Of a stretch of 64,000 bases of DNA, positions 1-64,000 are shown piece after piece; positions within the stretch are counted from its first letter, which is position 1; the number at the start of each line of letters is the position of its first letter. Source of the stretch: Changchengzhania lutea (lineage in GTDB: Bacteria > Bacteroidota > Bacteroidia > Flavobacteriales > Flavobacteriaceae). The DNA is taken from assembly GCF_006974145.1 (NCBI RefSeq), contig NZ_CP039456.1:3038499-3102498 (forward strand), written 5' to 3'. The notes under the pieces were generated by a model, which ran no database searches, was not told the origin of the DNA, and was given only the letters and a program-made list of their open reading frames with translations. A program made the position numbers and the translations under genes.

Positions 1-173
1 AAGTTATTGTTTTCTATATATGCAGCTCCAAGATTTACTGAGTAATATGGATTAGCATGGTTATGTTTTGGAATTTTTTCTCCAATATTATGATGCGAAA
101 TAGAAACGTGATAATTCTTGAGTGTGCGCTCAAATTTGATAGATCCAAAATATTTTGTAGGAGGTAAATTCAT
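1..173 (-). CDS. AraC-family regulator, N-terminal part only (cut by window edge)
   Basis: A reading frame opens at an ATG whose complement lies at 171-173 and stays open to base 1, giving 57 codons. The peptide has the histidine- and proline-rich start of a cupin-type AraC sensor domain, with KHNHANPYYSVNLG near residues 33-46; H-x-H followed by N-P-Y is typical of the ligand-binding half of such regulators. The HTH half would lie outside the window. The role as a transcription regulator is inferred from this short piece only. Confidence 0.55.
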   Translation of the reverse strand, partial: MNLPPTKYFGSIKFERTLKNYHVSISHHNIGEKIPKHNHANPYYSVNLGAAYIENNN

Positions 174-256
174 ATCGCTTCAAAATGTGTGGTATTACAC
201 AGATAAAGCTCCGTTTCAAAGAACGTTATCGGGTGTTAAACGAAATTATCATTTTT

Positions 257-290
257 TTCTGATAAAATAAAAAAACGATCGGTATCAGAA
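257..290. repeat. 8-bp inverted repeat in the gap between the first two genes
   Basis: TTCTGATA at 257-264 is matched by TATCAGAA at 283-290, leaving an 18-base loop. It lies between the start of the leftward AraC-like gene and the 3' end of the serine hydrolase gene, so it could be a weak terminator for neither or a binding site. The rest of 174-438 shows nothing I recognise. Confidence 0.3.
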
Positions 291-438
291 TAATTTTCTT
301 ATGTCAACTAGAGAGGATAATAATCTAAGTATTTATCAGAGTAATTTTCCACGTTAATACCAAATTAAAAAATTGGCGGTGTTTTTAAAGGTAACGAACT
401 TTTGATTTATAACGATTTCCTTATTGATTAAATAAAAT

Positions 439-1479
439 TTATGAATTTTTTTCCCTTCTCAATATTTTCACAATACGATTAATGACGATTTGTGATAAAT
501 TCCAATGGTATCCATTAAAATCAGTTGTATTCATAAATTGAACCACAACCATGTCTTGATCTTTGTGGTATTCAGCAAGACATTGATAACCAGGAATCAG
601 ACCTCCGTGTTCATACTCGTAAATGGAAGAATAGATTTCCTGTTCATCTCCGTTAAAAACAGAACCATCATTTAATGCACGCAAAAATATCCCAACATCT
701 TGTGCTGTCGCTATCATTGAGCCATAATTATTTGCTTTTAAATCGGCTTCATATCCAACGTAATAGCCACTCATCACATCGTCTATATTCACTTCATTAA
801 GCGAACTGAACGTATGGTTAAGCTCCAGTGGTATTAAAATCTCCTTCTTGATAAATTGGTGATGGCTATAACCCACTATTTTGTCAATGAGTCTGGAAAG
901 CAACAAATAATTGGTGTTGCAATATTCATAGTCTTCACCAGGTTCGAAGTTAGCCGGCAAATCAAGTGCGTATTCAAGGACATCCTTATCACCTTCCTGT
1001 GGATTATCCCAAAAACCAGGATGGTTGGTAAAAATAGGAAGGCCACTGCGGTGTTGCGCCATCAACCTTAAAGTGATTTTATCTGCATATTCAATTCTGC
1101 CCATAAGCTCCGGGAAGTAATCAGCGAGCGTTTTATCTAAAGACAAACGTTTATCATTGACTAATTTTGCTATAGAAACAGCGACATATAACTTGTTGAT
1201 ACTCCCAATTTTGAATAAGGCGTGTGGGTCGGCAGGTATTTTGTTTTCTCGGTCTTTCCAGCCAGCTGCATAAAATGCTGGTGGTTTGCCTGCTTCGTCT
1301 ACATAAACAATCATGCCATCAAACCCATGACCAATGGCTTCATTTACTTGTTCTTGAACCGTATCGGGTAATGGTAATATCCAAGCCTTAACCAATATCC
1401 ACGGGACGAAGAACAACGAGGATATACTCGCCATAATAAATACTATTCTTAGTATTCGTTTTGTTTGTTTTTTTATCAT
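439..1479 (-). CDS. Serine hydrolase, class C beta-lactamase / DD-peptidase fold
   Basis: The 346-residue product has one N-terminal membrane-anchor or signal segment (about 10-35) followed by a beta-lactamase-related serine hydrolase domain. The three catalytic boxes can be read: S-I-N-K (S93, K96), Y-C-N (Y186, N188) and H-G-G (291-293). The enzyme should therefore act outside the cytoplasmic membrane on an ester or amide substrate such as a cell-wall peptide, D-amino-acid peptide or lipid ester. The substrate cannot be told from sequence. Family members are often esterases or carboxypeptidases rather than antibiotic-resistance enzymes. It is the last gene of a leftward run that begins near 4 kb, 101 bases beyond the NAD(P)-binding gene. 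Confidence 0.85.
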   Translation of the reverse strand: MIKKQTKRILRIVFIMASISSLFFVPWILVKAWILPLPDTVQEQVNEAIGHGFDGMIVYVDEAGKPPAFYAAGWKDRENKIPADPHALFKIGSINKLYVAVSIAKLVNDKRLSLDKTLADYFPELMGRIEYADKITLRLMAQHRSGLPIFTNHPGFWDNPQEGDKDVLEYALDLPANFEPGEDYEYCNTNYLLLSRLIDKIVGYSHHQFIKKEILIPLELNHTFSSLNEVNIDDVMSGYYVGYEADLKANNYGSMIATAQDVGIFLRALNDGSVFNGDEQEIYSSIYEYEHGGLIPGYQCLAEYHKDQDMVVVQFMNTTDFNGYHWNLSQIVINRIVKILRREKNS

Positions 1480-1580
1480 ACTGTCATATTTTTTTAGGAC
1501 GGTGCACTTTTAAATTGCTCATAACTATAAGGATATGAAATCGTTTTAATATTTTATCACTAAAATTAAACGACTTAAGT

Positions 1581-2318
1581 TTATTTTTTATCAACAGACG
1601 ATTTATTGTAGATTACAGGCATTTGTCCTTTCCACTTCTTCCATAAATCATCATCGCTTATTAAATTAGCCATAAAGTGCCCAACATTAATACGACTGAT
1701 TTTACCTGCATTAAAAATAGCGCTTTTGGTAGGCGAAGGGTGTATTTCGTAATCGGTAACTTCATTTTCATTTGTTAGCCCATCTGGTCTAACAGCAGTC
1801 CATTCTATACATTCATTGTTCTGTCCGATTTTAGTTCGTAAATAATCTGCTGCTGTTTCGTTATCTACATGTGGCGGTAAAAGTAAACGAAGAAGGGCAA
1901 TAACACATTTTTGTGCAAATGATATCGGTTCATTTAAGTCACGATTGCGATTACCTGTAGTATTCATCAAAACAAATCGTACAGCTTGCTCTGGTTTATT
2001 AGCTTTTATGGCATCACATAGTCTGCGCGTAGCATCTGTAACCAATTTCCTAGGCTGCCCATAGATACCTTTCCAGGTTAGATTATGACCAAGACACGAT
2101 ACAATGGCCTGACAATCCCGACTATATTCGCTCATTTCCCTGTCACTTAACTCTAAAATACTTGCAGAGATGATTTGAAAGTTGTCATTATTTCTCCATG
2201 ATTCTGGCAACTTTTCCGGAGACCTTACAATTGCTTTAACTTTATGCTTTTGAATGAGAAGTTGTTCAACCAAATGTCTTCCTGTTGCGCCACTTGCACC
2301 TACTACTAAAACTGTCAT
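1581..2318 (-). CDS. NAD(P)-binding atypical short-chain dehydrogenase / NmrA-like protein
   Basis: The 245-residue protein begins with a Rossmann nucleotide-binding motif, GASGATG at residues 7-13, directly after the first beta strand, as in NAD(P)H-binding epimerase-like and NmrA-like proteins. The classical YxxxK catalytic pair of SDR enzymes is not obvious, so it may act as an NAD(P)H-responsive protein or flavin reductase rather than as a dehydrogenase. It lies 15 bases beyond the acyltransferase gene in the same direction, suggesting co-transcription. The exact substrate is unknown. Confidence 0.8.
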   Translation of the reverse strand: MTVLVVGASGATGRHLVEQLLIQKHKVKAIVRSPEKLPESWRNNDNFQIISASILELSDREMSEYSRDCQAIVSCLGHNLTWKGIYGQPRKLVTDATRRLCDAIKANKPEQAVRFVLMNTTGNRNRDLNEPISFAQKCVIALLRLLLPPHVDNETAADYLRTKIGQNNECIEWTAVRPDGLTNENEVTDYEIHPSPTKSAIFNAGKISRINVGHFMANLISDDDLWKKWKGQMPVIYNKSSVDKK

Positions 2319-2333
2319 ATTATTTTTATCTAT

Positions 2334-3440
2334 TTATTTTTTCAAAATACTTATTTGCTGTTCTGCTTTGTTGAATTTCCATTTAAGTCCAAACAAAGGT
2401 CTTAAGACATTTACCCTTCTAATGATGAATTCATAAATGAGATAACAAAAACTACCAGTAAAAGCTACTACAGCTATGAATTTTAGCATGGGATGTATCG
2501 CCAAAGGTAAGATAATCGAGGCTCCTACATACAATCCAATCATATGGATTATATAAACTGGATAAGCAGCTTGACTTAAGTAGCTCAGTAAAGTGCTAGG
2601 TTTATTTAGATATTTATAACTAAAGCCGAAAACCCCAAATATCCAACAGTTCGATTCGATAGCCATGAGATATCCTGGTGTTATGGTTTCAAATACAAAT
2701 AATCGAATGGCATATAAAATTCCCGCTAGGCCTATATACAACCATCGCCATTTTAAAACCGTTTGCCAGAATTCTTTCCCGCTATAAACCAGAAGAAAAC
2801 CAAAAAAGAAGGCAATAAAACCTAGAATAAATCCGTGCCAAGTCTGAGCATACATTTCAAATAACCGAGGCTTAACTAAAACAGCTTCCAATATAAAAAA
2901 GACAGTTATTGATAAGGGACCAATGGGATGCTTCATTAGCGATGATAATCCTTTCCTGAATCTGCCTTCCTCATGTTTCTTTAAATAGAAAAAAAGAGGC
3001 AACAGCACTATCACATAAACAAAAATATTCCCTAAAAACCACAAATGACCCATATGTGGATAATAACTCAAAGGCATATTGTAGTAGTCTTGAAAAATAT
3101 ACATATGTAAAGGCGTTATAGCAATAATCCCAAAGATGAATGGTAATAGGATTCGCTTTGAACGCTCAACAAGCAATTGTTTCCAATTTCGCTTTTTTAA
3201 GGCAAAATAAAGTCCCATACCAGATACATAAAATAAAAGTGGAATTCGCCAGACGTTAAGCATAGTCATTGGTGTCCATAAATCTTCAATAGGTTCGTCG
3301 TTTCTTATAAAACCAATAAACATGGCCCATGGTTGGAATATTATGGCTATATGATAGATCAATAATAGACCAATAGCAATTATGCGAAGCCAATCAATAT
3401 CGTGTCTTCTTTCTGTTGTCATTTGAATGGTGTTTTTCAT
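2334..3440 (-). CDS. Membrane acyltransferase, family 3 (OpgC/OafA-like)
   Basis: The 368-residue protein is a polytopic inner-membrane protein with about ten hydrophobic segments. It opens with the family-3 acyltransferase signature H-D-I-D-W-L-R (13-19) followed by the conserved histidine of the first membrane helix (H30, IYH). Such proteins move acyl groups, often acetyl or succinyl, onto periplasmic glucans, polysaccharides or peptidoglycan. There is no fused SGNH domain. It starts 4 bases after the ankyrin gene stop and precedes the NAD(P)-binding gene, so the three probably form one transcript. The acceptor is unknown. Confidence 0.85.
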   Translation of the reverse strand: MKNTIQMTTERRHDIDWLRIIAIGLLLIYHIAIIFQPWAMFIGFIRNDEPIEDLWTPMTMLNVWRIPLLFYVSGMGLYFALKKRNWKQLLVERSKRILLPFIFGIIAITPLHMYIFQDYYNMPLSYYPHMGHLWFLGNIFVYVIVLLPLFFYLKKHEEGRFRKGLSSLMKHPIGPLSITVFFILEAVLVKPRLFEMYAQTWHGFILGFIAFFFGFLLVYSGKEFWQTVLKWRWLYIGLAGILYAIRLFVFETITPGYLMAIESNCWIFGVFGFSYKYLNKPSTLLSYLSQAAYPVYIIHMIGLYVGASIILPLAIHPMLKFIAVVAFTGSFCYLIYEFIIRRVNVLRPLFGLKWKFNKAEQQISILKK

Positions 3441-3444
3441 CTAA

Positions 3445-4038
3445 TTACTGTAACATCATAGCAATAACTGGACGCGTTTTCTCTATTTCGGTTAAATCAA
3501 TCTGCATGCCAATTGGCTCGAATTGTAGTTGGAGCATTTCATAGAATGGCTTAATTTCGTCAAAAGGTACCATTACAGTTTCTCTAGGTGTAGCATCAAA
3601 GTTATTTCGAATCGTTTTATCTGCTTTGGCGTCTATAAGCATTTGCACAATTTCAACACGACAAAAGAAAGCGGCAGCATGCAAAGCTGTAGATCCATCA
3701 TTGTTTTTAATAGATAAATCTGCACCAGCATCTATCAATGCTTGAGCTATATCATTTTTGCCAAAAGAGGCTGCAGAAATCAAAGGCGTCGAACCACTCA
3801 TGGCTTCTTTTTCGTTAATATCTGTATGTGCTTTAATATGTTGTTTAACAACCTCAAGGTTTCCAGATAGTACTGCTGCATTAATATTCATTTCTGGTTT
3901 TGCTATTAATGTCCCAGTATTGGTGCTTGTATCTGATTTTGAATTCTTATCAGACTGTGCACAAGCATTTGTTAGCAAAAAGGCAACGAATGAAATGATT
4001 AACAAGGTTTGCATTGCATTAATTTTTAATGTTTTCAT
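3445..4038 (-). CDS. Ankyrin-repeat lipoprotein-like protein
   Basis: The 197-residue product starts with a hydrophobic signal segment ending LLTNACAQ, with C26 as a possible lipidation site. About four ankyrin-type units follow (roughly 48-150), including GSTPLISAASFGKNDIAQAL and GSTALHAAAFFCRVEIVQML. Ankyrin stacks mediate protein-protein contacts; here they would sit in the periplasm or on a membrane surface. The gene heads the leftward run into the acyltransferase, SDR-like and serine hydrolase genes. Partner and role are unknown. Confidence 0.8.
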   Translation of the reverse strand: MKTLKINAMQTLLIISFVAFLLTNACAQSDKNSKSDTSTNTGTLIAKPEMNINAAVLSGNLEVVKQHIKAHTDINEKEAMSGSTPLISAASFGKNDIAQALIDAGADLSIKNNDGSTALHAAAFFCRVEIVQMLIDAKADKTIRNNFDATPRETVMVPFDEIKPFYEMLQLQFEPIGMQIDLTEIEKTRPVIAMMLQ

Positions 4039-4272
4039 GATTTTAATTTTTAGGTTTAGTTTTTTTATTTTTGATTATACAAAGGTGAGGTTAAAGAAAA
4101 TGCAGTACATATGAGCTATGCGGCTAAATATGTAAAGTTTGAAAAAACAATAAAAACTATGATGCAGGAGTATAAATTATGACGCAAATTCTAATAAATT
4201 CACCAATATGTGAACGCACATATCACATGTATGTGTATAAATTGTTCTAATTTAGGCGGAGTATATAAGAGT

Positions 4273-6336
4273 ATGTCACACGAACCAAATATTGAAGATA
4301 GTTTTATTGACCAGATAGAAACCATTATTCTAGAGAATCTTTGTAATGAACAATTTGGGGTTTCTGAACTTGCAGAAACCATGAACATGAGTCGTTCTAA
4401 CTTGCTCAGAAAAATAAAGAAAACTACTGCACTCTCGGCAAGTCAATTTATTCGTCAGGTACGTTTAAAAAAGAGTATGCAAATGCTCCAAGAAACGCAA
4501 TTAACAGTTTCTGAGATTTCATATCAGGTTGGCTTTGGAAGTATATCTTATTTTATTAAATGCTTTCGAGAGTATTATGGGCATCCACCTGGAGAGGTTG
4601 GAAAAGGGACATTGGTAGAAGAAAAAGAACCTGTTCAAACTCATTATTTTAAACGACATCAAAGACAAATAATTGCTACATCTACATTATTCTTAGTACT
4701 AGTAATATCATTTTTTATTTTCAGTAAAAAAGAAACAACTAAGGCTGTAGAAATTGAAAAGTCTATAGCGGTCTTACCTTTCAAAAATGAGAGCAATAAT
4801 TCTTCAAACCTATATTTTGTTAATGGGCTTATGGAATCGGCCTTAAACAACCTTCAGAAAATAGAAGATTTACGGGTAATTAGTAGAACCTCGGTAGAGA
4901 AATACAGGCATACGAATAAGAGCATCCCTGAGATAGCCGAAGAACTGGATGTAAACTATCTCGTAGAAGGTAGTGGACAGCGTGTTGGAGATCGGGTTTT
5001 ATTGAATATCCAATTGATAGACGCTTCAACGGATACTCCAATTTGGGTGAAGCAGTATAATCAAAAAGTTGTGGATGTGTTTGATTTACAAAATGAGGTG
5101 GCTAAGAAAATTGCTGATGCTATTAAGGCAAAGGTAACGGCTTTTGAAATGGAACAAATTGATAAAAAACCTACTGAGAACTTATTAGCTTATGATTATT
5201 ACCTCCAAGCTCTTGATCCGTATAATACAAGAACAATGGAAGGATTAGAGGAAGCCATTTCACTATTTGAAAAGGCAGTTGAGGAAGATTCACAATTTGC
5301 GCTAGCCTATGCTTACATTGCTTTTTCATATTACTATATCGACTTATTCCAAAAGCAAAAACAATATACAGAGCTAATTAACAATAATGCAGATAAGGCT
5401 TTGTTATATAATGCTAAATCTGCCGAAAGTCTTATCGCAAAGGCAGTATATTACATGCATATCAAGGAGTATAGATTAGCACTGCCCCATCTGGAGAAGG
5501 CACTGGAATACAACCCTAATTCATCAGCTGTGGTTAATATGCTTTCTAGTTTATATGCCAATTACATTCCCAATACCGCAAAATATCTAACCTATGCCTT
5601 AAAAGGAATACAACTCGATATTGCTGCCAATGATTCCATTACCAAAAGTTATATCTATTTAAACCTAAGTAATGCGCTTATCCAAAATGGTTTTACTGAA
5701 GAAGCGAGCAAGTATATTGATGAGTCCCTAAATTATAGTCCCAATAATTATTTTGCTCCATATGTAAAAGCCTATATCCTGTATGCTAGACATAGAGATA
5801 TTGAGCAAACTAAAAAAGCATTAATGTTAGAGTTACAAAAGGATACTACGCGTCTCGATATCCTACAAGAAGTGGCGAAATTGCATTATTATCAAGAGGA
5901 TTATGATACAGCGTTTCTATATTATGAAAAGTTTGTTGAAGCTAGAATAGAATCCGATTTAGATATTTATCCTCATGAAGATATCAAGATTGGTTTGGTC
6001 TATGAAAAGATGGGATTAGATGAAAAGGCTTCTGAATTTTTTACTTCATATGCTGACTTTTGCGAAAATGATGAATCTATCTACAAGTCAGTTAGTGTTG
6101 CAGCGCTATATGCACATGAAGGTAAAATTGACGAAGCCATTGAGCAACTTAAGGTTTTTGCAACGAAAAGTAATTATCAATATTGGCTATTGTTATTTAT
6201 GAAAATGGATCCAGTTTTTAAACCGCTAAAAAATCATCCAGAGTTTAATAACGTTATGCAAAAGATTGACGAACGCTTTTGGGAAAATCACTCGCAACTG
6301 AAAAACACACTAGAGGATCAAGGACTAATTAAATAG
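4273..6336 (+). CDS. AraC-type HTH regulator fused to membrane segment, TolB/FlgO-like domain and TPR array
   Basis: I use the ATG at 4273 (687 residues); an in-frame ATG at 4210 adds 21 cysteine-containing residues that do not look like this family. The order is an N-terminal AraC HTH (about 20-110, with FGVSELAETMNMSRSNLLRK), a single membrane helix (about 133-152), a segment of the type SIAVLPFKNES seen before TPR domains in adenylate-cyclase-like regulators (about 165-290), and then tetratricopeptide repeats to the C-terminus. The DNA-binding end is thus cytosolic and the TPR end periplasmic. This Bacteroidota-style one-component sensor would connect an envelope signal to transcription. 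It is transcribed away from the ankyrin/acyltransferase operon, which is a plausible target. Confidence 0.85.
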   Translation: MSHEPNIEDSFIDQIETIILENLCNEQFGVSELAETMNMSRSNLLRKIKKTTALSASQFIRQVRLKKSMQMLQETQLTVSEISYQVGFGSISYFIKCFREYYGHPPGEVGKGTLVEEKEPVQTHYFKRHQRQIIATSTLFLVLVISFFIFSKKETTKAVEIEKSIAVLPFKNESNNSSNLYFVNGLMESALNNLQKIEDLRVISRTSVEKYRHTNKSIPEIAEELDVNYLVEGSGQRVGDRVLLNIQLIDASTDTPIWVKQYNQKVVDVFDLQNEVAKKIADAIKAKVTAFEMEQIDKKPTENLLAYDYYLQALDPYNTRTMEGLEEAISLFEKAVEEDSQFALAYAYIAFSYYYIDLFQKQKQYTELINNNADKALLYNAKSAESLIAKAVYYMHIKEYRLALPHLEKALEYNPNSSAVVNMLSSLYANYIPNTAKYLTYALKGIQLDIAANDSITKSYIYLNLSNALIQNGFTEEASKYIDESLNYSPNNYFAPYVKAYILYARHRDIEQTKKALMLELQKDTTRLDILQEVAKLHYYQEDYDTAFLYYEKFVEARIESDLDIYPHEDIKIGLVYEKMGLDEKASEFFTSYADFCENDESIYKSVSVAALYAHEGKIDEAIEQLKVFATKSNYQYWLLLFMKMDPVFKPLKNHPEFNNVMQKIDERFWENHSQLKNTLEDQGLIK

Positions 6337-6447
6337 TGTATTTACTATAGCCACCTGTAAATACGAGATATTTTTTTATGTCCAAGGTAAAAAAATCAAT
6401 AATTCAATATCAGAATGTTTTTTTGGTTAATTGAATTTCAGCATACT

Positions 6448-7656
6448 CTAAGCGTTTATCAGTTTAATATTTCGCTTTAAAACCACAAAAACTAAAACCG
6501 ATAACACTCCAAAAAAAGAAAAGCCAATAAATAAGGGTAAGACAGAATCGATTACGAAACTCCCAATATAATTTGCTATGGGTACGGCCAAAACGGTTGA
6601 TATAAATCCATTTATAGCAGCGCCAATACCAGCAATATGTCCTAAAGGTTGCATCGCTAAGGCTCTCAAGTTTCCGAAGAGAAAACCAACTGCAAAGAAC
6701 TGCATCGCAAAAAACCCAATAAGTACCGCAATGCTCGGATTGTTTCCAGACCAAAACAAGATCACGTATAATAAGGAGATTGTGGCGTAAGCAATAGCAG
6801 ATATATAAGCCATTCGCATCATACCGTATTTAACAACCAATACGCTGTTTAAATATGTGGCTAATCCTACCGAAACTGCTAGACTTGCAAATATATAGGG
6901 AAACATATCTGCAAGATTGTATTGGACTTGAAATATCTGCTGAGATGTACTTAAATATACCATAAACGATCCGGTGATGAATGCGGATACAAAGGTAAAG
7001 GCAACAGCTTCCTTATATTTAAAAAACTCGCATACGCCATCTATAAATAAATGTGAGGTGAATGTAATACGCTTTTCCTTTGGAAGTGTTTCATCTTGTC
7101 GAAACCAAAACCATAGCATGACTAGAAACCCAAACATGATATTGAAGTAAAATATAGATTCCCAATTGAAAAAAGTCATTAAGAATTGCCCTAAGGTAGG
7201 TGCTACCACGGGAACCAAGATAAAGAACATAACGACAATAGATAAAATTTTAGCCATATAATCGCCACTATATCGATCTCGAATCATGGATATACTAAGA
7301 CTTCGTGGAGAGGAAAGTCCGATGCCCTGGAGAATTCGTCCAAGTATCATAATTTCGAAATTTTTTGTCGACACACAGATAAAACTGGCTATAAAAAACA
7401 CAGCAAATCCGAAGAATACGATAGGCTTTCTTCCAAAACTATCCGATAAAGGCCCAAAAATAAGCTGTCCGAAACCTAAACCCAGAAATATCATAGTAAT
7501 CATTAGTTGATTATCACTGGTTTCAGTCACGCCAAATGCATCGCCAATTTCAGGCAAAGCAGGGAGTAAGGCATCTATAGAAAGCGCTACGATGGACATT
7601 AATGATGCCATTAATGCTACGAACTCAAACTGTAACTTGTGCTGTGTTTTTTGCAT
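6448..7656 (-). CDS. MFS drug-efflux transporter, Bcr/CflA type
   Basis: The 402-residue polytopic membrane protein has about twelve hydrophobic helices and the major-facilitator loop 2-3 motif, here GPLSDSFGRKP near residue 70. The N-terminus (ALSIDALLPALPEIGDAFGV) is characteristic of the Bcr/CflA drug-resistance subfamily. It should export a small hydrophobic compound using the proton gradient; the substrate is unknown. It stands alone, convergent with the AraC-TPR gene and divergent from the DEAD-like gene. Confidence 0.9.
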   Translation of the reverse strand: MQKTQHKLQFEFVALMASLMSIVALSIDALLPALPEIGDAFGVTETSDNQLMITMIFLGLGFGQLIFGPLSDSFGRKPIVFFGFAVFFIASFICVSTKNFEIMILGRILQGIGLSSPRSLSISMIRDRYSGDYMAKILSIVVMFFILVPVVAPTLGQFLMTFFNWESIFYFNIMFGFLVMLWFWFRQDETLPKEKRITFTSHLFIDGVCEFFKYKEAVAFTFVSAFITGSFMVYLSTSQQIFQVQYNLADMFPYIFASLAVSVGLATYLNSVLVVKYGMMRMAYISAIAYATISLLYVILFWSGNNPSIAVLIGFFAMQFFAVGFLFGNLRALAMQPLGHIAGIGAAINGFISTVLAVPIANYIGSFVIDSVLPLFIGFSFFGVLSVLVFVVLKRNIKLINA

Positions 7657-7759
7657 CTGGCAAAAATAAGCTAATTATGCCGAGTAAAACACCATATATT
7701 TAAATACAATACACTTTTTTAGTAGGCTCGAAATAACCGTAATTCGCTATTTAAAAACT

Positions 7760-7767
7760 TATATTTG
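7760..7767 (+). promoter_or_regulatory. Possible -7 promoter element for the DEAD-like gene
   Basis: TATATTTG matches the Bacteroidota -7 consensus TAnnTTTG and lies 22 bases before the start codon at 7790. I see no clear TTG at the expected -33 position, so confidence is limited. Confidence 0.35.
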
Positions 7768-7789
7768 CCATTATTCAAAGACTTAAGCT

Positions 7790-8398
7790 ATGCCATTTAA
7801 AAAATTGATCGAACCCCTTGATGATGCCTTAAAAGTTAATGGGCTAGAAGCCCCTAATAAGTTGCAGCAAAAAGTTTTATCTAGAATTAAAGGAGGGAGT
7901 TCTTTGTTTATAGTCGCTCCTAAAGGTTCTGGGAAAACGATGACGCTTGTAATAAGTGTGATTCAAAAATTAAAAAAGGCTTTTGAGGACGCCCCAAGAG
8001 CACTGATATTTGTTAAAGACAAGCAAGCTGCTTTGGAGTTAGAGGAGCTTTTTAACACCTATAAACGTTGTACGGATTTAAGGGTGTATTCTGCATACGA
8101 TGAGCATAACATAGATACCCAACGTGATGAGATTTATATTGGAACAGACATCGTTATTGCAACACCAAAACGGTTGAATAAAATATTCTTTTTGAACGGT
8201 ATTAATTTGAACCAATTGCAAATGTGTATTGTAGAGGATGCTGAATTTCTATTTAGAAATGAAAATTTCGCCGAGGTTAACAGAACGCCACAGAGTATTG
8301 GGAAATGTCAATATTTAATATTCACATCACATTTTGATACCCGATTTGAGCGCTGGAGAGAGTCTTTTATGTACAATGCGCAGATGGTAAAAGTTTAA
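7790..8398 (+). CDS. Single-domain DEAD/DEAH-box-like ATPase
   Basis: The 202-residue protein matches only the first RecA-like domain of a DEAD-box helicase. Motif I is APKGSGKT (43-50), ATPKR (124-128) matches motif Ib, motif II is altered to VEDAEF (148-153; DEAD would be expected), and TSH (179-181) corresponds to SAT. A Q-motif-like L-Q-Q-K lies near 25-28. There is no second RecA domain and no downstream remnant of one, so strand separation by the usual two-domain mechanism is unlikely. ATP binding looks possible. The role (RNA-binding cofactor or degenerate helicase) is unknown. Confidence 0.75.
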   Translation: MPFKKLIEPLDDALKVNGLEAPNKLQQKVLSRIKGGSSLFIVAPKGSGKTMTLVISVIQKLKKAFEDAPRALIFVKDKQAALELEELFNTYKRCTDLRVYSAYDEHNIDTQRDEIYIGTDIVIATPKRLNKIFFLNGINLNQLQMCIVEDAEFLFRNENFAEVNRTPQSIGKCQYLIFTSHFDTRFERWRESFMYNAQMVKV

Positions 8399-8464
8399 AC
8401 CTGAGTTTTACTAATATTCAAAATTTAACAGCTTTAATTTCAACAACAAATAATTCTTTTCATA

Positions 8465-8493
8465 TCCTGCAAGGTTTTCAAAACCTTGTAGGA
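8465..8493. terminator. Palindromic hairpin after the DEAD-like gene
   Basis: CAAGGTTTT at 8469-8477 and AAAACCTTG at 8479-8487 form a perfect 9-bp inverted repeat around a single C. It extends by G-T and further pairing to TCCTGC...GTAGGA at 8465-8493, and T-rich DNA follows. It lies 66 bases past the stop codon of the rightward gene and may end its transcript. Similar hairpins are widespread repeats in flavobacterial genomes. Confidence 0.5.
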
Positions 8494-8631
8494 TTTTAAT
8501 AAGTAAAACGTTAAACAAACTTTTTTGCAGATCTCATGAATTTTGACGCATTTACAATTTTGATGCGCTTTATTATCATTAAATTTTATTCCCATTAAAA
8601 AAAGATTTATTTTTAATGCAAAGATAAATTA

Positions 8632-8769
8632 ATGGAAAAATTACTAAGGATTATAGGTGCTGCATGGGGAGCAAAAAAAATAGGGGGTGGTAAATGCGGA
8701 TGCATTGGTACCGTGTTTGTTTTTATAATTCTCTACTGGTTGTTAGGCTACGTGTTTAACGTGCTGTAG
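8632..8769 (+). CDS. Small 45-residue membrane protein
   Basis: An ATG at 8632 opens 45 codons ending in TAG at 8767-8769. The peptide has a glycine/lysine-rich start (GAAWGAKKIGGG, residues 9-20), a C-G-C pair (C22, C24) and one hydrophobic membrane segment (about 26-44). The composition is strongly protein-like and not the random translation expected of AT-rich intergenic DNA. I believe similar short proteins are common in Flavobacteriaceae, but I cannot confirm this. It is convergent with the next gene, 8 bases apart. Function is unknown. Confidence 0.6.
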   Translation: MEKLLRIIGAAWGAKKIGGGKCGCIGTVFVFIILYWLLGYVFNVL

Positions 8770-8777
8770 TTACTATT

Positions 8778-9272
8778 TTACTCAAGGGTCAGTTTTAAGG
8801 ATTTTCTGTTTCTAGGCAATGAATCTATTACTGATACATTCAAATTAATTAAGGGCTCTATTTTATATAGCCCTTTTTGATGCGGTGCATTTTCTATAAT
8901 GTAAATATGATTAAGAATAGTATCATATTCAACTTCTAGTTTACCTAATTGAATATTCTTATTGTAAAGTTCTATTACCAAATCATTGGATTTAATTGTA
9001 ACACGCCATGCCTGTGCATCATCCCACACGCTTCGCCCTAAAGAATCAACCTCTACCTGTGCTGATAAGTAGAGGCTGTCCAAAGTATTGTTATTATCAA
9101 AATCGAAAGCTATTCCTTTCTTTAAATTATAAGGCATTATAGGTGCTTTCAAAATGTCCTTTTCAGCTAAAATGTCATCTTCTAAACCATCGCTATATTG
9201 TTGTTTAAGGTTATTGCAAGAAAAACATAGGCAAATGGATAGTATAAATAAAATAGCTTTTAATGGTTTCAT
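8778..9272 (-). CDS. Hypothetical lipoprotein
   Basis: The 164-residue product has an N-terminal signal ending SICLCFSCNN, with a cysteine at residue 19 fitting a lipobox, so it is probably membrane-anchored in the periplasm or outer membrane. The rest is a beta-rich sequence with DFDNNNTLDSLYL near 58-70, similar to repeat or calcium-loop segments. I do not recognise a family. It starts 11 bases after the flavin-binding gene stop and is probably co-transcribed with it. Confidence 0.6.
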   Translation of the reverse strand: MKPLKAILFILSICLCFSCNNLKQQYSDGLEDDILAEKDILKAPIMPYNLKKGIAFDFDNNNTLDSLYLSAQVEVDSLGRSVWDDAQAWRVTIKSNDLVIELYNKNIQLGKLEVEYDTILNHIYIIENAPHQKGLYKIEPLINLNVSVIDSLPRNRKSLKLTLE

Positions 9273-9283
9273 ATCATCAAATC

Positions 9284-9784
9284 TTAAGGGTTTATTTTTC
9301 CATGTTGACTAATATCTGGTTCGTCACCTGTAATAGCACTCAATCCCATTTTTAATATTGTAGTGAAAGTATTGTGCTTTGGCTCCCAATAATAGGCTTC
9401 AATAGGGGTGACCTTAATGGCTGAAAGATTAGGGTCTTGAACACCATCAAACCACATATCATCGCTTTTTCCATAGAAATCTTCCAACACAGACTGATCT
9501 GTAACAATTTCAGCATCCGCATAAACTTTCATAAATGAATAATCACTTGGCTTTGAATAGATGAGCATAATGTTACTGTCAGCTTTTATATGAGCATTAT
9601 GTGTGCTGTCTTTGCCACTTAAAAACCAAATGCAGCCTTGGTCATCTACTTTTTTTGTGCTCATAGGAATCGCGTGAAAGGGTTTACTCCCTAATTGTGT
9701 TGCCATCATAGTGAAGTCGATATCTTCTGCTAATTCCTTAATTTTTTTAATGGCGTTATCATCGAATAAGTTTGTATTGTTCAT
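9284..9784 (-). CDS. Pyridoxamine 5'-phosphate oxidase-like flavin-binding protein (general stress type)
   Basis: The 166-residue protein resembles the split-barrel pyridoxamine-phosphate-oxidase-like family of the general stress protein 26 type. It shows the N-terminal helix EDIDFTMMATQ, the strand GCIWFLSGKDS near 50-60 and the C-terminal YYWEPKHNT. Members bind FMN or F420 and reduce small substrates; many have no known substrate. It is the upstream gene of a pair with the lipoprotein at 8778-9272. A soluble cytosolic flavoprotein is the best call. Confidence 0.8.
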   Translation of the reverse strand: MNNTNLFDDNAIKKIKELAEDIDFTMMATQLGSKPFHAIPMSTKKVDDQGCIWFLSGKDSTHNAHIKADSNIMLIYSKPSDYSFMKVYADAEIVTDQSVLEDFYGKSDDMWFDGVQDPNLSAIKVTPIEAYYWEPKHNTFTTILKMGLSAITGDEPDISQHGKINP

Positions 9785-9973
9785 AGTTTTATTTTTTTTA
9801 TAAAGTTACATCAAGAATAGAATTTCATTTTGCTCATTTCATGGGAATTTTAACTCTTTAAAAAATGTAGAAAGATTTATTGAATAAAGCTTAACTAGAC
9901 CTCCTGTTAAACCCATCTTAAAAAAATAATCTCTTTACAGCCATATGACTATCTTTAGATTTAAATAAAATAC

Positions 9974-11068
9974 ATGCTTATGAATTTCAAATTTTTACAT
10001 CCTATGCTTATGGGTATATTAATAATTCAGACTGCTTTTGCACAAGAGTTAACCTTTGAAGATTATAATCCGAATTCATCTCTAGTAGTTCCAGGCAAGA
10101 TTATAAACAAAGCGAAATATCCATTTATAGATATACATGGGCACCAGTACCGAATGCCTACCCAAAACCTGTCGCCAGTAATTGCCGCTATGGATACCTT
10201 AAATATGGGTATTATGGTAAATTTGAGTGGGCGCTCTGGTGAGGATTTAAGAAAGTCAGTTAAAAATATAGCGGATCACTATCCCAACCGTTTTGTAGTT
10301 TTTGCCAATATTAATTTTGATGGCGCTGGAGCAGTAGGTTGGATCGATAAAACAGTCAATCAACTTAGAGCAGATGTTGAAAATGGGGCACGGGGCTTAA
10401 AAGTTTACAAGAGCTTGGGCATGTATAGTAAAGATGTGGAAGGTAAGCGGTTGGCCATTGATGATTCCCGATTAGATCCCATTTGGAAGGCCTGCGGTGA
10501 TATGGGAATCCCCGTTCTGATTCATTCAGCAGATCCAAAGTTGTTTTGGGCTGATTTTGATGGTGATAACGAGCGTTGGTTAGAACTCAGAACCCATCCG
10601 CGTAGAAAACGGGGTGCGACCAATCCGGCACCTTGGGAGCAGATTATTGCCGAACAACACAACATATTTAAAAAGCATCCAAAAACAACTTTTATAAATG
10701 CACATATGGGTTGGTACGCTAACGACTTAAAAACCTTAGGAAATCTGTTAGATGCTATGCCAAATATGAATGTTGGGATTGGTGCTATCATTGCCGAATT
10801 GGGAAGGCAACCACGCTACGCGAGGGCTTTTTTTGTTAAATATCAGGATCGCATTCTGTTTGGAAAAGATAGTTGGAAACCCGAGGAACTCCCTACCTAT
10901 TTTAGAGTCCTTGAGAGTGATGATGAGTATTTTCCATATCATAAAAAATACCACGCGTTTTGGGCCATGTATGGTTTAAATTTGCCAGATGCTATTTTAA
11001 AGAAAGTTTACTACAAAAATGCGCTTCGTATTGTGCCAGGACTAGATAAAACCTTGTTTCCTAAATAA
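9974..11068 (+). CDS. Exported amidohydrolase family protein (TIM-barrel metal hydrolase)
   Basis: The 364-residue protein starts with a signal peptide ending TAFAQ. An alternative ATG at 9980 would remove two residues and fits equally well. The amidohydrolase metal site is recognisable: H-G-H in FIDIHGHQYR (about 50-59), a histidine in VLIHSADP, one in NAHMGW and a terminal Asp in FGKDSW. It should hydrolyse or decarboxylate a small cyclic or aromatic substrate in the periplasm. TATCTTTA near 9951-9958 is close to a -7 promoter element. The C45-type peptidase gene follows 48 bases later, so they may act on one substrate. Confidence 0.85.
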   Translation: MLMNFKFLHPMLMGILIIQTAFAQELTFEDYNPNSSLVVPGKIINKAKYPFIDIHGHQYRMPTQNLSPVIAAMDTLNMGIMVNLSGRSGEDLRKSVKNIADHYPNRFVVFANINFDGAGAVGWIDKTVNQLRADVENGARGLKVYKSLGMYSKDVEGKRLAIDDSRLDPIWKACGDMGIPVLIHSADPKLFWADFDGDNERWLELRTHPRRKRGATNPAPWEQIIAEQHNIFKKHPKTTFINAHMGWYANDLKTLGNLLDAMPNMNVGIGAIIAELGRQPRYARAFFVKYQDRILFGKDSWKPEELPTYFRVLESDDEYFPYHKKYHAFWAMYGLNLPDAILKKVYYKNALRIVPGLDKTLFPK

Positions 11069-11116
11069 TTATGACTTAATTTTAAGGTGTAGGCATAAAA
11101 AATAAATCTTTTTATT

Positions 11117-12292
11117 ATGAAATTTATATCAACCATCTTGCTATTTTTAATCGTCAGTGGGGTATGGGCGCAGTCCCCCAAACTTGAAAGAAGTCTTAAA
11201 GAAGTCACGTTCTCGAGGAGAGGTTATGAACTCGGTTTTCAACATGGGAAACTACTAAAGATTGAAATTGACGATTTGGTTACAAAATGGAAAATGAATA
11301 CCACAAAAGCTTTTGGAAAAGATGCTGATATCATCCTGAAAGAATTTTTTAAATATGCCAATTTTACGGATGCTATTAAAAAATGGACACCAGATCTTTT
11401 TAAAGAAATTGAAGGTATAGCAAATGGGTCTAAACAGCGTTTTAATGATATTTTAGTTTTGAATTTATTAGATGAATTCTGGGTGTATATAGATCAGTTA
11501 TATAACCATCACTGTACAGATATTGGCGTGGCTTCAATACATGGAAGTCCTAGTTATGTCGCTCAAAATATGGATATTGAAAGCTATACCGATGGTTATC
11601 AAACTTTGGTTAGACTAGAGAAAACTAATGAGAGCCCGGAACAGCTTATATTAACCCACCCTGGCCTAATAGCATTAAATGGTATGAATGAAACAGGTGT
11701 TGGTGTTGTGGTGAATACCATTATGCAATTAAGTGCATCCACAGCAGGGCTACCCGTCGCCTTTATAGTTAGAAAAATTATTGATAGTACTGATAAGGAT
11801 GATTTATTAGAATTTTTGACTTCCGTAAATCATGCATCTGGGCAGAATTATATCGTAGGGATTCGTGGTGAGGTTTTCGATTTTGAAGCATCAGCAAACC
11901 AAGTGATACAGTATAATCCAAAAAATGAAAACGGTACGGTGTATCACACCAATCATCCCATTGTGAACAATGATTTAAAACCATGGTACAACCAGTTTAA
12001 TCCCAACCTAGAGGCGGACGAAAAGCCACATTCAAACAATAGTTATATCAGATTATCTGCTGTTAAAAAACATGTTATTGATAAAATGAAAATCACAGAA
12101 GAAGACATTAAAAATGCCTTACGCTCTAAAGATGATACAATGAATCCCGTCTGCCGATCGAACCAAAACAATGGTAGAGTATTTACATTTGCATCTACAA
12201 TTATGTCCTTAAGCGGAAAACCATATTTAAAAATCACAGCTGGTCCGCCTGACGAATCAGAGTACAAACGAATTGATTTTACTTCAGAATAA
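11117..12292 (+). CDS. Exported C45-type Ntn-hydrolase (acyl-CoA:6-APA acyltransferase-like)
   Basis: The 391-residue protein has a signal peptide ending VWAQ. Its body resembles the C45 / penicillin-acyltransferase family, with GYELGFQHGKLL (37-48) and the Cys region NHHCTDIGV. C133 is the expected autocatalytic N-terminal nucleophile, followed by QNMDIE, which matches the family's N-W-D segment. Such enzymes cleave N-acyl amino acids or amide bonds. Being exported, it would process an extracellular amide. It is convergent with the carboxylase operon, with 7 bases between the stop codons. Confidence 0.8.
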   Translation: MKFISTILLFLIVSGVWAQSPKLERSLKEVTFSRRGYELGFQHGKLLKIEIDDLVTKWKMNTTKAFGKDADIILKEFFKYANFTDAIKKWTPDLFKEIEGIANGSKQRFNDILVLNLLDEFWVYIDQLYNHHCTDIGVASIHGSPSYVAQNMDIESYTDGYQTLVRLEKTNESPEQLILTHPGLIALNGMNETGVGVVVNTIMQLSASTAGLPVAFIVRKIIDSTDKDDLLEFLTSVNHASGQNYIVGIRGEVFDFEASANQVIQYNPKNENGTVYHTNHPIVNNDLKPWYNQFNPNLEADEKPHSNNSYIRLSAVKKHVIDKMKITEEDIKNALRSKDDTMNPVCRSNQNNGRVFTFASTIMSLSGKPYLKITAGPPDESEYKRIDFTSE

Positions 12293-12299
12293 TTTTTTC

Positions 12300-13841
12300 C
12301 TATAATGGAATATTACCATGCTTACGCTTGGGTCTATCTACTTTTTTATCCTTTAACATCGAGAATGCCTTTATGAGTTTACGGCGTGTATTTTTTGGTA
12401 GAATCACTTCATCTATAAAGCCACGTCTTGCCGCACGATAGGGGTTTGCGAATTTTTCAGCATACTCCGCTTCTTTTTCTGCAAGTTTTTCTATGGGGTT
12501 TTCAGCTTCAGAAATTTCTTTTTTAAAGATGATTTCACTCGCACCCTTAGCACCCATTACCGCTATTTCTGCTCCTGGCCAGGCGTAATTTAAATCGGCT
12601 CCAATATGTTTGGAATTCATCACATCGTAGGCACCACCATAGGCTTTTCGTGTAATTACGGTCACTCTAGGTACGGTAGCTTCACTTAAAGCGTACAATA
12701 GTTTTGCACCATGGACAATAATACCATTCCATTCCTGATCTGTGCCCGGTAAAAATCCTGGAACATCGACCAGTACTAATAAGGGGATATTAAAGCAATC
12801 GCAGAACCGTGTAAAACGTGCTGCTTTTTTAGAGCTATTCACATCTAGAACACCAGCTAAAAATTGCGGTTGATTCGCAACAATGCCAATACTGCGTCCG
12901 CCTAAGCGGGCAAAACCAACAATAATATTTTCAGCGAAATCCTTGTGGATTTCATAAAAGGAATCCTCATCGATAATACCACCAATAACCTGGTGCATGT
13001 CATAGGGTTTATTGGGGTTATCTGGAACTATATCAGTTAGGACGTCTCTTATTTCATCTTGTAACTTAAAGTCAAGTTGTTTTGGAGGTTCCGTGTTGTT
13101 TTGCGGCAAATAGCTAATGAGTTTTTTAACATCTTCCAAACACTCTACATCATTGACAGATGTTTTATGCGCCACACCAGATTTTGAAGCATGCGTGAAG
13201 GCACCACCCAATTCCTCACTTGTTACGGTTTCGTTTGTGACGGTTTTAACGACGTTGGGACCGGTAACAAACATATAACTGGTGTTTTCTACCATCATAG
13301 TGAAATCGGTCATAGCAGGAGAGTACACAGCACCTCCTGCGCAAGGCCCCATGATTGCTGAGATTTGAGGGATAACTCCCGACGCTTGAACATTTCTAAA
13401 GAAAATATCAGCATATCCTCCTAGCGATCTTACACCTTCCTGTATCCTTGCTCCACCTGAATCGTTAAGACCAATAATGGGTGCACCAACTTTTAAAGCT
13501 AAGTCCATAATTTTACAAATTTTTTCGGCATGGGTTTCAGATAAAGCGCCACCGAACACGGTAAAATCCTGTGCGTATATATAAACCAATCGTCCGTTAA
13601 CCGTACCATATCCAGTGATGACGCCATCACCGAAATAGATGTCATTCTCCATTCCAAAATCGGTAGTTCTATGGGTGACCAAAACACCAATTTCTTCAAA
13701 AGACCCTTCATCCATTAAATAATTAACCCGTTCTCTTGCTGTTAATTTTTTCTTGGCATGTTGTTTCTCAATACGTTTTTCACCACCACCTAAATGCGCT
13801 AAGGCGATACGTTCGTTTAACTTATCTATTTTTGAGTTCAT
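12300..13841 (-). CDS. Acyl-CoA carboxylase carboxyltransferase (beta) subunit, propionyl-CoA type
   Basis: The 513-residue protein is a full-length carboxyltransferase of the PccB type, with two crotonase-like halves. The glycine-rich acyl-CoA and biotin pockets are visible in [20 protein letters not shown] near the start, [12 protein letters not shown] in the first half and [15 protein letters not shown] in the second. It transfers carboxyl from carboxybiotin to acyl-CoA (propionyl-CoA to methylmalonyl-CoA is the usual reaction). It is the third gene of an operon with the biotin carboxylase (11-base gap) and the carrier protein. Substrate choice between acetyl- and propionyl-CoA is inferred. 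Confidence 0.92.
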
Positions 13842-13852
13842 TTTAGTCTGGT

Positions 13853-15292
13853 TTAATTAGGCGTGCGCAACAGTTTCTGGTCTTCTAAGTACTGTTTCAA
13901 TGCGATTAGCGCTGCAATTTTAGCTTCGTTTTCAGTTTCTTCTTTTAAAGCTTCTGGCGAATAATATTTTTTAACAAAGTGAGTATCGAAATTCCCGGAA
14001 CGAAAAGCCTCGTGTTCACACACATATTTTCCAAATAGCAAGGTGGTTTGAACGCCAGAAACATGATATTCGTTTATAGCTTTGATCATGAGCTGAATGG
14101 CTTCTTCCCGAGTTTTACCATAAGTTATAAGTTTAGAAAGCATAGGGTCATAATAAATAGGAATATCCATGCCTTCTTCAAACCCATTATCAACGCGAAT
14201 GCCTTCTCCAACCGGTAATTTATAAATGTCTAAATGGCCAACACTTGGAAGGAAATCGTTCAACGGATCTTCTGCATAAACCCGTAATTCTAGGGCATGA
14301 CCATGGATTTTTAGATCCTCTTGTTTTAGTTGAAGTGCTTCTCCGCGGGCGACTTTAATCTGAAGCTCGACCAAGTCAACACCAGTAATCAGTTCCGTTA
14401 CAGGATGCTCCACTTGAAGTCTGGTGTTCATTTCCAGGAAATAGAAATTCAAATCTTCATCTAAAAGAAATTCAACCGTTCCGGCTCCTAAATAATCGCA
14501 AGCTTTAGCCACTTTAATGGCAGCTTCACCCATTTCGACACGCAATGCTGGCGTAAGAACAGAAGATGGCGCTTCTTCAACTACTTTTTGATGACGTCTT
14601 TGAATACTGCATTCCCGTTCGAAAAAATGCAAGGTATTCCCATGGCTATCTGCCATGACTTGAATTTCAATATGTCTTGGTGAAGACACATATTTTTCTA
14701 TAAAAACAGAGCCATCTCCAAAAGCAGAGGTTGCTTCGCTAATGGCACGCGCCATTTGAGATTGTAAATCACTTTCTTTTTCAACAATACGCATCCCTTT
14801 TCCACCGCCGCCAGCCGAAGCTTTAATTAAGATAGGGAAACCAATTTCTTTAGCGATATCCTTTGCTTTTTCAAAATCTGTTATGGCTTTGTCAATACCT
14901 GGTACCATGGGAATATTATAATGGCTCACAGCCTCTTTAGCTGCAAGCTTACTGCCCATAATTTTTATTGCTTTTGAGCGCGGTCCAATAAAAATGATAT
15001 TATTGTCCTCACACAATTCTGCGAAATCGGCATTTTCACTTAAAAATCCATAGCCTGGATGAATGGCATCTACATGAAGATTTTTTGCAACTTCTATAAT
15101 TTTATCACCCCGCAAATAGGATTGATTTGATGGTGGCTCGCCAATGCAAACGGCCTCATCTGCAAATTTTACATGCGGTGCGTTCCGGTCCGCAGTAGAA
15201 AAAACAGCCACCGTTTTTATGCCCATTTTCTGAGCCGTTTTCATAACTCTTATAGCTATCTCGCCTCTATTGGCTACTAGTATCTTTTTCAT
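13853..15292 (-). CDS. accC: Biotin carboxylase subunit of acyl-CoA carboxylase
   Basis: The 479-residue protein is a complete ATP-grasp biotin carboxylase. It has the N-terminal [14 protein letters not shown], the ATP-binding glycine loop [12 protein letters not shown] near 163-174, and the active-site strand [14 protein letters not shown] near 290-303. It carboxylates the biotin on the carrier protein using bicarbonate and ATP. A second, unlinked accC would be expected for fatty-acid synthesis; this copy sits with PccB-type and carrier genes and probably serves propionyl-CoA catabolism. It starts 3 bases after the carrier-protein stop. Confidence 0.93.
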
Positions 15293-15295
15293 AAA

Positions 15296-15781
15296 TTATT
15301 CAAACTCAATTAACAATTGATTTTTTTCTACAGCATCTCCTTTACCAGCAGTAATAGATTTGATAACACCGTCTCTTGGAGAGGTAATAATATTTTCCAT
15401 TTTCATGGCTTCAAGTATTAATAGCGTATCATCTTCTTTAACATCTTGTCCAATTTTAACGTTAATATCTAATATTAAACCGGGCATGGGGGCTTTAATT
15501 TTATTGACATGCTTGGTGCTTCCTATAGCAAATCCCATATCCTTTATTAAAACATCTAGATCATTGATTATATTGATGTTATATGTCGTATTGTTAACCT
15601 TTATTTTATATGATTTTTTAATAAAATCGCTGTCTTCTATTAAAACGTCATAAGATTTATTATTGTGAAGAACATGACGTTCAGATTCAGAAACACGTAA
15701 GGTGTCTAGATTTGAAATATCATCATCAGATAAATCGAAATGAAAGGTGTCATTTACATTTGCCTTAAAGCTTTTGCTCAT
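15296..15781 (-). CDS. Biotin carboxyl carrier protein of acyl-CoA carboxylase
   Basis: The 161-residue protein ends in a biotinyl domain (about 95-160) with the biotin-attachment motif EAMKMEN; K127 is the biotinylated lysine. The first 90 residues form a separate beta-rich region typical of the short carriers in Bacteroidota acyl-CoA carboxylases. It is the first gene of the three-gene operon. A promoter should lie in 15782-15913; TATATTTA on the minus strand is one base off the -7 consensus there. It shuttles carboxyl groups between the two catalytic subunits. Confidence 0.92.
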   Translation of the reverse strand: MSKSFKANVNDTFHFDLSDDDISNLDTLRVSESERHVLHNNKSYDVLIEDSDFIKKSYKIKVNNTTYNINIINDLDVLIKDMGFAIGSTKHVNKIKAPMPGLILDINVKIGQDVKEDDTLLILEAMKMENIITSPRDGVIKSITAGKGDAVEKNQLLIEFE

Positions 15782-15913
15782 AGATGTATTAATTAATTGA
15801 ACGTAAATATAATAATTTATTATGCCATTTTCATAAGCATTTATCGCTGTATCAAAATGAAGTAATCGTGTAAATTTGGCAGCAAAATTATTCTTAGAAT
15901 ATGAGCATTATCA

Positions 15914-16585
15914 TTATTTAAAATTAGATTGCTCTTGATGTTGTTTGATGGCTTTTCGAGATAATAAAACACCGATGAATAAAGATACGAACGCACCTAT
16001 CCAAATACCTGGAATGAAATCGATAAAAAGGAAAAAGTTATAAGTTCCGTGAAACAGAGCTGCCAGTAGTAGACCAAATAGATTTAGACCAATTCTATTT
16101 TTTGAAAATTTAGCTTTACCCATATAATAGCCCATTAAAATACCAAAGGTGGCATGTGCAGGTACTGCTGTAAATGCTCTTAGCAAGGCTACTTGATAGC
16201 CACCTTCAATCACATAAAAAATGTTCTCCGTAATCGCAAATCCCATGGAAACCATAACCGCGTAAACAATGCCATCAAAAGGTTCATTAAAGGCTTTGTT
16301 TTTCTGGGCGTAATACCTAACAATAATATATTTGCTAAACTCTTCGGTAAGCCCAACGACGAAAAAAGCTTTTATAAATTGCTGAAAAATACTGGTTTTA
16401 TTAGGAAGTGGTAGTATAATATCAAAACCATAATAGAGCATGGTGGTGATCATGATACTCACAATGGCCCCTAAAAGGAAATTCGCTAATAGCAAGCGCT
16501 TGGGTTCTTTTTCATATTTATCCTTATAATTGATGAAGAGGATTATAAGGATTACCGGTGTGGCAGCTAATAAGATTAAATTCAT
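15914..16585 (-). CDS. PrsW-type intramembrane protease
   Basis: The 223-residue protein has about seven membrane helices and the four conserved PrsW motifs: EEFSKY (E81, E82), the ITEN segment with E120, AVPAHATFG with H144, and ALFHGTYN with H179. Family members are glutamic-type membrane proteases; Bacillus PrsW cleaves the anti-sigma factor RsiW. Two ECF sigma / membrane-partner pairs lie elsewhere in the window, but linking this protease to them would be speculation. It follows the NUDIX gene with a 9-base gap and is probably in the same transcript. Confidence 0.88.
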   Translation of the reverse strand: MNLILLAATPVILIILFINYKDKYEKEPKRLLLANFLLGAIVSIMITTMLYYGFDIILPLPNKTSIFQQFIKAFFVVGLTEEFSKYIIVRYYAQKNKAFNEPFDGIVYAVMVSMGFAITENIFYVIEGGYQVALLRAFTAVPAHATFGILMGYYMGKAKFSKNRIGLNLFGLLLAALFHGTYNFFLFIDFIPGIWIGAFVSLFIGVLLSRKAIKQHQEQSNFK

Positions 16586-16594
16586 TTATAGGAA

Positions 16595-17152
16595 TTAAGA
16601 TGACTTGGAGGCGTGAATGATATTTTGAAGGACACTTTGGTAATAGTCTTTGTTTGATGGAACAAAGTGGTTATCATTTCCTATATGGTTAATCAGTGCT
16701 TGAAATTTGTCGAAGGACACCAGTTTCAATGCTGCTACCTCATCTTCCTGTGGGATTAATTTTGATAGAGGGACTTTTAAAATGGAGATAAAGGTATGAT
16801 GGAATTCGTTATCAAAAATGGTATTATCATAACTTTGAGTACACTTAAAAACACCGATTTTTTTTAAATCATTTTCATTAATGTCTATCCCAATTTCTTC
16901 CTTGGTTTCCCTAATCGCGCCTTCGATGATGCTTTCGCCAGAATCAATATGACCGGCAATAGAAACATCCCAGAGGAGTGGGCAAATGACTTTTGATGCC
17001 GCCCTTTGCGATAGTAAAATCTTGTTATCAAGTGTATAAAACCAAATATGAGCCGTATTGTGATAGTAACCTTTTTGGTGAATGATAGACTTTAACGCTG
17101 ACCTACCCGTTGATTCCCCATGCTCTGTAACAATATCAATTAATTCATCCAT
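16595..17152 (-). CDS. NUDIX hydrolase (isopentenyl-diphosphate-isomerase-like subgroup)
   Basis: The 185-residue protein contains an intact NUDIX box, GHIDSGESIIEGAIRETKEE from residue 67, continuing IGI. The region WFYTLDNKILLSQRA before it matches the COG1443-like group that includes isopentenyl-diphosphate isomerase relatives. It should cleave or isomerise a diphosphate substrate. An actual IDI role is less likely because the C-terminal isomerase residues are not evident. Its start directly abuts the aminotransferase stop, implying translational coupling. Confidence 0.85.
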   Translation of the reverse strand: MDELIDIVTEHGESTGRSALKSIIHQKGYYHNTAHIWFYTLDNKILLSQRAASKVICPLLWDVSIAGHIDSGESIIEGAIRETKEEIGIDINENDLKKIGVFKCTQSYDNTIFDNEFHHTFISILKVPLSKLIPQEDEVAALKLVSFDKFQALINHIGNDNHFVPSNKDYYQSVLQNIIHASKSS

Positions 17153-18319
17153 TTAAGTTGTTTTTAGAACAGCAGCGATGCATGTAATAAGGTTGTCAAA
17201 ATCACTTTCAGTATTGAATAGGTGGCAGGAAATCCTTATATATTTTCCGCGAATAGAAACATAGATCTTCTGTTTTTCCAGTTCATTTTTTAAATAATTG
17301 ACATCCAATCCAATTGGTAGCTCAATACCAAAGAGATGATGGGTACGATACCTTGAATTTTCGATGGTACAACCCAAGTTTTCTAATTTTAAAACGGCCT
17401 GAGATGAAATAGATTTACAATACTCTTGAATCGCTTGGGGTGTCCAGTCTAAAACCTGTTTTAATGCTGCAATCTGCATTTTAACATATATAAAATTACC
17501 GCACTCACCCACATTATATCGGTTTGCTAAAGGTTTGTATTGGGATTCATAATTGGTTAATCCTGCGAAATTCTCACTATCTTCTCTATTGTACCAGTTT
17601 TCTTCAATAGGTGATCCGTTTTCAAAATATTTACCATAATACGCATAAGCACAACCATAAGGCCCAAAGAGCCATTTATAGCCTGCGCAAATAAGGGCAT
17701 CTGGTTTTATGTCTTTGACCGAAAAGGGCAATGCACCTACAGATTGTGAACCATCAATAATTAGCAACGCCTTGTGAGCGGTTGCTTTTTTTCTAATCAC
17801 TTTTAAATCAAAAAGCATCCCATTAGTCCAGTGAATATGACCCATGGCGACAACGGCTGTTTTGCTGGTTATCGCTGCTAAGATGGCTTCATTTAAACGT
17901 TTTCCTTTAAGGTTGCCAGATTGTGGGATACTCACCGTTTTTAAAGTAGCACCATATTTTGTTGCTAATTTTTGCCACACATAGACATTGCTGGGAAATT
18001 GCTCGTCTACGATTAGAATTTCATCTTCAGGTTTTAACCTAATATTATTGGCAACGCTTGCCATACCATAAGACGCCGATGGGATTAAGGCTATTTGGTT
18101 ATAATCGTCCGCTTCAATAAGTTCTGCAAATAGGGTTTTAAGTTCTTTAACTGGTTCAAAATAATCTGAAATAGAAATCGTAAACGCATGCTGCTTCTGT
18201 AACAGACCATTCAAGCCTGCTTCGTGAATGGCCTTAAACGATGGCGATTGACTCGCTATGTTTAAATAGGTAACATCCTTAGGGATATTGAATATATGCT
18301 TTTGATTATCTAGCAACAT
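17153..18319 (-). CDS. Class V PLP-dependent aminotransferase / desulfurase-like enzyme
   Basis: The 388-residue protein has the fold-type I PLP pattern: aspartate in LLIIDGSQSVGALP (D189) and the Schiff-base lysine in CAGYKWLFGPYG (K215). It lacks the cysteine-containing loop of true cysteine desulfurases, so an aminotransferase, isopenicillin-epimerase-like enzyme or lyase is more likely. It is followed without a gap by the NUDIX gene and preceded by the M42 peptidase gene with 8 bases between, forming an apparent four-gene leftward operon down to prsW. The substrate is unknown. Confidence 0.85.
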   Translation of the reverse strand: MLLDNQKHIFNIPKDVTYLNIASQSPSFKAIHEAGLNGLLQKQHAFTISISDYFEPVKELKTLFAELIEADDYNQIALIPSASYGMASVANNIRLKPEDEILIVDEQFPSNVYVWQKLATKYGATLKTVSIPQSGNLKGKRLNEAILAAITSKTAVVAMGHIHWTNGMLFDLKVIRKKATAHKALLIIDGSQSVGALPFSVKDIKPDALICAGYKWLFGPYGCAYAYYGKYFENGSPIEENWYNREDSENFAGLTNYESQYKPLANRYNVGECGNFIYVKMQIAALKQVLDWTPQAIQEYCKSISSQAVLKLENLGCTIENSRYRTHHLFGIELPIGLDVNYLKNELEKQKIYVSIRGKYIRISCHLFNTESDFDNLITCIAAVLKTT

Positions 18320-18327
18320 AGTTTAAA

Positions 18328-19416
18328 CTATTCAAAATAACTGAACGATTCGCCATCCTTAATATTTAATAGCGTTTCATAAATTAATTTAATCACATTT
18401 TCTACATCGTCCCTGTGCACCATTTCAACCGTGGTATGCATATAACGTAAAGGCAACGAAATTAGGGCAGAGGCAACCCCACCATTGCTATAAGCAAAAG
18501 CATCAGTATCTGTACCAGTGGCTCTTGACAAGGCAGAGCGCTGGAATGGAATCTTTTTATCTTCAGCAGTTTCTGTAATTAAATCGCGCAATTTTTGTTG
18601 TACAGCTGGGGCATACGCCACTACGGGACCTTTGCCAATTATTAAGTCACCTTGGGTTTTCTTTTCAATCATAGGTGTTGTCGTATCATGTGTCACATCG
18701 GTCACAATAGCGACATGGGGTTGAATGGTATGTGTAATCATTTCAGCGCCACGTAATCCGATTTCTTCTTGAACCGAATTGGTGACGTATAGTCCAAAGG
18801 GTAAGGTTTTTTTGTTTTCTTTTAACAAACGTGCCACCTGTGCTATCATAAATCCTCCCATACGATTATCTAAGGCGCGACACACAAATTTATCGCCATT
18901 CAATACATGAAATTCGTCAGGATAGGTAATAACGCATCCTACATGAACCCCCATTTTCTCAACTTCTTCCTTGTCTTTTGCACCCACATCAATGGTGATG
19001 TTGTCTGGTTTTGGCGCCTGTTCTTTTGATTTATCACGGGTATGGATTGCTGGCCAACCAAAGACACCTTTTACAATACCTTTTTTGGTATGAATATTTA
19101 CAATTTTACTTGGTGCTATTTGATGATCGCTACCACCGTTTCTAATCACATAAATTAAGCCATTATCACTGATATAGTTGACATACCAGGATATTTCGTC
19201 GGCATGCCCTTCAATAACAACCTTATACTTTGCTTTAGGATTGATGACACCTACTGCAGTACCATAGGTGTCGGTAATAAACTCATCTACATATGGTTTT
19301 AAATACTCCATCCACAACTTTTGACCCGTCCACTCGTAACCTGTAGGTGCTGCGTTATTTAAATAGGATTCTAAAAATGTTAGTGATTTTTTATCAAGAA
19401 TGCTTTTTTTAGCCAT
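18328..19416 (-). CDS. M42-family metallo-aminopeptidase
   Basis: I use the ATG at 19416 (362 residues, MAKKSILDKKSL); an upstream in-frame ATG at 19458 adds 14 residues not typical of the family. The M42 zinc-site residues are in place: H-x-D in IEGHADEISWY, the aspartate in CRALDNRMGG, EE in NSVQEEIGLRGAEM, and D in VAIVTDVTHD. These enzymes are cytosolic, multimeric aminopeptidases of the tetrahedral TET type. It appears to head the run that continues into the aminotransferase gene. Confidence 0.9.
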   Translation of the reverse strand: MAKKSILDKKSLTFLESYLNNAAPTGYEWTGQKLWMEYLKPYVDEFITDTYGTAVGVINPKAKYKVVIEGHADEISWYVNYISDNGLIYVIRNGGSDHQIAPSKIVNIHTKKGIVKGVFGWPAIHTRDKSKEQAPKPDNITIDVGAKDKEEVEKMGVHVGCVITYPDEFHVLNGDKFVCRALDNRMGGFMIAQVARLLKENKKTLPFGLYVTNSVQEEIGLRGAEMITHTIQPHVAIVTDVTHDTTTPMIEKKTQGDLIIGKGPVVAYAPAVQQKLRDLITETAEDKKIPFQRSALSRATGTDTDAFAYSNGGVASALISLPLRYMHTTVEMVHRDDVENVIKLIYETLLNIKDGESFSYFE

Positions 19417-19586
19417 GAGATTGTAATTTATAGTTTTAGTCAATATAATTTTGACCATTAATAATTTGATGTATTTTGTAAAAATAACAGGATTTCTTTA
19501 GTTATTGACATAACTGAAATAATAATTTGTAACAAAGTTCACTATTTAAGTACTAATCAGCAATAACTCAATTTAAAGCACAAATC

Positions 19587-19682
19587 AACATGAAATATCC
19601 ATAACTAAAACTTGATACCCAAGTGAAATGATTAAATGGATGTCGCATGTGACCAATAAAAAACAATACATATAAACACATG
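19587..19682 (+). repeat. Repeated leader element, copy A (start codon of ABC ATPase at its right end)
   Basis: This 96-bp stretch is nearly identical to 31358-31453 (minus strand, two differences) and to 33604-33702 (two substitutions and a 5-base insertion). It begins ACATGAAA (ATG at 19590) and ends ACATG, whose ATG at 19680 is the ABC gene start; ATGAAA is thus repeated 90 bases apart. Inside are ATATCCAT...ATGGATGT, an ACTTG-ATACC-CAAGT hairpin, and CATGTG (19646-19651), which can pair with CACATG (19677-19682). A 15-codon reading frame runs from 19628 to a TAA at 19673-19675, 4 bases before the gene. Confidence 0.85.
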
Positions 19683-20567
19683 AAATTAATCATCAAAGAT
19701 TTAACAAAAACCTATAAAAATGGTGTGAAAGCCATTGACAATTTAAACTTAGAAATAGGATCAGGAATGTTCGGTTTATTAGGGCCTAACGGTGCTGGTA
19801 AATCCTCTTTGATGCGTACCATTGCAACCTTACAAAGTGCCGATTCTGGTACGATTACGTTTGGTGATATTAATGTCATGGAAGATAAAATGGAACTTCG
19901 AAAAATTCTGGGCTACTTACCACAGTCTTTTGGTGTGTACCCAAAAATGTCCGCTGAGGATTTGTTAGATTATTTTGCCACCTTAAAAGGGATTAGCTCG
20001 AAGTCCGATCGGGCCAAAATAGTTGACGAGGTTCTTGAAATCACTAATTTATCTGATGTTCGAAAGAAAAATGTTTCTGGATATTCTGGTGGTATGAAAC
20101 AACGTTTTGGTATTGCGCAATTGCTTTTGAATAATCCGAAGCTTATTATTGTAGATGAACCTACGGCAGGTTTGGACCCCGCAGAACGCCATCGGTTTTT
20201 AAATGTACTACGTGAAGTCGGCACCAATTGCACAGTCATATTTTCAACCCATATTGTTGAAGATGTTAAAGAACTTTGTAATGAGATGGCTATTTTAAAT
20301 GGTGGTCGCATTTTAAAGCACACCACGCCAGTTGAAGCGACCAGTGAGATTAGTGGTAAAATATGGACCAAGGTTATTTCGAGAGACGAATTGGAGGCTA
20401 TGGAGGCATCGTACAATATGCTATCATCCAACTATAATCAAGACAATACCTTAAACATTCGTGTTTACGCAGATGATAAACCAGCAGATGATTTTATTCA
20501 ATCCACCCCGCAGTTAGATGATGTTTACTTTATTGCCTTAAAGCATGAAGAAATTGAAATCGTCTAA
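19680..20567 (+). CDS. ABC transporter ATP-binding protein
   Basis: The 295-residue ATPase has Walker A GPNGAGKS (35-42), a Q-loop near PQSFG (81-85), the signature YSGGMKQR (135-142), Walker B LIIVDEP (155-161) and the switch histidine H191 in STHIVED. It resembles the ATPases of NatA/CcmA-type exporters. It powers the membrane partner encoded 32 bases downstream, a permease fused to an M1 peptidase. Its start codon is the right end of repeated leader A, so expression may depend on that leader. Substrate unknown. Confidence 0.95.
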   Translation: MKLIIKDLTKTYKNGVKAIDNLNLEIGSGMFGLLGPNGAGKSSLMRTIATLQSADSGTITFGDINVMEDKMELRKILGYLPQSFGVYPKMSAEDLLDYFATLKGISSKSDRAKIVDEVLEITNLSDVRKKNVSGYSGGMKQRFGIAQLLLNNPKLIIVDEPTAGLDPAERHRFLNVLREVGTNCTVIFSTHIVEDVKELCNEMAILNGGRILKHTTPVEATSEISGKIWTKVISRDELEAMEASYNMLSSNYNQDNTLNIRVYADDKPADDFIQSTPQLDDVYFIALKHEEIEIV

Positions 20568-20599
20568 TTAATCGAATAGCCAACACTAAAATCACGCAC

Positions 20600-23500
20600 A
20601 TGTTTACAACCATATATAAGCACGAACTAAAATACTGGTTTAAGAAACCCGCTTTTTACATCTATGCTGCCATCTTTTTTATTCTCGCGTTGTTCCTCTC
20701 TGCAGGAGCCGCTGGAATTTTTGATTTTTTAACTGTCACTACAGGTTCTGCCTTAATTGTAAATTCCCCCATAAGTGTCACGGGCATTTTAAATAGTCTT
20801 ACCGTTTTTATATTCTTTTTGTTTCCGTCCATTATTGGGATGTCTATCTATCGGGATTTCAAAAGTGATATGCATACCATTTTATATTCCTACCCGTTCA
20901 CAAAAGTAAACTACTTATTCGCTAAATTTTTTAGTGGGATTACGGTGGTTTCGATTATTGTATTAATCGTAGCTATAGGAACCATTATTGGTTTTAGATT
21001 ACCAGGCACCAATGCATCCTTGGTTGGACCTTTTGATATCATGTCTTATGTTTCGGCTTACTTTGTATATGTGTTACCAAACATTCTACTATTTGGCGCC
21101 ATCGTTTTTGCAGTGGTCACATTCACACGAAACGTCGCTGCCGGCTTTATAGTGGTCATTATATTAATGTTTGCCCAAGGACTTTTAGAAACCTTGTTTT
21201 CAGATCAAGATAATCGTTTCCTAACAGCCATTTTAGATCCTTTTGGATCTAGTGCATCAAACTATTACACACGGTATTGGACCATTGCAGAACAGAATGA
21301 ATTGCACCTGCCAATAAAAGGTGTTATTCTTTACAACCGTTTATTATGGTTGGGAATAGCTTCAATTATTTTCGGAATGGTTTACAAACTATTTTCATTT
21401 AGTCAAAATGCCATGTCCCTAAACTTTAGAAAGCATACAGGTGTTCGTGCTACAAAATCTAATTTTGGTGGGATTACCAAAATTAATTTACCTAAAGTTC
21501 AATTTGATTATTCTTTCATTCAGAATTTAAAAACGACTTGGAAGCTCTCTAATGTAGATTTTAAATATATAATTAAGAGCTGGCCTTTTATCAGCATCGT
21601 TTTGGTTGGGCTTATTCTTATGCTCATTTCCTTATCTGAAATCGGAAATTTATTCGGTACAGCAACCCTTCCGGTTACTTGGAAAATGTTGGGTAACGGC
21701 GGCACCTTTGGCATTGCCATTATGGTATCCACGTTTCTGTATGCCGGTATGCTTGTGCATCGTGGTAAAATGGCTAATACCAGCCAATTGGTCGATACAA
21801 CACCTGTGCCTAATTGGACGCTTTTATTATCAAAATTTGTGGCCTTATTAAAAATGCAATTTGTGTTACTTACAGTTATTTTGGTGTCTGGGATGCTTTT
21901 TCAAATATATAATGGGTATTATGATTTTGAATTGGGGCATTATTTTAAGGAGCTTTATATCATGCGGTTTTTGCAATTTGCTATTTGGGCCATGTTAGCA
22001 TTGTTTATTCAATCTTTAATAAGGAATCCGTATTTAGGACTCTTCATTTTGTTGATCATTCTTATTGGTTTTCCGCTCATATTTTCATCACTGATAGAAC
22101 AGGATATTTTTAAATTTAATCAAGGGCCATCGTTTAGATTTTCAGATATGAATGGATACGGGAATTCCTTACCTAAGTTTTTCGTTTATAAGCTGTATTG
22201 GTTTATTGCGGGTGTGGGCCTGTTAATTTTGGCAGGATTATTTCGGGTTAGGGGACTGCCTAATTCTTTTAAAGAACGCCTTTCAATTTTTAAAGACCGC
22301 TTTGTTGGACCAGCTAGAATGGGTTTTCTATTGGCATTAATTGCTTTTGTAACTATTGGCTCTACCATTTATTATAACGATAATATAGTTAATGAAAGTT
22401 TTACATCAAAAGAACGCGAGCAGCAAACGGTAGATTGGGAAAAGATATATAAAAAATATCAAAATGCCCCGCAACCAAGAATTGTAGCCGTGAAAGCAGC
22501 TATGAATATTTTCCCAAAGGCCTTGAATTTTGATGCTAGTGGGACATACACTTTGGTAAATAAAACCAATACGGTTATAGATAGTATTTTCTTAAATCAC
22601 AATAATTATCCGAGTCATTTTAAATTTAACAAAGAAACCCATTTGGTTTCTGAGGATACGGTTTTTCATTTTGATATTTATCAACTGCAAAAAGGTTTAC
22701 AACCTGGAGATACCTTAAAATTGGATTTCACGGTTAAGAACGAACCGAATACCTTATTAAAAGATAATTCGCCCGTTTTAGAGAATGGAACCTTCATTAA
22801 TAATATGCAGATTTTTCCATCCTTGGGATACTCGGGTGGTGAACTGTCCGATGATGAAACCCGGAAAAAGTATGGTTTACCACCAAATGATTTAAAACCA
22901 CATCCATCAGACTCAACCGCTTTAGGGAACCATTACATTTCTAAAGATGCCGATTGGATAGATTTTGAAGCTACGGTGAGCACCTCTGAAGATCAAATTG
23001 CCATCGCACCAGGATATTTGCAAAAAGAATGGACTGAGAATGGCCGTCGCTATTTTCATTATAAGATGGATAGTAAAATACTTAATTTTTATGCCTTTAA
23101 TTCTGCGCGATACGCTGTTAAAAAAGATAAATGGAACGATGTGAATTTAGAAATCTACTATCATAAGCCACATACCTATAATCTGGAACGTATGATGGAT
23201 GGCATGAAGGCGTCATTGGCGTATAACTCAGAAAATTTTAGCCCGTATCAACATAAACAGGCAAGAATTATTGAGTTTCCTAGAACTTCAGGGAGTTTTG
23301 CGCAGTCCTTTCCCAATACCATTCCGTTTTCGGAAGGTGTTGGTTTCATCGCCGATGTTGACGAAACTGAAGCAGGCGGTGTTGATTATCCTTTCGCTAT
23401 TACGGTGCACGAAGTGGCACATCAATGGTGGGCGCACCAAGTGATAGGTGCAGATGTTTTAGGTGCTACGATGCTTTCTGAAAGTTTGTCAGAGTATGTG

Positions 23501-24253
23501 TCCCTTAAGGTCTTAGAGCATCAACAGGGAAAAAGCAAGATGCGTAAATTCCTTAAAAAGGCTTTAGATGATTACTTAACTAGCCGTTCTTTTGAGCGTA
23601 AACGCGAAAAACCGTTGATGTATAATGACGGACAAGGATATATACGCTATCAAAAAGGATCCTTGGTGTTTTATGCCATAAGCGATTATATTGGAGAAGA
23701 TGTGTTGAAGAATGCGTTAAAACAGTATGTTGAAAAGGTGAAATTTCAAGAAGCACCCTATACAACCTCTATTGAAATGGTGGATTACATTCGTGAAGCG
23801 ACTCCAGATTCCTTAAAATACACCATTAAAGATATGTTCGAAACCATAACGCTTTATAATAATCGCGTGGTTAACGTATCGTCGAAGGCATTGGACAATG
23901 GTAAATACGAGGTCGACATTGAATTTGAAGTGAGCAAATATAGAAATGATGATACGGGCAATAAATACTATGGAGAGAAAGTTGGTGACACGCTTTCTTA
24001 TAAAACGGAATCGATGAGGCGCCCTTTGTTATCAGTACCATTGGCTGATTATATAGATATTGGTATTTTTGGAGAAGCTAATGACGATGATGATGACGAT
24101 AAAGAAATAGAACTTTACTTAAAGAAGCATAAAATAACAGCAATCAATAATAAAGTGACTATTGTGGTTGATAAAAAACCGGTTGAAGTTGGTATCGACC
24201 CATACAACAAATTGATCGATACGAAATCCGATGACAATAGAAGGCGTTTGTAA
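20600..24253 (+). CDS. ABC transporter permease fused to M1-family zinc aminopeptidase domain
   Basis: The 1217-residue protein has an N-terminal half with about twelve membrane helices arranged as two ABC-2-type permease units (about 1-290 and 320-560), one more helix near 575-595, and then a large periplasmic region. The periplasmic part carries an M1 gluzincin site: HEVAHQWW with H937, E938 and H941, followed by a conserved glutamate in MLSESLSEY. It ends with an acidic run of aspartates near 1165. The permease should work with the ATPase just upstream. The peptidase would trim or sense a peptide at the outer face of the inner membrane. Such fusions recur in Bacteroidota. Confidence 0.9.
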   Translation: MFTTIYKHELKYWFKKPAFYIYAAIFFILALFLSAGAAGIFDFLTVTTGSALIVNSPISVTGILNSLTVFIFFLFPSIIGMSIYRDFKSDMHTILYSYPFTKVNYLFAKFFSGITVVSIIVLIVAIGTIIGFRLPGTNASLVGPFDIMSYVSAYFVYVLPNILLFGAIVFAVVTFTRNVAAGFIVVIILMFAQGLLETLFSDQDNRFLTAILDPFGSSASNYYTRYWTIAEQNELHLPIKGVILYNRLLWLGIASIIFGMVYKLFSFSQNAMSLNFRKHTGVRATKSNFGGITKINLPKVQFDYSFIQNLKTTWKLSNVDFKYIIKSWPFISIVLVGLILMLISLSEIGNLFGTATLPVTWKMLGNGGTFGIAIMVSTFLYAGMLVHRGKMANTSQLVDTTPVPNWTLLLSKFVALLKMQFVLLTVILVSGMLFQIYNGYYDFELGHYFKELYIMRFLQFAIWAMLALFIQSLIRNPYLGLFILLIILIGFPLIFSSLIEQDIFKFNQGPSFRFSDMNGYGNSLPKFFVYKLYWFIAGVGLLILAGLFRVRGLPNSFKERLSIFKDRFVGPARMGFLLALIAFVTIGSTIYYNDNIVNESFTSKEREQQTVDWEKIYKKYQNAPQPRIVAVKAAMNIFPKALNFDASGTYTLVNKTNTVIDSIFLNHNNYPSHFKFNKETHLVSEDTVFHFDIYQLQKGLQPGDTLKLDFTVKNEPNTLLKDNSPVLENGTFINNMQIFPSLGYSGGELSDDETRKKYGLPPNDLKPHPSDSTALGNHYISKDADWIDFEATVSTSEDQIAIAPGYLQKEWTENGRRYFHYKMDSKILNFYAFNSARYAVKKDKWNDVNLEIYYHKPHTYNLERMMDGMKASLAYNSENFSPYQHKQARIIEFPRTSGSFAQSFPNTIPFSEGVGFIADVDETEAGGVDYPFAITVHEVAHQWWAHQVIGADVLGATMLSESLSEYVSLKVLEHQQGKSKMRKFLKKALDDYLTSRSFERKREKPLMYNDGQGYIRYQKGSLVFYAISDYIGEDVLKNALKQYVEKVKFQEAPYTTSIEMVDYIREATPDSLKYTIKDMFETITLYNNRVVNVSSKALDNGKYEVDIEFEVSKYRNDDTGNKYYGEKVGDTLSYKTESMRRPLLSVPLADYIDIGIFGEANDDDDDDKEIELYLKKHKITAINNKVTIVVDKKPVEVGIDPYNKLIDTKSDDNRRRL

Positions 24254-24270
24254 GTTCCTTATATTACATT

Positions 24271-24430
24271 GAACTCATCTTGACTTTTTGTGTTTAACCG
24301 AAAATGAGATGAAATTTGTCCAGATTAGGCACTTTTTGAAAGGCATAGCATCGCTACGGATAAAAAAAGTAACGAAATATGGGCAGATTTCGGCCATTTT
24401 TTAGGAAATAGAAAAAGTCAAGATGAGTTC
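24271..24430. repeat. 160-bp palindromic element with perfect 19-bp terminal inverted repeats
   Basis: The left arm 24271-24289 (GAACTCATCTTGACTTTTT) is the exact reverse complement of 24412-24430. The sequence between is itself an imperfect palindrome centred on TAGC-ATC-GCTA (24346-24356), flanked by ACTTTTT on one side and AAAAAAAGT on the other. There is no reading frame of note. It occupies most of the 347-base gap between the permease-peptidase gene and the DUF4294 gene. As RNA or single-stranded DNA it would fold into one long hairpin. It may be a non-autonomous mobile repeat; I did not see another copy in the window. Confidence 0.75.
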
Positions 24431-24437
24431 ATTAATT

Positions 24438-24479
24438 AAAACTCACTGGTATCATTTTTGCTGGTGAGTTTTTGTTTTT
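24438..24479 (+). terminator. Rho-independent-type terminator before the DUF4294 gene
   Basis: AAACTCAC and GTGAGTTT form an 8-bp stem around a loop of about 18 bases, followed by TTTGTTTTT. It lies after the long palindrome and would end transcripts coming from the ABC genes. The remainder of 24480-24600 is AT-rich and should hold the promoter of the next gene, but no clear consensus element is visible. Confidence 0.6.
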
Positions 24480-24600
24480 AAACGAGTTCTTTATAAAGTG
24501 TCATTTAAAATTCACACAGAAATCACAATATTCATATAAAAACAAGTGTTATCGCTTTGTAAATTATTAATTTTGAAACCTAAATAGAAGGTTGTTTTTT

Positions 24601-25278
24601 ATGAAGATATTATTGAAATATATTTTTCTAATTATCCCTATAATAACGTTTGCCCAGATTGATGAAATGGAGCAGGACTCCACTACAATAAAATATTTAA
24701 TTATAGAAGGGGATTCGATGCCAAGAACCGCTATAAATTTAGACGAGGTCATGCTCTTGCATAAACTTAAGTTTGATAGTAAGAAAGACCGCATCCGTTA
24801 TTTGATATTAAGACGAAAAACGATTAAAGTCTATCCCTATGCAAAAATGGCAGCAGATCGATTGGATTCATTAAATTCCAGACTGGCAACTTTAAAGCGA
24901 AAGCGCGATAAAAACAGATATACTAGAATGATGCAGAAGTATATTGAAGGTGAGTTTTCTGATGAATTAAAAAAGTTGTCCAGAACCGAAGGTCAAATTT
25001 TAATCAAGCTTATTCACAGGCAAACAGGTAAAACCACTTTTGAATTGGTAAAAGAGCTCCGCAACGGTTGGCGTGCCTTTTGGTTTAATACCACGGCCAG
25101 TATGTTTGATATTTCAATGAAAAGGGAATTCGATCCGTACCATGACAAGGAAGATTATCTTATTGAAGATATTCTGCAACGTAACTTCCAAAGCGGAAAA
25201 CTGGAAAGACAAAAATCGGCTCTTGATTTGAATTTTTATGATTTGACCGATAAATGGTTATTCTCTAAAACGCAATAA
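24601..25278 (+). CDS. DUF4294 domain protein, exported
   Basis: I use the ATG at 24601 (225 residues); the frame also has a TTG nine bases earlier. The product has a signal peptide (MKILLKYIFLIIPIITFAQ) followed by a charged, mostly helical body, with RYLILRRKTIKVYPYAKMAA and later KLIHRQTGKTTFELVKELR, which I associate with the Bacteroidota family DUF4294. The function is not known. It should be periplasmic. Its stop overlaps the start of the hemolysin-III-like gene by one base (TAATG), so the two are translationally coupled. Confidence 0.8.
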   Translation: MKILLKYIFLIIPIITFAQIDEMEQDSTTIKYLIIEGDSMPRTAINLDEVMLLHKLKFDSKKDRIRYLILRRKTIKVYPYAKMAADRLDSLNSRLATLKRKRDKNRYTRMMQKYIEGEFSDELKKLSRTEGQILIKLIHRQTGKTTFELVKELRNGWRAFWFNTTASMFDISMKREFDPYHDKEDYLIEDILQRNFQSGKLERQKSALDLNFYDLTDKWLFSKTQ

Positions 25279-25904
25279 TGCGCATACAAACCCCTTTTGA
25301 AGAAAAACTTAATGCCATATCCCATGGCATCGGAATCCTTTTTGGAATTGTTGCCCTCATCATGCTCTTTGTCTATGAAGGTGAAAAAACATCTTGGAGT
25401 CTAGCAAGTGTTATTATTTATGGGTTTTCCATCATCATTTTATTTTCTGCATCCACCTTCTATCACGCTGTGAGAGATGAGAAACGGAAACACTATTTCA
25501 GAATTATTGATCATATAAGTATTTACATTCTCATCGCTGGTACGTACACGCCTGTGTGTTTAATTGCACTAGAACAAAGTTTAGGTTGGACACTCTTTTT
25601 TGTGGTTTGGGGTATTGCCGCCTTTGGTGTTATTTTAAAATTATTTTTCACAGGGCGCTTTGAATTTTTTTCAACGCTGTTATACTTAGTCATGGGCTGG
25701 CTTATTGTATTTGATTTTACAAACCTTTTAGATGTGATGGAGAGTCATGGAATTTTATTATTTTTTGCAGGAGGATTGGCTTACACCGTTGGCATTATAT
25801 TTTATGCCGTTCAAAAAATACCTTATAATCATGTCATTTGGCATGTGTTTGTTTTGGCTGGGGCGATTTTTCATTTTTTAATGATTTTCTTTTACGTTAT
25901 TTAA
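25278..25904 (+). CDS. Hemolysin III / PAQR-family membrane protein
   Basis: The 208-residue protein has seven predicted membrane helices and the family's conserved polar residues: EEKLNAISHGIG at the start, SASTFYHAV near 61-69, the DHISIYILIAGTYTP segment near 82-96, and a C-terminal HVIWHVFVLAGAIFHF. These histidines and the early aspartate match the proposed zinc site of PAQR hydrolases. Despite the name, haemolytic activity is not implied; related proteins are thought to influence membrane lipid homeostasis. It lies in a three-gene run with DUF4294 and GNAT. Confidence 0.88.
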   Translation: MRIQTPFEEKLNAISHGIGILFGIVALIMLFVYEGEKTSWSLASVIIYGFSIIILFSASTFYHAVRDEKRKHYFRIIDHISIYILIAGTYTPVCLIALEQSLGWTLFFVVWGIAAFGVILKLFFTGRFEFFSTLLYLVMGWLIVFDFTNLLDVMESHGILLFFAGGLAYTVGIIFYAVQKIPYNHVIWHVFVLAGAIFHFLMIFFYVI

Positions 25905-25905
25905 C

Positions 25906-26400
25906 ATGGTTAAAATTCACAAAGGATCTACCAGAACGGATTTTGAGATTATTGAAAAATTAGCAGACACTATTTGGCGCAATCACTACATTCCTCTAGT
26001 TGGAAAAGCACAAATAGATTATATGCTTGCTAAATACCAATCGGCTGAAGCTATCGAAAATCAAGTTGCTGATGGCTTTGAGTATTACGTGCTCAATTAC
26101 AGTAAGATACCTGTAGGATATATAGCTATCAAACAAGAAACTAACAGTCTTTTTTTAAGTAAAATTTATGTTTTAAAAACTTTTCGAGGTAAGAAAATTG
26201 GTAAAAGCGCTATGGACTTTATTGAAGAAAAAGCTAAAGCTTATCATTTAAATGCCATCCGGTTGACGGTAAATATTCATAATGCCGATGCTATCGCAGC
26301 ATATGAAAAATTAGGTTTTGTAAACATTGGGCCTTTGGTTACAGATATTGGAAATGGTTTTGTTATGGATGATTATGAGATGCAGAAAAAATTTAAATAG
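25906..26400 (+). CDS. GNAT-family N-acetyltransferase
   Basis: The 164-residue protein has a GNAT fold with the acetyl-CoA loop in YVLKTFRGKKIGKSAMDFIE (R-G-K-x-I-G-K pattern near 98-104) and the C-terminal motif NADAIAAYEKLGFVNIG. It starts one base after the hemolysin-III-like stop. The acceptor (amino acid, peptide N-terminus or antibiotic) cannot be told. The inverted-repeat element at 26405-26499 follows its stop codon directly. Confidence 0.88.
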   Translation: MVKIHKGSTRTDFEIIEKLADTIWRNHYIPLVGKAQIDYMLAKYQSAEAIENQVADGFEYYVLNYSKIPVGYIAIKQETNSLFLSKIYVLKTFRGKKIGKSAMDFIEEKAKAYHLNAIRLTVNIHNADAIAAYEKLGFVNIGPLVTDIGNGFVMDDYEMQKKFK

Positions 26401-26404
26401 AAAC

Positions 26405-26499
26405 CGTCATTACGAGGAGCAAAGCGACGTGGTAATCTTTTTTAAATTGAAATTAGAATTAAAAATTAAACAGATTGCTTCTCTAAGTTCGCAATGACG
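26405..26499. repeat. CGTCATTGCGAG-family inverted repeat, locus 1
   Basis: A left arm at 26405-26438 (CGTCATTACGAGGAGC...GGTAATCT) faces a right arm at 26472-26499 (AGATTGCTTC...CGCAATGACG). It lies exactly between two convergent genes (GNAT and DUF4268) and may double as a bidirectional terminator. The same arms occur at 29933-30115 and 57409-57502. Confidence 0.75.
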
Positions 26500-26500
26500 T

Positions 26501-26929
26501 TTACCCCTCAATAACCTCTTTATACTCCTCAAAAAAAGCTTCAAACAGATTCATTTTGTCATTGAAAAATACCATCACATCGCGCCAGGTATTTTTATTA
26601 TGAATAGACACTTTTTGTTCTAACGGTACATAAATTCGAGAGATTTCCTTTTCGTTTTCTAAAAAATAATCTTCATCAAAAATAGCATCAGGGAGATAGT
26701 CGTCAATAAGGATAGTTTTTAAGGCTTGAAGCTTTTCCCAATGTTTGATGCGGTGTTCTAAATCATCCTCTAAATCTAAAGCTATTAAAGCCCGTTTGGT
26801 ATCAAAATGAAATTTAAAACGCATGCCTTTCAATTTGGTATCATATAAAATCCATTTTCTTGGAAATGATTTCCCAAAACTCGTCCAGAATTCCTGCCGC
26901 AGTTGTCTTGATTCTTCTTTGCTAAACAC
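26501..26929 (-). CDS. DUF4268 domain protein
   Basis: The 142-residue acidic protein has the pattern MFSKEESRQLRQEFWTSFGK then FHFDTKRALIALDLE, which I associate with DUF4268, a small domain related to restriction-endonuclease-like folds and often found as a stand-alone protein in Flavobacteriaceae. No catalytic motif is certain. It is cytosolic. It lies downstream of the ZIP transporter gene, 78 bases away across a heptamer tandem repeat. Confidence 0.75.
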   Translation of the reverse strand: MFSKEESRQLRQEFWTSFGKSFPRKWILYDTKLKGMRFKFHFDTKRALIALDLEDDLEHRIKHWEKLQALKTILIDDYLPDAIFDEDYFLENEKEISRIYVPLEQKVSIHNKNTWRDVMVFFNDKMNLFEAFFEEYKEVIEG

Positions 26930-26973
26930 TATTTTAGTTAAAAGTTAAAAGTATAAATTGAATATTTAAATTG

Positions 26974-27006
26974 CCAACAGCCAACAGCCAACAGCCAACA
27001 GCCAAC
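26974..27006. repeat. Tandem heptamer repeat (CCAACAG), about 4.7 copies
   Basis: CCAACAG is repeated four times without interruption from 26974 to 27001, followed by CCAAC. The array ends one base before the stop codon of the leftward ZIP gene (27008-27010). Short tandem arrays of this kind can change length by slippage; here it is intergenic, so any effect would be on spacing or the transcript end rather than on a protein. Confidence 0.9.
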
Positions 27007-27007
27007 G

Positions 27008-27682
27008 CTAGATAAAATAGGCAATCCCAACCCCAAGAATGATGGCAATAAACTTAGATAAATCAAATTTATGGCCCTCTCCACTTTCAAATAGAATGGT
27101 TGTTGATATATGAAAAAAGATGCCGATAACCAAGGCATTTATAATATGAACATAATCTGCAATAGCTGTCCATGAGTTAGAAATATAAGTTCCCAGAGGC
27201 GTCATGGCTGCAAAAATTAAAAGAAATGCAGCAATATGTAGTTTACTATAATTAGATTTTAACAAGAAGGTGGTAATTAAAGCTGCGATGGGTATTTTAT
27301 GAACCAGCACACCATAAACCATATCATTATGTTCATGAATAGGAAACCCTTCCAAAAAACTATGGATACACAAACTCACAAATAGTAACCATGGAAATGT
27401 GCTATCATGCTTATGAACATGGACGTGCCCATGTTCTGCACCTTTTGAAAATAACTCCAAAAAAATTTGAAGCAAAATACCGCACATAATAAACAGTCCG
27501 GTAAGTTTAGCGTCTAGGTGATTATAAACTTCTGGCAGAAGTTCAAAAAGGGTTAAGGCTAATAAAAAAGCACCACTAAAAGAGAGTAGGAGCTTGGTGT
27601 TCCAAGATTTTTGCTTTTTAGTAATCAAGGCTATAACAAAACCTAAAACAACAGCCAATATAGGAAAAAGAAATTTATTCAT
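27008..27682 (-). CDS. ZIP-family metal transporter
   Basis: The 224-residue protein has about seven to eight membrane helices and the metal-binding helices of ZIP proteins. A histidine-rich loop, HGHVHVHKHD (about 84-93), precedes CIHSFLEGFPIHEHND (about 106-121), and the next helix contributes VHKIPIAALITT. It should import zinc or another divalent metal into the cytoplasm. It follows the methyltransferase gene by 49 bases. Confidence 0.85.
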   Translation of the reverse strand: MNKFLFPILAVVLGFVIALITKKQKSWNTKLLLSFSGAFLLALTLFELLPEVYNHLDAKLTGLFIMCGILLQIFLELFSKGAEHGHVHVHKHDSTFPWLLFVSLCIHSFLEGFPIHEHNDMVYGVLVHKIPIAALITTFLLKSNYSKLHIAAFLLIFAAMTPLGTYISNSWTAIADYVHIINALVIGIFFHISTTILFESGEGHKFDLSKFIAIILGVGIAYFI

Positions 27683-27731
27683 TTAAAACAATATCCTCAC
27701 AACCGTGAGTTTAATTAACTATAGATTATAC

Positions 27732-28463
27732 CTATTTAAAAATCATCACGAGACGTTCAGACGTTTTGGTATTAAATGTATTCAACTTATAATCCCCGAA
27801 AACATCCAATAAATAGACGCCAGCCTGTTCAAAAAGCGCTTCAAAATCAGCTAAAGTAAAGGCTCTGACACGCTCCTGAAATTCATAATCTTCACCAACT
27901 GCCGTAAATTTAATATCCTTTACAATATAGCCATCTTCAACATAGCGCTTTAAGTAAAAATCGACACCATCAACTGTTTTCACCTCTTCGGGCACCAAAT
28001 TATCAATGACAAACTCACTGTTCATAAAATCGATCACCCCAAAACCCACATCGTTCAGTTCCTCTTTTATCGCCTTAATAGTCTTTAAATTATCTTCTTC
28101 ATGTTCAAAATAGCCAAAACTGGTAAACAGATTAAATACGGCATCAAAAGTTTTTCCGTAAGGATCACACATATTATGCACATCAAAATGCAAGGAATGA
28201 TTTTCAAACTGCTTAGCATATTCAATGCTGTTCTCACTTAAATCCACACCAGTAACATGATACCCCATTTTATTGAGATAGACCGCATGTCGGCCTTTAC
28301 CGCAAGCCAAATCTAAAATAGTGCCTTGCTCAGGAATATTTAAATAATTTGTGAGGGCATCCATAAAAGCATGCGCCTCACGATCATCCCTATCCTTATA
28401 TAAAATGTGGTAAAACGGCGTATCAAACCAAGACGTAAACCATTTCGTGTTATTTGTACTCAT
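27732..28463 (-). CDS. Class I SAM-dependent methyltransferase
   Basis: The 243-residue protein has a clear SAM-binding motif I, LDLACGKGRHAVYL (about 49-62), followed by the acidic motif VTGVDLSENSI. It belongs to the small-molecule methyltransferase group that shares the GxGxG Rossmann fold. No specificity domain is visible. Its start lies beside a repeat-like spacer (28507-28690). Confidence 0.85.
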   Translation of the reverse strand: MSTNNTKWFTSWFDTPFYHILYKDRDDREAHAFMDALTNYLNIPEQGTILDLACGKGRHAVYLNKMGYHVTGVDLSENSIEYAKQFENHSLHFDVHNMCDPYGKTFDAVFNLFTSFGYFEHEEDNLKTIKAIKEELNDVGFGVIDFMNSEFVIDNLVPEEVKTVDGVDFYLKRYVEDGYIVKDIKFTAVGEDYEFQERVRAFTLADFEALFEQAGVYLLDVFGDYKLNTFNTKTSERLVMIFK

Positions 28464-28506
28464 ATACAGGTCCTACAAAAGCAGGAATCTTTTTTAATTA
28501 TTTTGG

Positions 28507-28690
28507 GGTTCCCACGCTCTGGCGTGGTCAGGCTTTCCGCTATATCTTTTTAAAAAGTCTCGTTTTTATAATGACGAGAACGGAAACGACGCTAATTGTT
28601 TTATTCATTAGCACATGGCTTCGGCAAAAAAATGGCCTCACCATAACGTTTCAATATTTTTAAAAAGGATGCCGCATCAATCCTTAACCC
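28507..28690. repeat. Degenerate dispersed repeat with several hairpins
   Basis: The stretch opens with a CCACGC-TCTG-GCGTGG hairpin, then GGCTTTCCGCTATATCTTTTT; a related half, TTTTTAAAAAGGATGCCGC, appears near 28657-28675. GCTAATTG...CATTAGC lies between them. From memory this resembles a repeat common in Flavobacteriaceae intergenic regions. It fills most of the 294-base gap between divergent genes, and nothing codes within it. Confidence 0.45.
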
Positions 28691-28729
28691 ATTATCTGCA
28701 ATTGCTAGTTAATTAAAGCAAAATTACGT

Positions 28730-28737
28730 TATTTTTG
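28730..28737 (+). promoter_or_regulatory. Possible -7 promoter element for the THUMP methyltransferase gene
   Basis: TATTTTTG fits TAnnTTTG and lies 20 bases before the start codon. A TTG at 28702-28704 is 25 bases away, longer than usual, so only the -7 half is offered. Confidence 0.35.
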
Positions 28738-28757
28738 TATTGTATTTGATGTAAACA

Positions 28758-29915
28758 ATGGAAGAAAATTTTAACATGGTGGCCAAAACCTTATTTGGCT
28801 TTGAAGATTTATTAGAAAAGGAACTCACGCAACTTGGGGCACTATATGTAAAAAAAGGCGTGCGTAATGTATCTTTCTCGGGGGATAAGGGCTTTATGTA
28901 TAAGGCCAATTTAGCCTTAAGAACGGCCATTAAAATTTTAAAACCCATACATTCCTTTACCGTAAACAGCGAAAAAGATCTTTACGATAAAATCTATGCT
29001 ATGGATTGGAGTAAGTATATGAAATCCACGGGTTCATTAGCTATAGACGCCACCATACATTCCGAGTTATTTACACATTCCTTATACATTGCCCAAAAAA
29101 CAAAGGATGCCATTGTAGATAAATTTAGAGATACTACCGGAGAGCGTCCCAATGTGGATTTAAAATTTCCAGATTTAAAAATTAATGTACATATCGACAG
29201 GCGCAAGTGCACCATTTCCTTAGATTCATCAGGAGATTCGTTACATAAACGCGGGTATAAAACAGCGACTAATATTGCACCCATTAACGAAGTATTGGCT
29301 GCAGGTCTTATAATGCTATCGGGATGGGACGGACAAAGCGATTTTATGGATCCCATGTGCGGATCGGGCACCATGCTTATTGAAGCTGCGATGATTGCCT
29401 GTAACATTCCCCCAAACCTCATGCGAAAGGAATTTGCTTTCGAGCGTTGGGGAGATTGGGATGTCGATTTATTCGAAAAAATTGAAGAATCGCTGTTGAG
29501 CAAAACCAGGGATTTTCATCATAAAATCATTGGTTACGATAAAGCACCAAGTGCCGTGGCCAAGGCAAAAGAAAATGTAAAAAACGCCCAATTAGAAGAT
29601 TTTATTGAGGTTGGCCACGAAGATTTCTTTAAAACCCAAAAAGGAGGAGACGAAAAACTACACATGGTATTTAATCCGCCGTACGGCGAACGTTTAAATA
29701 TCGATATGGAAGCATTTTATGCTAACATTGGCGACACGCTTAAGCAAAACTACCCAGGCACCGATTCTTGGTTTATTACCTCTAACCTCGATGCACTTAA
29801 ACATGTGGGTTTACGCCCTTCTCGAAAGATACAACTTTACAATGCCAAACTAGAAGCACGTTTAGTAAAATATGTGATGTATGAAGGGAGTAAAAAAGGG
29901 AAGTATATGAAGTAG
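28758..29915 (+). CDS. THUMP-domain rRNA guanine-N2 methyltransferase (RlmL N-half type)
   Basis: The 385-residue protein has an N-terminal ferredoxin-like/THUMP region (about 1-160) and a Rossmann methyltransferase domain with MDPMCGSGTMLIEAAMIA (about 197-214) and the amino-methyltransferase motif NPPYGERL. It corresponds to the RlmL-type (m2G2445 of 23S rRNA) half found alone in many bacteria outside the enterics. Exact site specificity is inferred by family. It stands alone and ends before the repeat cluster at 29933. Confidence 0.88.
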   Translation: MEENFNMVAKTLFGFEDLLEKELTQLGALYVKKGVRNVSFSGDKGFMYKANLALRTAIKILKPIHSFTVNSEKDLYDKIYAMDWSKYMKSTGSLAIDATIHSELFTHSLYIAQKTKDAIVDKFRDTTGERPNVDLKFPDLKINVHIDRRKCTISLDSSGDSLHKRGYKTATNIAPINEVLAAGLIMLSGWDGQSDFMDPMCGSGTMLIEAAMIACNIPPNLMRKEFAFERWGDWDVDLFEKIEESLLSKTRDFHHKIIGYDKAPSAVAKAKENVKNAQLEDFIEVGHEDFFKTQKGGDEKLHMVFNPPYGERLNIDMEAFYANIGDTLKQNYPGTDSWFITSNLDALKHVGLRPSRKIQLYNAKLEARLVKYVMYEGSKKGKYMK

Positions 29916-29932
29916 TAAATTCTAACGAACGA

Positions 29933-30115
29933 ACGTCATTGCGAGGTACGAAGCAATCTCATGAATTGTAGCTTTATCGTTTAAAAGAAATATTGCATTG
30001 TTGTTTTAGATAACTATCGGCAGATTGCTTCGTCCTGCGTCCTCGCAATGACGGAAAGTTTTAACATCCAGTAAAAAATGAACAGATTGCCGCGTCGTAC
30101 CTCCTCTCAATGACG
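29933..30115. repeat. CGTCATTGCGAG-family repeat, locus 2 (one left arm, two right arms)
   Basis: The left arm is at 29933-29959 (ACGTCATTGCGAGGTACG...CAATCT). Right arms are at 30022-30053 (AGATTGCTTCG...GCAATGACG) and 30084-30115 (AGATTGCCGCG...CAATGACG). The second right arm ends two bases before the DUF6048 stop codon. The arms can pair in two alternative ways. The locus lies between convergent genes. Confidence 0.75.
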
Positions 30116-30117
30116 TA

Positions 30118-30849
30118 TTATTTCACCTTCTTATACAGCGGAATGCGATACGAAATAGTATAGCCGTAACCTACGCCAATACGGGTGCTGTCATAGGTTT
30201 TATTAAAACCAGGGATATAAACGTTCTCAAAATTAGTAGGCTCGGTTTCGCTTGCTAAGAATTTTAATTGAACATTTAAACCTAAATAGAGGTTGTTGAA
30301 TAATTCGGCTTTGATTCCTAAAATAAGTTCTGCCCACAGTGCCGTTAAACCCTTAAATTCCTGTAAATCGTTGGAGGTGAGTTGTGGCGCCCAATATTGG
30401 TTGGTGCTGTAAATACTATAACTGTTCAAGTTTTGACTAAAGGTACTGGCTCCAATACGAAAACCGCTATAAATCATGTTATCCATGTTTAACCAGTTTT
30501 GATACATATTGTAATCTATCCCAGCCTTAAAGTAGCTACCTTTACTGGTGATATCTAAATAATCAGTGATCGTGTTTTTTTCATCAAAACCGATTTCTCC
30601 AGCAAGGTATAGCTTGTTTCTTAAACGATAATCTGCCGCAATTTCAAATCCAGTGTAATCGTCATCAACAGAGGAACGAATTAATTTTCCAATATCACCG
30701 CCTATACGTAAACCGTATTTTTGTTTGATTTTGATAGAATCTATAGCCACATTTGTTTCACTGTTTTCTTGCGAATGCCCTAAGCCACAACAAAAAAGCA
30801 AGGCTATTAAGCTACTAGTGAGATATGGTAAAATGTGCTGCTGTTTCAT
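30118..30849 (-). CDS. DUF6048-like outer-membrane-type protein
   Basis: The 243-residue protein has a signal peptide (ending near GLGHSQ) and a beta-rich body with alternating hydrophobic residues and a terminal aromatic-rich strand (GYGYTISYRIPLYKKV), as in a small outer-membrane beta barrel. Its position beside a DUF6452-like gene and rlmD matches a conserved Flavobacteriaceae cluster I recall as DUF6048. Its start overlaps the upstream gene by 35 bases, so it is coupled to it. The function is unknown. Confidence 0.65.
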   Translation of the reverse strand: MKQQHILPYLTSSLIALLFCCGLGHSQENSETNVAIDSIKIKQKYGLRIGGDIGKLIRSSVDDDYTGFEIAADYRLRNKLYLAGEIGFDEKNTITDYLDITSKGSYFKAGIDYNMYQNWLNMDNMIYSGFRIGASTFSQNLNSYSIYSTNQYWAPQLTSNDLQEFKGLTALWAELILGIKAELFNNLYLGLNVQLKFLASETEPTNFENVYIPGFNKTYDSTRIGVGYGYTISYRIPLYKKVK

Positions 30850-31360
30850 CTTCTACAGATTGGTTGTCGGTTACAGGTTGTCTTGAAAGGATCCAATTAT
30901 CACCATCTTCTACAATAGTGAGGGTGACGTTTTTAAAAATGGTTTTATATCCACAGGCGCGTGATACATAGACTTCTTCGCGACTATAATTAATGGTAAT
31001 CCTATCTTGATTGCCATCAATAAAGTCATCGCTAGTATCATCGGGTGTGTCGTTATCATTTACAGAGGCTTCTTTTATTAGAATATATTCTGTGGTATTG
31101 ACGTCTGTTCTTAATGGGAGTATCAAATTGTTTGAGGACACAATGCCATATCCAGGTAAAAACTCGTCGTTATCTACCCCAATAATAAATAATCCAAAAA
31201 CGTTTTTTTTGCTTTCTGGATTATTTGCATCATACACATCAATAATTAATCTTGGCGTTGTTGGGGTTTCAGCTGGACATAAATCATCACGTTCGCAACT
31301 TATGGTTATTCCTACTATCAAAACGATACCGGGCAAAAGCAAGAATTTAAAATATTTCAT
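30815..31360 (-). CDS. DUF6452-like lipoprotein
   Basis: The 181-residue protein has a lipoprotein signal ending ITISCERDD (C22) and a beta-sandwich-like body with a disulfide-capable C-G pair near SRACGYKT. The cluster rlmD, then this gene, then the DUF6048-like gene is one I recall for DUF6452. The start codon is the right end of repeated leader copy B, so its translation may be governed by that element. The function is unknown; the location is presumably the periplasm or outer membrane. Confidence 0.65.
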   Translation of the reverse strand: MKYFKFLLLPGIVLIVGITISCERDDLCPAETPTTPRLIIDVYDANNPESKKNVFGLFIIGVDNDEFLPGYGIVSSNNLILPLRTDVNTTEYILIKEASVNDNDTPDDTSDDFIDGNQDRITINYSREEVYVSRACGYKTIFKNVTLTIVEDGDNWILSRQPVTDNQSVEDETAAHFTISH

Positions 31361-31453
31361 GTGTTTATATGTATTGTTTTTTATTGGTCACATGCGACAT
31401 CCATTTAATCATTTCACTTGGGTATCAAGTTTTAGTTATGCATGTTTCATGTT
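31358..31453 (-). repeat. Repeated leader element, copy B (start codon of DUF6452-like gene)
   Basis: On the minus strand this reads as copy A with two differences (CATGCAT in place of TATCCAT). It sits between the rlmD stop (31490) and the start codon at 31360. The left ATGAAA begins at 31450 and the right one at 31360, 90 bases apart as in copy A. CATGTG (31394-31389) can pair with CACATG (31363-31358). The internal 15-codon frame is unchanged. The outer stem has one mismatch in this copy. Confidence 0.85.
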
Positions 31454-31489
31454 ATGATATTAAAAGATTTCGGGTCCTTTTTACAATAA

Positions 31490-32902
31490 CTATCGTCTTT
31501 CCAAAAGTACAACATTTTCCACATGAAACGTTTGGGGAAACATATCTACTGCCTGTGTTTTTGTAACTTTGTACTGCGCATCCATTAAAGCCAAATCTCT
31601 AGCCTGTGTAGCACTGTTACAACTTACGTACACTACTTTTTTTGGAGCGATATTTAAAATTTGCTGTACCACATCTTTGTGCATCCCATCGCGTGGCGGA
31701 TCTGTTATCACCACATCGGGTTGCCCGTTGGTTTCAATAAATTCTACATTAAACACCTGTTTCATATCGCCCACAAAGAAATGAACGTTATTAATATTGT
31801 TTAATTGTGCATTTTCCTTGGCTGCTGTAATAGCATCAGGAACGGCTTCAACACCAACCACTTTTTTTGCGTTTTTTGCTACAAATTGTGCGATAGTACC
31901 TGTGCCTGTATATAGATCATAGACCAACTCATCACCTTTTAAATTTGCAAAATCCCGTGTAATTTTATACAGTTTGTAGGCTTGTGCCGAATTAGTTTGG
32001 TAAAAGGATTTCGCATTGATTTTGAATTTTAACCCTTCCATCTCTTCAAAAATATGGTCTTCTCCCTTATAGCAAATCACGTTTTGATCATAAATAGTGT
32101 CATTTGCTTTTCCATTAATCACATATTGTAATGATGTAATCTCTGGAAATGTCTCACCAATAAAATCCAATAGGAGCTTCCGTTTCTCTTCATCTTCTTT
32201 AAAGAATTGAAGCATTACCATAATATCCCCGGTACTGGATGTTCTTATCAACATGGTACGTAAAAAACCGGCTTGATTTCTGGTATTGAAAAATTCCAAG
32301 TTGTTTTCTACAGCAAATGTTTTTACGGAGTTTCGTATGGCGTTGGATGGATCTTCCTGCAACCAACATTTATCAATATCTAAAATTTTATCCCACATGC
32401 CCGGGATGTGAAATCCTAATGCATTTCTATCACCCAGATCGTCATCGGTTTGTATTTCTTCCAAAGTCAGCCAACGGCTATCACTAAAAGAAAATTCCAT
32501 CTTGTTTCTATAGAAATATTGATTCTCGCAACCCAAAATGGGGGTGATTTCGGGAAGTTCGATATGCCCAATTCGAGTTAAATTATTGGTGACTTCTTTT
32601 TGCTTGTAAAACAACTGATGCTCATAGGCCATGTGTTGCCACTTGCAACCACCACAGGTTCCAAAATGCTGACAAGCAGGTTCTGTTCGTTTGTCTGATA
32701 AGGTATGAAATACGGTAGCTTTTCCTTCAAAATAAGCTTTACGTTTCTTAAAGGTTTGCACGTCTACGACGTCGCCAGGTACGGCGTTTGATAGAAATAT
32801 GACTCTACCATCTGGTGCTTTTGCGATGGTTTTTCCTTTAGCTCCGGCATCGATAACCTCTACCTGCTCAAAAACTTGTTTTCTTGTTTTTTTTCTTGAC
32901 AT
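31490..32902 (-). CDS. rlmD: 23S rRNA (uracil-1939-C5)-methyltransferase RlmD
   Basis: I use the ATG at 32902 (470 residues, MSRKKTRKQVFEQ); a further ATG at 32938 adds 12 residues and is less likely. An N-terminal TRAM domain (about 10-65) is followed by an Fe-S cysteine cluster, C-x5-CGGCKW (about 77-86) with a later cysteine, and a C-terminal SAM domain with YDLYTGTGTIAQF and DPPRDGMHK. VYVSCNSAT carries the catalytic cysteine. It methylates U1939 of 23S rRNA by family assignment. It is the first gene of the run into DUF6452 and DUF6048. Confidence 0.92.
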   Translation of the reverse strand: MSRKKTRKQVFEQVEVIDAGAKGKTIAKAPDGRVIFLSNAVPGDVVDVQTFKKRKAYFEGKATVFHTLSDKRTEPACQHFGTCGGCKWQHMAYEHQLFYKQKEVTNNLTRIGHIELPEITPILGCENQYFYRNKMEFSFSDSRWLTLEEIQTDDDLGDRNALGFHIPGMWDKILDIDKCWLQEDPSNAIRNSVKTFAVENNLEFFNTRNQAGFLRTMLIRTSSTGDIMVMLQFFKEDEEKRKLLLDFIGETFPEITSLQYVINGKANDTIYDQNVICYKGEDHIFEEMEGLKFKINAKSFYQTNSAQAYKLYKITRDFANLKGDELVYDLYTGTGTIAQFVAKNAKKVVGVEAVPDAITAAKENAQLNNINNVHFFVGDMKQVFNVEFIETNGQPDVVITDPPRDGMHKDVVQQILNIAPKKVVYVSCNSATQARDLALMDAQYKVTKTQAVDMFPQTFHVENVVLLERR

Positions 32903-33057
32903 GCTGCAAAAATAATAATAGCCACAAATAAATATCATTTAATTTGCATTAACTTTAATGATATTTCCCCACAATCCATTAAAGTTGTAAAAAACCTTTA
33001 AAAAAGTGAACCTTTTAGCCTTTTTATAGTCTTCAATATATAAGTGCGAAAGTTTTT

Positions 33058-33600
33058 ATGAACGATAAACAGCAATTGATAGATAGACAACTGGTTTTAG
33101 ATTATCAATCTGGAAATAAACAAGCCTTAGTGACATTAGTGAGACGTTGGCATGCTGTTTTTTGTAAAAAGGCCTTTTGGATTCTAAAAGATGCTGATGT
33201 GGCAAAGGACATTGCACAAGACAGTTGGTCTATCATTATTAATAAAATAGACCATTTAAAGAACCCAAATAGTTTTGGTTTTTGGGCCTCACGAATTGTG
33301 TACAATAAATCTTTAGATGTTATTAATGCTGATAAAAGAATCCGTAACACTTATGACGATTACGGTTATGAACATGATTATATAGAAAATGAAACAGGGG
33401 ATTTTGAGAAGGCTTTAAAGAAACGACTTTATGCGGCGATAAGAGAGTTACCAGAGCACCAACAGACGGTGATTAGATTGTTTTACATAGAAGATTATTC
33501 TTTAAAAGAAATTAGTAAACTTTTAAATATATCGATAGGAACTACCAAATCCAGATTATTTCATGCTAGGGAAAAATTGAAATTAATAATAAAAAAATAA
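33058..33600 (+). CDS. RNA polymerase ECF sigma factor
   Basis: The 180-residue protein has sigma-70 region 2 (about 25-95, including DVAKDIAQDSW, the core-binding helix) and region 4 (about 120-175, with LPEHQQTVIRLFYIEDYSLK and the HTH ISKLLNISIGTTKSRLFHA). No region 3 is present, as expected for an ECF factor. The next gene encodes a membrane protein that may bind or restrain it. Copy C of the repeated leader begins 3 bases after its stop codon and separates the two genes. Confidence 0.92.
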   Translation: MNDKQQLIDRQLVLDYQSGNKQALVTLVRRWHAVFCKKAFWILKDADVAKDIAQDSWSIIINKIDHLKNPNSFGFWASRIVYNKSLDVINADKRIRNTYDDYGYEHDYIENETGDFEKALKKRLYAAIRELPEHQQTVIRLFYIEDYSLKEISKLLNISIGTTKSRLFHAREKLKLIIKK

Positions 33601-33603
33601 ACA

Positions 33604-33702
33604 AATGAAACATCCATAACTAAAACTTGATACCCAAGTGAAATGATTAAATGGATGTCGCATGTGACTAATAAAAAACAATAAATTAAATATAAACACA
33701 TG
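33604..33702 (+). repeat. Repeated leader element, copy C (start codon of membrane partner gene)
   Basis: This 99-bp copy differs from A by two substitutions and a 5-base insertion (AATTA in AATAAATTAAATAT) close to the start codon. Left ATGAAA is at 33605 and the right one at 33700. ACATCCAT and ATGGATGT pair perfectly here; CATGTG at 33661-33666 faces CACATG at 33697-33702. The inner frame is 13 codons and ends earlier (CAA TAA). It begins three bases after the sigma factor stop, i.e. in an operon gap. Confidence 0.85.
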
Positions 33703-34086
33703 AAAACGAATAACGAAGAGATTGACAGATTAATAAAAGAGACACTCACTGAGGAAGAAGGGAAATTTTACGATGCCCTAGAAGAACAAAATGTGCTGCA
33801 TATGGTTGGCGGATTATTTCAAGGCAAAAACAAGTGGATCATGTATTTAATGAATGTAATGACCTTGATTTTATTTGCGCTGTTTGTATATTGTATCATT
33901 CAGTTTTTTGATTCAGAACTTACTAATGATATGATAAAATGGGGGCTGGGAAGTATATTGTTTATGCTCGGAGTTAGTATGTTAAAAGTTTTTGCTTGGA
34001 TGCAAATGGACAAAAATGCTTTAATTAGAGAAATGAAGCGATTAGAATTACAGATATCTTCGCTATCTGGAAGAATGTCTGAATAA
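33700..34086 (+). CDS. Two-helix membrane protein downstream of ECF sigma factor (DUF6768-like)
   Basis: The 128-residue protein has an acidic cytosolic N-terminus (NEEIDRLIKETLTEEEGKFY, residues 4-23), two membrane helices (about 47-70 and 79-103) and a short cytosolic tail. This layout and its place directly behind an ECF sigma gene suggest a membrane partner or anti-sigma-like regulator, although it lacks a recognisable anti-sigma zinc motif (HxxxCxxC). I associate it with DUF6768 from memory only. Its start codon belongs to leader copy C. Confidence 0.65.
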   Translation: MKTNNEEIDRLIKETLTEEEGKFYDALEEQNVLHMVGGLFQGKNKWIMYLMNVMTLILFALFVYCIIQFFDSELTNDMIKWGLGSILFMLGVSMLKVFAWMQMDKNALIREMKRLELQISSLSGRMSE

Positions 34087-34120
34087 GTTTTTTATGCCAT
34101 TAAATATTTAGTAATTTGCG

Positions 34121-34221
34121 AGCCCTAAGGGGTGATTTCTCTCCCACGCTGAATTTTCGACACTTCGAAAGGATAAAGGTACAGTAGGAATGGTTATTTT
34201 ATCAATTTAAATTTAATTAAA
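34121..34221 (+). promoter_or_regulatory. Hairpin-rich leader of rocD
   Basis: The 5' region of the ornithine aminotransferase gene contains CCC-TAA-GGG (34123-34131) and a perfect TTTCGA-CACT-TCGAAA hairpin (about 34155-34170). A purine-rich tract with GGTACAGTAGGAA follows. The dense structure and G/C-richness contrast with neighbouring spacers and suggest a structured 5' UTR. I compared it by memory with common riboswitch cores (TPP, SAM-I, glycine, c-di-GMP, guanidine-I, fluoride) and found no match. Confidence 0.4.
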
Positions 34222-35505
34222 ATGGCTGTTTTAGACCAATTAACTTCGCAACAAGCGATAGATTTAGAAAACAAGTATGGTGCACACAATTACCATCCGC
34301 TTCCAGTAGTACTGAATAAAGGAGAAGGTGTGTATGTATGGGATGTAGAAGGTAAAAAATATTATGATTTTTTATCGGCTTATTCCGCAGTAAACCAAGG
34401 GCACTGTCACCCAAAAATTGTGAATGCCATGACAAATCAAGCGCAAACCTTAAGCTTAACGTCCCGAGCATTTTACAATGATATCTTAGGTAAATACGAG
34501 AAATTTGCCTGCGAATATTTTGGTTTTGACAAGTTACTACCTATGAATACAGGTGCTGAAGCTGTAGAAACAGCATTAAAACTTTGTAGAAAATGGGCTT
34601 ATGAAGTTAAGGGGATTTCAGAAAATGATGCCGAAATTATTGTTTGTGAAAATAATTTCCATGGACGAACCACAACTATTATTTCTTTTAGTAACGATCC
34701 TGTGGCACGTAAAAATTTCGGTCCCTACACGGATGGATTTATAAAAATAGAATACGATAATTTAGACGCTTTAGAAAACACTTTAAAAAGCAATCCAAAT
34801 GTTGCTGGGTTTTTAGTGGAGCCTGTCCAAGGAGAAGCGGGTGTTTATGTGCCTGCCGATGATTATTTAAATAGGGCAAAAGCATTATGTAAACAATATA
34901 ATGTGCTGTTTATTGCAGACGAGGTACAAACGGGAATCGCACGAACTGGACGTTTATTAGCCACTTGTGGCGATTGTAATTGTGAAAACAAAAATTGCTC
35001 AGGCACTCCAGATGTTAAACCAGATGTTTTAATATTAGGTAAAGCTTTAAGCGGTGGCGCATACCCTGTGAGTGCAGTATTGGCCAACGACAGCGTGATG
35101 CATGTTATCAAACCAGGAAATCACGGGAGTACGTTTGGCGGCAATCCTATTGCAGCAGCCGTTGCTATAGCAGCGCTTGAAGTGGTTAGAGACGAAAAAC
35201 TCGCAGAAAATGCATTTCAATTAGGAAACCTATTTAGAAGTGAGTTGAATAAATATATAGCCACCAGTAGTATCGTGAACTTGGTTCGTGGTAAAGGCTT
35301 GCTTAACGCGATTGTAATTAATGATAATGAAGATAGCGATACGGCGTGGAATATTTGTATGGCACTTAAAGATAATGGCTTATTGGCAAAACCAACACAT
35401 GGCAATATCATTCGTTTTGCACCACCATTGGTGATGACGGAAGATCAGTTATTAGATTGCGTTAGTATTATTACTAAAACACTGAAGCAATTTGAATTAA
35501 AATAA
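34222..35505 (+). CDS. rocD: Ornithine--oxo-acid aminotransferase
   Basis: The 427-residue PLP enzyme has the class III aminotransferase motifs: [12 protein letters not shown] (109-120), [13 protein letters not shown] (232-244) and the Schiff-base lysine K274 in LGKALSGG. It converts ornithine and 2-oxoglutarate to glutamate semialdehyde and glutamate. Between the cofactor aspartate and K274 lies a cysteine cluster, C249-x2-C252-x-C254-x4-C259, not found in classical enzymes and able in principle to bind a metal. A structured leader precedes the gene and a strong terminator follows it. Confidence 0.92.
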
Positions 35506-35552
35506 ATTCTTTATACTTGGTATAACTACCGATTAGAGAAAAACTGATATAT

Positions 35553-35580
35553 AAAAAGCGTCCAATTTGGACGCTTTTTT
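35553..35580. terminator. Bidirectional terminator between rocD and the CCC-motif gene
   Basis: AAAAAGCGTCC-AATT-GGACGCTTTTTT is a perfect stem with A- and T-runs on either side, so it can end transcription in both directions. It lies 48 bases past the rocD stop and 20 bases before the 3' end of the leftward gene. Confidence 0.85.
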
Positions 35581-35600
35581 ATTTCAGTATACTATTTATA

Positions 35601-35936
35601 TTAAGCTTGCTGATTTCTCTGAGCTTCTTCCATAGCTTCTCTTATGGGCTCCATCAATTCATCCCAGCCCACAGTCGAAATTCTATAGATGGCCAATATA
35701 AAATATAAAACATTTATGATTAGAATCACTAACGCTACTATTTTTGCCGTATTCATCGCCTTCATACTATTGGGGTCATAATTTTCGGGGTTCAGTTTAG
35801 CTTCATTTAATTTGGTATGTGCTATGTAATAGGCAATACCTGCTAAGATAAATCCTAAACCGCCTAAGCAACAGCATAGTAGACCAGTAATAGCCAAAAT
35901 GTAAACAATGGTTGGATTGAGTTTTTGTGTTTCCAT
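35601..35936 (-). CDS. CCC-motif membrane protein
   Basis: The 111-residue protein has two membrane segments (about 9-38 and 66-90). The first contains three adjacent cysteines (C21-C23, ITGLLCCCLGGLGF), the hallmark of the small Bacteroidota family called CCC motif membrane protein. A polar, glutamine-rich tail follows. It follows the DUF2752 gene by 9 bases; the two are probably co-transcribed. No function is known. Confidence 0.8.
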   Translation of the reverse strand: METQKLNPTIVYILAITGLLCCCLGGLGFILAGIAYYIAHTKLNEAKLNPENYDPNSMKAMNTAKIVALVILIINVLYFILAIYRISTVGWDELMEPIREAMEEAQRNQQA

Positions 35937-35945
35937 GTGAATTTT

Positions 35946-36251
35946 TTAATAGGTTAATTTAATAATATAGCTAATGATTATAATGAGCACAGACGAAATT
36001 GCCAGTATTCTAATGACTTTATTTGAATTTTTAAATTTAAAGAAAAAATTCAAGCCCAAATAAATAAATAAAAAAATTAAAGGATAGATGGCAGGATACC
36101 TGTAAAATGCGCCTATTAAATCACCTTGAAATAATAAGGATACCGCACGTTGTAAACCGCAGCCCAAACACTCAACACCAAATAGTTGTTTGTTGATGCA
36201 GGGCAACATATAATCATCTATGACTTGCAAAGGTGTGGTATTTTGTTCCAA
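35946..36251 (-). CDS. DUF2752 domain membrane protein
   Basis: The 101-residue protein shows the DUF2752 hallmark LPCINKQLFGVECLGCGLQR (17-36), with C28-L-G-C31-G and an arginine, followed by membrane helices. Family members are small inner-membrane proteins of unknown role, often beside TM2 or CCC-motif proteins, as here. It is transcribed leftward into the CCC-motif gene. Confidence 0.85.
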   Translation of the reverse strand: MEQNTTPLQVIDDYMLPCINKQLFGVECLGCGLQRAVSLLFQGDLIGAFYRYPAIYPLIFLFIYLGLNFFFKFKNSNKVIRILAISSVLIIIISYIIKLTY

Positions 36252-36294
36252 ACAAATTTAGAAAATATTATAGGATAAAACTTAAAAGCCATAT

Positions 36295-38262
36295 TTATTT
36301 CCGATTAGAAATAACCAATTTTTTACTGAATATCTGGTTGTCTGAGAGTTCAACCTTTAGAATATAAACCCCATCGCTTAGAGATCGCGTAGAATATTGA
36401 TAGCGCTTTTTAGATGAATTCTCATTGGATTTCATAATCGATTTCCCAGAAACATCCAATAAGGTAACCTGTGTTATTTTCAGAGCATTTGGGTTGACAA
36501 TTTTAAGTTCGGAAATAGCGTTGTTTTGAAATACTGAAAGGTCTTTAAAACGGTCTTCCTCAATACCAAGAGCACTATTCTGTGAAAAAGTGATCTCAAA
36601 ACGATTGTTATAGACGCCTTCAGGAAGCGTTATGTCAAACGTTCCGGTTTTTATATCGGTATAATTTCCTATGGTATTATCAAACAAATACAAAGCAACA
36701 TTTTCAGGAACATCCTTTAATTCAAAAGCTTTAATTGAAAATTTGGTATCGTCTCTATCCGCTTTAAACCCAAAAGGAATGCGCGTGGTTTCATCATAAC
36801 GAATTGACTTAATCACCAATTCTTTATCTTCAGATATCAAATAAACATCGGTATTTAATTCAGTGGCTGCATTTGTACCATCAAAAAATCGATTATAGGT
36901 TTGGTTGTTGGGGGTGCTATTTCTAAATGCAATAAGTGTTTCTTTGTAATAGGTTTCATTAATATGGGTATGAAGTCTAATCTTGGGGACAATGGTTGGA
37001 TTTTTACTTATCGCTTTATAATCTACGCCGTTATGAGAGATGGGTACTACATCAGTTGTATCAGTATTTTTAGAAGTGCTTTTATTAAAAATGGAACCAT
37101 CTCCACCAGCACTTGAATCTTCAGGAAAATATACCCGCATAGAATTATTAAATTCTGCAAAACCACCACCAGGCGCACCTCCGTTATCTATACTGCTTAT
37201 TACAAAGCCTTGACCAACAGCTGCAAAGCGTCTTGAGTTATTAGTGAGAAAATCTGTACCTATGCCTGCAGAACCCCCAATGCCGCCTCCATTTCCATTG
37301 TAAAATTGAAAAGGTGCAGGCACATATATACCATTGTCAAATAAATCCCCTAGAGGTCCAGGAATGTAAATGCCATAGCCGCCTTCATAAGCAGCTAAAT
37401 TATGCGAATTGGTAACGGCTTGTTCCCAGAATAAAATTTCACTGTTTAAAATCGTACTATTTTCTGCAAGAAACAGCTTCAAATCTAAGGCAGAAGGATA
37501 TGGGTTACCCGATAAAGTTTCTACCCGGTTAGGCAAACCGACCAAAGGTTCAGCATCTGTTCCATCAAAATAACAACTTACAAGAATGTTACCATTGTTG
37601 GGCCTTCCTCTAAAATCCAATACATTATCTGCTGTTGGGCTTCCTTTCAATGTAAATCCATAACCAGGTCCAGCATCACCAGTATTAAAAATTTGATTCC
37701 AACCATAATAACCTTCAGCATCTATTAAGGTATACATCCAGTAACTGGCCAAAGATGTAGCTGTACTGTTATATGCTGTGGTGTATGGATACGTTATAGA
37801 GTTAACATTGGTCAAATCTGCATCGTTTGCTGGATCGTGTATATTAGTACCATTAAAAGCCACATTAGCTTGTGTATTATCAGCTGAAACGCCAACAGGG
37901 GAACACCAAAAATTGTATTCGTAAACGCCACTGGTTTGGTTTTGGTAAACAGAAAGCTCACCAGCATCAGAATTTTTGGTATCCGTATTCTGAAGTAGTT
38001 GCGCATCACCTCTTAAATAGAGATTAGAAGTAGGTGTTTCTAGACGAATATCATCATTAACAAAAAGCACAACATCCCTAGCGTATACGAAACTATTAGT
38101 GTCTACATATAAATCTTGAGCAAATAGATAGGGGAAGGCGTTGAGTAGAGCGAACACTAAAAATAGCTTATTTAGACTATTAAATTGAGAATCCAATTTC
38201 ATCAACTTAAAACGACTCATGTCATATAAACTTTGTGTAAAAATCAGGGCGATTTTTTTCAT
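36295..38262 (-). CDS. T9SS-sorted surface or secreted protein
   Basis: The protein (655 residues from the ATG at 38262) has a signal-like segment KLFLVFALLNAFPYLFAQ and ends with a type IX secretion sorting domain. Its LKITQVTLLDVSGKSIMKSN and final DGVYILKVELSDNQIFSKKL are the standard type A tail. The start is unsettled: ATGs at 38295, 38220 and 38202 are also in frame, and the last would put the signal closest to the N-terminus. The middle is beta-rich with many Asn/Gly/Thr, without a recognised enzyme domain. It should cross the outer membrane through the gliding/T9SS machinery. The function is unknown. Confidence 0.85.
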   Translation of the reverse strand: MKKIALIFTQSLYDMSRFKLMKLDSQFNSLNKLFLVFALLNAFPYLFAQDLYVDTNSFVYARDVVLFVNDDIRLETPTSNLYLRGDAQLLQNTDTKNSDAGELSVYQNQTSGVYEYNFWCSPVGVSADNTQANVAFNGTNIHDPANDADLTNVNSITYPYTTAYNSTATSLASYWMYTLIDAEGYYGWNQIFNTGDAGPGYGFTLKGSPTADNVLDFRGRPNNGNILVSCYFDGTDAEPLVGLPNRVETLSGNPYPSALDLKLFLAENSTILNSEILFWEQAVTNSHNLAAYEGGYGIYIPGPLGDLFDNGIYVPAPFQFYNGNGGGIGGSAGIGTDFLTNNSRRFAAVGQGFVISSIDNGGAPGGGFAEFNNSMRVYFPEDSSAGGDGSIFNKSTSKNTDTTDVVPISHNGVDYKAISKNPTIVPKIRLHTHINETYYKETLIAFRNSTPNNQTYNRFFDGTNAATELNTDVYLISEDKELVIKSIRYDETTRIPFGFKADRDDTKFSIKAFELKDVPENVALYLFDNTIGNYTDIKTGTFDITLPEGVYNNRFEITFSQNSALGIEEDRFKDLSVFQNNAISELKIVNPNALKITQVTLLDVSGKSIMKSNENSSKKRYQYSTRSLSDGVYILKVELSDNQIFSKKLVISNRK

Positions 38263-38398
38263 AGTTAGCATTTCTGTAATCGTAAAAATAGACAAAATTA
38301 TTAAAAAGAGGACGCTATAGTCGGTTTTATCGGTTATTTTTGCAGGATAACGATGTAAACAAGCTTGCCCTGTTTTGAAATTATTGATATTTTAATAC

Positions 38399-38635
38399 TT
38401 GATAAGAGGCCTTTTGGGTGTTGCATCTAATCCGTTTTATGTGAAGTACTTAAACTATATTTTAATTGTGGTAGGCGCTATTGTGGCGTTATATGCTAAA
38501 GTAGATGAAGACCAGAACCAGTTTATTTTAATTGGTGGGATTATGATACTTATGATTGGAATTTATCGTATTTCTAGAAAAATCCCAAGCAAGAGTGCCG
38601 ATGAATTAAATGAAAATGAAAATCATGACATTTAA
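38399..38635 (+). CDS. Small two-helix membrane protein
   Basis: The 78-residue frame starts with TTG at 38399; no ATG lies in frame ahead of the first hydrophobic segment. It holds two hydrophobic helices (about 18-34 and 41-57) and an acidic tail, and its 3' end overlaps the Smr gene by 11-26 bases, suggesting real co-translation. I do not know the family. The Flavobacteriaceae-like pairing with Smr genes is my recollection. Confidence 0.65.
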   Translation: MIRGLLGVASNPFYVKYLNYILIVVGAIVALYAKVDEDQNQFILIGGIMILMIGIYRISRKIPSKSADELNENENHDI

Positions 38636-39182
38636 AATTGGTGATTCTGTTTCGGTTTTAGATGAAGACTTTTCCGGACTGATAAGGCAAATTAAGTCTG
38701 AAACGGTTACTATTGAAACTAAGGATGGTTTTTTGTTGGATTTTGAAGCTCACGAATTGGTTTTGAATAATCAAAATTCTCAAATGCAATCAGAGATATT
38801 TTCGTTTGACCCTATAGAAGAGGTTATTAATGAAAAGGAGCAACCTAAGCGTAAAAACCAGGCTAGAGTAAAGCCAAAAGAGCGTTCTGAGCCGACTATG
38901 GAGGTGGATTTGCATATTAACCAATTAGTGAAATCTCCTAGAAGGATGAGTAACCATGATATGTTAACCCTTCAGCTTGACACCGCCAAAAGGCAATTGG
39001 AATACGCCATAAAAAACCGTATTCAGAAAATTGTTTTTATCCACGGCGTAGGTGAGGGCATTCTGAAAATAGAATTGGAATATTTATTTGGACGGTATGA
39101 TAATTTAAAATTCTACGATGCCAATTACCAAAAGTATGGTTCGGGTGCTACCGAAGTCTATATCTATCAAAGTAGTAAATAA
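38625..39182 (+). CDS. Smr-domain protein (MutS2 C-terminal type)
   Basis: I use the ATG at 38625 (185 residues); another at 38610 adds five. The N-terminus is a beta-barrel-like segment (FKIGDSVSVLDEDFSG) and the C-terminus an Smr domain with VDLHINQLV and the core loop VFIHGVGEGILK. Smr domains nick or bind branched nucleic acids or mRNA. No MutS2 ATPase is attached. It is preceded by the small membrane protein gene and convergent with the TSP3-repeat gene. Confidence 0.85.
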   Translation: MTFKIGDSVSVLDEDFSGLIRQIKSETVTIETKDGFLLDFEAHELVLNNQNSQMQSEIFSFDPIEEVINEKEQPKRKNQARVKPKERSEPTMEVDLHINQLVKSPRRMSNHDMLTLQLDTAKRQLEYAIKNRIQKIVFIHGVGEGILKIELEYLFGRYDNLKFYDANYQKYGSGATEVYIYQSSK

Positions 39183-39187
39183 CCCAT

Positions 39188-40099
39188 TTAATTGAAAGTA
39201 GGTGTTACTTTTCTAGTGGTATTTAATCGGCTATCGTCTAAAGTTCCAAAATCAAAAACATCCTGTGATATTAATTGCAAATCGAAATTAGAAATAATCA
39301 ACGAAACCTGATAACTTAGAACAATCGTGTGTTCTCTATATGCCGTGGCCTCAACAGTAGTCACTACTTCAGCATTTAAATAATCAGGAATTTCACCATT
39401 AGTTATATCATTGCCTGGGTTATTGTCTGCTGAGTCATTTTCTTCATCGCGTGTGGCGACAGTGTCACCATCATCATCATTGTCTAAATAATCAGGAATA
39501 GAATCGCCGTCTGTATCTTGCGCATCACTTAAATCGCCATCCTCATTAACATCTGGGTTTTCGTCTTTAGTTCTAACATTGTCTCCATCATCATCAAAAT
39601 CTAAATAATTTGGAATTCCATCACCATCGGTATCATCATCACTTAAATCGCCATTCCCATTTATATCTTCAAGTTCAGCAGGAATCCCATCGTCATCATC
39701 CTCTACCAAAAAAGTGGTTATTGTTGCGCTGCCATCATTACTTTCAATATCTTGAGTGATGTTGACATCTGGTGGAATGACGTTGCAGAATAAATTAGTG
39801 GGAAGTGATTCATCGCGATACATTCTAAAATTAAAAGGATTCGCAGCACTTAAATTAAATGTTTCTTCATAGGTGTTTTCCTCATTCACTTCTAAAAGAT
39901 CAGCAAAACTTAAATTAGAAATTTTTAGAGATAGCGTCTCTGCAGGGTCATCTTTTGTTTTGTAAAAAACCAAATCATTGTCCCCGCAAACACTAAATGA
40001 ATCTTCAAAATCAAACTCTAAAGTGATCACATCACCATCATCACAGGAATATTGAATAGAAATAATAAGTGCTAATAAAACAAAAAATACCTTACGCAT
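39188..40099 (-). CDS. TSP3-repeat lipoprotein
   Basis: The 303-residue protein has a lipobox (IQYSC, C19) and a central acidic region of calcium-binding thrombospondin-type-3 repeats (about 140-240). Examples are DDDTDGDGIPNYLDFDDDGD and DAQDTDGDSIPDYLDNDDDG. The flanks are beta-rich. It would be anchored in the outer membrane and bind Ca2+. No enzyme domain is seen. It is divergent from the cysteine desulfurase gene. Confidence 0.8.
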   Translation of the reverse strand: MRKVFFVLLALIISIQYSCDDGDVITLEFDFEDSFSVCGDNDLVFYKTKDDPAETLSLKISNLSFADLLEVNEENTYEETFNLSAANPFNFRMYRDESLPTNLFCNVIPPDVNITQDIESNDGSATITTFLVEDDDDGIPAELEDINGNGDLSDDDTDGDGIPNYLDFDDDGDNVRTKDENPDVNEDGDLSDAQDTDGDSIPDYLDNDDDGDTVATRDEENDSADNNPGNDITNGEIPDYLNAEVVTTVEATAYREHTIVLSYQVSLIISNFDLQLISQDVFDFGTLDDSRLNTTRKVTPTFN

Positions 40100-40152
40100 A
40101 GAGTTCTGGTTTTTGACAAAAATAATGGAATTGTATTTTATAACGCATCATA

Positions 40153-40182
40153 TTGATAATAATTTTATTTCAAGTATTTTTG
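40153..40182 (+). promoter_or_regulatory. Promoter of the cysteine desulfurase gene (Bacteroidota type)
   Basis: TTG at 40153-40155, a 19-base spacer and TATTTTTG at 40175-40182 match the Bacteroidota primary promoter consensus (-33 TTG, -7 TAnnTTTG). The start codon lies 19 bases after the -7 element. Confidence 0.6.
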
Positions 40183-40201
40183 CGCAAACTAAATCACCTA
40201 A

Positions 40202-41365
40202 ATGCAACATTTATATTTTGATAACGCAGCCACTACACAACTCCGTGATGAAGTTATTGAGTCGATGTTAGATGTATTGAAAAATAATTACGGAAATGCT
40301 TCATCTTCACATAGTTTTGGAAGGTCATCTAAGGCATTAATTGAAAAATCAAGAAAATCCATTGCAAGTTTTTTAAATGTGTCTGCAGGAGAAATAGTAT
40401 TTACCTCTGGCGGCACCGAAGCTGATAATTTGGTGATAAAAAGTGCTGTTGTCGACTTAAAGGTAACGCACATTATAACCTCTAAAATTGAACATCATGC
40501 GGTATTGCATACTACTGATTGGTTGCATGAAAATTGTCAGGTTAAAGTGAGTTACGTCGACCTAGATAAAGATGGACATATTGATTACATACATTTGGAA
40601 CAATTGCTACAGACCGATAAAAAGACATTGGTGAGTTTAATGCATATAAATAATGAAATAGGAAATATTTTAGACATTAAACGGGTAGCCAATTTGTGTA
40701 AAAAACATCAGGCTTTGTTTCATAGTGATGCCGTACAATCCATTGGGCACTACGATTTGGATCTACAGGATATTCAAGTGGATTTTATGGCAGCAAGTGC
40801 ACATAAATTTCATGGACCAAAAGGTGCGGGATTTGCATTTATAAGAAAGAACTCCGGTTTAAAGCCATTAATTTGTGGTGGAGAGCAAGAGCGGGGACTT
40901 CGTGCTGGAACTGAAAGTGTTCATAATATTGTAGCCATAGAGCATGCTTTGAAAATGGCTATGACAAATTTAGAAACAGAATTTGCTTATGTTAAAGCAT
41001 TAAAAACCTATTTCATCAAGCAAATGCATATCCATATTCCGGATGCTGTGTTTAATGGAAGCTCGGGTGATATAGAAAAAAGCACCTATACCTTAGTCAA
41101 TGTCTGCTTGCCGGTGCCTTCAGAAAAGGCAGCAATGTTGCTTTTCCAATTGGACTTAAAAGGCATCGCATGTTCTAAAGGCAGCGCATGCCAAAGTGGG
41201 AGCACAAAAGGATCTCATGTATTGAATGAGGTTTTAAGCGCAGAACATTTGCTAAAGCCGTCTATTCGGTTTTCATTCAGCATTTATAATACTAAAGGTG
41301 AAATTGATTATGTAATCAAAACCTTGAAAGAGTCATTAATTTCCAAAGCGGAGGGAAATAAATAA
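40202..41365 (+). CDS. Cysteine desulfurase family protein (NifS/IscS-like)
   Basis: The 387-residue PLP enzyme has the opening YFDNAATTQ, HHAVLHT (98-104), the Schiff-base lysine K202 in AASAHKFHGPKG, and a flexible loop CSKGSACQSGS carrying the likely catalytic C330. It would release sulfur from cysteine for Fe-S clusters or tRNA thiolation. The ACxSGS loop indicates the group I type. It has its own promoter and no partner genes nearby. Confidence 0.9.
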   Translation: MQHLYFDNAATTQLRDEVIESMLDVLKNNYGNASSSHSFGRSSKALIEKSRKSIASFLNVSAGEIVFTSGGTEADNLVIKSAVVDLKVTHIITSKIEHHAVLHTTDWLHENCQVKVSYVDLDKDGHIDYIHLEQLLQTDKKTLVSLMHINNEIGNILDIKRVANLCKKHQALFHSDAVQSIGHYDLDLQDIQVDFMAASAHKFHGPKGAGFAFIRKNSGLKPLICGGEQERGLRAGTESVHNIVAIEHALKMAMTNLETEFAYVKALKTYFIKQMHIHIPDAVFNGSSGDIEKSTYTLVNVCLPVPSEKAAMLLFQLDLKGIACSKGSACQSGSTKGSHVLNEVLSAEHLLKPSIRFSFSIYNTKGEIDYVIKTLKESLISKAEGNK

Positions 41366-41478
41366 TACTAAGTTAAACTTTTTGATATTCCTCAGAAGCT
41401 CCTTTGATTTAAGGCGCTTTGTTTCTATTGGAAAATATTGGTACTAGTACGCTTTAATTATAAAGATAATCAATAGCC

Positions 41479-43944
41479 TTAAAACTTCATCGTAGTTCGC
41501 ACATTAAAAACACGCGGTGTTAAATAATTTGGAATCGCATACTGCCGTTTACTGTACACATCCCTAACCCATGTGTTGGTAATGGAATTCTGTACATCGA
41601 AAATATTAAAGATTTCAAATCCAAAAGACAGTGCTTTAAATGGTTTTTTCCATCCGCTATCAAATTGCTTATTATCATCTACCAAAACAAATTGCAAGCC
41701 TAGATCGGCACGTTTGTAATCGGGTAATCTATTCTGAAAGTCGTAAGGATCTGCATAACTTGGCGAACCTCCAGGGAGCCCTGTATTATAAACCAGATTT
41801 AAATACATCTTCATGCTGGGTACATTAGGGACGTAATCTTGAAAAAGCGCTGCAAATTTTAAACGCTGATCCGTTGGCCTCGCAATATAACCTCTATTGT
41901 TTATATTTTCTTCTGTCTTTAAATAGCCAAAACTAAACCAGGATTCTGTACCCGGAACAAACTCACCATTAAGCCGCATATCCAATCCATAGGAATAGGC
42001 TTTGGCATCATTATTAGCGCTATAGCGGATACGCACATTTTCAAGTGTGTAAGCATTGACATCGGACAAACCTTTATAGTATATTTCTGAAGTTAATTTA
42101 AACGGTCTGTCCCACATTTTAAAACTATAATCATTGCCTAATACCACATGAAATGATTTTTGAGCTTTCACATCTGCTTGCACCATGCCCGCCGCATCTC
42201 TTAATTCTCTATAAAAAGGCGGTTGGTAATACAAGCCTGTAGCAATTCTGAAAAGCATATCTTTTTCCCAATAGGGTTTTATGGCGAACTGCGCACGCGG
42301 ACTAAAAACCGTTTGATTTGATGAGGCTATGTCATCACCCTTTACAGACCAATGGTGTACTCGAATACCTGCATTATACCACACATCGCTTGTACCTAAT
42401 GTAGAGCGTTTACTCCATTGCGCAAAGGCTTGTAATCTATTAATTTGGGTGTTATTAGTGGCACGCACATTTTGAAACGCTTCTAAGGGACCAGAATAGG
42501 CTTCATACGGTTGTTCGTTTCTAGGAAATGTGTTGGGAGGCCTAATGGAGAAGCCGGCAGAATCGATGGCTTCCCATTCAATCAAGCGGTCACGGATATC
42601 TTCATTGGTATATTTTACAGACCATTCTATGCGGTTATCACTAATTTTAAAATCGCCTTTATACTCAACCGTTGTAATTAAGGCATCCAAATCATTTCTG
42701 CCATGATTGAGTTGGCTACCAACTCCTTCACTGAACTCTACGTCTCCTAAATCTTCATCCCCAATATTGGTATTGACTTCTCCCAATCTATATTGTGCTA
42801 AAATATCAAAGTATTCTTCTTCGGTAGTGTGATATCTTGAGGCAATCAATTTTAAATTCAAATCGTCATTAACAAAATACGTGCCTTTAAAAGCACCGAA
42901 ATACGTCTGATAGCGATCCTTTTCCTGACCTTCATAAAATACGAGTAGCGCAATAGGATCACTTAAGGTTCCAAAATTGGTCTGACGTGTTTGAGGCTCA
43001 TAATCATATGTGTTTATCGCAGCATTTCCTAAAAAGCTTAAATGAAATTTGTCAGAAAACCTGTAGGTTAAATAGGTCTGGGCATCTGCAAAAGACGGTT
43101 TAAAGTTGGTTTCAGTTTCTTTGGCATCAACCAACAAACTATTATCTCGGTATCGCAGGCCAACGATGCTCGTAAATTTTGAGTCTCTACTTATGTTTTC
43201 CACGGAAAGACTGCCTCCTAACAAACTTAAATCGGCATTAACTTCAAATTGATACGGGTTTTTATAGGTAATATCAAGCACCGATGATAGCTTGTCACCA
43301 TACTTCGCTTGAAATCCACCCGCTGAAAAATCTACATTTTGAACCAAATCGGTATTAACAAAACTTAGGCCTTCCTGTTGGCCAGAGCGCACTAAAAAAG
43401 GTCTGTAGACTTCTATACCATTTACATACACTAAGTTTTCATCGTAATTTCCACCACGTACAGAATACTGTGTACTAAGCTCATTGTTATTGCTTACTCC
43501 AGGAAGCGTTAAGAGTAAGTTCTCTACGCCCGCATTAGCTCCTGGAATTTTTCTAATGGTTTCGGGTTTTAAGGTAATAATGCCCTCCACTTCTTTTTGA
43601 CGCCTGCCAGAAATAGTGATTGTAGCAATTTGTTCAACTGTGGTAAGCATAACAGGGTTGAACTCATAACTTTCTCCTTTTTTTAAATTAAAAGAGGTTT
43701 TGATTTTTTTATACGAAATATGACTGAACTCTAAAGTGATATCTTGATTAGAAGTTATTTGAATTGTATAAAAGCCATTTTTATTTGTAGTGGTGCCCTT
43801 ATTTGTATTGGTTTTAATATTGACTCCTGAAATTGGCAAATTGTTCTCGTCTAGCACGACACCTTTTACAGTCGCTATTTGAGCATAACTTAAAAAGGTA
43901 AATAATATTAAACAGCAGGTGGGTAGTAAGAATTTAGCTTTCAA
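41479..43944 (-). CDS. TonB-dependent receptor with carboxypeptidase-like N-terminal domain
   Basis: The 821-residue outer-membrane protein has a signal peptide (ending FLSYAQ), a CarboxypepD-like beta-sandwich (about 22-105, GVVLDENNLPISGVNIKTNT), a plug domain (about 115-230, with SVRGGNYDENLVYVNGIEVY) and a C-terminal beta-barrel ending in an aromatic strand (RVFNVRTTMKF). It should import a large substrate using TonB energy. No SusD partner lies next to it, so a non-glycan or general receptor is possible. It lies 12 bases downstream of the M23 gene. Confidence 0.9.
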   Translation of the reverse strand: MKAKFLLPTCCLILFTFLSYAQIATVKGVVLDENNLPISGVNIKTNTNKGTTTNKNGFYTIQITSNQDITLEFSHISYKKIKTSFNLKKGESYEFNPVMLTTVEQIATITISGRRQKEVEGIITLKPETIRKIPGANAGVENLLLTLPGVSNNNELSTQYSVRGGNYDENLVYVNGIEVYRPFLVRSGQQEGLSFVNTDLVQNVDFSAGGFQAKYGDKLSSVLDITYKNPYQFEVNADLSLLGGSLSVENISRDSKFTSIVGLRYRDNSLLVDAKETETNFKPSFADAQTYLTYRFSDKFHLSFLGNAAINTYDYEPQTRQTNFGTLSDPIALLVFYEGQEKDRYQTYFGAFKGTYFVNDDLNLKLIASRYHTTEEEYFDILAQYRLGEVNTNIGDEDLGDVEFSEGVGSQLNHGRNDLDALITTVEYKGDFKISDNRIEWSVKYTNEDIRDRLIEWEAIDSAGFSIRPPNTFPRNEQPYEAYSGPLEAFQNVRATNNTQINRLQAFAQWSKRSTLGTSDVWYNAGIRVHHWSVKGDDIASSNQTVFSPRAQFAIKPYWEKDMLFRIATGLYYQPPFYRELRDAAGMVQADVKAQKSFHVVLGNDYSFKMWDRPFKLTSEIYYKGLSDVNAYTLENVRIRYSANNDAKAYSYGLDMRLNGEFVPGTESWFSFGYLKTEENINNRGYIARPTDQRLKFAALFQDYVPNVPSMKMYLNLVYNTGLPGGSPSYADPYDFQNRLPDYKRADLGLQFVLVDDNKQFDSGWKKPFKALSFGFEIFNIFDVQNSITNTWVRDVYSKRQYAIPNYLTPRVFNVRTTMKF

Positions 43945-43956
43945 AAGTTATAAAAT

Positions 43957-45642
43957 TTATTTTCTATAAAACACAGTTTCAAATGTAGAATTATTTCCAA
44001 CATTATCTGTCACAATCAGTTTCAAATTGTTTTTAGTCTCTTTTATAACAGCATCATTAAAATCGTGCGTTAAGGTTTTTGTTTTATAATCATATTCCAT
44101 TAATATCCATTTCCCGTTTACGGTGGCTCTATAATTAGAGATGCCAGAGCCTTCATCATCTATTTTCAATTTTAAATATCGAAATTTACTTAGCCACTGT
44201 GCTTCTTTAAAATTTAAAGGATTTATGGTGGGTTTCAAAGTGTCTGAAGCTAGGGCATAAGTGCCAAGGGTTTTGGTGTTTGTTGTAAGCATATCACCTT
44301 TTCTTCTGGTATAAGAATATAACGGATAATTCTTGTAACCCACTAAGCGTGCAATATATAATTTGCTCTTATCACGATCAGAATACGCGCCTACATCATA
44401 ACTTATAGTGAAACTCTTTTTCACAGGAATGATATCTTCATGTAGTTTGAGAGTATCGCTGTTCACCTCAAAATCAATATAAAAATCGTCATAAAAAGTA
44501 TCTTGATAGAAATCTACAGCGACGTGACCTTCTTTAAGATTAACGGTTTGGGACGCATTAATAAAATAGGGCGTTTTTTTTGGTGGAACCGGTGTAGAAA
44601 CGCTATTCTCTTTACCTTCAATAGATATGGTAACCCAGGAGACATTATCATGAAAATCTGAAATTTTTATTTTGTAAATAGAGGAGGTGCTATCTTGAAT
44701 GGATATATACCCATTATTGATTGAAGGTTTTAATAAGCTTAGCGGATTGTTATCATTAAAGAGTTTCTGCACACGATTTTTCTCCTTTTTATACACTTCA
44801 TAATCAATAAGTCTGTTAATGTGTTTGGTTTCACTAAAAGAAAATTGCTTAAAATCGATCTCAAAATTTTTGTTTCCGTTTACAAAGGTTTCAATACCGT
44901 AAACGCCGTTTTTATTGGCGGCTAAGTCCTGTCTATCATTAGTTTCAATTCCAAAACCAATGGTACCGTATGCTTCAATGTTTTCAACAGTGTATTCACC
45001 ATTTTTTAAAGGAATTAAACGAAGCTTCAGTTTGGTGTTAGATTGATTAATATAAGAATCATCTCCAATGGGGTAGGCGTAAATCGAGTTCACAAATGGC
45101 TTCGTAGTGTCTGTAACATACATCCCAAAGAGCATCGGGTTTATGGGCCTTTCGGCTTTGTCTCGAATTTCAAAGTGTAAATGTGGGCCGCCAGAACCAC
45201 CCGTATTTCCGCTATAAGCTACCAAACTATCTTTTAAAACTTTTAAATCTCCAGCATTTGGAAACAATTCTATTTCATAAGATTCCTTTTCGTATTGTTT
45301 CTTCTTAACGTAAGCCTCAATGTCTGGAGCAAACTTTTGTAGGTGCGCGTATACCGTAGTATAACCGTTTGGGTGGGTAATATAAAGTGCTTTACCGTAA
45401 CCATAGTGAGACACTTTTATTCTGCTCACAAAACCATCGGCAGCTGCTTTAACCCGTAATCCAACACGTTGTTTTGTTTTAATATCTAACCCAGAGTGAA
45501 AATGATTGGAGCGTAACTCTGCAAAAGAGCCAGCAAGTATGGTGGGAATTTCTAATGGATTGCTAAAATAATCCTGGGGATAATTATTTTGACCATGACT
45601 AAAGAATGAGGAAAGTAAAAGTATTATTAGGATTAATCTCAT
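43957..45642 (-). CDS. M23-family metalloendopeptidase (LytM domain, exported)
   Basis: The 561-residue protein has a signal peptide (about 1-18) and an M23 domain at the N-terminus, with zinc ligands H49 and D53 in HFHSGLDI and H156 in GPHLHFE (154-156 H-x-H). About 390 further residues form beta-sandwich-like repeats at the C-terminus. It should cut peptidoglycan cross-links in the periplasm. The long C-terminal region is typical of Bacteroidota members and may hold binding modules. It heads a pair with the TonB receptor. Confidence 0.88.
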   Translation of the reverse strand: MRLILIILLLSSFFSHGQNNYPQDYFSNPLEIPTILAGSFAELRSNHFHSGLDIKTKQRVGLRVKAAADGFVSRIKVSHYGYGKALYITHPNGYTTVYAHLQKFAPDIEAYVKKKQYEKESYEIELFPNAGDLKVLKDSLVAYSGNTGGSGGPHLHFEIRDKAERPINPMLFGMYVTDTTKPFVNSIYAYPIGDDSYINQSNTKLKLRLIPLKNGEYTVENIEAYGTIGFGIETNDRQDLAANKNGVYGIETFVNGNKNFEIDFKQFSFSETKHINRLIDYEVYKKEKNRVQKLFNDNNPLSLLKPSINNGYISIQDSTSSIYKIKISDFHDNVSWVTISIEGKENSVSTPVPPKKTPYFINASQTVNLKEGHVAVDFYQDTFYDDFYIDFEVNSDTLKLHEDIIPVKKSFTISYDVGAYSDRDKSKLYIARLVGYKNYPLYSYTRRKGDMLTTNTKTLGTYALASDTLKPTINPLNFKEAQWLSKFRYLKLKIDDEGSGISNYRATVNGKWILMEYDYKTKTLTHDFNDAVIKETKNNLKLIVTDNVGNNSTFETVFYRK

Positions 45643-45762
45643 AAATTTCTATTAAAGCGAAGTTATTAATTTGATGCGAATGTGCCAAAGATTATACAAT
45701 AATCAAGCCATTGTTCTGAATATGAGTGATAACGGCGCTTTTCAAATTTTATGAGAAAACAA

Positions 45763-45793
45763 TTGTAATTTATCACTAGGTATGTTAACTTTG
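45763..45793 (+). promoter_or_regulatory. Promoter of the ZapB-like / zapA genes
   Basis: TTG at 45763-45765, a 20-base spacer and TAACTTTG at 45786-45793 match the Bacteroidota -33/-7 pattern. The -7 element lies 24 bases before the ATG at 45818. Confidence 0.6.
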
Positions 45794-45817
45794 TAATATA
45801 AGTATTGAAATTTGCAA

Positions 45818-46108
45818 ATGAGTAATATTGAAGATATTGTAGATTCTTTAGAAAACAAAATTAGCAAAGTATTACACAAATTAGAGCTTTTAAAACTCGC
45901 TAATTCCAAATTGAATGAGGAGTTGCAAACATCAAAGCAAGCACTTGAAAATCAGAAATTACATATTGTAGACTGGGAAGAAAAGTACGAAGCATTAAAG
46001 ATGGCAAATACAATACTTGGTAGTGACGACAACAAAAGAGAAACTAAGCTTAAAATAAACACATTAATTAGAGACATAGATCATTGTATTGCTCAACTCT
46101 CAGATTAA
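45818..46108 (+). CDS. Coiled-coil protein upstream of zapA (ZapB-like)
   Basis: I use ATG 45818 (96 residues); the frame also has a TTG at 45812. The sequence is almost wholly heptad-like coiled coil (IEDIVDSLENKISKVLHKLE onward), small and acidic-basic mixed, and directly precedes zapA by 15 bases. Size and coiled-coil design are those of ZapB-like division proteins, but sequence alone does not prove homology. It has a good promoter. Confidence 0.75.
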   Translation: MSNIEDIVDSLENKISKVLHKLELLKLANSKLNEELQTSKQALENQKLHIVDWEEKYEALKMANTILGSDDNKRETKLKINTLIRDIDHCIAQLSD

Positions 46109-46123
46109 TGTTAACTAAATTCA

Positions 46124-46417
46124 ATGTCAGAAAAGCTTAAAATAAAGCTATCTATAGCTAATCGTGTATATCCTTTAACTATTGAATCAAGTCAAGAAGA
46201 AGGTTTACGTAAAGCAGCTAAGAATATTGAAGCTATGATTAAGCAATTTGAACAGAGCTATTCTGTGAGGGATAAACAAGATGTTTTAGCCATGTGCGCT
46301 TTACAATTTGCATCTCAAGTGGAGCAGAAATCGATTGATAAAGCAAATGTAAATGAACATGTAGAGGAGAAGTTAAACGCTTTAAACAGTTTGTTACAAG
46401 ATTATATAGTTTCTTAA
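46124..46417 (+). CDS. zapA: Cell division protein ZapA
   Basis: The 97-residue protein has the ZapA layout: an N-terminal strand KLKIKLSIANRVYPLTIES, then EEGLRKAAKNIEAMIKQF, then a C-terminal coiled coil. ZapA bundles FtsZ at the division site. It is cotranscribed with the preceding coiled-coil gene and followed by the 6S RNA locus. The zapA-6S RNA arrangement is also known from gammaproteobacteria. Confidence 0.88.
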   Translation: MSEKLKIKLSIANRVYPLTIESSQEEGLRKAAKNIEAMIKQFEQSYSVRDKQDVLAMCALQFASQVEQKSIDKANVNEHVEEKLNALNSLLQDYIVS

Positions 46418-46442
46418 ACGTTCTTTAAAATAAATAAAAGTT

Positions 46443-46611
46443 ACTGCCTACATTGGTTATTATTTTTGATAAACTCAACGTTAATTCTTTAAAAAGGGTG
46501 AGTTTAAGTTGTAAAAGCAGGCTGCCTTGAGCAGATCCTTGATCAGCTTGTTAGCCCTAAACTTGTTTTTAAGGAGTTTATACAAAACATTATACTGGTG
46601 TAGGCTTTTTT
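46443..46611 (+). ncRNA. ssrS: 6S RNA (flavobacterial type)
   Basis: The gap between zapA and rny contains the ends GCCTACAT (from 46446) and GTGTAGGC (46599-46606 region), which pair as a closing stem. Inner pairing includes AAACTCA with TGAGTTT, a CTTGAGCAG...CTTGATCAG region, and a large open middle, the typical 6S layout that mimics an open promoter. A T-run follows. 6S RNA binds the housekeeping RNA polymerase holoenzyme. The call rests on position (next to zapA) and on the stem; a covariance search would settle it. Exact ends are uncertain by several bases. Confidence 0.75.
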
Positions 46612-46636
46612 ATACACACAAATCAACTAAACAATA

Positions 46637-48211
46637 ATGAATAACTCAATTATACTAATTGCAGGAGGCGTATTGCTCGGTCTCATAATAGGTTTTATAA
46701 TAGCAAAAATTTTAGAACGAAATAATGCTTCAAAATTCTTAAAACAGGCAAAGAAAAGTGCTTCAGCCATATTGAAAGAAGCCAAGATTGAAGGCGAATC
46801 CATGAAGAAGGATAAAATTCTTCAAGCCAAGGAAAAATTTATTGAATTAAAATCTGAGCACGAAAAAGTCATTTTATCCCGGGATAAGAAAATGGCTGAA
46901 TCTGAAAAACGCACGCGTGATAAGGAGTCGCAAGTCTCAAGTCAACTTGCAAAAAACAAAAAGCTAAATGATAGTTTAGAAAGTAAGATTAAAGATTACA
47001 ACCATAGGCTGGATGTTTTAGAAAAGAAGCAAGTAGAGATTGATAAACTTCATAAAAATCAAGTACAACAGCTTGAGGTCATTTCAAGTCTGTCAGCAGA
47101 AGAAGCCAAAGAGCATTTAGTGGAATCTTTGAAAGGCGAAGCTAAAAACGATGCCATGGCTTTTGTTCAAAGTGCTGTAGAAGAAGCAAAGTTAACTGCG
47201 CAACAGGAAGCTAAAAAAATCATCATAAACACGATTCAACGTATCGGTACAGAAGAAGCGGTAGATAATTGTGTGTCTGTATTCAATATTGAATCAGATG
47301 ATGTTAAAGGTCGAATTATTGGTCGCGAAGGTCGAAATATTCGAGCTATTGAAGCTGCAACAGGTGTTGAAATTATTGTTGACGATACACCAGAAGCAAT
47401 TATATTATCCTGTTTTGATTCTGTCCGACGGGAGATTGCAAGATTATCACTTCACAAATTAGTAACAGATGGAAGAATTCATCCAGCGCGAATTGAAGAA
47501 ATTGTTAATAAGACGAAAAAACAAATAGAACAAGAAATTATAGAAGTCGGTAAAAGAACGGTTATAGATTTAGGAATTCATAACCTGCATCCTGAACTTA
47601 TAAAAGTAGTGGGTAGAATGAAGTACCGGTCGTCTTACGGACAAAACCTTCTACAACATTCACGCGAAGTGGCCAAACTTTGTGGCGTTATGGCAGCAGA
47701 ATTAGGTTTAAACCCGAAATTAGCAAAACGAGCTGGACTACTACATGATATTGGTAAAGTGCCAGATGCCGAAGCCGATATGGAAACACCACATGCTATT
47801 TTAGGTATGCAGTGGGCCGAAAAATATGGTGAAAAAGACGATGTCTGCAATGCTATTGGTGCCCACCATGATGAAGTAGAAATGAAAAGTTTATTGGCGC
47901 CAATTATTCAGGTGTGTGATGCTATTTCTGGGGCCCGACCAGGAGCAAGACGTCAGGTCTTGGATAGTTACATTCAACGTTTAAAGGATTTAGAAGATAT
48001 CGCCTTTGGATTTACAGGCGTTAAAAAAGCATACGCCATTCAAGCAGGTAGAGAATTAAGGGTTATTGTTGAAAGTGAAAAAGTTGATGATCAAAAAGCA
48101 GCCGATTTATCGTTTAGTATTTCCCAGAAAGTACAAACAGACATGACTTATCCAGGACAAGTTAAGGTAACCGTCATTAGGGAAACACGGGCTGTTAACA
48201 TAGCTAAGTAA
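46637..48211 (+). CDS. rny: Ribonuclease Y
   Basis: The 524-residue protein has an N-terminal membrane anchor (about 4-26), a long coiled coil (about 30-200), a KH domain with [15 protein letters not shown], and an HD phosphohydrolase domain with [12 protein letters not shown] and [10 protein letters not shown] (H and HD). It is the membrane-bound endoribonuclease that starts mRNA decay. It lies behind 6S RNA and ahead of a hairpin-rich region and convergent xerD. Confidence 0.93.
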
Positions 48212-48230
48212 TATATATTTAATACATTAT

Positions 48231-48440
48231 GTCCGATTAAAGAATCAAGACCGCTTCGCTATTAGAACCTAGAACATAGACTTGATTGTAACTAATTGAT
48301 AAACAGTGAACTTTAAATTCATAACTTTCTAAAAAATAAAATTTTTCAGTAACCGCAAAAAGCAAGCCCCTCTTTTTTATAAGCCTTGAAAACCCTGTGT
48401 TCGCAAAGGTTTTCTTTAAACGAACTATTTTTAATCGGAC
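48231..48440. other. Candidate structured RNA or mini-element (11-bp terminal inverted repeats)
   Basis: GTCCGATTAAA at 48231-48241 is the exact reverse complement of 48430-48440. Inside lie AATCAAG (48243-48249) with CTTGATT (48281-48287), and GAAAACC (48388-48394) with GGTTTTC (48408-48414). Together these give a closing stem plus two hairpins, like a multi-branch RNA, in a 210-base stretch without an open frame. It lies 19 bases after the rny stop. It could be a non-coding RNA, a structured 3' UTR of rny or a remnant of a small repeat element. Confidence 0.45.
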
Positions 48441-48473
48441 AACAATATATTTAATAGTATAGTTTACAAATTG

Positions 48474-48498
48474 CCTCTAATTTTTTAGAGGTTTTTTT
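48474..48498. terminator. Bidirectional terminator at the xerD stop / rny end
   Basis: CCTCTAA-TTTT-TTAGAGG followed by seven Ts forms a compact hairpin. It would end rightward transcripts from rny, and it overlaps the TAA stop codon of leftward xerD (48485-48487), so the two convergent genes share it. Confidence 0.7.
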
Positions 48499-49393
48499 GT
48501 TTCCTTGGGTGAAATTCTTCCATAACATTTGTTAAATGACTTTTGTCTAAATGCACGTAGATTTCTGTGGTCGTGATACTTTCGTGTCCCAACATGAGTT
48601 GGATGGACCTTAAATCTGCCTTATTTTGGAGTAGATGCGTTGCAAAAGAGTGTCTAAAAGTATGTGGCGAAACATTTTTCTTTAATCCCACTTTCTCTGC
48701 CAACTGCTTTACAATAGTGAAAATCATTGCTCTACTCAATTGCCTACCGCGTCTATTTAAAAATAAGGTGTCCTCATGACCCGCTTGGATGGGTAAATGA
48801 ATGCGAACCTCTTTTCTATAGATGTTAATGTATTTTTGAGTAATGGCTACAATGGGTACAAAACGTTGTTTATCGCCTTTTCCAGTGACTTTAATAAATC
48901 CCTCATCAAAATATAAATCTGAAAGTTTTAACGATATTAATTCGCTTACTCGTAAGCCACAACCGTAAAGCGTTTCTAAAATAGCTCTGTTACGTTCACC
49001 TTCGGGTTTACTAAGGTCTACCGCTTCAATAATCGTATCGATTTCCTTCTCAGATAAAGTATCTGGCAATTTCCTGCCTATTTTTGGCGATTCAATAAGT
49101 TCTAATGGATTTGACTTTCTGTAATCTTCAAAAATTAAATAGTTGAAAAAACTACGTAAGCCAGAGATTAAACGCGATTGTGATCTTGCATTTGCTGTTT
49201 TAGCACTGTCATAGATAAATTGTTGAACGATTTCAGAGGTAATATTTATAGGAGACAGACTTAGGTCGTTACTTTCTAAAAAAGCCGTGAGTTTTTTAAC
49301 ATCATGGGTATAATTATCAATGGAATTTTTTGATAGGCCACGTTCTATTTTTAAATAGAGTTGATAGTCTGTTAATGCGTTTTCCCATTTCAT
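48485..49393 (-). CDS. xerD: Site-specific tyrosine recombinase XerD
   Basis: The 302-residue protein has an N-terminal SAM-like core-binding domain (about 1-95) and a catalytic domain with the full tyrosine-recombinase set: R148 (GCGLRVSEL), K172, H244 and R247 (HTFRHSFATHLL), H270 (LGHES) and nucleophile Y279. It resolves chromosome dimers at dif together with XerC. The aroQ gene lies one gene away, a neighbourhood I have seen for xerD in Bacteroidota. No integrase-like neighbours suggest a mobile role. Confidence 0.92.
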   Translation of the reverse strand: MKWENALTDYQLYLKIERGLSKNSIDNYTHDVKKLTAFLESNDLSLSPINITSEIVQQFIYDSAKTANARSQSRLISGLRSFFNYLIFEDYRKSNPLELIESPKIGRKLPDTLSEKEIDTIIEAVDLSKPEGERNRAILETLYGCGLRVSELISLKLSDLYFDEGFIKVTGKGDKQRFVPIVAITQKYINIYRKEVRIHLPIQAGHEDTLFLNRRGRQLSRAMIFTIVKQLAEKVGLKKNVSPHTFRHSFATHLLQNKADLRSIQLMLGHESITTTEIYVHLDKSHLTNVMEEFHPRKQKNL

Positions 49394-49434
49394 TACCGTA
49401 AAAATACATAATTAGTGCATAGCCAAGCAATTTT

Positions 49435-49458
49435 TAAATACGTAGTTATACGTATTTA
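49435..49458. promoter_or_regulatory. Perfect 24-bp palindrome between xerD and the porin gene
   Basis: TAAATACGTA (49435-49444), a GTTA spacer and TACGTATTTA (49449-49458) form a dyad with 10-bp arms. It lies 42 bases upstream of the xerD start codon and about 158 bases before the porin gene. It fits a dimer-binding operator better than a terminator. Confidence 0.5.
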
Positions 49459-49615
49459 TTATAAAAATTGTTAATAACTATTATTTTAAGTACTTTTAAA
49501 TCAGTACTTTAATAATTATTGTGAATAAAATTGTTAATAACGTGATATAAAAAGTAGTATTTTTCAATAAAATTTATTTAGTTTGTATCTGTTTAATCAA
49601 TTAAATTAAAACATT

Positions 49616-50098
49616 ATGAAAAAATTATTTTTATTATCGACTTTTGTAATTTTTGCATTTGGCAACGTAAATGCTCAAGGAGCAGGTTTTGGCGTAAAAG
49701 CTGGATACAATGCTGTATCTTTTGATTTTGGTGGAGCTTCTGTTTCTGAAGGAGGATTCTTTGTTGGATTGGGATATGAATTCGACTTAAGTGAGAGTAT
49801 CGATTTAGAACCATCTTTATTATACAGTTCTGTAAAAGATCTGAGCTCTTTATATATACCGGTAATGTTTAAGTACAATTTATCTGAAGAATTTAATATT
49901 CAAGCAGGCCCTCAAGTCAACTACATCTTAGAGGATGAATTTGATGAAGCAGCATTTGGTTTGGATATTGCAGTTGGAGCTGGTTATGATATTACAGAAG
50001 ACTTTTTTGCAGAAGCTAGATACGGATTTCAGGTTTCAAGAGATTTGGAAGGTGTTGATGTGAATACTTTTACAATCGGAGTTGGATATAGATTCTAA
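49616..50098 (+). CDS. Outer-membrane beta-barrel protein (small porin family)
   Basis: The 160-residue protein has a signal peptide (ending NVNAQ) and a series of amphipathic strands with glycine and aromatic residues (GVKAGYNAVSFDFGGASVSE, GLGYEFDLSES), ending in VGYRF with a terminal phenylalanine, the usual barrel-closing signal. It is a typical small eight-strand barrel of the OmpA/OmpW-like opacity type in Flavobacteriaceae. Its role is unknown. A strong terminator follows at 50113. Confidence 0.85.
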   Translation: MKKLFLLSTFVIFAFGNVNAQGAGFGVKAGYNAVSFDFGGASVSEGGFFVGLGYEFDLSESIDLEPSLLYSSVKDLSSLYIPVMFKYNLSEEFNIQAGPQVNYILEDEFDEAAFGLDIAVGAGYDITEDFFAEARYGFQVSRDLEGVDVNTFTIGVGYRF

Positions 50099-50112
50099 TA
50101 TTATAAATATTT

Positions 50113-50144
50113 AAAAAAAACCGAAGCCTAGCTTCGGTTTTTTT
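50113..50144 (+). terminator. Rho-independent terminator after the porin gene
   Basis: AAAAAAAA-CCGAAGC-CTA-GCTTCGG-TTTTTTT is a perfect 7-bp G/C-rich stem with flanking A and T runs, 14 bases after the porin stop codon. Confidence 0.9.
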
Positions 50145-50232
50145 ATGCTCGTTTTTTTGATATATTTACCTAATCAGTGGAAAATATTTTATCTGATGAA
50201 ACTAGACAGTTGTCTAAAATTTATACGTACGA

Positions 50233-50646
50233 ATGAAAAAACTAATCATCATCAACGGGCCAAATTTAAATTTGCTCGGGAAGCGTGAGCCTGCCATTTA
50301 CGGAAGTTTGTCTTTTACTGAGTTTTTAGATACCATTAAAGATAAATATAACAATGTGGAGATTGATTATTTTCAGTCCAATGTAGAGGGTACTCTGATT
50401 GATAAACTGCACGAGGTTGGATTTGATTATGATGGCATTATTCTTAATGCTGCCGCTTATACGCATACTTCAGTTGGCATAGGCGATGCTGTAAAAGCCA
50501 TTGAAACACCAGTTGTAGAAGTGCATATATCCAATACGTTTAACAGAGAAGAGTTTCGACATCAATCGTTTGTGTCGCCTCATGTAAAAGGTGTTATTCT
50601 TGGCTTTGGATTACAGAGTTATGAGTTGGCCATTCAAAGTTTTTAA
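50233..50646 (+). CDS. aroQ: Type II 3-dehydroquinate dehydratase
   Basis: The 137-residue protein has the type II dehydroquinase hallmarks: NGPNLNLLGKREPAIYG (8-24) with catalytic Y23, NAAAYTHTS (72-80), and EVHISNTFNREEFRH (96-110) with H98 and an arginine. It removes water from 3-dehydroquinate in the shikimate pathway. It lies near xerD as in related genomes. It is transcribed alone. Confidence 0.92.
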   Translation: MKKLIIINGPNLNLLGKREPAIYGSLSFTEFLDTIKDKYNNVEIDYFQSNVEGTLIDKLHEVGFDYDGIILNAAAYTHTSVGIGDAVKAIETPVVEVHISNTFNREEFRHQSFVSPHVKGVILGFGLQSYELAIQSF

Positions 50647-50666
50647 GAAGTCTCATCTAACAAACA

Positions 50667-50805
50667 GCCCCATCTAGCCTCCCCGAGGGGGAGGAATCCT
50701 TACTCAGACAAATAGATAATAGATAACAAAAATGCGATCCTTAAATTAAAGAATCGCATTTTTTATAATTTCGAGTAAGAGTTCCCCCTTCGGGGGTTAG
50801 GGAGC
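50667..50805. repeat. Nested hairpins / inverted repeat between aroQ and lpdA, including a terminator
   Basis: CCTCCCC-GAG-GGGGAGG (50678-50694) and CCCCC-TTC-GGGGG (50784-50796) are two hairpins that, with CTTACTC and GAGTAAG just inside them, also form one long inverted repeat. At the centre lies a terminator-like hairpin (about 50728-50765, AAAAATGCGATCC...GAATCGCATTTTT). It separates two convergent genes and can stop both. Confidence 0.7.
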
Positions 50806-52182
50806 TTATAAATGTATCACTTCACCATAAGCATCGGCTACAGCTTCCATGACAGCCTCACTCATTGTAGGATGCGGATGTACTGCTTTTAATATTTCAT
50901 GCCCAGTCGTTTCCAATTTTCTTCCTAAAACCGCTTCAGCAATCATATCAGTAACGCCAGCTCCAATCATGTGGCAGCCTAACCATTCGCCATATTTAGC
51001 ATCAAAAATGACTTTTACAAAACCATCTTTATGGCCACCAGCACTCGCTTTTCCAGAGGCTGAAAAAGGGAATTTACCAACTTTAATATCTAAGCCTTTA
51101 TCCTTTGCTTGTTGCTCGGTTAAACCAACAGACGCAATTTCAGGTGAACAATACGTACAACCTGGTATGTTTCCGTAGTCCAGTGCCTCAACATGTTGCC
51201 CTGCAATTTTTTCAACACAAAGTATGCCTTCCGCGGAAGCGACATGCGCTAAGGCTTGACCCGGAGTCACATCGCCTATGGCGTAGTATCCAGGAATATT
51301 GGTTTGATAAAAATCATTTACCAAAATTTTATCTCTATCGACAGCAATACCAACGTCTTCTAATCCAATATTTTCAATATTCGATTTGATGCCTACAGCT
51401 GATAAAATGATATCTGCTTCTAAAACTTCTTCACCTTTACTGGTCTTAACAGTAGCTTTTACGCCTTTACCAGATGTATCCACACTAGTCACTTCTGAAG
51501 ATACCATAATTTTTATACCACTCTTTTTAAAACTTCGTTCTAATTGCTTTGAGACGTCATCATCTTCAACGGGTACAATTTTTGGTAAAAACTCAACGAT
51601 AGTCACCTCTGTTCCCATGGAGTTATAGAAATACGCGAATTCAACGCCAATAGCTCCAGAGCCTACAACAATCATTTTCTTGGGTTGCGATGGTAAAGTC
51701 ATGGCTTCTCTATAACCAATAACTTTTTTGCCATCTTGTAGTAAACTTGGTAGTTCACGAGAGCGTGCGCCAGTTGCAATTATAATATGGTCTGCTGAAT
51801 ATTCTTTGCCATCTACATCAATCTTCTTGCCTGGTTTTAATGTTCCAAAACCTTCAATAACGTCAATTTTGTTCTTCTTCATTAAAAACTGTACACCCTT
51901 ACTCATACCATCTGCAACCCCACGGCTTCTTTTTACAACAGCCTCAAAATCCTTATCAAATGATTTTACTGATAATCCGTAGTCTCCAGCATGTTTTAAG
52001 TATTCAAAAACCTGAGCAGATTTTAATAAGGCTTTTGTTGGGATACACCCCCAATTTAAGCAAACTCCACCTAGGCTTTCCTTTTCAACAATTGCTGTTT
52101 TTAAGCCTAACTGTGATGCTCTAATTGCAGTTACATAACCACCAGGACCACTACCGAGAACAATAATATCGTATTTACTCAT
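50806..52182 (-). CDS. lpdA: Dihydrolipoyl dehydrogenase (E3)
   Basis: The 458-residue flavoprotein has an FAD Rossmann motif GSGPGGYVTA (10-19), the redox disulfide C41/C46 in GGVCLNWGCIPTKAL, an NAD motif VVGSGAIGVEFAY, and the C-terminal HPHPTMSEA active-site His-Glu pair. It reoxidises lipoyl groups of pyruvate, 2-oxoglutarate or branched-chain dehydrogenases and the glycine cleavage system. No E1/E2 gene is adjacent. Confidence 0.92.
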   Translation of the reverse strand: MSKYDIIVLGSGPGGYVTAIRASQLGLKTAIVEKESLGGVCLNWGCIPTKALLKSAQVFEYLKHAGDYGLSVKSFDKDFEAVVKRSRGVADGMSKGVQFLMKKNKIDVIEGFGTLKPGKKIDVDGKEYSADHIIIATGARSRELPSLLQDGKKVIGYREAMTLPSQPKKMIVVGSGAIGVEFAYFYNSMGTEVTIVEFLPKIVPVEDDDVSKQLERSFKKSGIKIMVSSEVTSVDTSGKGVKATVKTSKGEEVLEADIILSAVGIKSNIENIGLEDVGIAVDRDKILVNDFYQTNIPGYYAIGDVTPGQALAHVASAEGILCVEKIAGQHVEALDYGNIPGCTYCSPEIASVGLTEQQAKDKGLDIKVGKFPFSASGKASAGGHKDGFVKVIFDAKYGEWLGCHMIGAGVTDMIAEAVLGRKLETTGHEILKAVHPHPTMSEAVMEAVADAYGEVIHL

Positions 52183-52273
52183 GAGAATTTTTTAATCGTT
52201 ATTACAAGCTACGAATTTACAAAACCAATTTTGAATAAAGAATTTAGAACCCTTTAAATTTACATCTTTATAC

Positions 52274-52281
52274 TACCTTTG
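52274..52281 (+). promoter_or_regulatory. Possible -7 promoter element for the NDH-2-like gene
   Basis: TACCTTTG fits TAnnTTTG, 18 bases before the start codon at 52300. No clear -33 TTG lies at the right distance. Confidence 0.4.
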
Positions 52282-52299
52282 TTTTGCAAGTATTAATTT

Positions 52300-53595
52300 A
52301 TGAATATACCCAAAACGAGCTACCCACGAATCGTTATAATCGGCGGAGGGTTTGCAGGCATTGCTTTAGCAAAAAAATTATCTAAACAAGAAGTGCAAGT
52401 CGTGCTCTTGGATAAACATAATTATCATACATTCCAACCCTTATTGTATCAGGTTTCTACTGGAGGTTTAGAGCCAGATTCCATTGCCTATCCAATTCGG
52501 AAAATACTCAAGGATTTCCCTAATTTTTATTTTAGACTGGCACATGTGAACGCCGTTGATACTGATAAGAATAAAGTGAGAACCGATATTGGAAACTTAA
52601 AATTTGATTATTTGGTAGTGGCCACAGGATCTAAGACCAATTATTTTGGAAATGCAGAGATTGAAAAGCATAGTATGGCCATGAAAACGGTACCGCAGTC
52701 TTTGAATTTGCGGAGTTTAATTCTGGAAAACTTTGAGGAAGCCTTATTAACGTCAGATTTGCATGAGCGTAATGCACTCATGAATTTTGTGATAGTTGGG
52801 GGAGGACCAACAGGCGTTGAGCTTGCTGGGGCATTGGCCGAAATAAAGAAAGGTATTTTACCAAGAGATTATCCTGATTTGGATACGCGGTCTGCTCAAA
52901 TACACATCGTTCAATCTAGTGACTGTATTCTAGAAGGTATGAGTGCTCAAGCGTCGTCGAAGGCTGAGGATTTTTTGGAAAAACTTGGCGTTCAAATTTG
53001 GAAGAATGTTAGAGTGACTAATTATAACGGAAAAACAGTTACTACCAATACCGATCTAACCTTTGAAGCGGAGACCTTGGTATGGGCAGCAGGTGTAAAA
53101 GGGGCTACAATTCACGGATTAGATGCTGAAGATTTTATTACTAACGGCAATCGTATCATGGTAAATGCATTTAATCAAGTAAAAGGATTTGAGCATATTT
53201 TTGCTATTGGCGATGTGGCGTCATTGATCACTGAAGAATTTCCACATGGTTTACCCATGATGGCACAACCAGCCATTCAACAGGGGCAGCAATTAGGTGA
53301 TAATATATTACGACTGATTGAGAATAAACCATTACAAGCATTTAAATATAAAGATAAAGGGTCTATGGCTACCATTGGCAGAAATAAAGCGGTAGTAGAT
53401 ATGAAAAATTTCAGGTTTCAAGGGGTGTTTGCTTGGTTTGTTTGGATGTTTGTACATCTCTTTTTTTTAATAGGATTTAGAAACCGGATGGTCGTATTTA
53501 TAAATTGGGTGTACAACTATGTACGCTTTGATAGAGAGGCTCGATTAATAATTAGACCGTTTAAAAAGAAACATAACATTACAAATCATCAGTAA
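52300..53595 (+). CDS. NDH-2-type NAD(P)H:quinone oxidoreductase / FAD-dependent oxidoreductase
   Basis: The 431-residue protein has two Rossmann motifs, IIGGGFAGIALAKK (about 13-26) for FAD and VGGGPTGVELAGAL for NAD(P)H, plus FAIGDVAS near the FAD end. It ends with a hydrophobic segment WFVWMFVHLFFLIGF that fits the membrane association of type II NADH dehydrogenases. It probably passes electrons to quinone. Its 3' end overlaps the convergent DinB gene by 17 bases. Confidence 0.85.
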   Translation: MNIPKTSYPRIVIIGGGFAGIALAKKLSKQEVQVVLLDKHNYHTFQPLLYQVSTGGLEPDSIAYPIRKILKDFPNFYFRLAHVNAVDTDKNKVRTDIGNLKFDYLVVATGSKTNYFGNAEIEKHSMAMKTVPQSLNLRSLILENFEEALLTSDLHERNALMNFVIVGGGPTGVELAGALAEIKKGILPRDYPDLDTRSAQIHIVQSSDCILEGMSAQASSKAEDFLEKLGVQIWKNVRVTNYNGKTVTTNTDLTFEAETLVWAAGVKGATIHGLDAEDFITNGNRIMVNAFNQVKGFEHIFAIGDVASLITEEFPHGLPMMAQPAIQQGQQLGDNILRLIENKPLQAFKYKDKGSMATIGRNKAVVDMKNFRFQGVFAWFVWMFVHLFFLIGFRNRMVVFINWVYNYVRFDREARLIIRPFKKKHNITNHQ

Positions 53596-54139
53596 AATGC
53601 CTTCGATCTTTTGCTTGATTAAATTTTTCCATGTTGTATGTGGAAGACTCACCTTTAGGTATTGATAAGGACTGCCATTCTGGTCCTTTTAATAATTTCC
53701 CCAGAAAAACAATTTGCCCAACATGATAGGAGTAATGGCATAATTGTCTGTTAATAGCCTCAGTAACCGAATGTCCTTGATTTCTAATATAAACCATGTG
53801 TTCCAAATGCTCATCTGTTAAATCATTAAGTGTATGGAATAGTGTTTTCCAGCCTTTGTCCCATGCTGTTAGAATTTCTTCTTTAGATAGATATGTGTTT
53901 TCAAATTCTGAATCTCTTTGGCGCCATTCTTTTTCGCCATCTTCAGTTAAAAAATTTGTCCATCTACTCAACATATTTCCGACCATATGTTTTACTATAA
54001 CAGAGATGGAATTCGCGTTTTTTGAAATATCATTTTGTAATTCATCAAACGACAGTTGATCGAAAGTCTGATCACCTAAACGCTTATAATATTTAAATTG
54101 CTTTTTAGCGCTAATAAGATAGCTACTTTTCATCTTCAT
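53579..54139 (-). CDS. DinB / DUF1572-family protein
   Basis: The 186-residue protein is a four-helix-bundle type with conserved histidines of the DinB/YfiT superfamily (SVIVKHMVGNMLSRW, and HYSYHVGQIVFLGKLLK near the end), which would bind a metal. DUF1572 proteins are such stand-alone bundles of unknown substrate. It follows the downstream msrB with a 17-base overlap of the ends, so it is co-transcribed with the msrB pair. Confidence 0.8.
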   Translation of the reverse strand: MKMKSSYLISAKKQFKYYKRLGDQTFDQLSFDELQNDISKNANSISVIVKHMVGNMLSRWTNFLTEDGEKEWRQRDSEFENTYLSKEEILTAWDKGWKTLFHTLNDLTDEHLEHMVYIRNQGHSVTEAINRQLCHYSYHVGQIVFLGKLLKGPEWQSLSIPKGESSTYNMEKFNQAKDRRHFTDDL

Positions 54140-54524
54140 TAAAATTAATACTAACTGAATTTACACAATAACGTGTTCCGGTTTCTGTTGGGCCATCATT
54201 AAAAACATGCCCTAAATGACTTCCACAATTAGAACATACAATTTCGGTTCGAGTCATACCATGGGTTTTATCCAAAATGTAGTCCACCGTTCCTTTAATG
54301 GATTCATCAAAACTAGGCCAACCGCAGTGCGCATCAAATTTACTATCACTTTCAAATAATTGCTGATGGCAAGCAGCGCAGGCATAAGCGCCTTTTTCAA
54401 AATGAAGATTGAATTTTCCTGTATGCGGTCGCTCCGTCCCTTTAGTTCTTAATACGCGATACTGTTCTTCAGTAAGCGCTTCCCGCCACTCATTTTCTGT
54501 TTTTTTAATGTTATAATCACTCAT
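54123..54524 (-). CDS. msrB: Peptide methionine (R)-S-oxide reductase MsrB, cytosolic copy
   Basis: From ATG 54524 (133 residues; another ATG at 54536 adds four) the protein is a complete MsrB with zinc cysteines C49/C52 (CAACH) and C97/C100 (CSNCG), the HCGWPSF substrate loop and the catalytic C120 in RYCVNS. It reduces methionine-R-sulfoxide in proteins. It has no signal and so acts in the cytosol. It overlaps the exported msrB copy by 8 bases. Confidence 0.9.
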   Translation of the reverse strand: MSDYNIKKTENEWREALTEEQYRVLRTKGTERPHTGKFNLHFEKGAYACAACHQQLFESDSKFDAHCGWPSFDESIKGTVDYILDKTHGMTRTEIVCSNCGSHLGHVFNDGPTETGTRYCVNSVSINFNEDEK

Positions 54525-55002
54525 TTTCTGGTACAAATTTTAAGGCAGCGCCGTTAATACAATGTCTTTTTCCTGTAGTATCTTTTGGACCGTCGTTAAA
54601 AACATGGCCTAAGTGACCACCACAGGTAGCGCAATGTTCCTCAGTTCTTACATAACCCAAATTTCTATCTGTAGAAAATGCGACATTCCCTTCAATTACC
54701 CTATCAAAACTAGGCCAACCGGTACCGGAATCAAATTTATGTTCGCTTTTAAATAAGGCCGTATGGCATCCAGCACAGTGATAGGTTCCTTCCTCATAAT
54801 TTTTGTTTAAAGGGCTAGAAAAAGCACGCTCTGTACCGGCTTTTCTTAAAACATTATACTCTTGTGGTGTAAGCTCCGCCTTCCATTCAGCATCTGTTTT
54901 AGATACTAGGAAGTTTTCTTTTTCTTTAGAATTTTTCTTCTGTGCACCAGAGTTACAGCTACTAAATATAATAGCTATTAGTATTATGGTTAATTTTTTC
55001 AT
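54517..55002 (-). CDS. msrB: Peptide methionine (R)-S-oxide reductase MsrB, lipoprotein copy
   Basis: The 161-residue protein has a lipobox signal (IIFSSC, C16) followed by a full MsrB domain: zinc cysteines C76/C79 and C124/C127, GTGWPSF (94-100) and catalytic C148 in RHCINGAAL. It would repair oxidised methionines in envelope proteins. It is the first of two msrB genes in one operon with DinB, so the pair splits the same activity between envelope and cytosol. Confidence 0.9.
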   Translation of the reverse strand: MKKLTIILIAIIFSSCNSGAQKKNSKEKENFLVSKTDAEWKAELTPQEYNVLRKAGTERAFSSPLNKNYEEGTYHCAGCHTALFKSEHKFDSGTGWPSFDRVIEGNVAFSTDRNLGYVRTEEHCATCGGHLGHVFNDGPKDTTGKRHCINGAALKFVPENE

Positions 55003-55171
55003 TTTAGCAATTTTAATTAAACGTTTCTTTTATGTCGAAAATAACGAATAATCTTAACATAATTATGATGTGTATATTCTAATAACGTAATGTGCTAAAA
55101 CTTAAATGAAATGAGTTCGCAATAACCTAGCAATTTTCGTAATTTTATAAAAATAATTTAAACGATCACTT

Positions 55172-55987
55172 ATGAAATTCTCAAAGATAATAGTATTCAT
55201 TGGAGCCGTTTCCATGATTATGTCATGTTCCACGAATCCTTTTACACAGAAAAAAACACTGGCCTTAGTGCCTAATTCCCAGTTGTTTCCAACGGCATTT
55301 GCACAGTACGACCAGTTTTTAACAGAAAATAAAGTCATAACAGGTACAGCTGAATCTGCTATGATTACTAGAGTAGGACAGCGAATTGCGGTTGCTGCCG
55401 AGCGATGGTTAAATGCAAACGGACATCAGGGGTATTTAAACGATTACAAATGGGAATATAATTTGGTAGATGATGAGGCCGTTAACGCTTGGGCTATGCC
55501 AGGAGGGAAGATTGTGTTCTATACGGGAATCTTACCAATAGCTAAAGGGGAAACGGGGGTAGCTGCGATTATGGGACATGAAGTTGCGCATGCCTTAGCC
55601 AATCACGGACAGCAGCGTATGAGTGCCGGTATGTTGCAACAAGTGGGTGCTGTTGCCGGTAATATTGCCATAAAAGATGAGCAATCCAGAAATATTTTTA
55701 ATCAGGCTTATGGGGTAGGTTCTTCAGTAGGACTGATGTTACCGTTTAGTAGAAGTCATGAGACGGAAGCCGACCAAATTGGGTTGTACCTAATGGCTGT
55801 GGCAGGGTACAATCCTGATGAAGCCGCGGAACTATGGAAAAGAATGAAAGCCAACAGTGGCGGGCAAGCACCACCGGAATTTTTGAGTACACACCCATCT
55901 AACGACACGAGAATTAATAATTTAACTAAATGGGCTCCTTTGGCAAAAGCAGAGGCTAAGAAATTTGGGGTGACATCATTTAAATAA
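55172..55987 (+). CDS. M48-family metallopeptidase, lipoprotein type
   Basis: The 271-residue protein has a lipobox signal (MIMSC, C19) and a zincin core HEVAH (136-140) with the third ligand E199 in HETEADQIG. This is the M48 periplasmic BepA/YcaL-like type, which degrades misfolded outer-membrane proteins, rather than a membrane-spanning HtpX. It lacks TPRs. A terminator-like hairpin follows, abutting the next gene. Confidence 0.9.
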   Translation: MKFSKIIVFIGAVSMIMSCSTNPFTQKKTLALVPNSQLFPTAFAQYDQFLTENKVITGTAESAMITRVGQRIAVAAERWLNANGHQGYLNDYKWEYNLVDDEAVNAWAMPGGKIVFYTGILPIAKGETGVAAIMGHEVAHALANHGQQRMSAGMLQQVGAVAGNIAIKDEQSRNIFNQAYGVGSSVGLMLPFSRSHETEADQIGLYLMAVAGYNPDEAAELWKRMKANSGGQAPPEFLSTHPSNDTRINNLTKWAPLAKAEAKKFGVTSFK

Positions 55988-56044
55988 AAAAGTTTAAACC
56001 ACTTCAAAATTTAATATCACTTTTAAAATATTTGATTACATTAC

Positions 56045-56073
56045 AAGCGGTTCATAAAAGAGCCGCTTTTTTA
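56045..56073 (+). terminator. Terminator after the M48 gene, touching the next start codon
   Basis: AAGCGGTTC and GAGCCGCTT form a 9-bp stem with one G-T pair around ATAAAA, followed by TTTTATT. It ends only two bases before the ATG at 56076 of the MFS gene, leaving no room for a ribosome site downstream of the hairpin. Confidence 0.75.
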
Positions 56074-56075
56074 TT

Positions 56076-57371
56076 ATGGCAGTATTAGAAAAAGGGAGCA
56101 AAAAACTTTTAAATGCTTGGGCCTTTTACGATTGGGCAAATTCAGTTTATACCTTAACGATAGCCTCATCAATATTCCCAATTTTTTATTCGGCATTATT
56201 CCTTTCGGAAATAAAAAAAGTAAATGCTTTTGGTTTTGAATTTAAAAGTACGGCCTTAATAACTTTTGTGACGGCATTTACCTTTTTGGTTGTAGCGGTG
56301 ATGTCGCCAATCCTTTCTGGCGTTGCTGATTATATTGGTAATAAAAAAGCATTTTTAAAGTTTTTCTGTTATACTGGAGGGATTGGATGTATCGGTTTAT
56401 ATTGGTTCAGTTTAGAGCATATCTACATTAGCATATTATTTTACTTTATGGGGTTGATAGGGTATTGGGGAAGTTTGGTGTATTATAATTCCTATTTACC
56501 TGATATTGCTTTTCCAGAGCAACAAGATAAAATAAGTGCTAAAGGTTTTGCAATGGGTTACGCAGGAAGTGTTATTTTACTTATAATAAATTTGGCGATG
56601 GTGATGAGTCAAGATGATGGTGCCGCTAAAATGCAAATGATGCGCTACTCCTTTATCACAGTAGGATTATGGTGGATTTTATTTAGCCAATATGCTTTTT
56701 ATTACTTGCCTAAAGGAACCTCTAATGGTCATAAAGTGACCAAAGCAGTCATTTTTAATGGCTTTAAGGAATTAAAATTAGTGTGGCAAGAACTGATTAA
56801 AGATTTAAGGCTGAAGCGCTATTTAAGTGCTTTTTTTGTGTTTAGTATGGCTGTCCAAACCATTATGTTGGTTGCCGTGTATTTTGGTGAAGAAGAAATA
56901 GCTTGGAAAAATGACGCTGAAAAAACGACAGGCCTGATAACGAGTATTTTGGTTATTCAAGTGGTAGCGATTTTAGGCGCTTTTTTAACGTCTCGGGCTT
57001 CGGCTAAATTTGGGAATATTAAAACATTGATTGTTGTAAATGCCATATGGATGGGGCTATGCTTCTATGCGTATTTTATGATAACGCCTATGCAGTTTTA
57101 TATTGCAGCTTCTGTTGTAGGTCTGGTCATGGGGGGAATACAATCTTTAGCACGTTCGACATATTCAAAATTTCTTCCTGAAACTGACGATACAACCTCT
57201 TATTTTAGTTTTTATGATGTGGCCGAAAAAATAGGGATTGTAATCGGAATGGTTATTTTCGCATTTATTGATCAAATAACAGGTAGTATGCGAAATGGTA
57301 TTTTATTTTTGTTTATTTTCTTTTTGATAGGTATTATTCTATTATTTCGAGTCCCAAAGGGACGTATTTAA
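56076..57371 (+). CDS. MFS transporter, UMF1/Atg22-like
   Basis: The 431-residue membrane protein has about twelve helices and the N-terminal signature LLNAWAFYDWANSVYTL (11-27), typical of the UMF1 (unknown major facilitator) family related to yeast Atg22. A long acidic-basic loop lies in the middle near 215-245. The substrate is unknown, perhaps amino acids by analogy. It is preceded directly by a terminator-like hairpin and followed by a repeat element. Confidence 0.88.
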   Translation: MAVLEKGSKKLLNAWAFYDWANSVYTLTIASSIFPIFYSALFLSEIKKVNAFGFEFKSTALITFVTAFTFLVVAVMSPILSGVADYIGNKKAFLKFFCYTGGIGCIGLYWFSLEHIYISILFYFMGLIGYWGSLVYYNSYLPDIAFPEQQDKISAKGFAMGYAGSVILLIINLAMVMSQDDGAAKMQMMRYSFITVGLWWILFSQYAFYYLPKGTSNGHKVTKAVIFNGFKELKLVWQELIKDLRLKRYLSAFFVFSMAVQTIMLVAVYFGEEEIAWKNDAEKTTGLITSILVIQVVAILGAFLTSRASAKFGNIKTLIVVNAIWMGLCFYAYFMITPMQFYIAASVVGLVMGGIQSLARSTYSKFLPETDDTTSYFSFYDVAEKIGIVIGMVIFAFIDQITGSMRNGILFLFIFFLIGIILLFRVPKGRI

Positions 57372-57408
57372 AATATTATTTATATTAAAAGAGGGTGTCT
57401 AAATAGAC

Positions 57409-57502
57409 CGTCATTGCGATCCCGAATATTCGGAGAAGCAATCTGTTAAATTTAAGTTATTGATTAACAGATTACTTCGAAATTAAAATTTCTCGTAATG
57501 AC
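57409..57502. repeat. CGTCATTGCGAG-family inverted repeat, locus 3
   Basis: The left arm at 57409-57444 (CGTCATTGCGATCCCG...AGAAGCAATCT) and the right arm at 57469-57502 (AGATTACTTCGA...TCGTAATGAC) are the same family as at 26405 and 29933. CCGAATATTCGG sits in the left arm. The repeat lies between convergent genes, the MFS gene and the GIN-domain gene. Confidence 0.75.
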
Positions 57503-57555
57503 AGATAAAATTGTCTTTTAAGATAGCATCCTTGTTACCGTTACCTTCGTAACTA

Positions 57556-58269
57556 TTAGTTTGAAATACTTCCAGAACCTGTAATTTTAGTATCTAATTT
57601 TGGGCTTCCTTTATAAACAATATCACCAGAACCTACGACGCTGGCTTTAAGGTTTGTGTTGCTCACTACTTTTACATCACCAGATCCTGCAATAGAAACC
57701 TCTGTATCATTCGCTTGTAAATCAAATCCATGGAAATCTCCAGAGCCAGCAACTTTAACTTTTAAGGTATTGGTTAATCCTTCTAAGGTAATATCCCCAG
57801 ACCCAGCAATGGCACTTTCGATAGCATCTGTTTTGACATCCAATTTAATGTCCCCAGATCCTGATAAAGAAACGTGAAATTTACGGGTTGTTATGGTATC
57901 TTCATTCATCAAATCACCTGAACCGGCCAGAGATACTTTGTTGATATCTTCGAATGGAATGGTAATTACAATTCCTTTTTTGCTGTAGATACTTTTTCCT
58001 TTCTTTACTTTTACAATTAGTGCGTTGTTTTTAACTTCAGTAACGATATACTCCAGTAAGTTTTCATCGCCTTTAATTTTGATATCGCCTTCTTTACCCG
58101 ATACAAGGATAAAATCCATAGAGCCAGCACATGTAACAGCATCGTAATTTGATGTTGTCCTGGTTTCAGTTTTTATTTTGCCATTTCCTTTAATAGATTT
58201 GCCCCATTGTGCATACCCAGTTGAAATAAAGAGAATGCTTGCCAGTGTTAATAAAAGTTGTTTTCTCAT
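57556..58269 (-). CDS. Head-GIN domain (DUF2807) exported beta-helix protein
   Basis: The 237-residue protein has a signal peptide (ending TGYAQ) and a right-handed beta-helix of about seven turns, marked by repeated G-S-G-D: VSLAGSGDLM, VSLSGSGDIK, SAIAGSGDIT, VKVAGSGDFH, VSIAGSGDVK, ASVVGSGDIV and TKITGSGS. This is the GIN/DUF2807 fold common in Bacteroidota. It is exported and probably surface or periplasmic. It is the last gene of the operon headed by the ECF sigma factor. Confidence 0.85.
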   Translation of the reverse strand: MRKQLLLTLASILFISTGYAQWGKSIKGNGKIKTETRTTSNYDAVTCAGSMDFILVSGKEGDIKIKGDENLLEYIVTEVKNNALIVKVKKGKSIYSKKGIVITIPFEDINKVSLAGSGDLMNEDTITTRKFHVSLSGSGDIKLDVKTDAIESAIAGSGDITLEGLTNTLKVKVAGSGDFHGFDLQANDTEVSIAGSGDVKVVSNTNLKASVVGSGDIVYKGSPKLDTKITGSGSISN

Positions 58270-58294
58270 GTTCGATTTTTTAATTGATGAATGA

Positions 58295-59383
58295 TTAATT
58301 TTTGTTAAATGTTAAGTTGCCATATTCTGATACTATATGCATAGTTGAACCTGAATTTTGTTTGCCATAGTAACCTGAATAGTATTTGTCACTTGATTCT
58401 TCTACTTTTTTAGTGAAATTGAAACCATTGCTATCTCTAAGTGAAGCATATTCTAATTTAAATATGAAATTAAAATTATATGTAGGTGCTAAACCAATGG
58501 TTATGCCTGCGTATTCAGACTTTATTGTCACATCACCAGCATTTTCATTTAGCCTGCTAATTTTGATAGATCCATAATCTGCATTCAAATTTATAGTTTT
58601 ATAAACATCCCCTATAACGCTGGTTACATAGTCCGCATTTCCTGAGATGTTATTAGCTTTTTCAATAGTTACCTTTCCATAATCGCAGTTGTAATTAATG
58701 TCTTCTGCCACTTCAATTTTAGAGTTGCTATAATCTGCATTAATATCTAAAACTTTTGCTTTGGCAACTACAAAATCACTGTAATCTGCATTAATTTTAC
58801 CACTTTTAATATACTCAAAATAACAGTTTTTGGTATAATCAAAGTTCAGTATATTATTGTCGCTCATTAATTCTTTAGTGGTTATTTTTCCGTAGTCACA
58901 ATTAATTTCAGCACGTCCTTCTAGTTTGTCAACCGTTATGTTTCCATAATCATTATTCAAATTGATGTTGTTGGCAATTGGCAGTTTAATGGTGTAGTTT
59001 ATAGACATTTTTACGTTATTATTCTTCCCCCATTTCCACCAAGAATTGGAATTTTTACCATCAATTATAGTTTTTGCAGCCACCCTTTCTGGTGACGCCG
59101 AAAATTTAACTGTAATATCATCTAATTTTTTTTGGACTTTATCTGCATCATTTCCACTTGTGGTTATGGTAACTTCTATGACTATTCTATTTTCATTCCA
59201 AGTAATAATATCGATATTCCCATAACTATTGTTAACTTCTAAGGAAGCGTTCTTGTTTACTGTAAATTCCTTGCTGATTGTTTTCTTTTTATCGTGCTTA
59301 TAATCCGTTTCTACGGACGCTGATACCAACAAAGGCATCATGAATAACAGAGATAGGAATTTAAATTGTAGTGCTCGTTTCAT
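58295..59383 (-). CDS. DUF4097-like exported beta-helix protein
   Basis: The 362-residue protein has a signal peptide (ending LVSAS) and a series of about 20-residue repeats with N-x-D-Y motifs (LNNDYGNITVD, INCDYGKITT, INADYSDFVV, INADYSNSKI, LNADYGSIKI) that build a beta-helix, as in DUF4097 adhesin-like proteins. It overlaps the preceding gene by 23 bases and precedes the GIN protein, so all four genes form one unit under the ECF sigma factor. The role is unknown, perhaps envelope stress. Confidence 0.8.
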   Translation of the reverse strand: MKRALQFKFLSLLFMMPLLVSASVETDYKHDKKKTISKEFTVNKNASLEVNNSYGNIDIITWNENRIVIEVTITTSGNDADKVQKKLDDITVKFSASPERVAAKTIIDGKNSNSWWKWGKNNNVKMSINYTIKLPIANNINLNNDYGNITVDKLEGRAEINCDYGKITTKELMSDNNILNFDYTKNCYFEYIKSGKINADYSDFVVAKAKVLDINADYSNSKIEVAEDINYNCDYGKVTIEKANNISGNADYVTSVIGDVYKTINLNADYGSIKISRLNENAGDVTIKSEYAGITIGLAPTYNFNFIFKLEYASLRDSNGFNFTKKVEESSDKYYSGYYGKQNSGSTMHIVSEYGNLTFNKN

Positions 59384-59918
59384 TTGTGATTGTTTTTAAT
59401 TGATTAATGCTATTTATTTGTTCTAAGGTGTTTTGAAGGAGTGTGGTCCTATATTGAAAATTTGAAATCATCGCATAAATAACTCTTTGGTCTTGACCGC
59501 TTTCCTTTAAATCTTCTTTTAATGCGTTGTATTCTTTTTCTAAAATGTTTAGCTGTGTCATGGTGTCTGCAATCAAGGCTTGAACTTCTGGAGAGGCAGC
59601 TGCTTGAATACTTTTTAATTCCTCATTAATTGAGAGTGTATAAAAATCTTGCGTTTGTTCCATTTTAGGTGAAACGCTTGATAAGTCTGAGGTTTCTTCA
59701 CTTTTTTGAAAACCAATTACTAGAGTGATAAGTAATAATAGGCTAGCGGCAATAGCGAATAAAGGTTTCCAATCTTGTTTTCTAGAGGTCGTTCCTTTTT
59801 CTTTATTTGCAGTTTTTAGTTTTTCAATAAAACGCTGCTTGTGAAGGCTATTGGGCGTTTCAATATCAAACTCATTTTCTAGATTTTTGAAGATATCTTC
59901 TATAGTAGTTTTACTCAT
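59361..59918 (-). CDS. Membrane protein paired with ECF sigma factor (putative anti-sigma)
   Basis: From ATG 59918 (185 residues; 59954 is an alternative) the protein has a charged cytosolic N-terminus (IEDIFKNLENEFDIETPNSL), one membrane helix (about 57-78, FAIAASLLLLITLVIGF) and a helical periplasmic part. It starts 7 bases after the sigma stop. Position and topology suggest an anti-sigma factor, although no zinc anti-sigma signature is seen. Confidence 0.75.
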   Translation of the reverse strand: MSKTTIEDIFKNLENEFDIETPNSLHKQRFIEKLKTANKEKGTTSRKQDWKPLFAIAASLLLLITLVIGFQKSEETSDLSSVSPKMEQTQDFYTLSINEELKSIQAAASPEVQALIADTMTQLNILEKEYNALKEDLKESGQDQRVIYAMISNFQYRTTLLQNTLEQINSINQLKTITNETSTTI

Positions 59919-59925
59919 TTGTCGT

Positions 59926-60492
59926 TCAATTTTTGGTTTCGTAAACTGTTGCAAATTTCTGTCTTAATTGCTCTTTTGCTCTTGAAATAATCGTTCTGCA
60001 ATTCGCATACGAGATGTTTAAAATCTCACTTATTTCTTCATAATCATAGCCTTCTATAAGGTTTAGTGTTAATGCCATCCTATAATTGTCCTTTAATTGT
60101 TGCATCGTATCTAACACCTGTTTGGCCTTGTAACTACAATGTTCGTCACTTTCATGTGTTGATGTATCTGATTCAATTTTATACAAAATGCCGTCAATTG
60201 GTACTTCATCACTTTTACTTATTTTATGATAATGATGAATACTATTATTAATAACAATTCGCTTTAACCAAGACCCGAAAATACGAGGGTCTTTTAAGGT
60301 TTCAAGTTTAGTAAATGCGACTAAAAAAGAGTCTTGCATAATGTCTTCTGCTTCAAAACTGTTTTTTACAATTCTGAAAGAGGCATTGTACATAGCATTG
60401 TAATATCTGTTATAAATCTCTAATTGTGCCGACTCATTTCCAGAAATACAAAGTGTAATTAATTGCTCAATATTTAGTTGGGTTGGTTTCAA
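59926..60492 (-). CDS. RNA polymerase ECF sigma factor
   Basis: The 188-residue protein has region 2 (about 22-95, FEAEDIMQDSFLVAFTKLET for the core-binding helix) and region 4 (about 125-180, MALTLNLIEGYDYEEISEIL and a helix-turn-helix ISYANCRTIISRAKEQL). It heads the four-gene operon with its membrane partner and two beta-helix proteins; self-regulation of this operon is likely by analogy. Confidence 0.92.
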   Translation of the reverse strand: MKPTQLNIEQLITLCISGNESAQLEIYNRYYNAMYNASFRIVKNSFEAEDIMQDSFLVAFTKLETLKDPRIFGSWLKRIVINNSIHHYHKISKSDEVPIDGILYKIESDTSTHESDEHCSYKAKQVLDTMQQLKDNYRMALTLNLIEGYDYEEISEILNISYANCRTIISRAKEQLRQKFATVYETKN

Positions 60493-60552
60493 TAAAACAA
60501 TTGGTTATAGTAAAGAGGATAACTTCTTTTATTTGTTACAGTTTTCAAAAAA

Positions 60553-60585
60553 AAAATCCTACGTTCACATTGAAAGTAGGATTTA
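60553..60585. terminator. Terminator-like hairpin between clpC and the ECF sigma gene
   Basis: AAATCCTAC and GTAGGATTT form a perfect 9-bp stem (loop GTTCACATTGAAA), with an A-run before it and T-rich bases after. It lies 24 bases past the clpC stop and serves as terminator for leftward clpC transcripts. Confidence 0.8.
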
Positions 60586-60609
60586 ATTTAATACGTATTC
60601 TATATCAAC

Positions 60610-63159
60610 TTAGGATTCTGTGGGCTTTTCAGCTTTATCAATAGTGATATTTAATTCCTGGGTTTTTTTATCTAAATCAATATTGATTTGATCGCCTTCA
60701 GTTACTTGAGACGTAATAATCTCTTCTGCCAGAGCATCTTCAACATATTTCTGAATGGCTCTTTTAAGAGGTCTTGCTCCGTACTGTTTATCAAAACCTT
60801 TATCGGCAATATAGTCCTTAGCGCTCTTGCTTAATTTTAGAATATAACCTAAGTCTTTAATTCTAGTCAGTAACTTATCCAATTCAATATCGATAATTTG
60901 ATTTATATCTTCTTTCTCTAAAGGATTAAACACAATCACATCATCAATTCTATTTAAAAATTCAGGAGCAAACGATTTTTTAAGCGCATTTTCAATGACG
61001 CTTCTGGCATTGGCATCTTCTTGTGCCTTTTGCGACGCTGTGCCAAAACCGATACCTGAACCAAAATCCTTCAACTTACGGGCTCCAATATTTGAAGTCA
61101 TAATAATGATGGTGTTTCTAAAATCAATTTTCCTTCCTAAACTGTCGGTTAAGTAGCCATCATCTAGAACTTGAAGGAGCATATTAAATACATCGGGATG
61201 TGCTTTTTCAATTTCATCTAAAAGAATAACGGCATAAGGTTTTCTTCTTACTTTCTCTGTTAATTGTCCGCCTTCTTCATAACCAACGTATCCTGGAGGT
61301 GCTCCAATTAATCTGGAAATAGCGAATTTTTCCATGTATTCGCTCATGTCAATTCTAATCAGTGAATCATCACTATCAAACAGCTCACGAGATAACACTT
61401 TCGCTAACTGTGTTTTACCAACCCCAGTTTGTCCCAAAAATATAAATGAACCAATGGGTTTATTTGGATCTTTAAGACCAGCACGATTACGTTGAATGGC
61501 TTTAACCACTTTTGCTACGGCTTCGTCCTGTCCAATAACTTTGCCTTTAATAAGGTTCGGTAATTCGGCTAATTTATTAATCTCTGTTTGCGCAATTCTA
61601 TTTACCGGAATTCCGGTCATCATAGACACCACATCTGCTACATTATCTTCTGTAACCGTTTCGCGGTGTTGTTTGGTATCTTCTTCCCATTTTTCTTGAG
61701 CGGTAGACAATTCTTTTTCAATGCGTTTTTCGTCATCTCTAAGTTTGGCAGCCTCCTCGTATTTTTGTTTTCTTACAACCGAATTTTTAGTTTCCTTGAC
61801 ATCTTCTAACTCTTTCTCTAATTCAAGAATTTGTTTTGGCACTTCAATATTGGTAATATGTACACGCGACCCAGCTTCATCTAGAGCATCAATCGCTTTG
61901 TCCGGTAAGAAGCGCTCGGTCATATATCTATTGGTCAATGTCACACAGGCCTTAATGGCTGCATCAGTATAATCTACATTGTGATGTTCTTCGTATTTTT
62001 CTTTAATATTATTAAGAATTTCGATGGTTTCTTCAACAGTAGTTGGTTCGACTATCACCTTCTGAAAACGACGTTCTAAAGCACCATCTTTTTCTATATA
62101 TTGTCTGTACTCGTCTAAAGTTGTGGCACCAATACATTGAATTTCGCCTCTTGCCAATGCGGGTTTAAACATGTTGGAGGCATCTAAACTTCCAGTGGCA
62201 CCGCCAGCACCAACAATGGTATGAATCTCATCTATAAAAAGAATCACATCGTCATTCTTTTCCAGTTCGTTCATAACGGCTTTCATGCGTTCTTCAAACT
62301 GACCTCTGTATTTTGTTCCTGCAACCAAACTTGCTAAATCAAGTGTAACTACACGTTTGTTAAATAGGGTTCGCGATACTTTACGTTTTATAATTCTAAG
62401 CGCTAAACCTTCTGCAATCGCCGATTTACCAACACCTGGTTCCCCGATTAAAAGCGGATTGTTTTTCTTTCTTCTACTTAAAATTTGTGATACGCGCTGA
62501 ATTTCTTTTTCTCGTCCTACCACAGGATCAAGTTTACCTTCCTCTGCCAAAGCTGTTAAATCACGACCAAAATTATCTAAAACAGGTGTCTTGGACTTTT
62601 TGTTAGATTTGCCCGTGGGCGTACTAAAAATACTGTCCTTAGTGCTTTCGTCCTCCGGATTGGAATCGTCATCTTGAAAAGATTCAGCCTTTGGTTCTAT
62701 ATAATTGCTATCGTTTGTAATCATAAATTTAAATTGTTCTTTAACATTGTCATAATCTACTTTTAGCTTATTTAAAAGCTTGGTAGTTGGGTCGTTCTCA
62801 TTCCTTAGAATGCACAGTAATAAATGTGCCGTATTAATGGATGTGCTCTGAAATAATTTCGCCTCCAAAAAAGTTGTTTTAAGCGCGCGCTCTGCTTGCC
62901 TAGTGAGATGCAAATTCTTTTTCTGATTAGATGTTACGGTTATATTTGGGTTTGCAGGGCTTAATATTTCTACTTTTCGTCTTAAATGATTGAGATCAAT
63001 ATCAAGGGCATTTAATATATTTATCGCCTTACCATTACCATCGCGTAACAGTCCAAGCATTAAATGTTCGGTACCAATAAAATCATGGCCCAAACGCAAT
63101 GCTTCTTCTTTGCTATAAGCGATTACATCCTTTACTCTAGGTGAAAAATTATCATCCAT
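60610..63159 (-). CDS. clpC: ATP-dependent Clp protease ATPase subunit ClpC
   Basis: The 849-residue protein is a two-ring AAA+ unfoldase: an N-domain with two Clp-N repeats (about 1-145), D1 with Walker A GEPGVGKS and Walker B VILFIDEIH, a middle domain with a UVR-like segment KYEEAAKLRDDEKRIEKEL, D2 with GQTGVGKT and ILLDEIEKAHPD, and a C-terminal domain. It feeds proteins to ClpP. It is transcribed away from gyrA. Confidence 0.95.
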   Translation of the reverse strand: MDDNFSPRVKDVIAYSKEEALRLGHDFIGTEHLMLGLLRDGNGKAINILNALDIDLNHLRRKVEILSPANPNITVTSNQKKNLHLTRQAERALKTTFLEAKLFQSTSINTAHLLLCILRNENDPTTKLLNKLKVDYDNVKEQFKFMITNDSNYIEPKAESFQDDDSNPEDESTKDSIFSTPTGKSNKKSKTPVLDNFGRDLTALAEEGKLDPVVGREKEIQRVSQILSRRKKNNPLLIGEPGVGKSAIAEGLALRIIKRKVSRTLFNKRVVTLDLASLVAGTKYRGQFEERMKAVMNELEKNDDVILFIDEIHTIVGAGGATGSLDASNMFKPALARGEIQCIGATTLDEYRQYIEKDGALERRFQKVIVEPTTVEETIEILNNIKEKYEEHHNVDYTDAAIKACVTLTNRYMTERFLPDKAIDALDEAGSRVHITNIEVPKQILELEKELEDVKETKNSVVRKQKYEEAAKLRDDEKRIEKELSTAQEKWEEDTKQHRETVTEDNVADVVSMMTGIPVNRIAQTEINKLAELPNLIKGKVIGQDEAVAKVVKAIQRNRAGLKDPNKPIGSFIFLGQTGVGKTQLAKVLSRELFDSDDSLIRIDMSEYMEKFAISRLIGAPPGYVGYEEGGQLTEKVRRKPYAVILLDEIEKAHPDVFNMLLQVLDDGYLTDSLGRKIDFRNTIIIMTSNIGARKLKDFGSGIGFGTASQKAQEDANARSVIENALKKSFAPEFLNRIDDVIVFNPLEKEDINQIIDIELDKLLTRIKDLGYILKLSKSAKDYIADKGFDKQYGARPLKRAIQKYVEDALAEEIITSQVTEGDQINIDLDKKTQELNITIDKAEKPTES

Positions 63160-63419
63160 ATTATTTTTCTTTCTGCATTAAAAATACTAAAACATTTTAC
63201 CAAAGGCAAAAACTGTACCTTAATTTATGTATAAGATGCTAATTGACGAAAAAATCTTAATAAAATCAAAGTTTTAAACGTCATACTTATTAACTAAAAA
63301 CAGACTTGAAATTGTTAATAAAAAATCTGAAAATCATCGATGAAATCACCTGCCCTTGCTCATGAAATTCTTATATTAGCACGTTTTGAAATACTTGTAA
63401 AAACTTAATAATATTTTAT

Positions 63420-64000
63420 ATGGCAGAAGGAGAAAAATTGATCCCTATTAACATTGAAGATGAGATGAAATCGGCTTACATTGATTATTCAATGTCGGTC
63501 ATTGTGTCACGTGCTTTACCAGATGTAAGAGATGGTTTAAAACCAGTACACAGACGTGTGCTTTATGGCATGCATGAGTTGGGTGTTAGAGCAAATTCAG
63601 CACACAAAAAATCGGCAAGAATAGTTGGAGAAGTTTTAGGGAAGTATCACCCTCATGGTGATACTTCGGTTTATGACGCTATGGTGCGTATGGCTCAAGA
63701 ATGGAGCTTGCGGTATATGTTGGTAGATGGCCAAGGAAACTTTGGTTCGGTTGATGGAGATAGTCCTGCGGCTATGCGTTATACAGAAGCGCGTATGCAA
63801 AAAATATCGGAAGATATGCTTGCAGATATTGATAAAGAAACGGTCGATCATAAATTAAATTTTGATGATACACTGCAAGAACCAACAGTGTTGCCAACAC
63901 GAATTCCCGGACTTTTAGTTAATGGCGCCTCAGGTATTGCTGTAGGTATGGCCACCAATATGCCGCCACATAATTTAACGGAAGTGGTTGATGGAACTAT
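63420..64000 (+). CDS. gyrA: DNA gyrase subunit A, N-terminal part (cut by window edge)
   Basis: The frame starts at ATG 63420 and is open to base 64000 (193 full codons). It reads like GyrA from the first residues ([20 protein letters not shown]), with the DNA-cleaving domain: [20 protein letters not shown] in the quinolone region and the catalytic Y121 in [11 protein letters not shown]82 lies at the position of E. coli S83, as in some other flavobacteria. The remainder lies outside the window. It is divergent from clpC, with 260 bases between. Confidence 0.93.

Follow-up and report, generated by a model that had tools for sequence, protein, structure and literature searches.

Repeated Unit at Three Gene Starts

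The window, a 64-kb stretch of the Changchengzhania lutea genome, contains three unrelated genes that begin directly behind nearly the same short sequence, and the question raised by this locus is what such a sequence is and how it came to lie there. Measured from the A of its left ATGAAA to the end of its right ATGAAA, the unit was found as copy A (19590..19685, + strand, 96 nt), copy B (31355..31450, - strand, 96 nt), and copy C (33605..33705, + strand, 101 nt, with a five-base insertion near the right end). Copy A precedes a gene for an ABC transporter ATPase (PF00005; 19680..20567, +) and copy B a DUF6452 lipoprotein-like gene (PF20050; 30815..31360, -). Copy C is located between a gene for an ECF-type sigma factor directly upstream of it (33058..33600, +) and the neighboring DUF6768 gene (PF20556; 33700..34086, +). 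Thus, the three copies described in the initial annotation, at gene starts on the +, -, and + strands, were all recovered. Its placement of the copies held, but not its starting points: the true unit begins at the left ATG (19590, 31450, and 33605), and the earlier starts lay 1-3 bases before it, with that of copy C one base early.

The right ATGAAA (A, 19680..19685, +; B, 31355..31360, -; C, 33700..33705, +) carries the start codon in use, so that, as was claimed, the right-hand ATG opens the ABC ATPase, DUF6452, and DUF6768 genes, respectively. The left ATGAAA of copy A (19590..19595, +), read as the native gene start before insertion, now begins a four-codon ORF, MKYP stop; the corresponding ORFs are MKHA stop in copy B (31445..31450, -) and MKHP stop in copy C (33605..33610, +). 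The reported ATG-to-ATG spacing of 90, 90, and 95, the two positions differing between copies A and B, and the lack of relationship between the flanks outside the edges were likewise reproduced. All three copies agree exactly over a 54-nt core, which had no matches in shuffled sequence. No fourth convincing copy was found when the window was scanned with a sequence model of the family.

Elsewhere in the window, Rfam matches were found to Flavo-1 RNA (28522-28694, -; 173 nt, through an insert) and to 6S-Flavo RNA (46473-46579, +). Two 98-nt direct repeats (54306-54403 and 54703-54800, 71% identical) are probably related neighboring coding sequences.

Copies in the C. lutea Genome

The closed 4.13-Mb genome to which the window belongs (G000) has about 26 copies of the 96-nt unit, and the proposed genome-wide search thus yielded about 24 further copies outside the window, with ATGAAA at their edges. 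A 107-nt query matched 27 places in this genome, mostly at full length and with 78-100% identity. When aligned, the copies have sharp edges, with ATGAAA on the left and on the right and unrelated sequence outside. In 25 of the 27 places the right ATG is the opening of a gene; the remaining two (L006 and L020) are intergenic. Judged by their N-termini, the target genes presumably include those for a photolyase, a LacI-type regulator, and a UDP-glucose dehydrogenase, together with pssA and proC.

The unit exists in several subtypes. At one locus of this genome (L019), two different subtypes stand in tandem, and the apparent orthologue in genome G006 (L048) has the older subtype only. The proC gene, identified by identical N-termini, apparently bears different subtypes in G000 (L024) and G213 (L366), and the differing sequences therefore suggest independent insertions at one start codon.

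Empty Sites and Direction of Change

Comparison of orthologous loci, which had been suggested as a check, revealed sites with one start codon and no element as counterparts of copies A, B, and C, and likewise at pssA and at serC, the last at the DNA level in three congeners. Copy A has an empty counterpart in G005 and copy C in both G005 and G008; for copy B, an orthologue without the element was found in G006. Such empty sites consist of the native promoter and leader, a single start codon (often ATGAAA), and then codon 3. In the relatives, the pssA start directly follows a conserved promoter-like TATTTTTAC and a leader. In the window genome, an equivalent promoter and leader are followed by the left ATGAAA, the element, the second ATGAAA, and codon 3. 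The serC gene presents the reverse case: the element is present in G006 but absent from the window genome and numerous other genomes. The serC junction is uninterrupted in three congeners of G006 (83-84% identity), whereas in G006 it is split exactly at ATGAAA. Because relatives have these empty counterparts, the change is read from the alignments as an insertion, with one start before it and two ATGAAA after it.

Two other inserts were noted at these genes. In G019, about 90 nt before the pssA start, two ATGAAA enclose an insert other than the element, also of about 90 nt (L080); this pssA start is occupied by the element in the window genome, and the insert possibly represents a second family with the same habit. 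A palindromic repeat, CCCTTTCCTTTGGAAAGGGTTAGGGATAGG, directly precedes the serC start in the window genome, and G019 has it there in a slightly altered form (L109 and L110).

The observations are very probably explained by a family of non-coding, non-autonomous mobile elements, with about 90 nt plus the 6-nt ATGAAA core, which insert site-specifically and in one orientation at ATGAAA. After insertion, the promoter and native leader of the host gene remain in place to the left of the element. At its right end, the element has an A-rich leader that closes with CACATGAAA and provides a new start codon and lysine; the reading frame therefore remains untouched. The old ATG turns into the beginning of a short upstream ORF, usually of 4-5 codons. 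The six common bases could be either a target duplication of fixed sequence or a core brought by the element; these cannot be separated since ATGAAA also ends the element. The alternative offered in the initial annotation, a duplicated regulatory cassette, is weaker: the downstream genes are unrelated and vary by genome, and their orthologues are mostly without the unit.

Target Preference

ATGAAA was found at the left edge of 112 of 129 copies and at the right edge of 126, in a set partly chosen by the right end. In the left flank, positions -3 and -10 to -12 show an enrichment of A, which is characteristic of initiation regions in Flavobacterium (F. johnsoniae; PMC6847099). The left ATG was therefore usually a former working start.

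Only about 11-17% of ATGAAA motifs in background sequence are gene starts. For non-coding ATGAAA the fraction is 58-62%, compared with 25/27 copies in the window genome and 60/71 in others; with crude gene calls, the excess corresponds to P of about 4e-4 and 2e-6, respectively. Copies at intergenic ATGAAA were also found, two in the window genome and approximately nine elsewhere. Additionally, one copy (L250) interrupts a gene of the uracil-DNA-glycosylase family, which also holds a stop; the homologue is uninterrupted in seven relatives. These intergenic copies and the copy within a coding sequence indicate that the target is the ATGAAA motif and not the start codon as such. Of the earlier proposal of a mobile element that targets start codons, the mobility is thus supported by the further copies and the empty sites, while the target has to be corrected to the six bases.

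Other ATGAAA sites would accordingly be hit as well, with insertions inside genes mostly lost by selection. Such purging accounts for most of the placement at gene starts, but perhaps not for all of it: gene starts are in excess even relative to other non-coding ATGAAA, and something besides the loss of coding insertions may be at work. Persistence at gene starts is probably favored, because the inserted end restores the start.

Predicted Fold, Conserved Boxes, and Upstream ORF

In the predicted fold of each unit, an outer stem encloses an inner hairpin, and a right stem, CATGTG/CACATG, follows with the start codon in it. In copy A (all + strand), the 5' arm of the outer stem (19595..19602) pairs with the 3' arm (19636..19643), and CATGTG (19646..19651) pairs with the start-codon-containing CACATG (19677..19682). 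The sequence of the outer stem is replaced wholesale between subtypes. Its arms scored 15.1 for pairing within an element and 12.6 when exchanged between elements (sd 0.30; none of 2000 permutations was as high), and the outer stem accordingly covaries. The right stem is altered on both sides, to CATCTG/CAGATG, in the copies of G194 and in L036. A consensus fold across all subtypes retained the right stem only, since the outer stem sits in different columns depending on the subtype. The most conserved stretches of the element are the right end, AAAAACAATAAATATAAACACATGAAA, and the box AATGATTA between the stem arms (19628..19635, + strand in copy A), with ATGAT near-invariant across subtypes.

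The element contains no ORF of its own, and no Rfam match above the gathering threshold of any family was found. Among 74 non-redundant copies with a left ATG, the ORF beginning there stops within six codons in 59, compared with about 34% in shuffles; this excess is only suggestive, because the copies are related.

These features would also suit a cis-regulatory leader RNA, the copies of which form a regulon and are kept for their use, the right stem over the start codon and the short upstream ORF controlling translation. The sense orientation, the position at start codons, the covarying stems, the stem over the start codon, and the early stop in 59/74 copies all speak for such a role. Nevertheless, we consider it very unlikely as an explanation of the family: the target genes are unrelated and differ by genome, most orthologues are without the unit, copies occur at intergenic ATGAAA and within a gene, the left ATG has been lost in 10 of 84 copies, and no Rfam family corresponds to the unit. 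Individual copies of the mobile element could still have been co-opted for regulation.

Several variants and neighbors were recorded separately. Two loci of Lutibacter NORP71 (L202 and L211) contain longer variants with the common right end and a different, longer middle, several copies being present in one genome. At L172:1436 and L195:3306 (-), a conserved ORF of 17 codons (MKQALINFKNYFTKGNV / MKRTLRNFKNYFTKGNV) follows the right end of the element and may encode a small protein that has not been annotated. In many genomes, the element has other palindromes, TCCCGATAGCTATCGGGA, CCTGCC..GGCAGG, and gctgagcgcagtcgaagca, inserted at its CATG or close by (L183, L187, L189, L203, L206, L246, L198, L226, L231, L247, L033, and L025), as if this CATG attracted a second kind of insertion.

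Distribution and Age

The sequence model detected members in 86 of the 199 genomes sampled from the same bacterial family, and single genomes had up to at least 23 copies. Approximately 21 candidates were scored per genome, and the copy counts are therefore lower bounds. A search of named genomes with the right-end pattern resulted in at least 120 stretches, mostly from Flavobacteriaceae. The genera among the matches listed include Winogradskyella, Lutibacter, Wocania, Flavivirga, Arenibacter, Psychroflexus, Gelidibacter, and others; Niabella, Vicingaceae, and Salinivirgaceae were the other Bacteroidota among them. The element family is common in marine flavobacteria, and the suggested search of related strains located it at other genes in other genera. 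No copies were found in the viral contigs, phages, and plasmids searched.

In G000 and G006, most copies have a nearest neighbor with 97-100% identity, whereas the nearest copies in G147 and G167 are 74-84% identical. From this near-identity in two genomes and divergence elsewhere, the activity of the element is inferred to be recent and lineage-specific; the identities fit bursts with subsequent decay. Units often stand in tandem or are nested, with up to four at one locus (L205 and L039); in addition to L019 of the window genome, such arrangements were found at L198, L206, L215, and L223.

The comparisons show that the element inserts at ATGAAA in a fixed orientation, restores the start codon, is structurally constrained, and has been mobile recently.

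Possible Mobilizing Systems

No mobilizing enzyme has been identified, and none of the loci fetched contains a larger, gene-bearing version of the element. The GC skew of 20 sampled stretches was too irregular to place the origin and terminus for a check of orientation bias relative to replication. It is inferred that an enzyme acting in trans on folded and probably single-stranded DNA would treat ATGAAA as the core of the exchange, and that pairing of the internal CATGTG with CACATG would guide the right end.

Within the reading as a mobile element, our first choice, tentative and not demonstrated, is a miniature element mobilized by an HUH (Y1) enzyme of IS200/IS605 or TnpA-REP type through a single-stranded circle, with insertion on the 3' side of a fixed short target read by base pairing. 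Elements of the IS200/IS605 family use a guide to recognize a specific tetra- or pentanucleotide, insert 3' of it, and do not duplicate the target (PMC7290912). The fixed target, the single orientation, the structured ends, and the lack of an open reading frame agree with such a mechanism, and the recently active genomes G000 and G006 carry many PF01797 genes (10 and 14). However, none of the PF01797 loci inspected in G000, G006, and others has the ends of the element, the right stem contains the putative cleavage site with no separate hairpin, and G005, G021, G147, G167, G142, and G203 have copies without any PF01797 match. The last four have at least 11 copies each, although the sampled copies of G147 and G167 look old by their divergence. 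The main alternative to a Y1 enzyme is a tyrosine- or serine-type site-specific recombinase integrating a circular form at the 6-bp ATGAAA core. An identical core at both edges that is present once in the empty site, as well as tandem arrays with one core per junction, speak for it; no such gene linked to the copies was noticed, in the absence of a genome-wide search, and we hold this alternative to be rather unlikely. Almost no credence is given to a classical MITE of a DDE transposon with target-site duplication. Six identical bases on both sides, single in the empty sites, resemble such a duplication, but the near-invariance of ATGAAA at the edges, rather than a site-dependent sequence, largely refutes it; moreover, the orientation is fixed and terminal inverted repeats are lacking (left ATGAAACATCCATAAC compared with TTTCATGTGTTTATAT, the reverse complement of the right end).

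Several candidate partners of the element were rejected. IS200-type transposons with mapped ends in G000 and G006 have ends unlike those of the element. No Y1 gene with element ends was seen in 15 element-rich genomes, and by our own estimate the element neighbors Y1 genes within 1.5 kb there at about chance frequency. The RAYT genes of G000, G013, and G019 are flanked by other repeats. Separately, at L073 (G000:C1:1490918-1491247), a TnpA-REP-like (Y1) frame is joined in frame to a coproporphyrinogen-oxidase-like (hemF) N-terminus, with REP-like palindromes on either side.

Among known systems, PATEs, the ends-only derivatives of IS200/IS605, are similar in being non-coding, structured, moved in trans, and directed to a fixed short target without terminal inverted repeats. 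As regards the insertion site of PATEs, ATGAAA is fixed at the left edge and single in empty sites, yet it also ends the element, so that a duplication and an element-borne core look alike; as regards subterminal hairpins, the left stem covaries, and the putative cleavage site lies within the right stem. Unlike PATEs, the element bears one 6-nt core at both edges and a restored start codon, its right stem covers the core, and no partner transposase with its ends was found. The likeness to IS200/IS605 may thus lie in the mode of action, by analogy, and membership is not established. REP/REPIN sequences with TnpA-REP (RAYT), especially of the Bacteroidetes subclass 2.6, are likewise short, folded, dispersed, and non-autonomous, with species-specific bursts, and atypical structures flanking subclass 2.6 genes occur elsewhere in the genome (PMC6006769). 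REPs are described as palindromes of 20-40 bp, most with GTAG or CGTC tags (PMC3733652). In contrast, the element has 96 nt and a fixed ATGAAA edge, and other repeats flank the RAYT genes here.

HEARO / IscB elements sit next to ATGA or GTGA. They may share with the element an ATGA-type target and a structured nucleic acid; HEARO is larger and tied to an IscB gene, whereas the element has neither an ORF nor an Rfam match. BOX, RUP, and other bacterial MITEs are also short interspersed repeats of likely mobile origin, but none is known to insert with single-base precision at start codons and to supply a replacement for them.

Implications

The element was not found described in the open-access literature searched, which leaves out most subscription journals. 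We consider the family undescribed so far, and replacement of the start codon is its distinctive feature among small non-autonomous mobile elements. A bolder proposal, which remains speculative, is a novel class of mobile elements specialized on the translation start, combining insertion at ATGAAA, an initiation region and start codon of its own that let host genes survive, an internal CATGTG guide pairing with the CACATG core, an as yet unknown enzyme other than IS200/IS605 TnpA, and co-option of some copies as leaders for translational control.

To strike a start codon and return another is a simple, low-harm route into crowded bacterial genomes. The leaders of many Flavobacteriaceae genes are affected, which bears on start-site annotation, promoter-to-start distance, and expression work. 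Together, the empty sites and the recently active genomes provide a concrete system for finding the unknown mobilizing enzyme.
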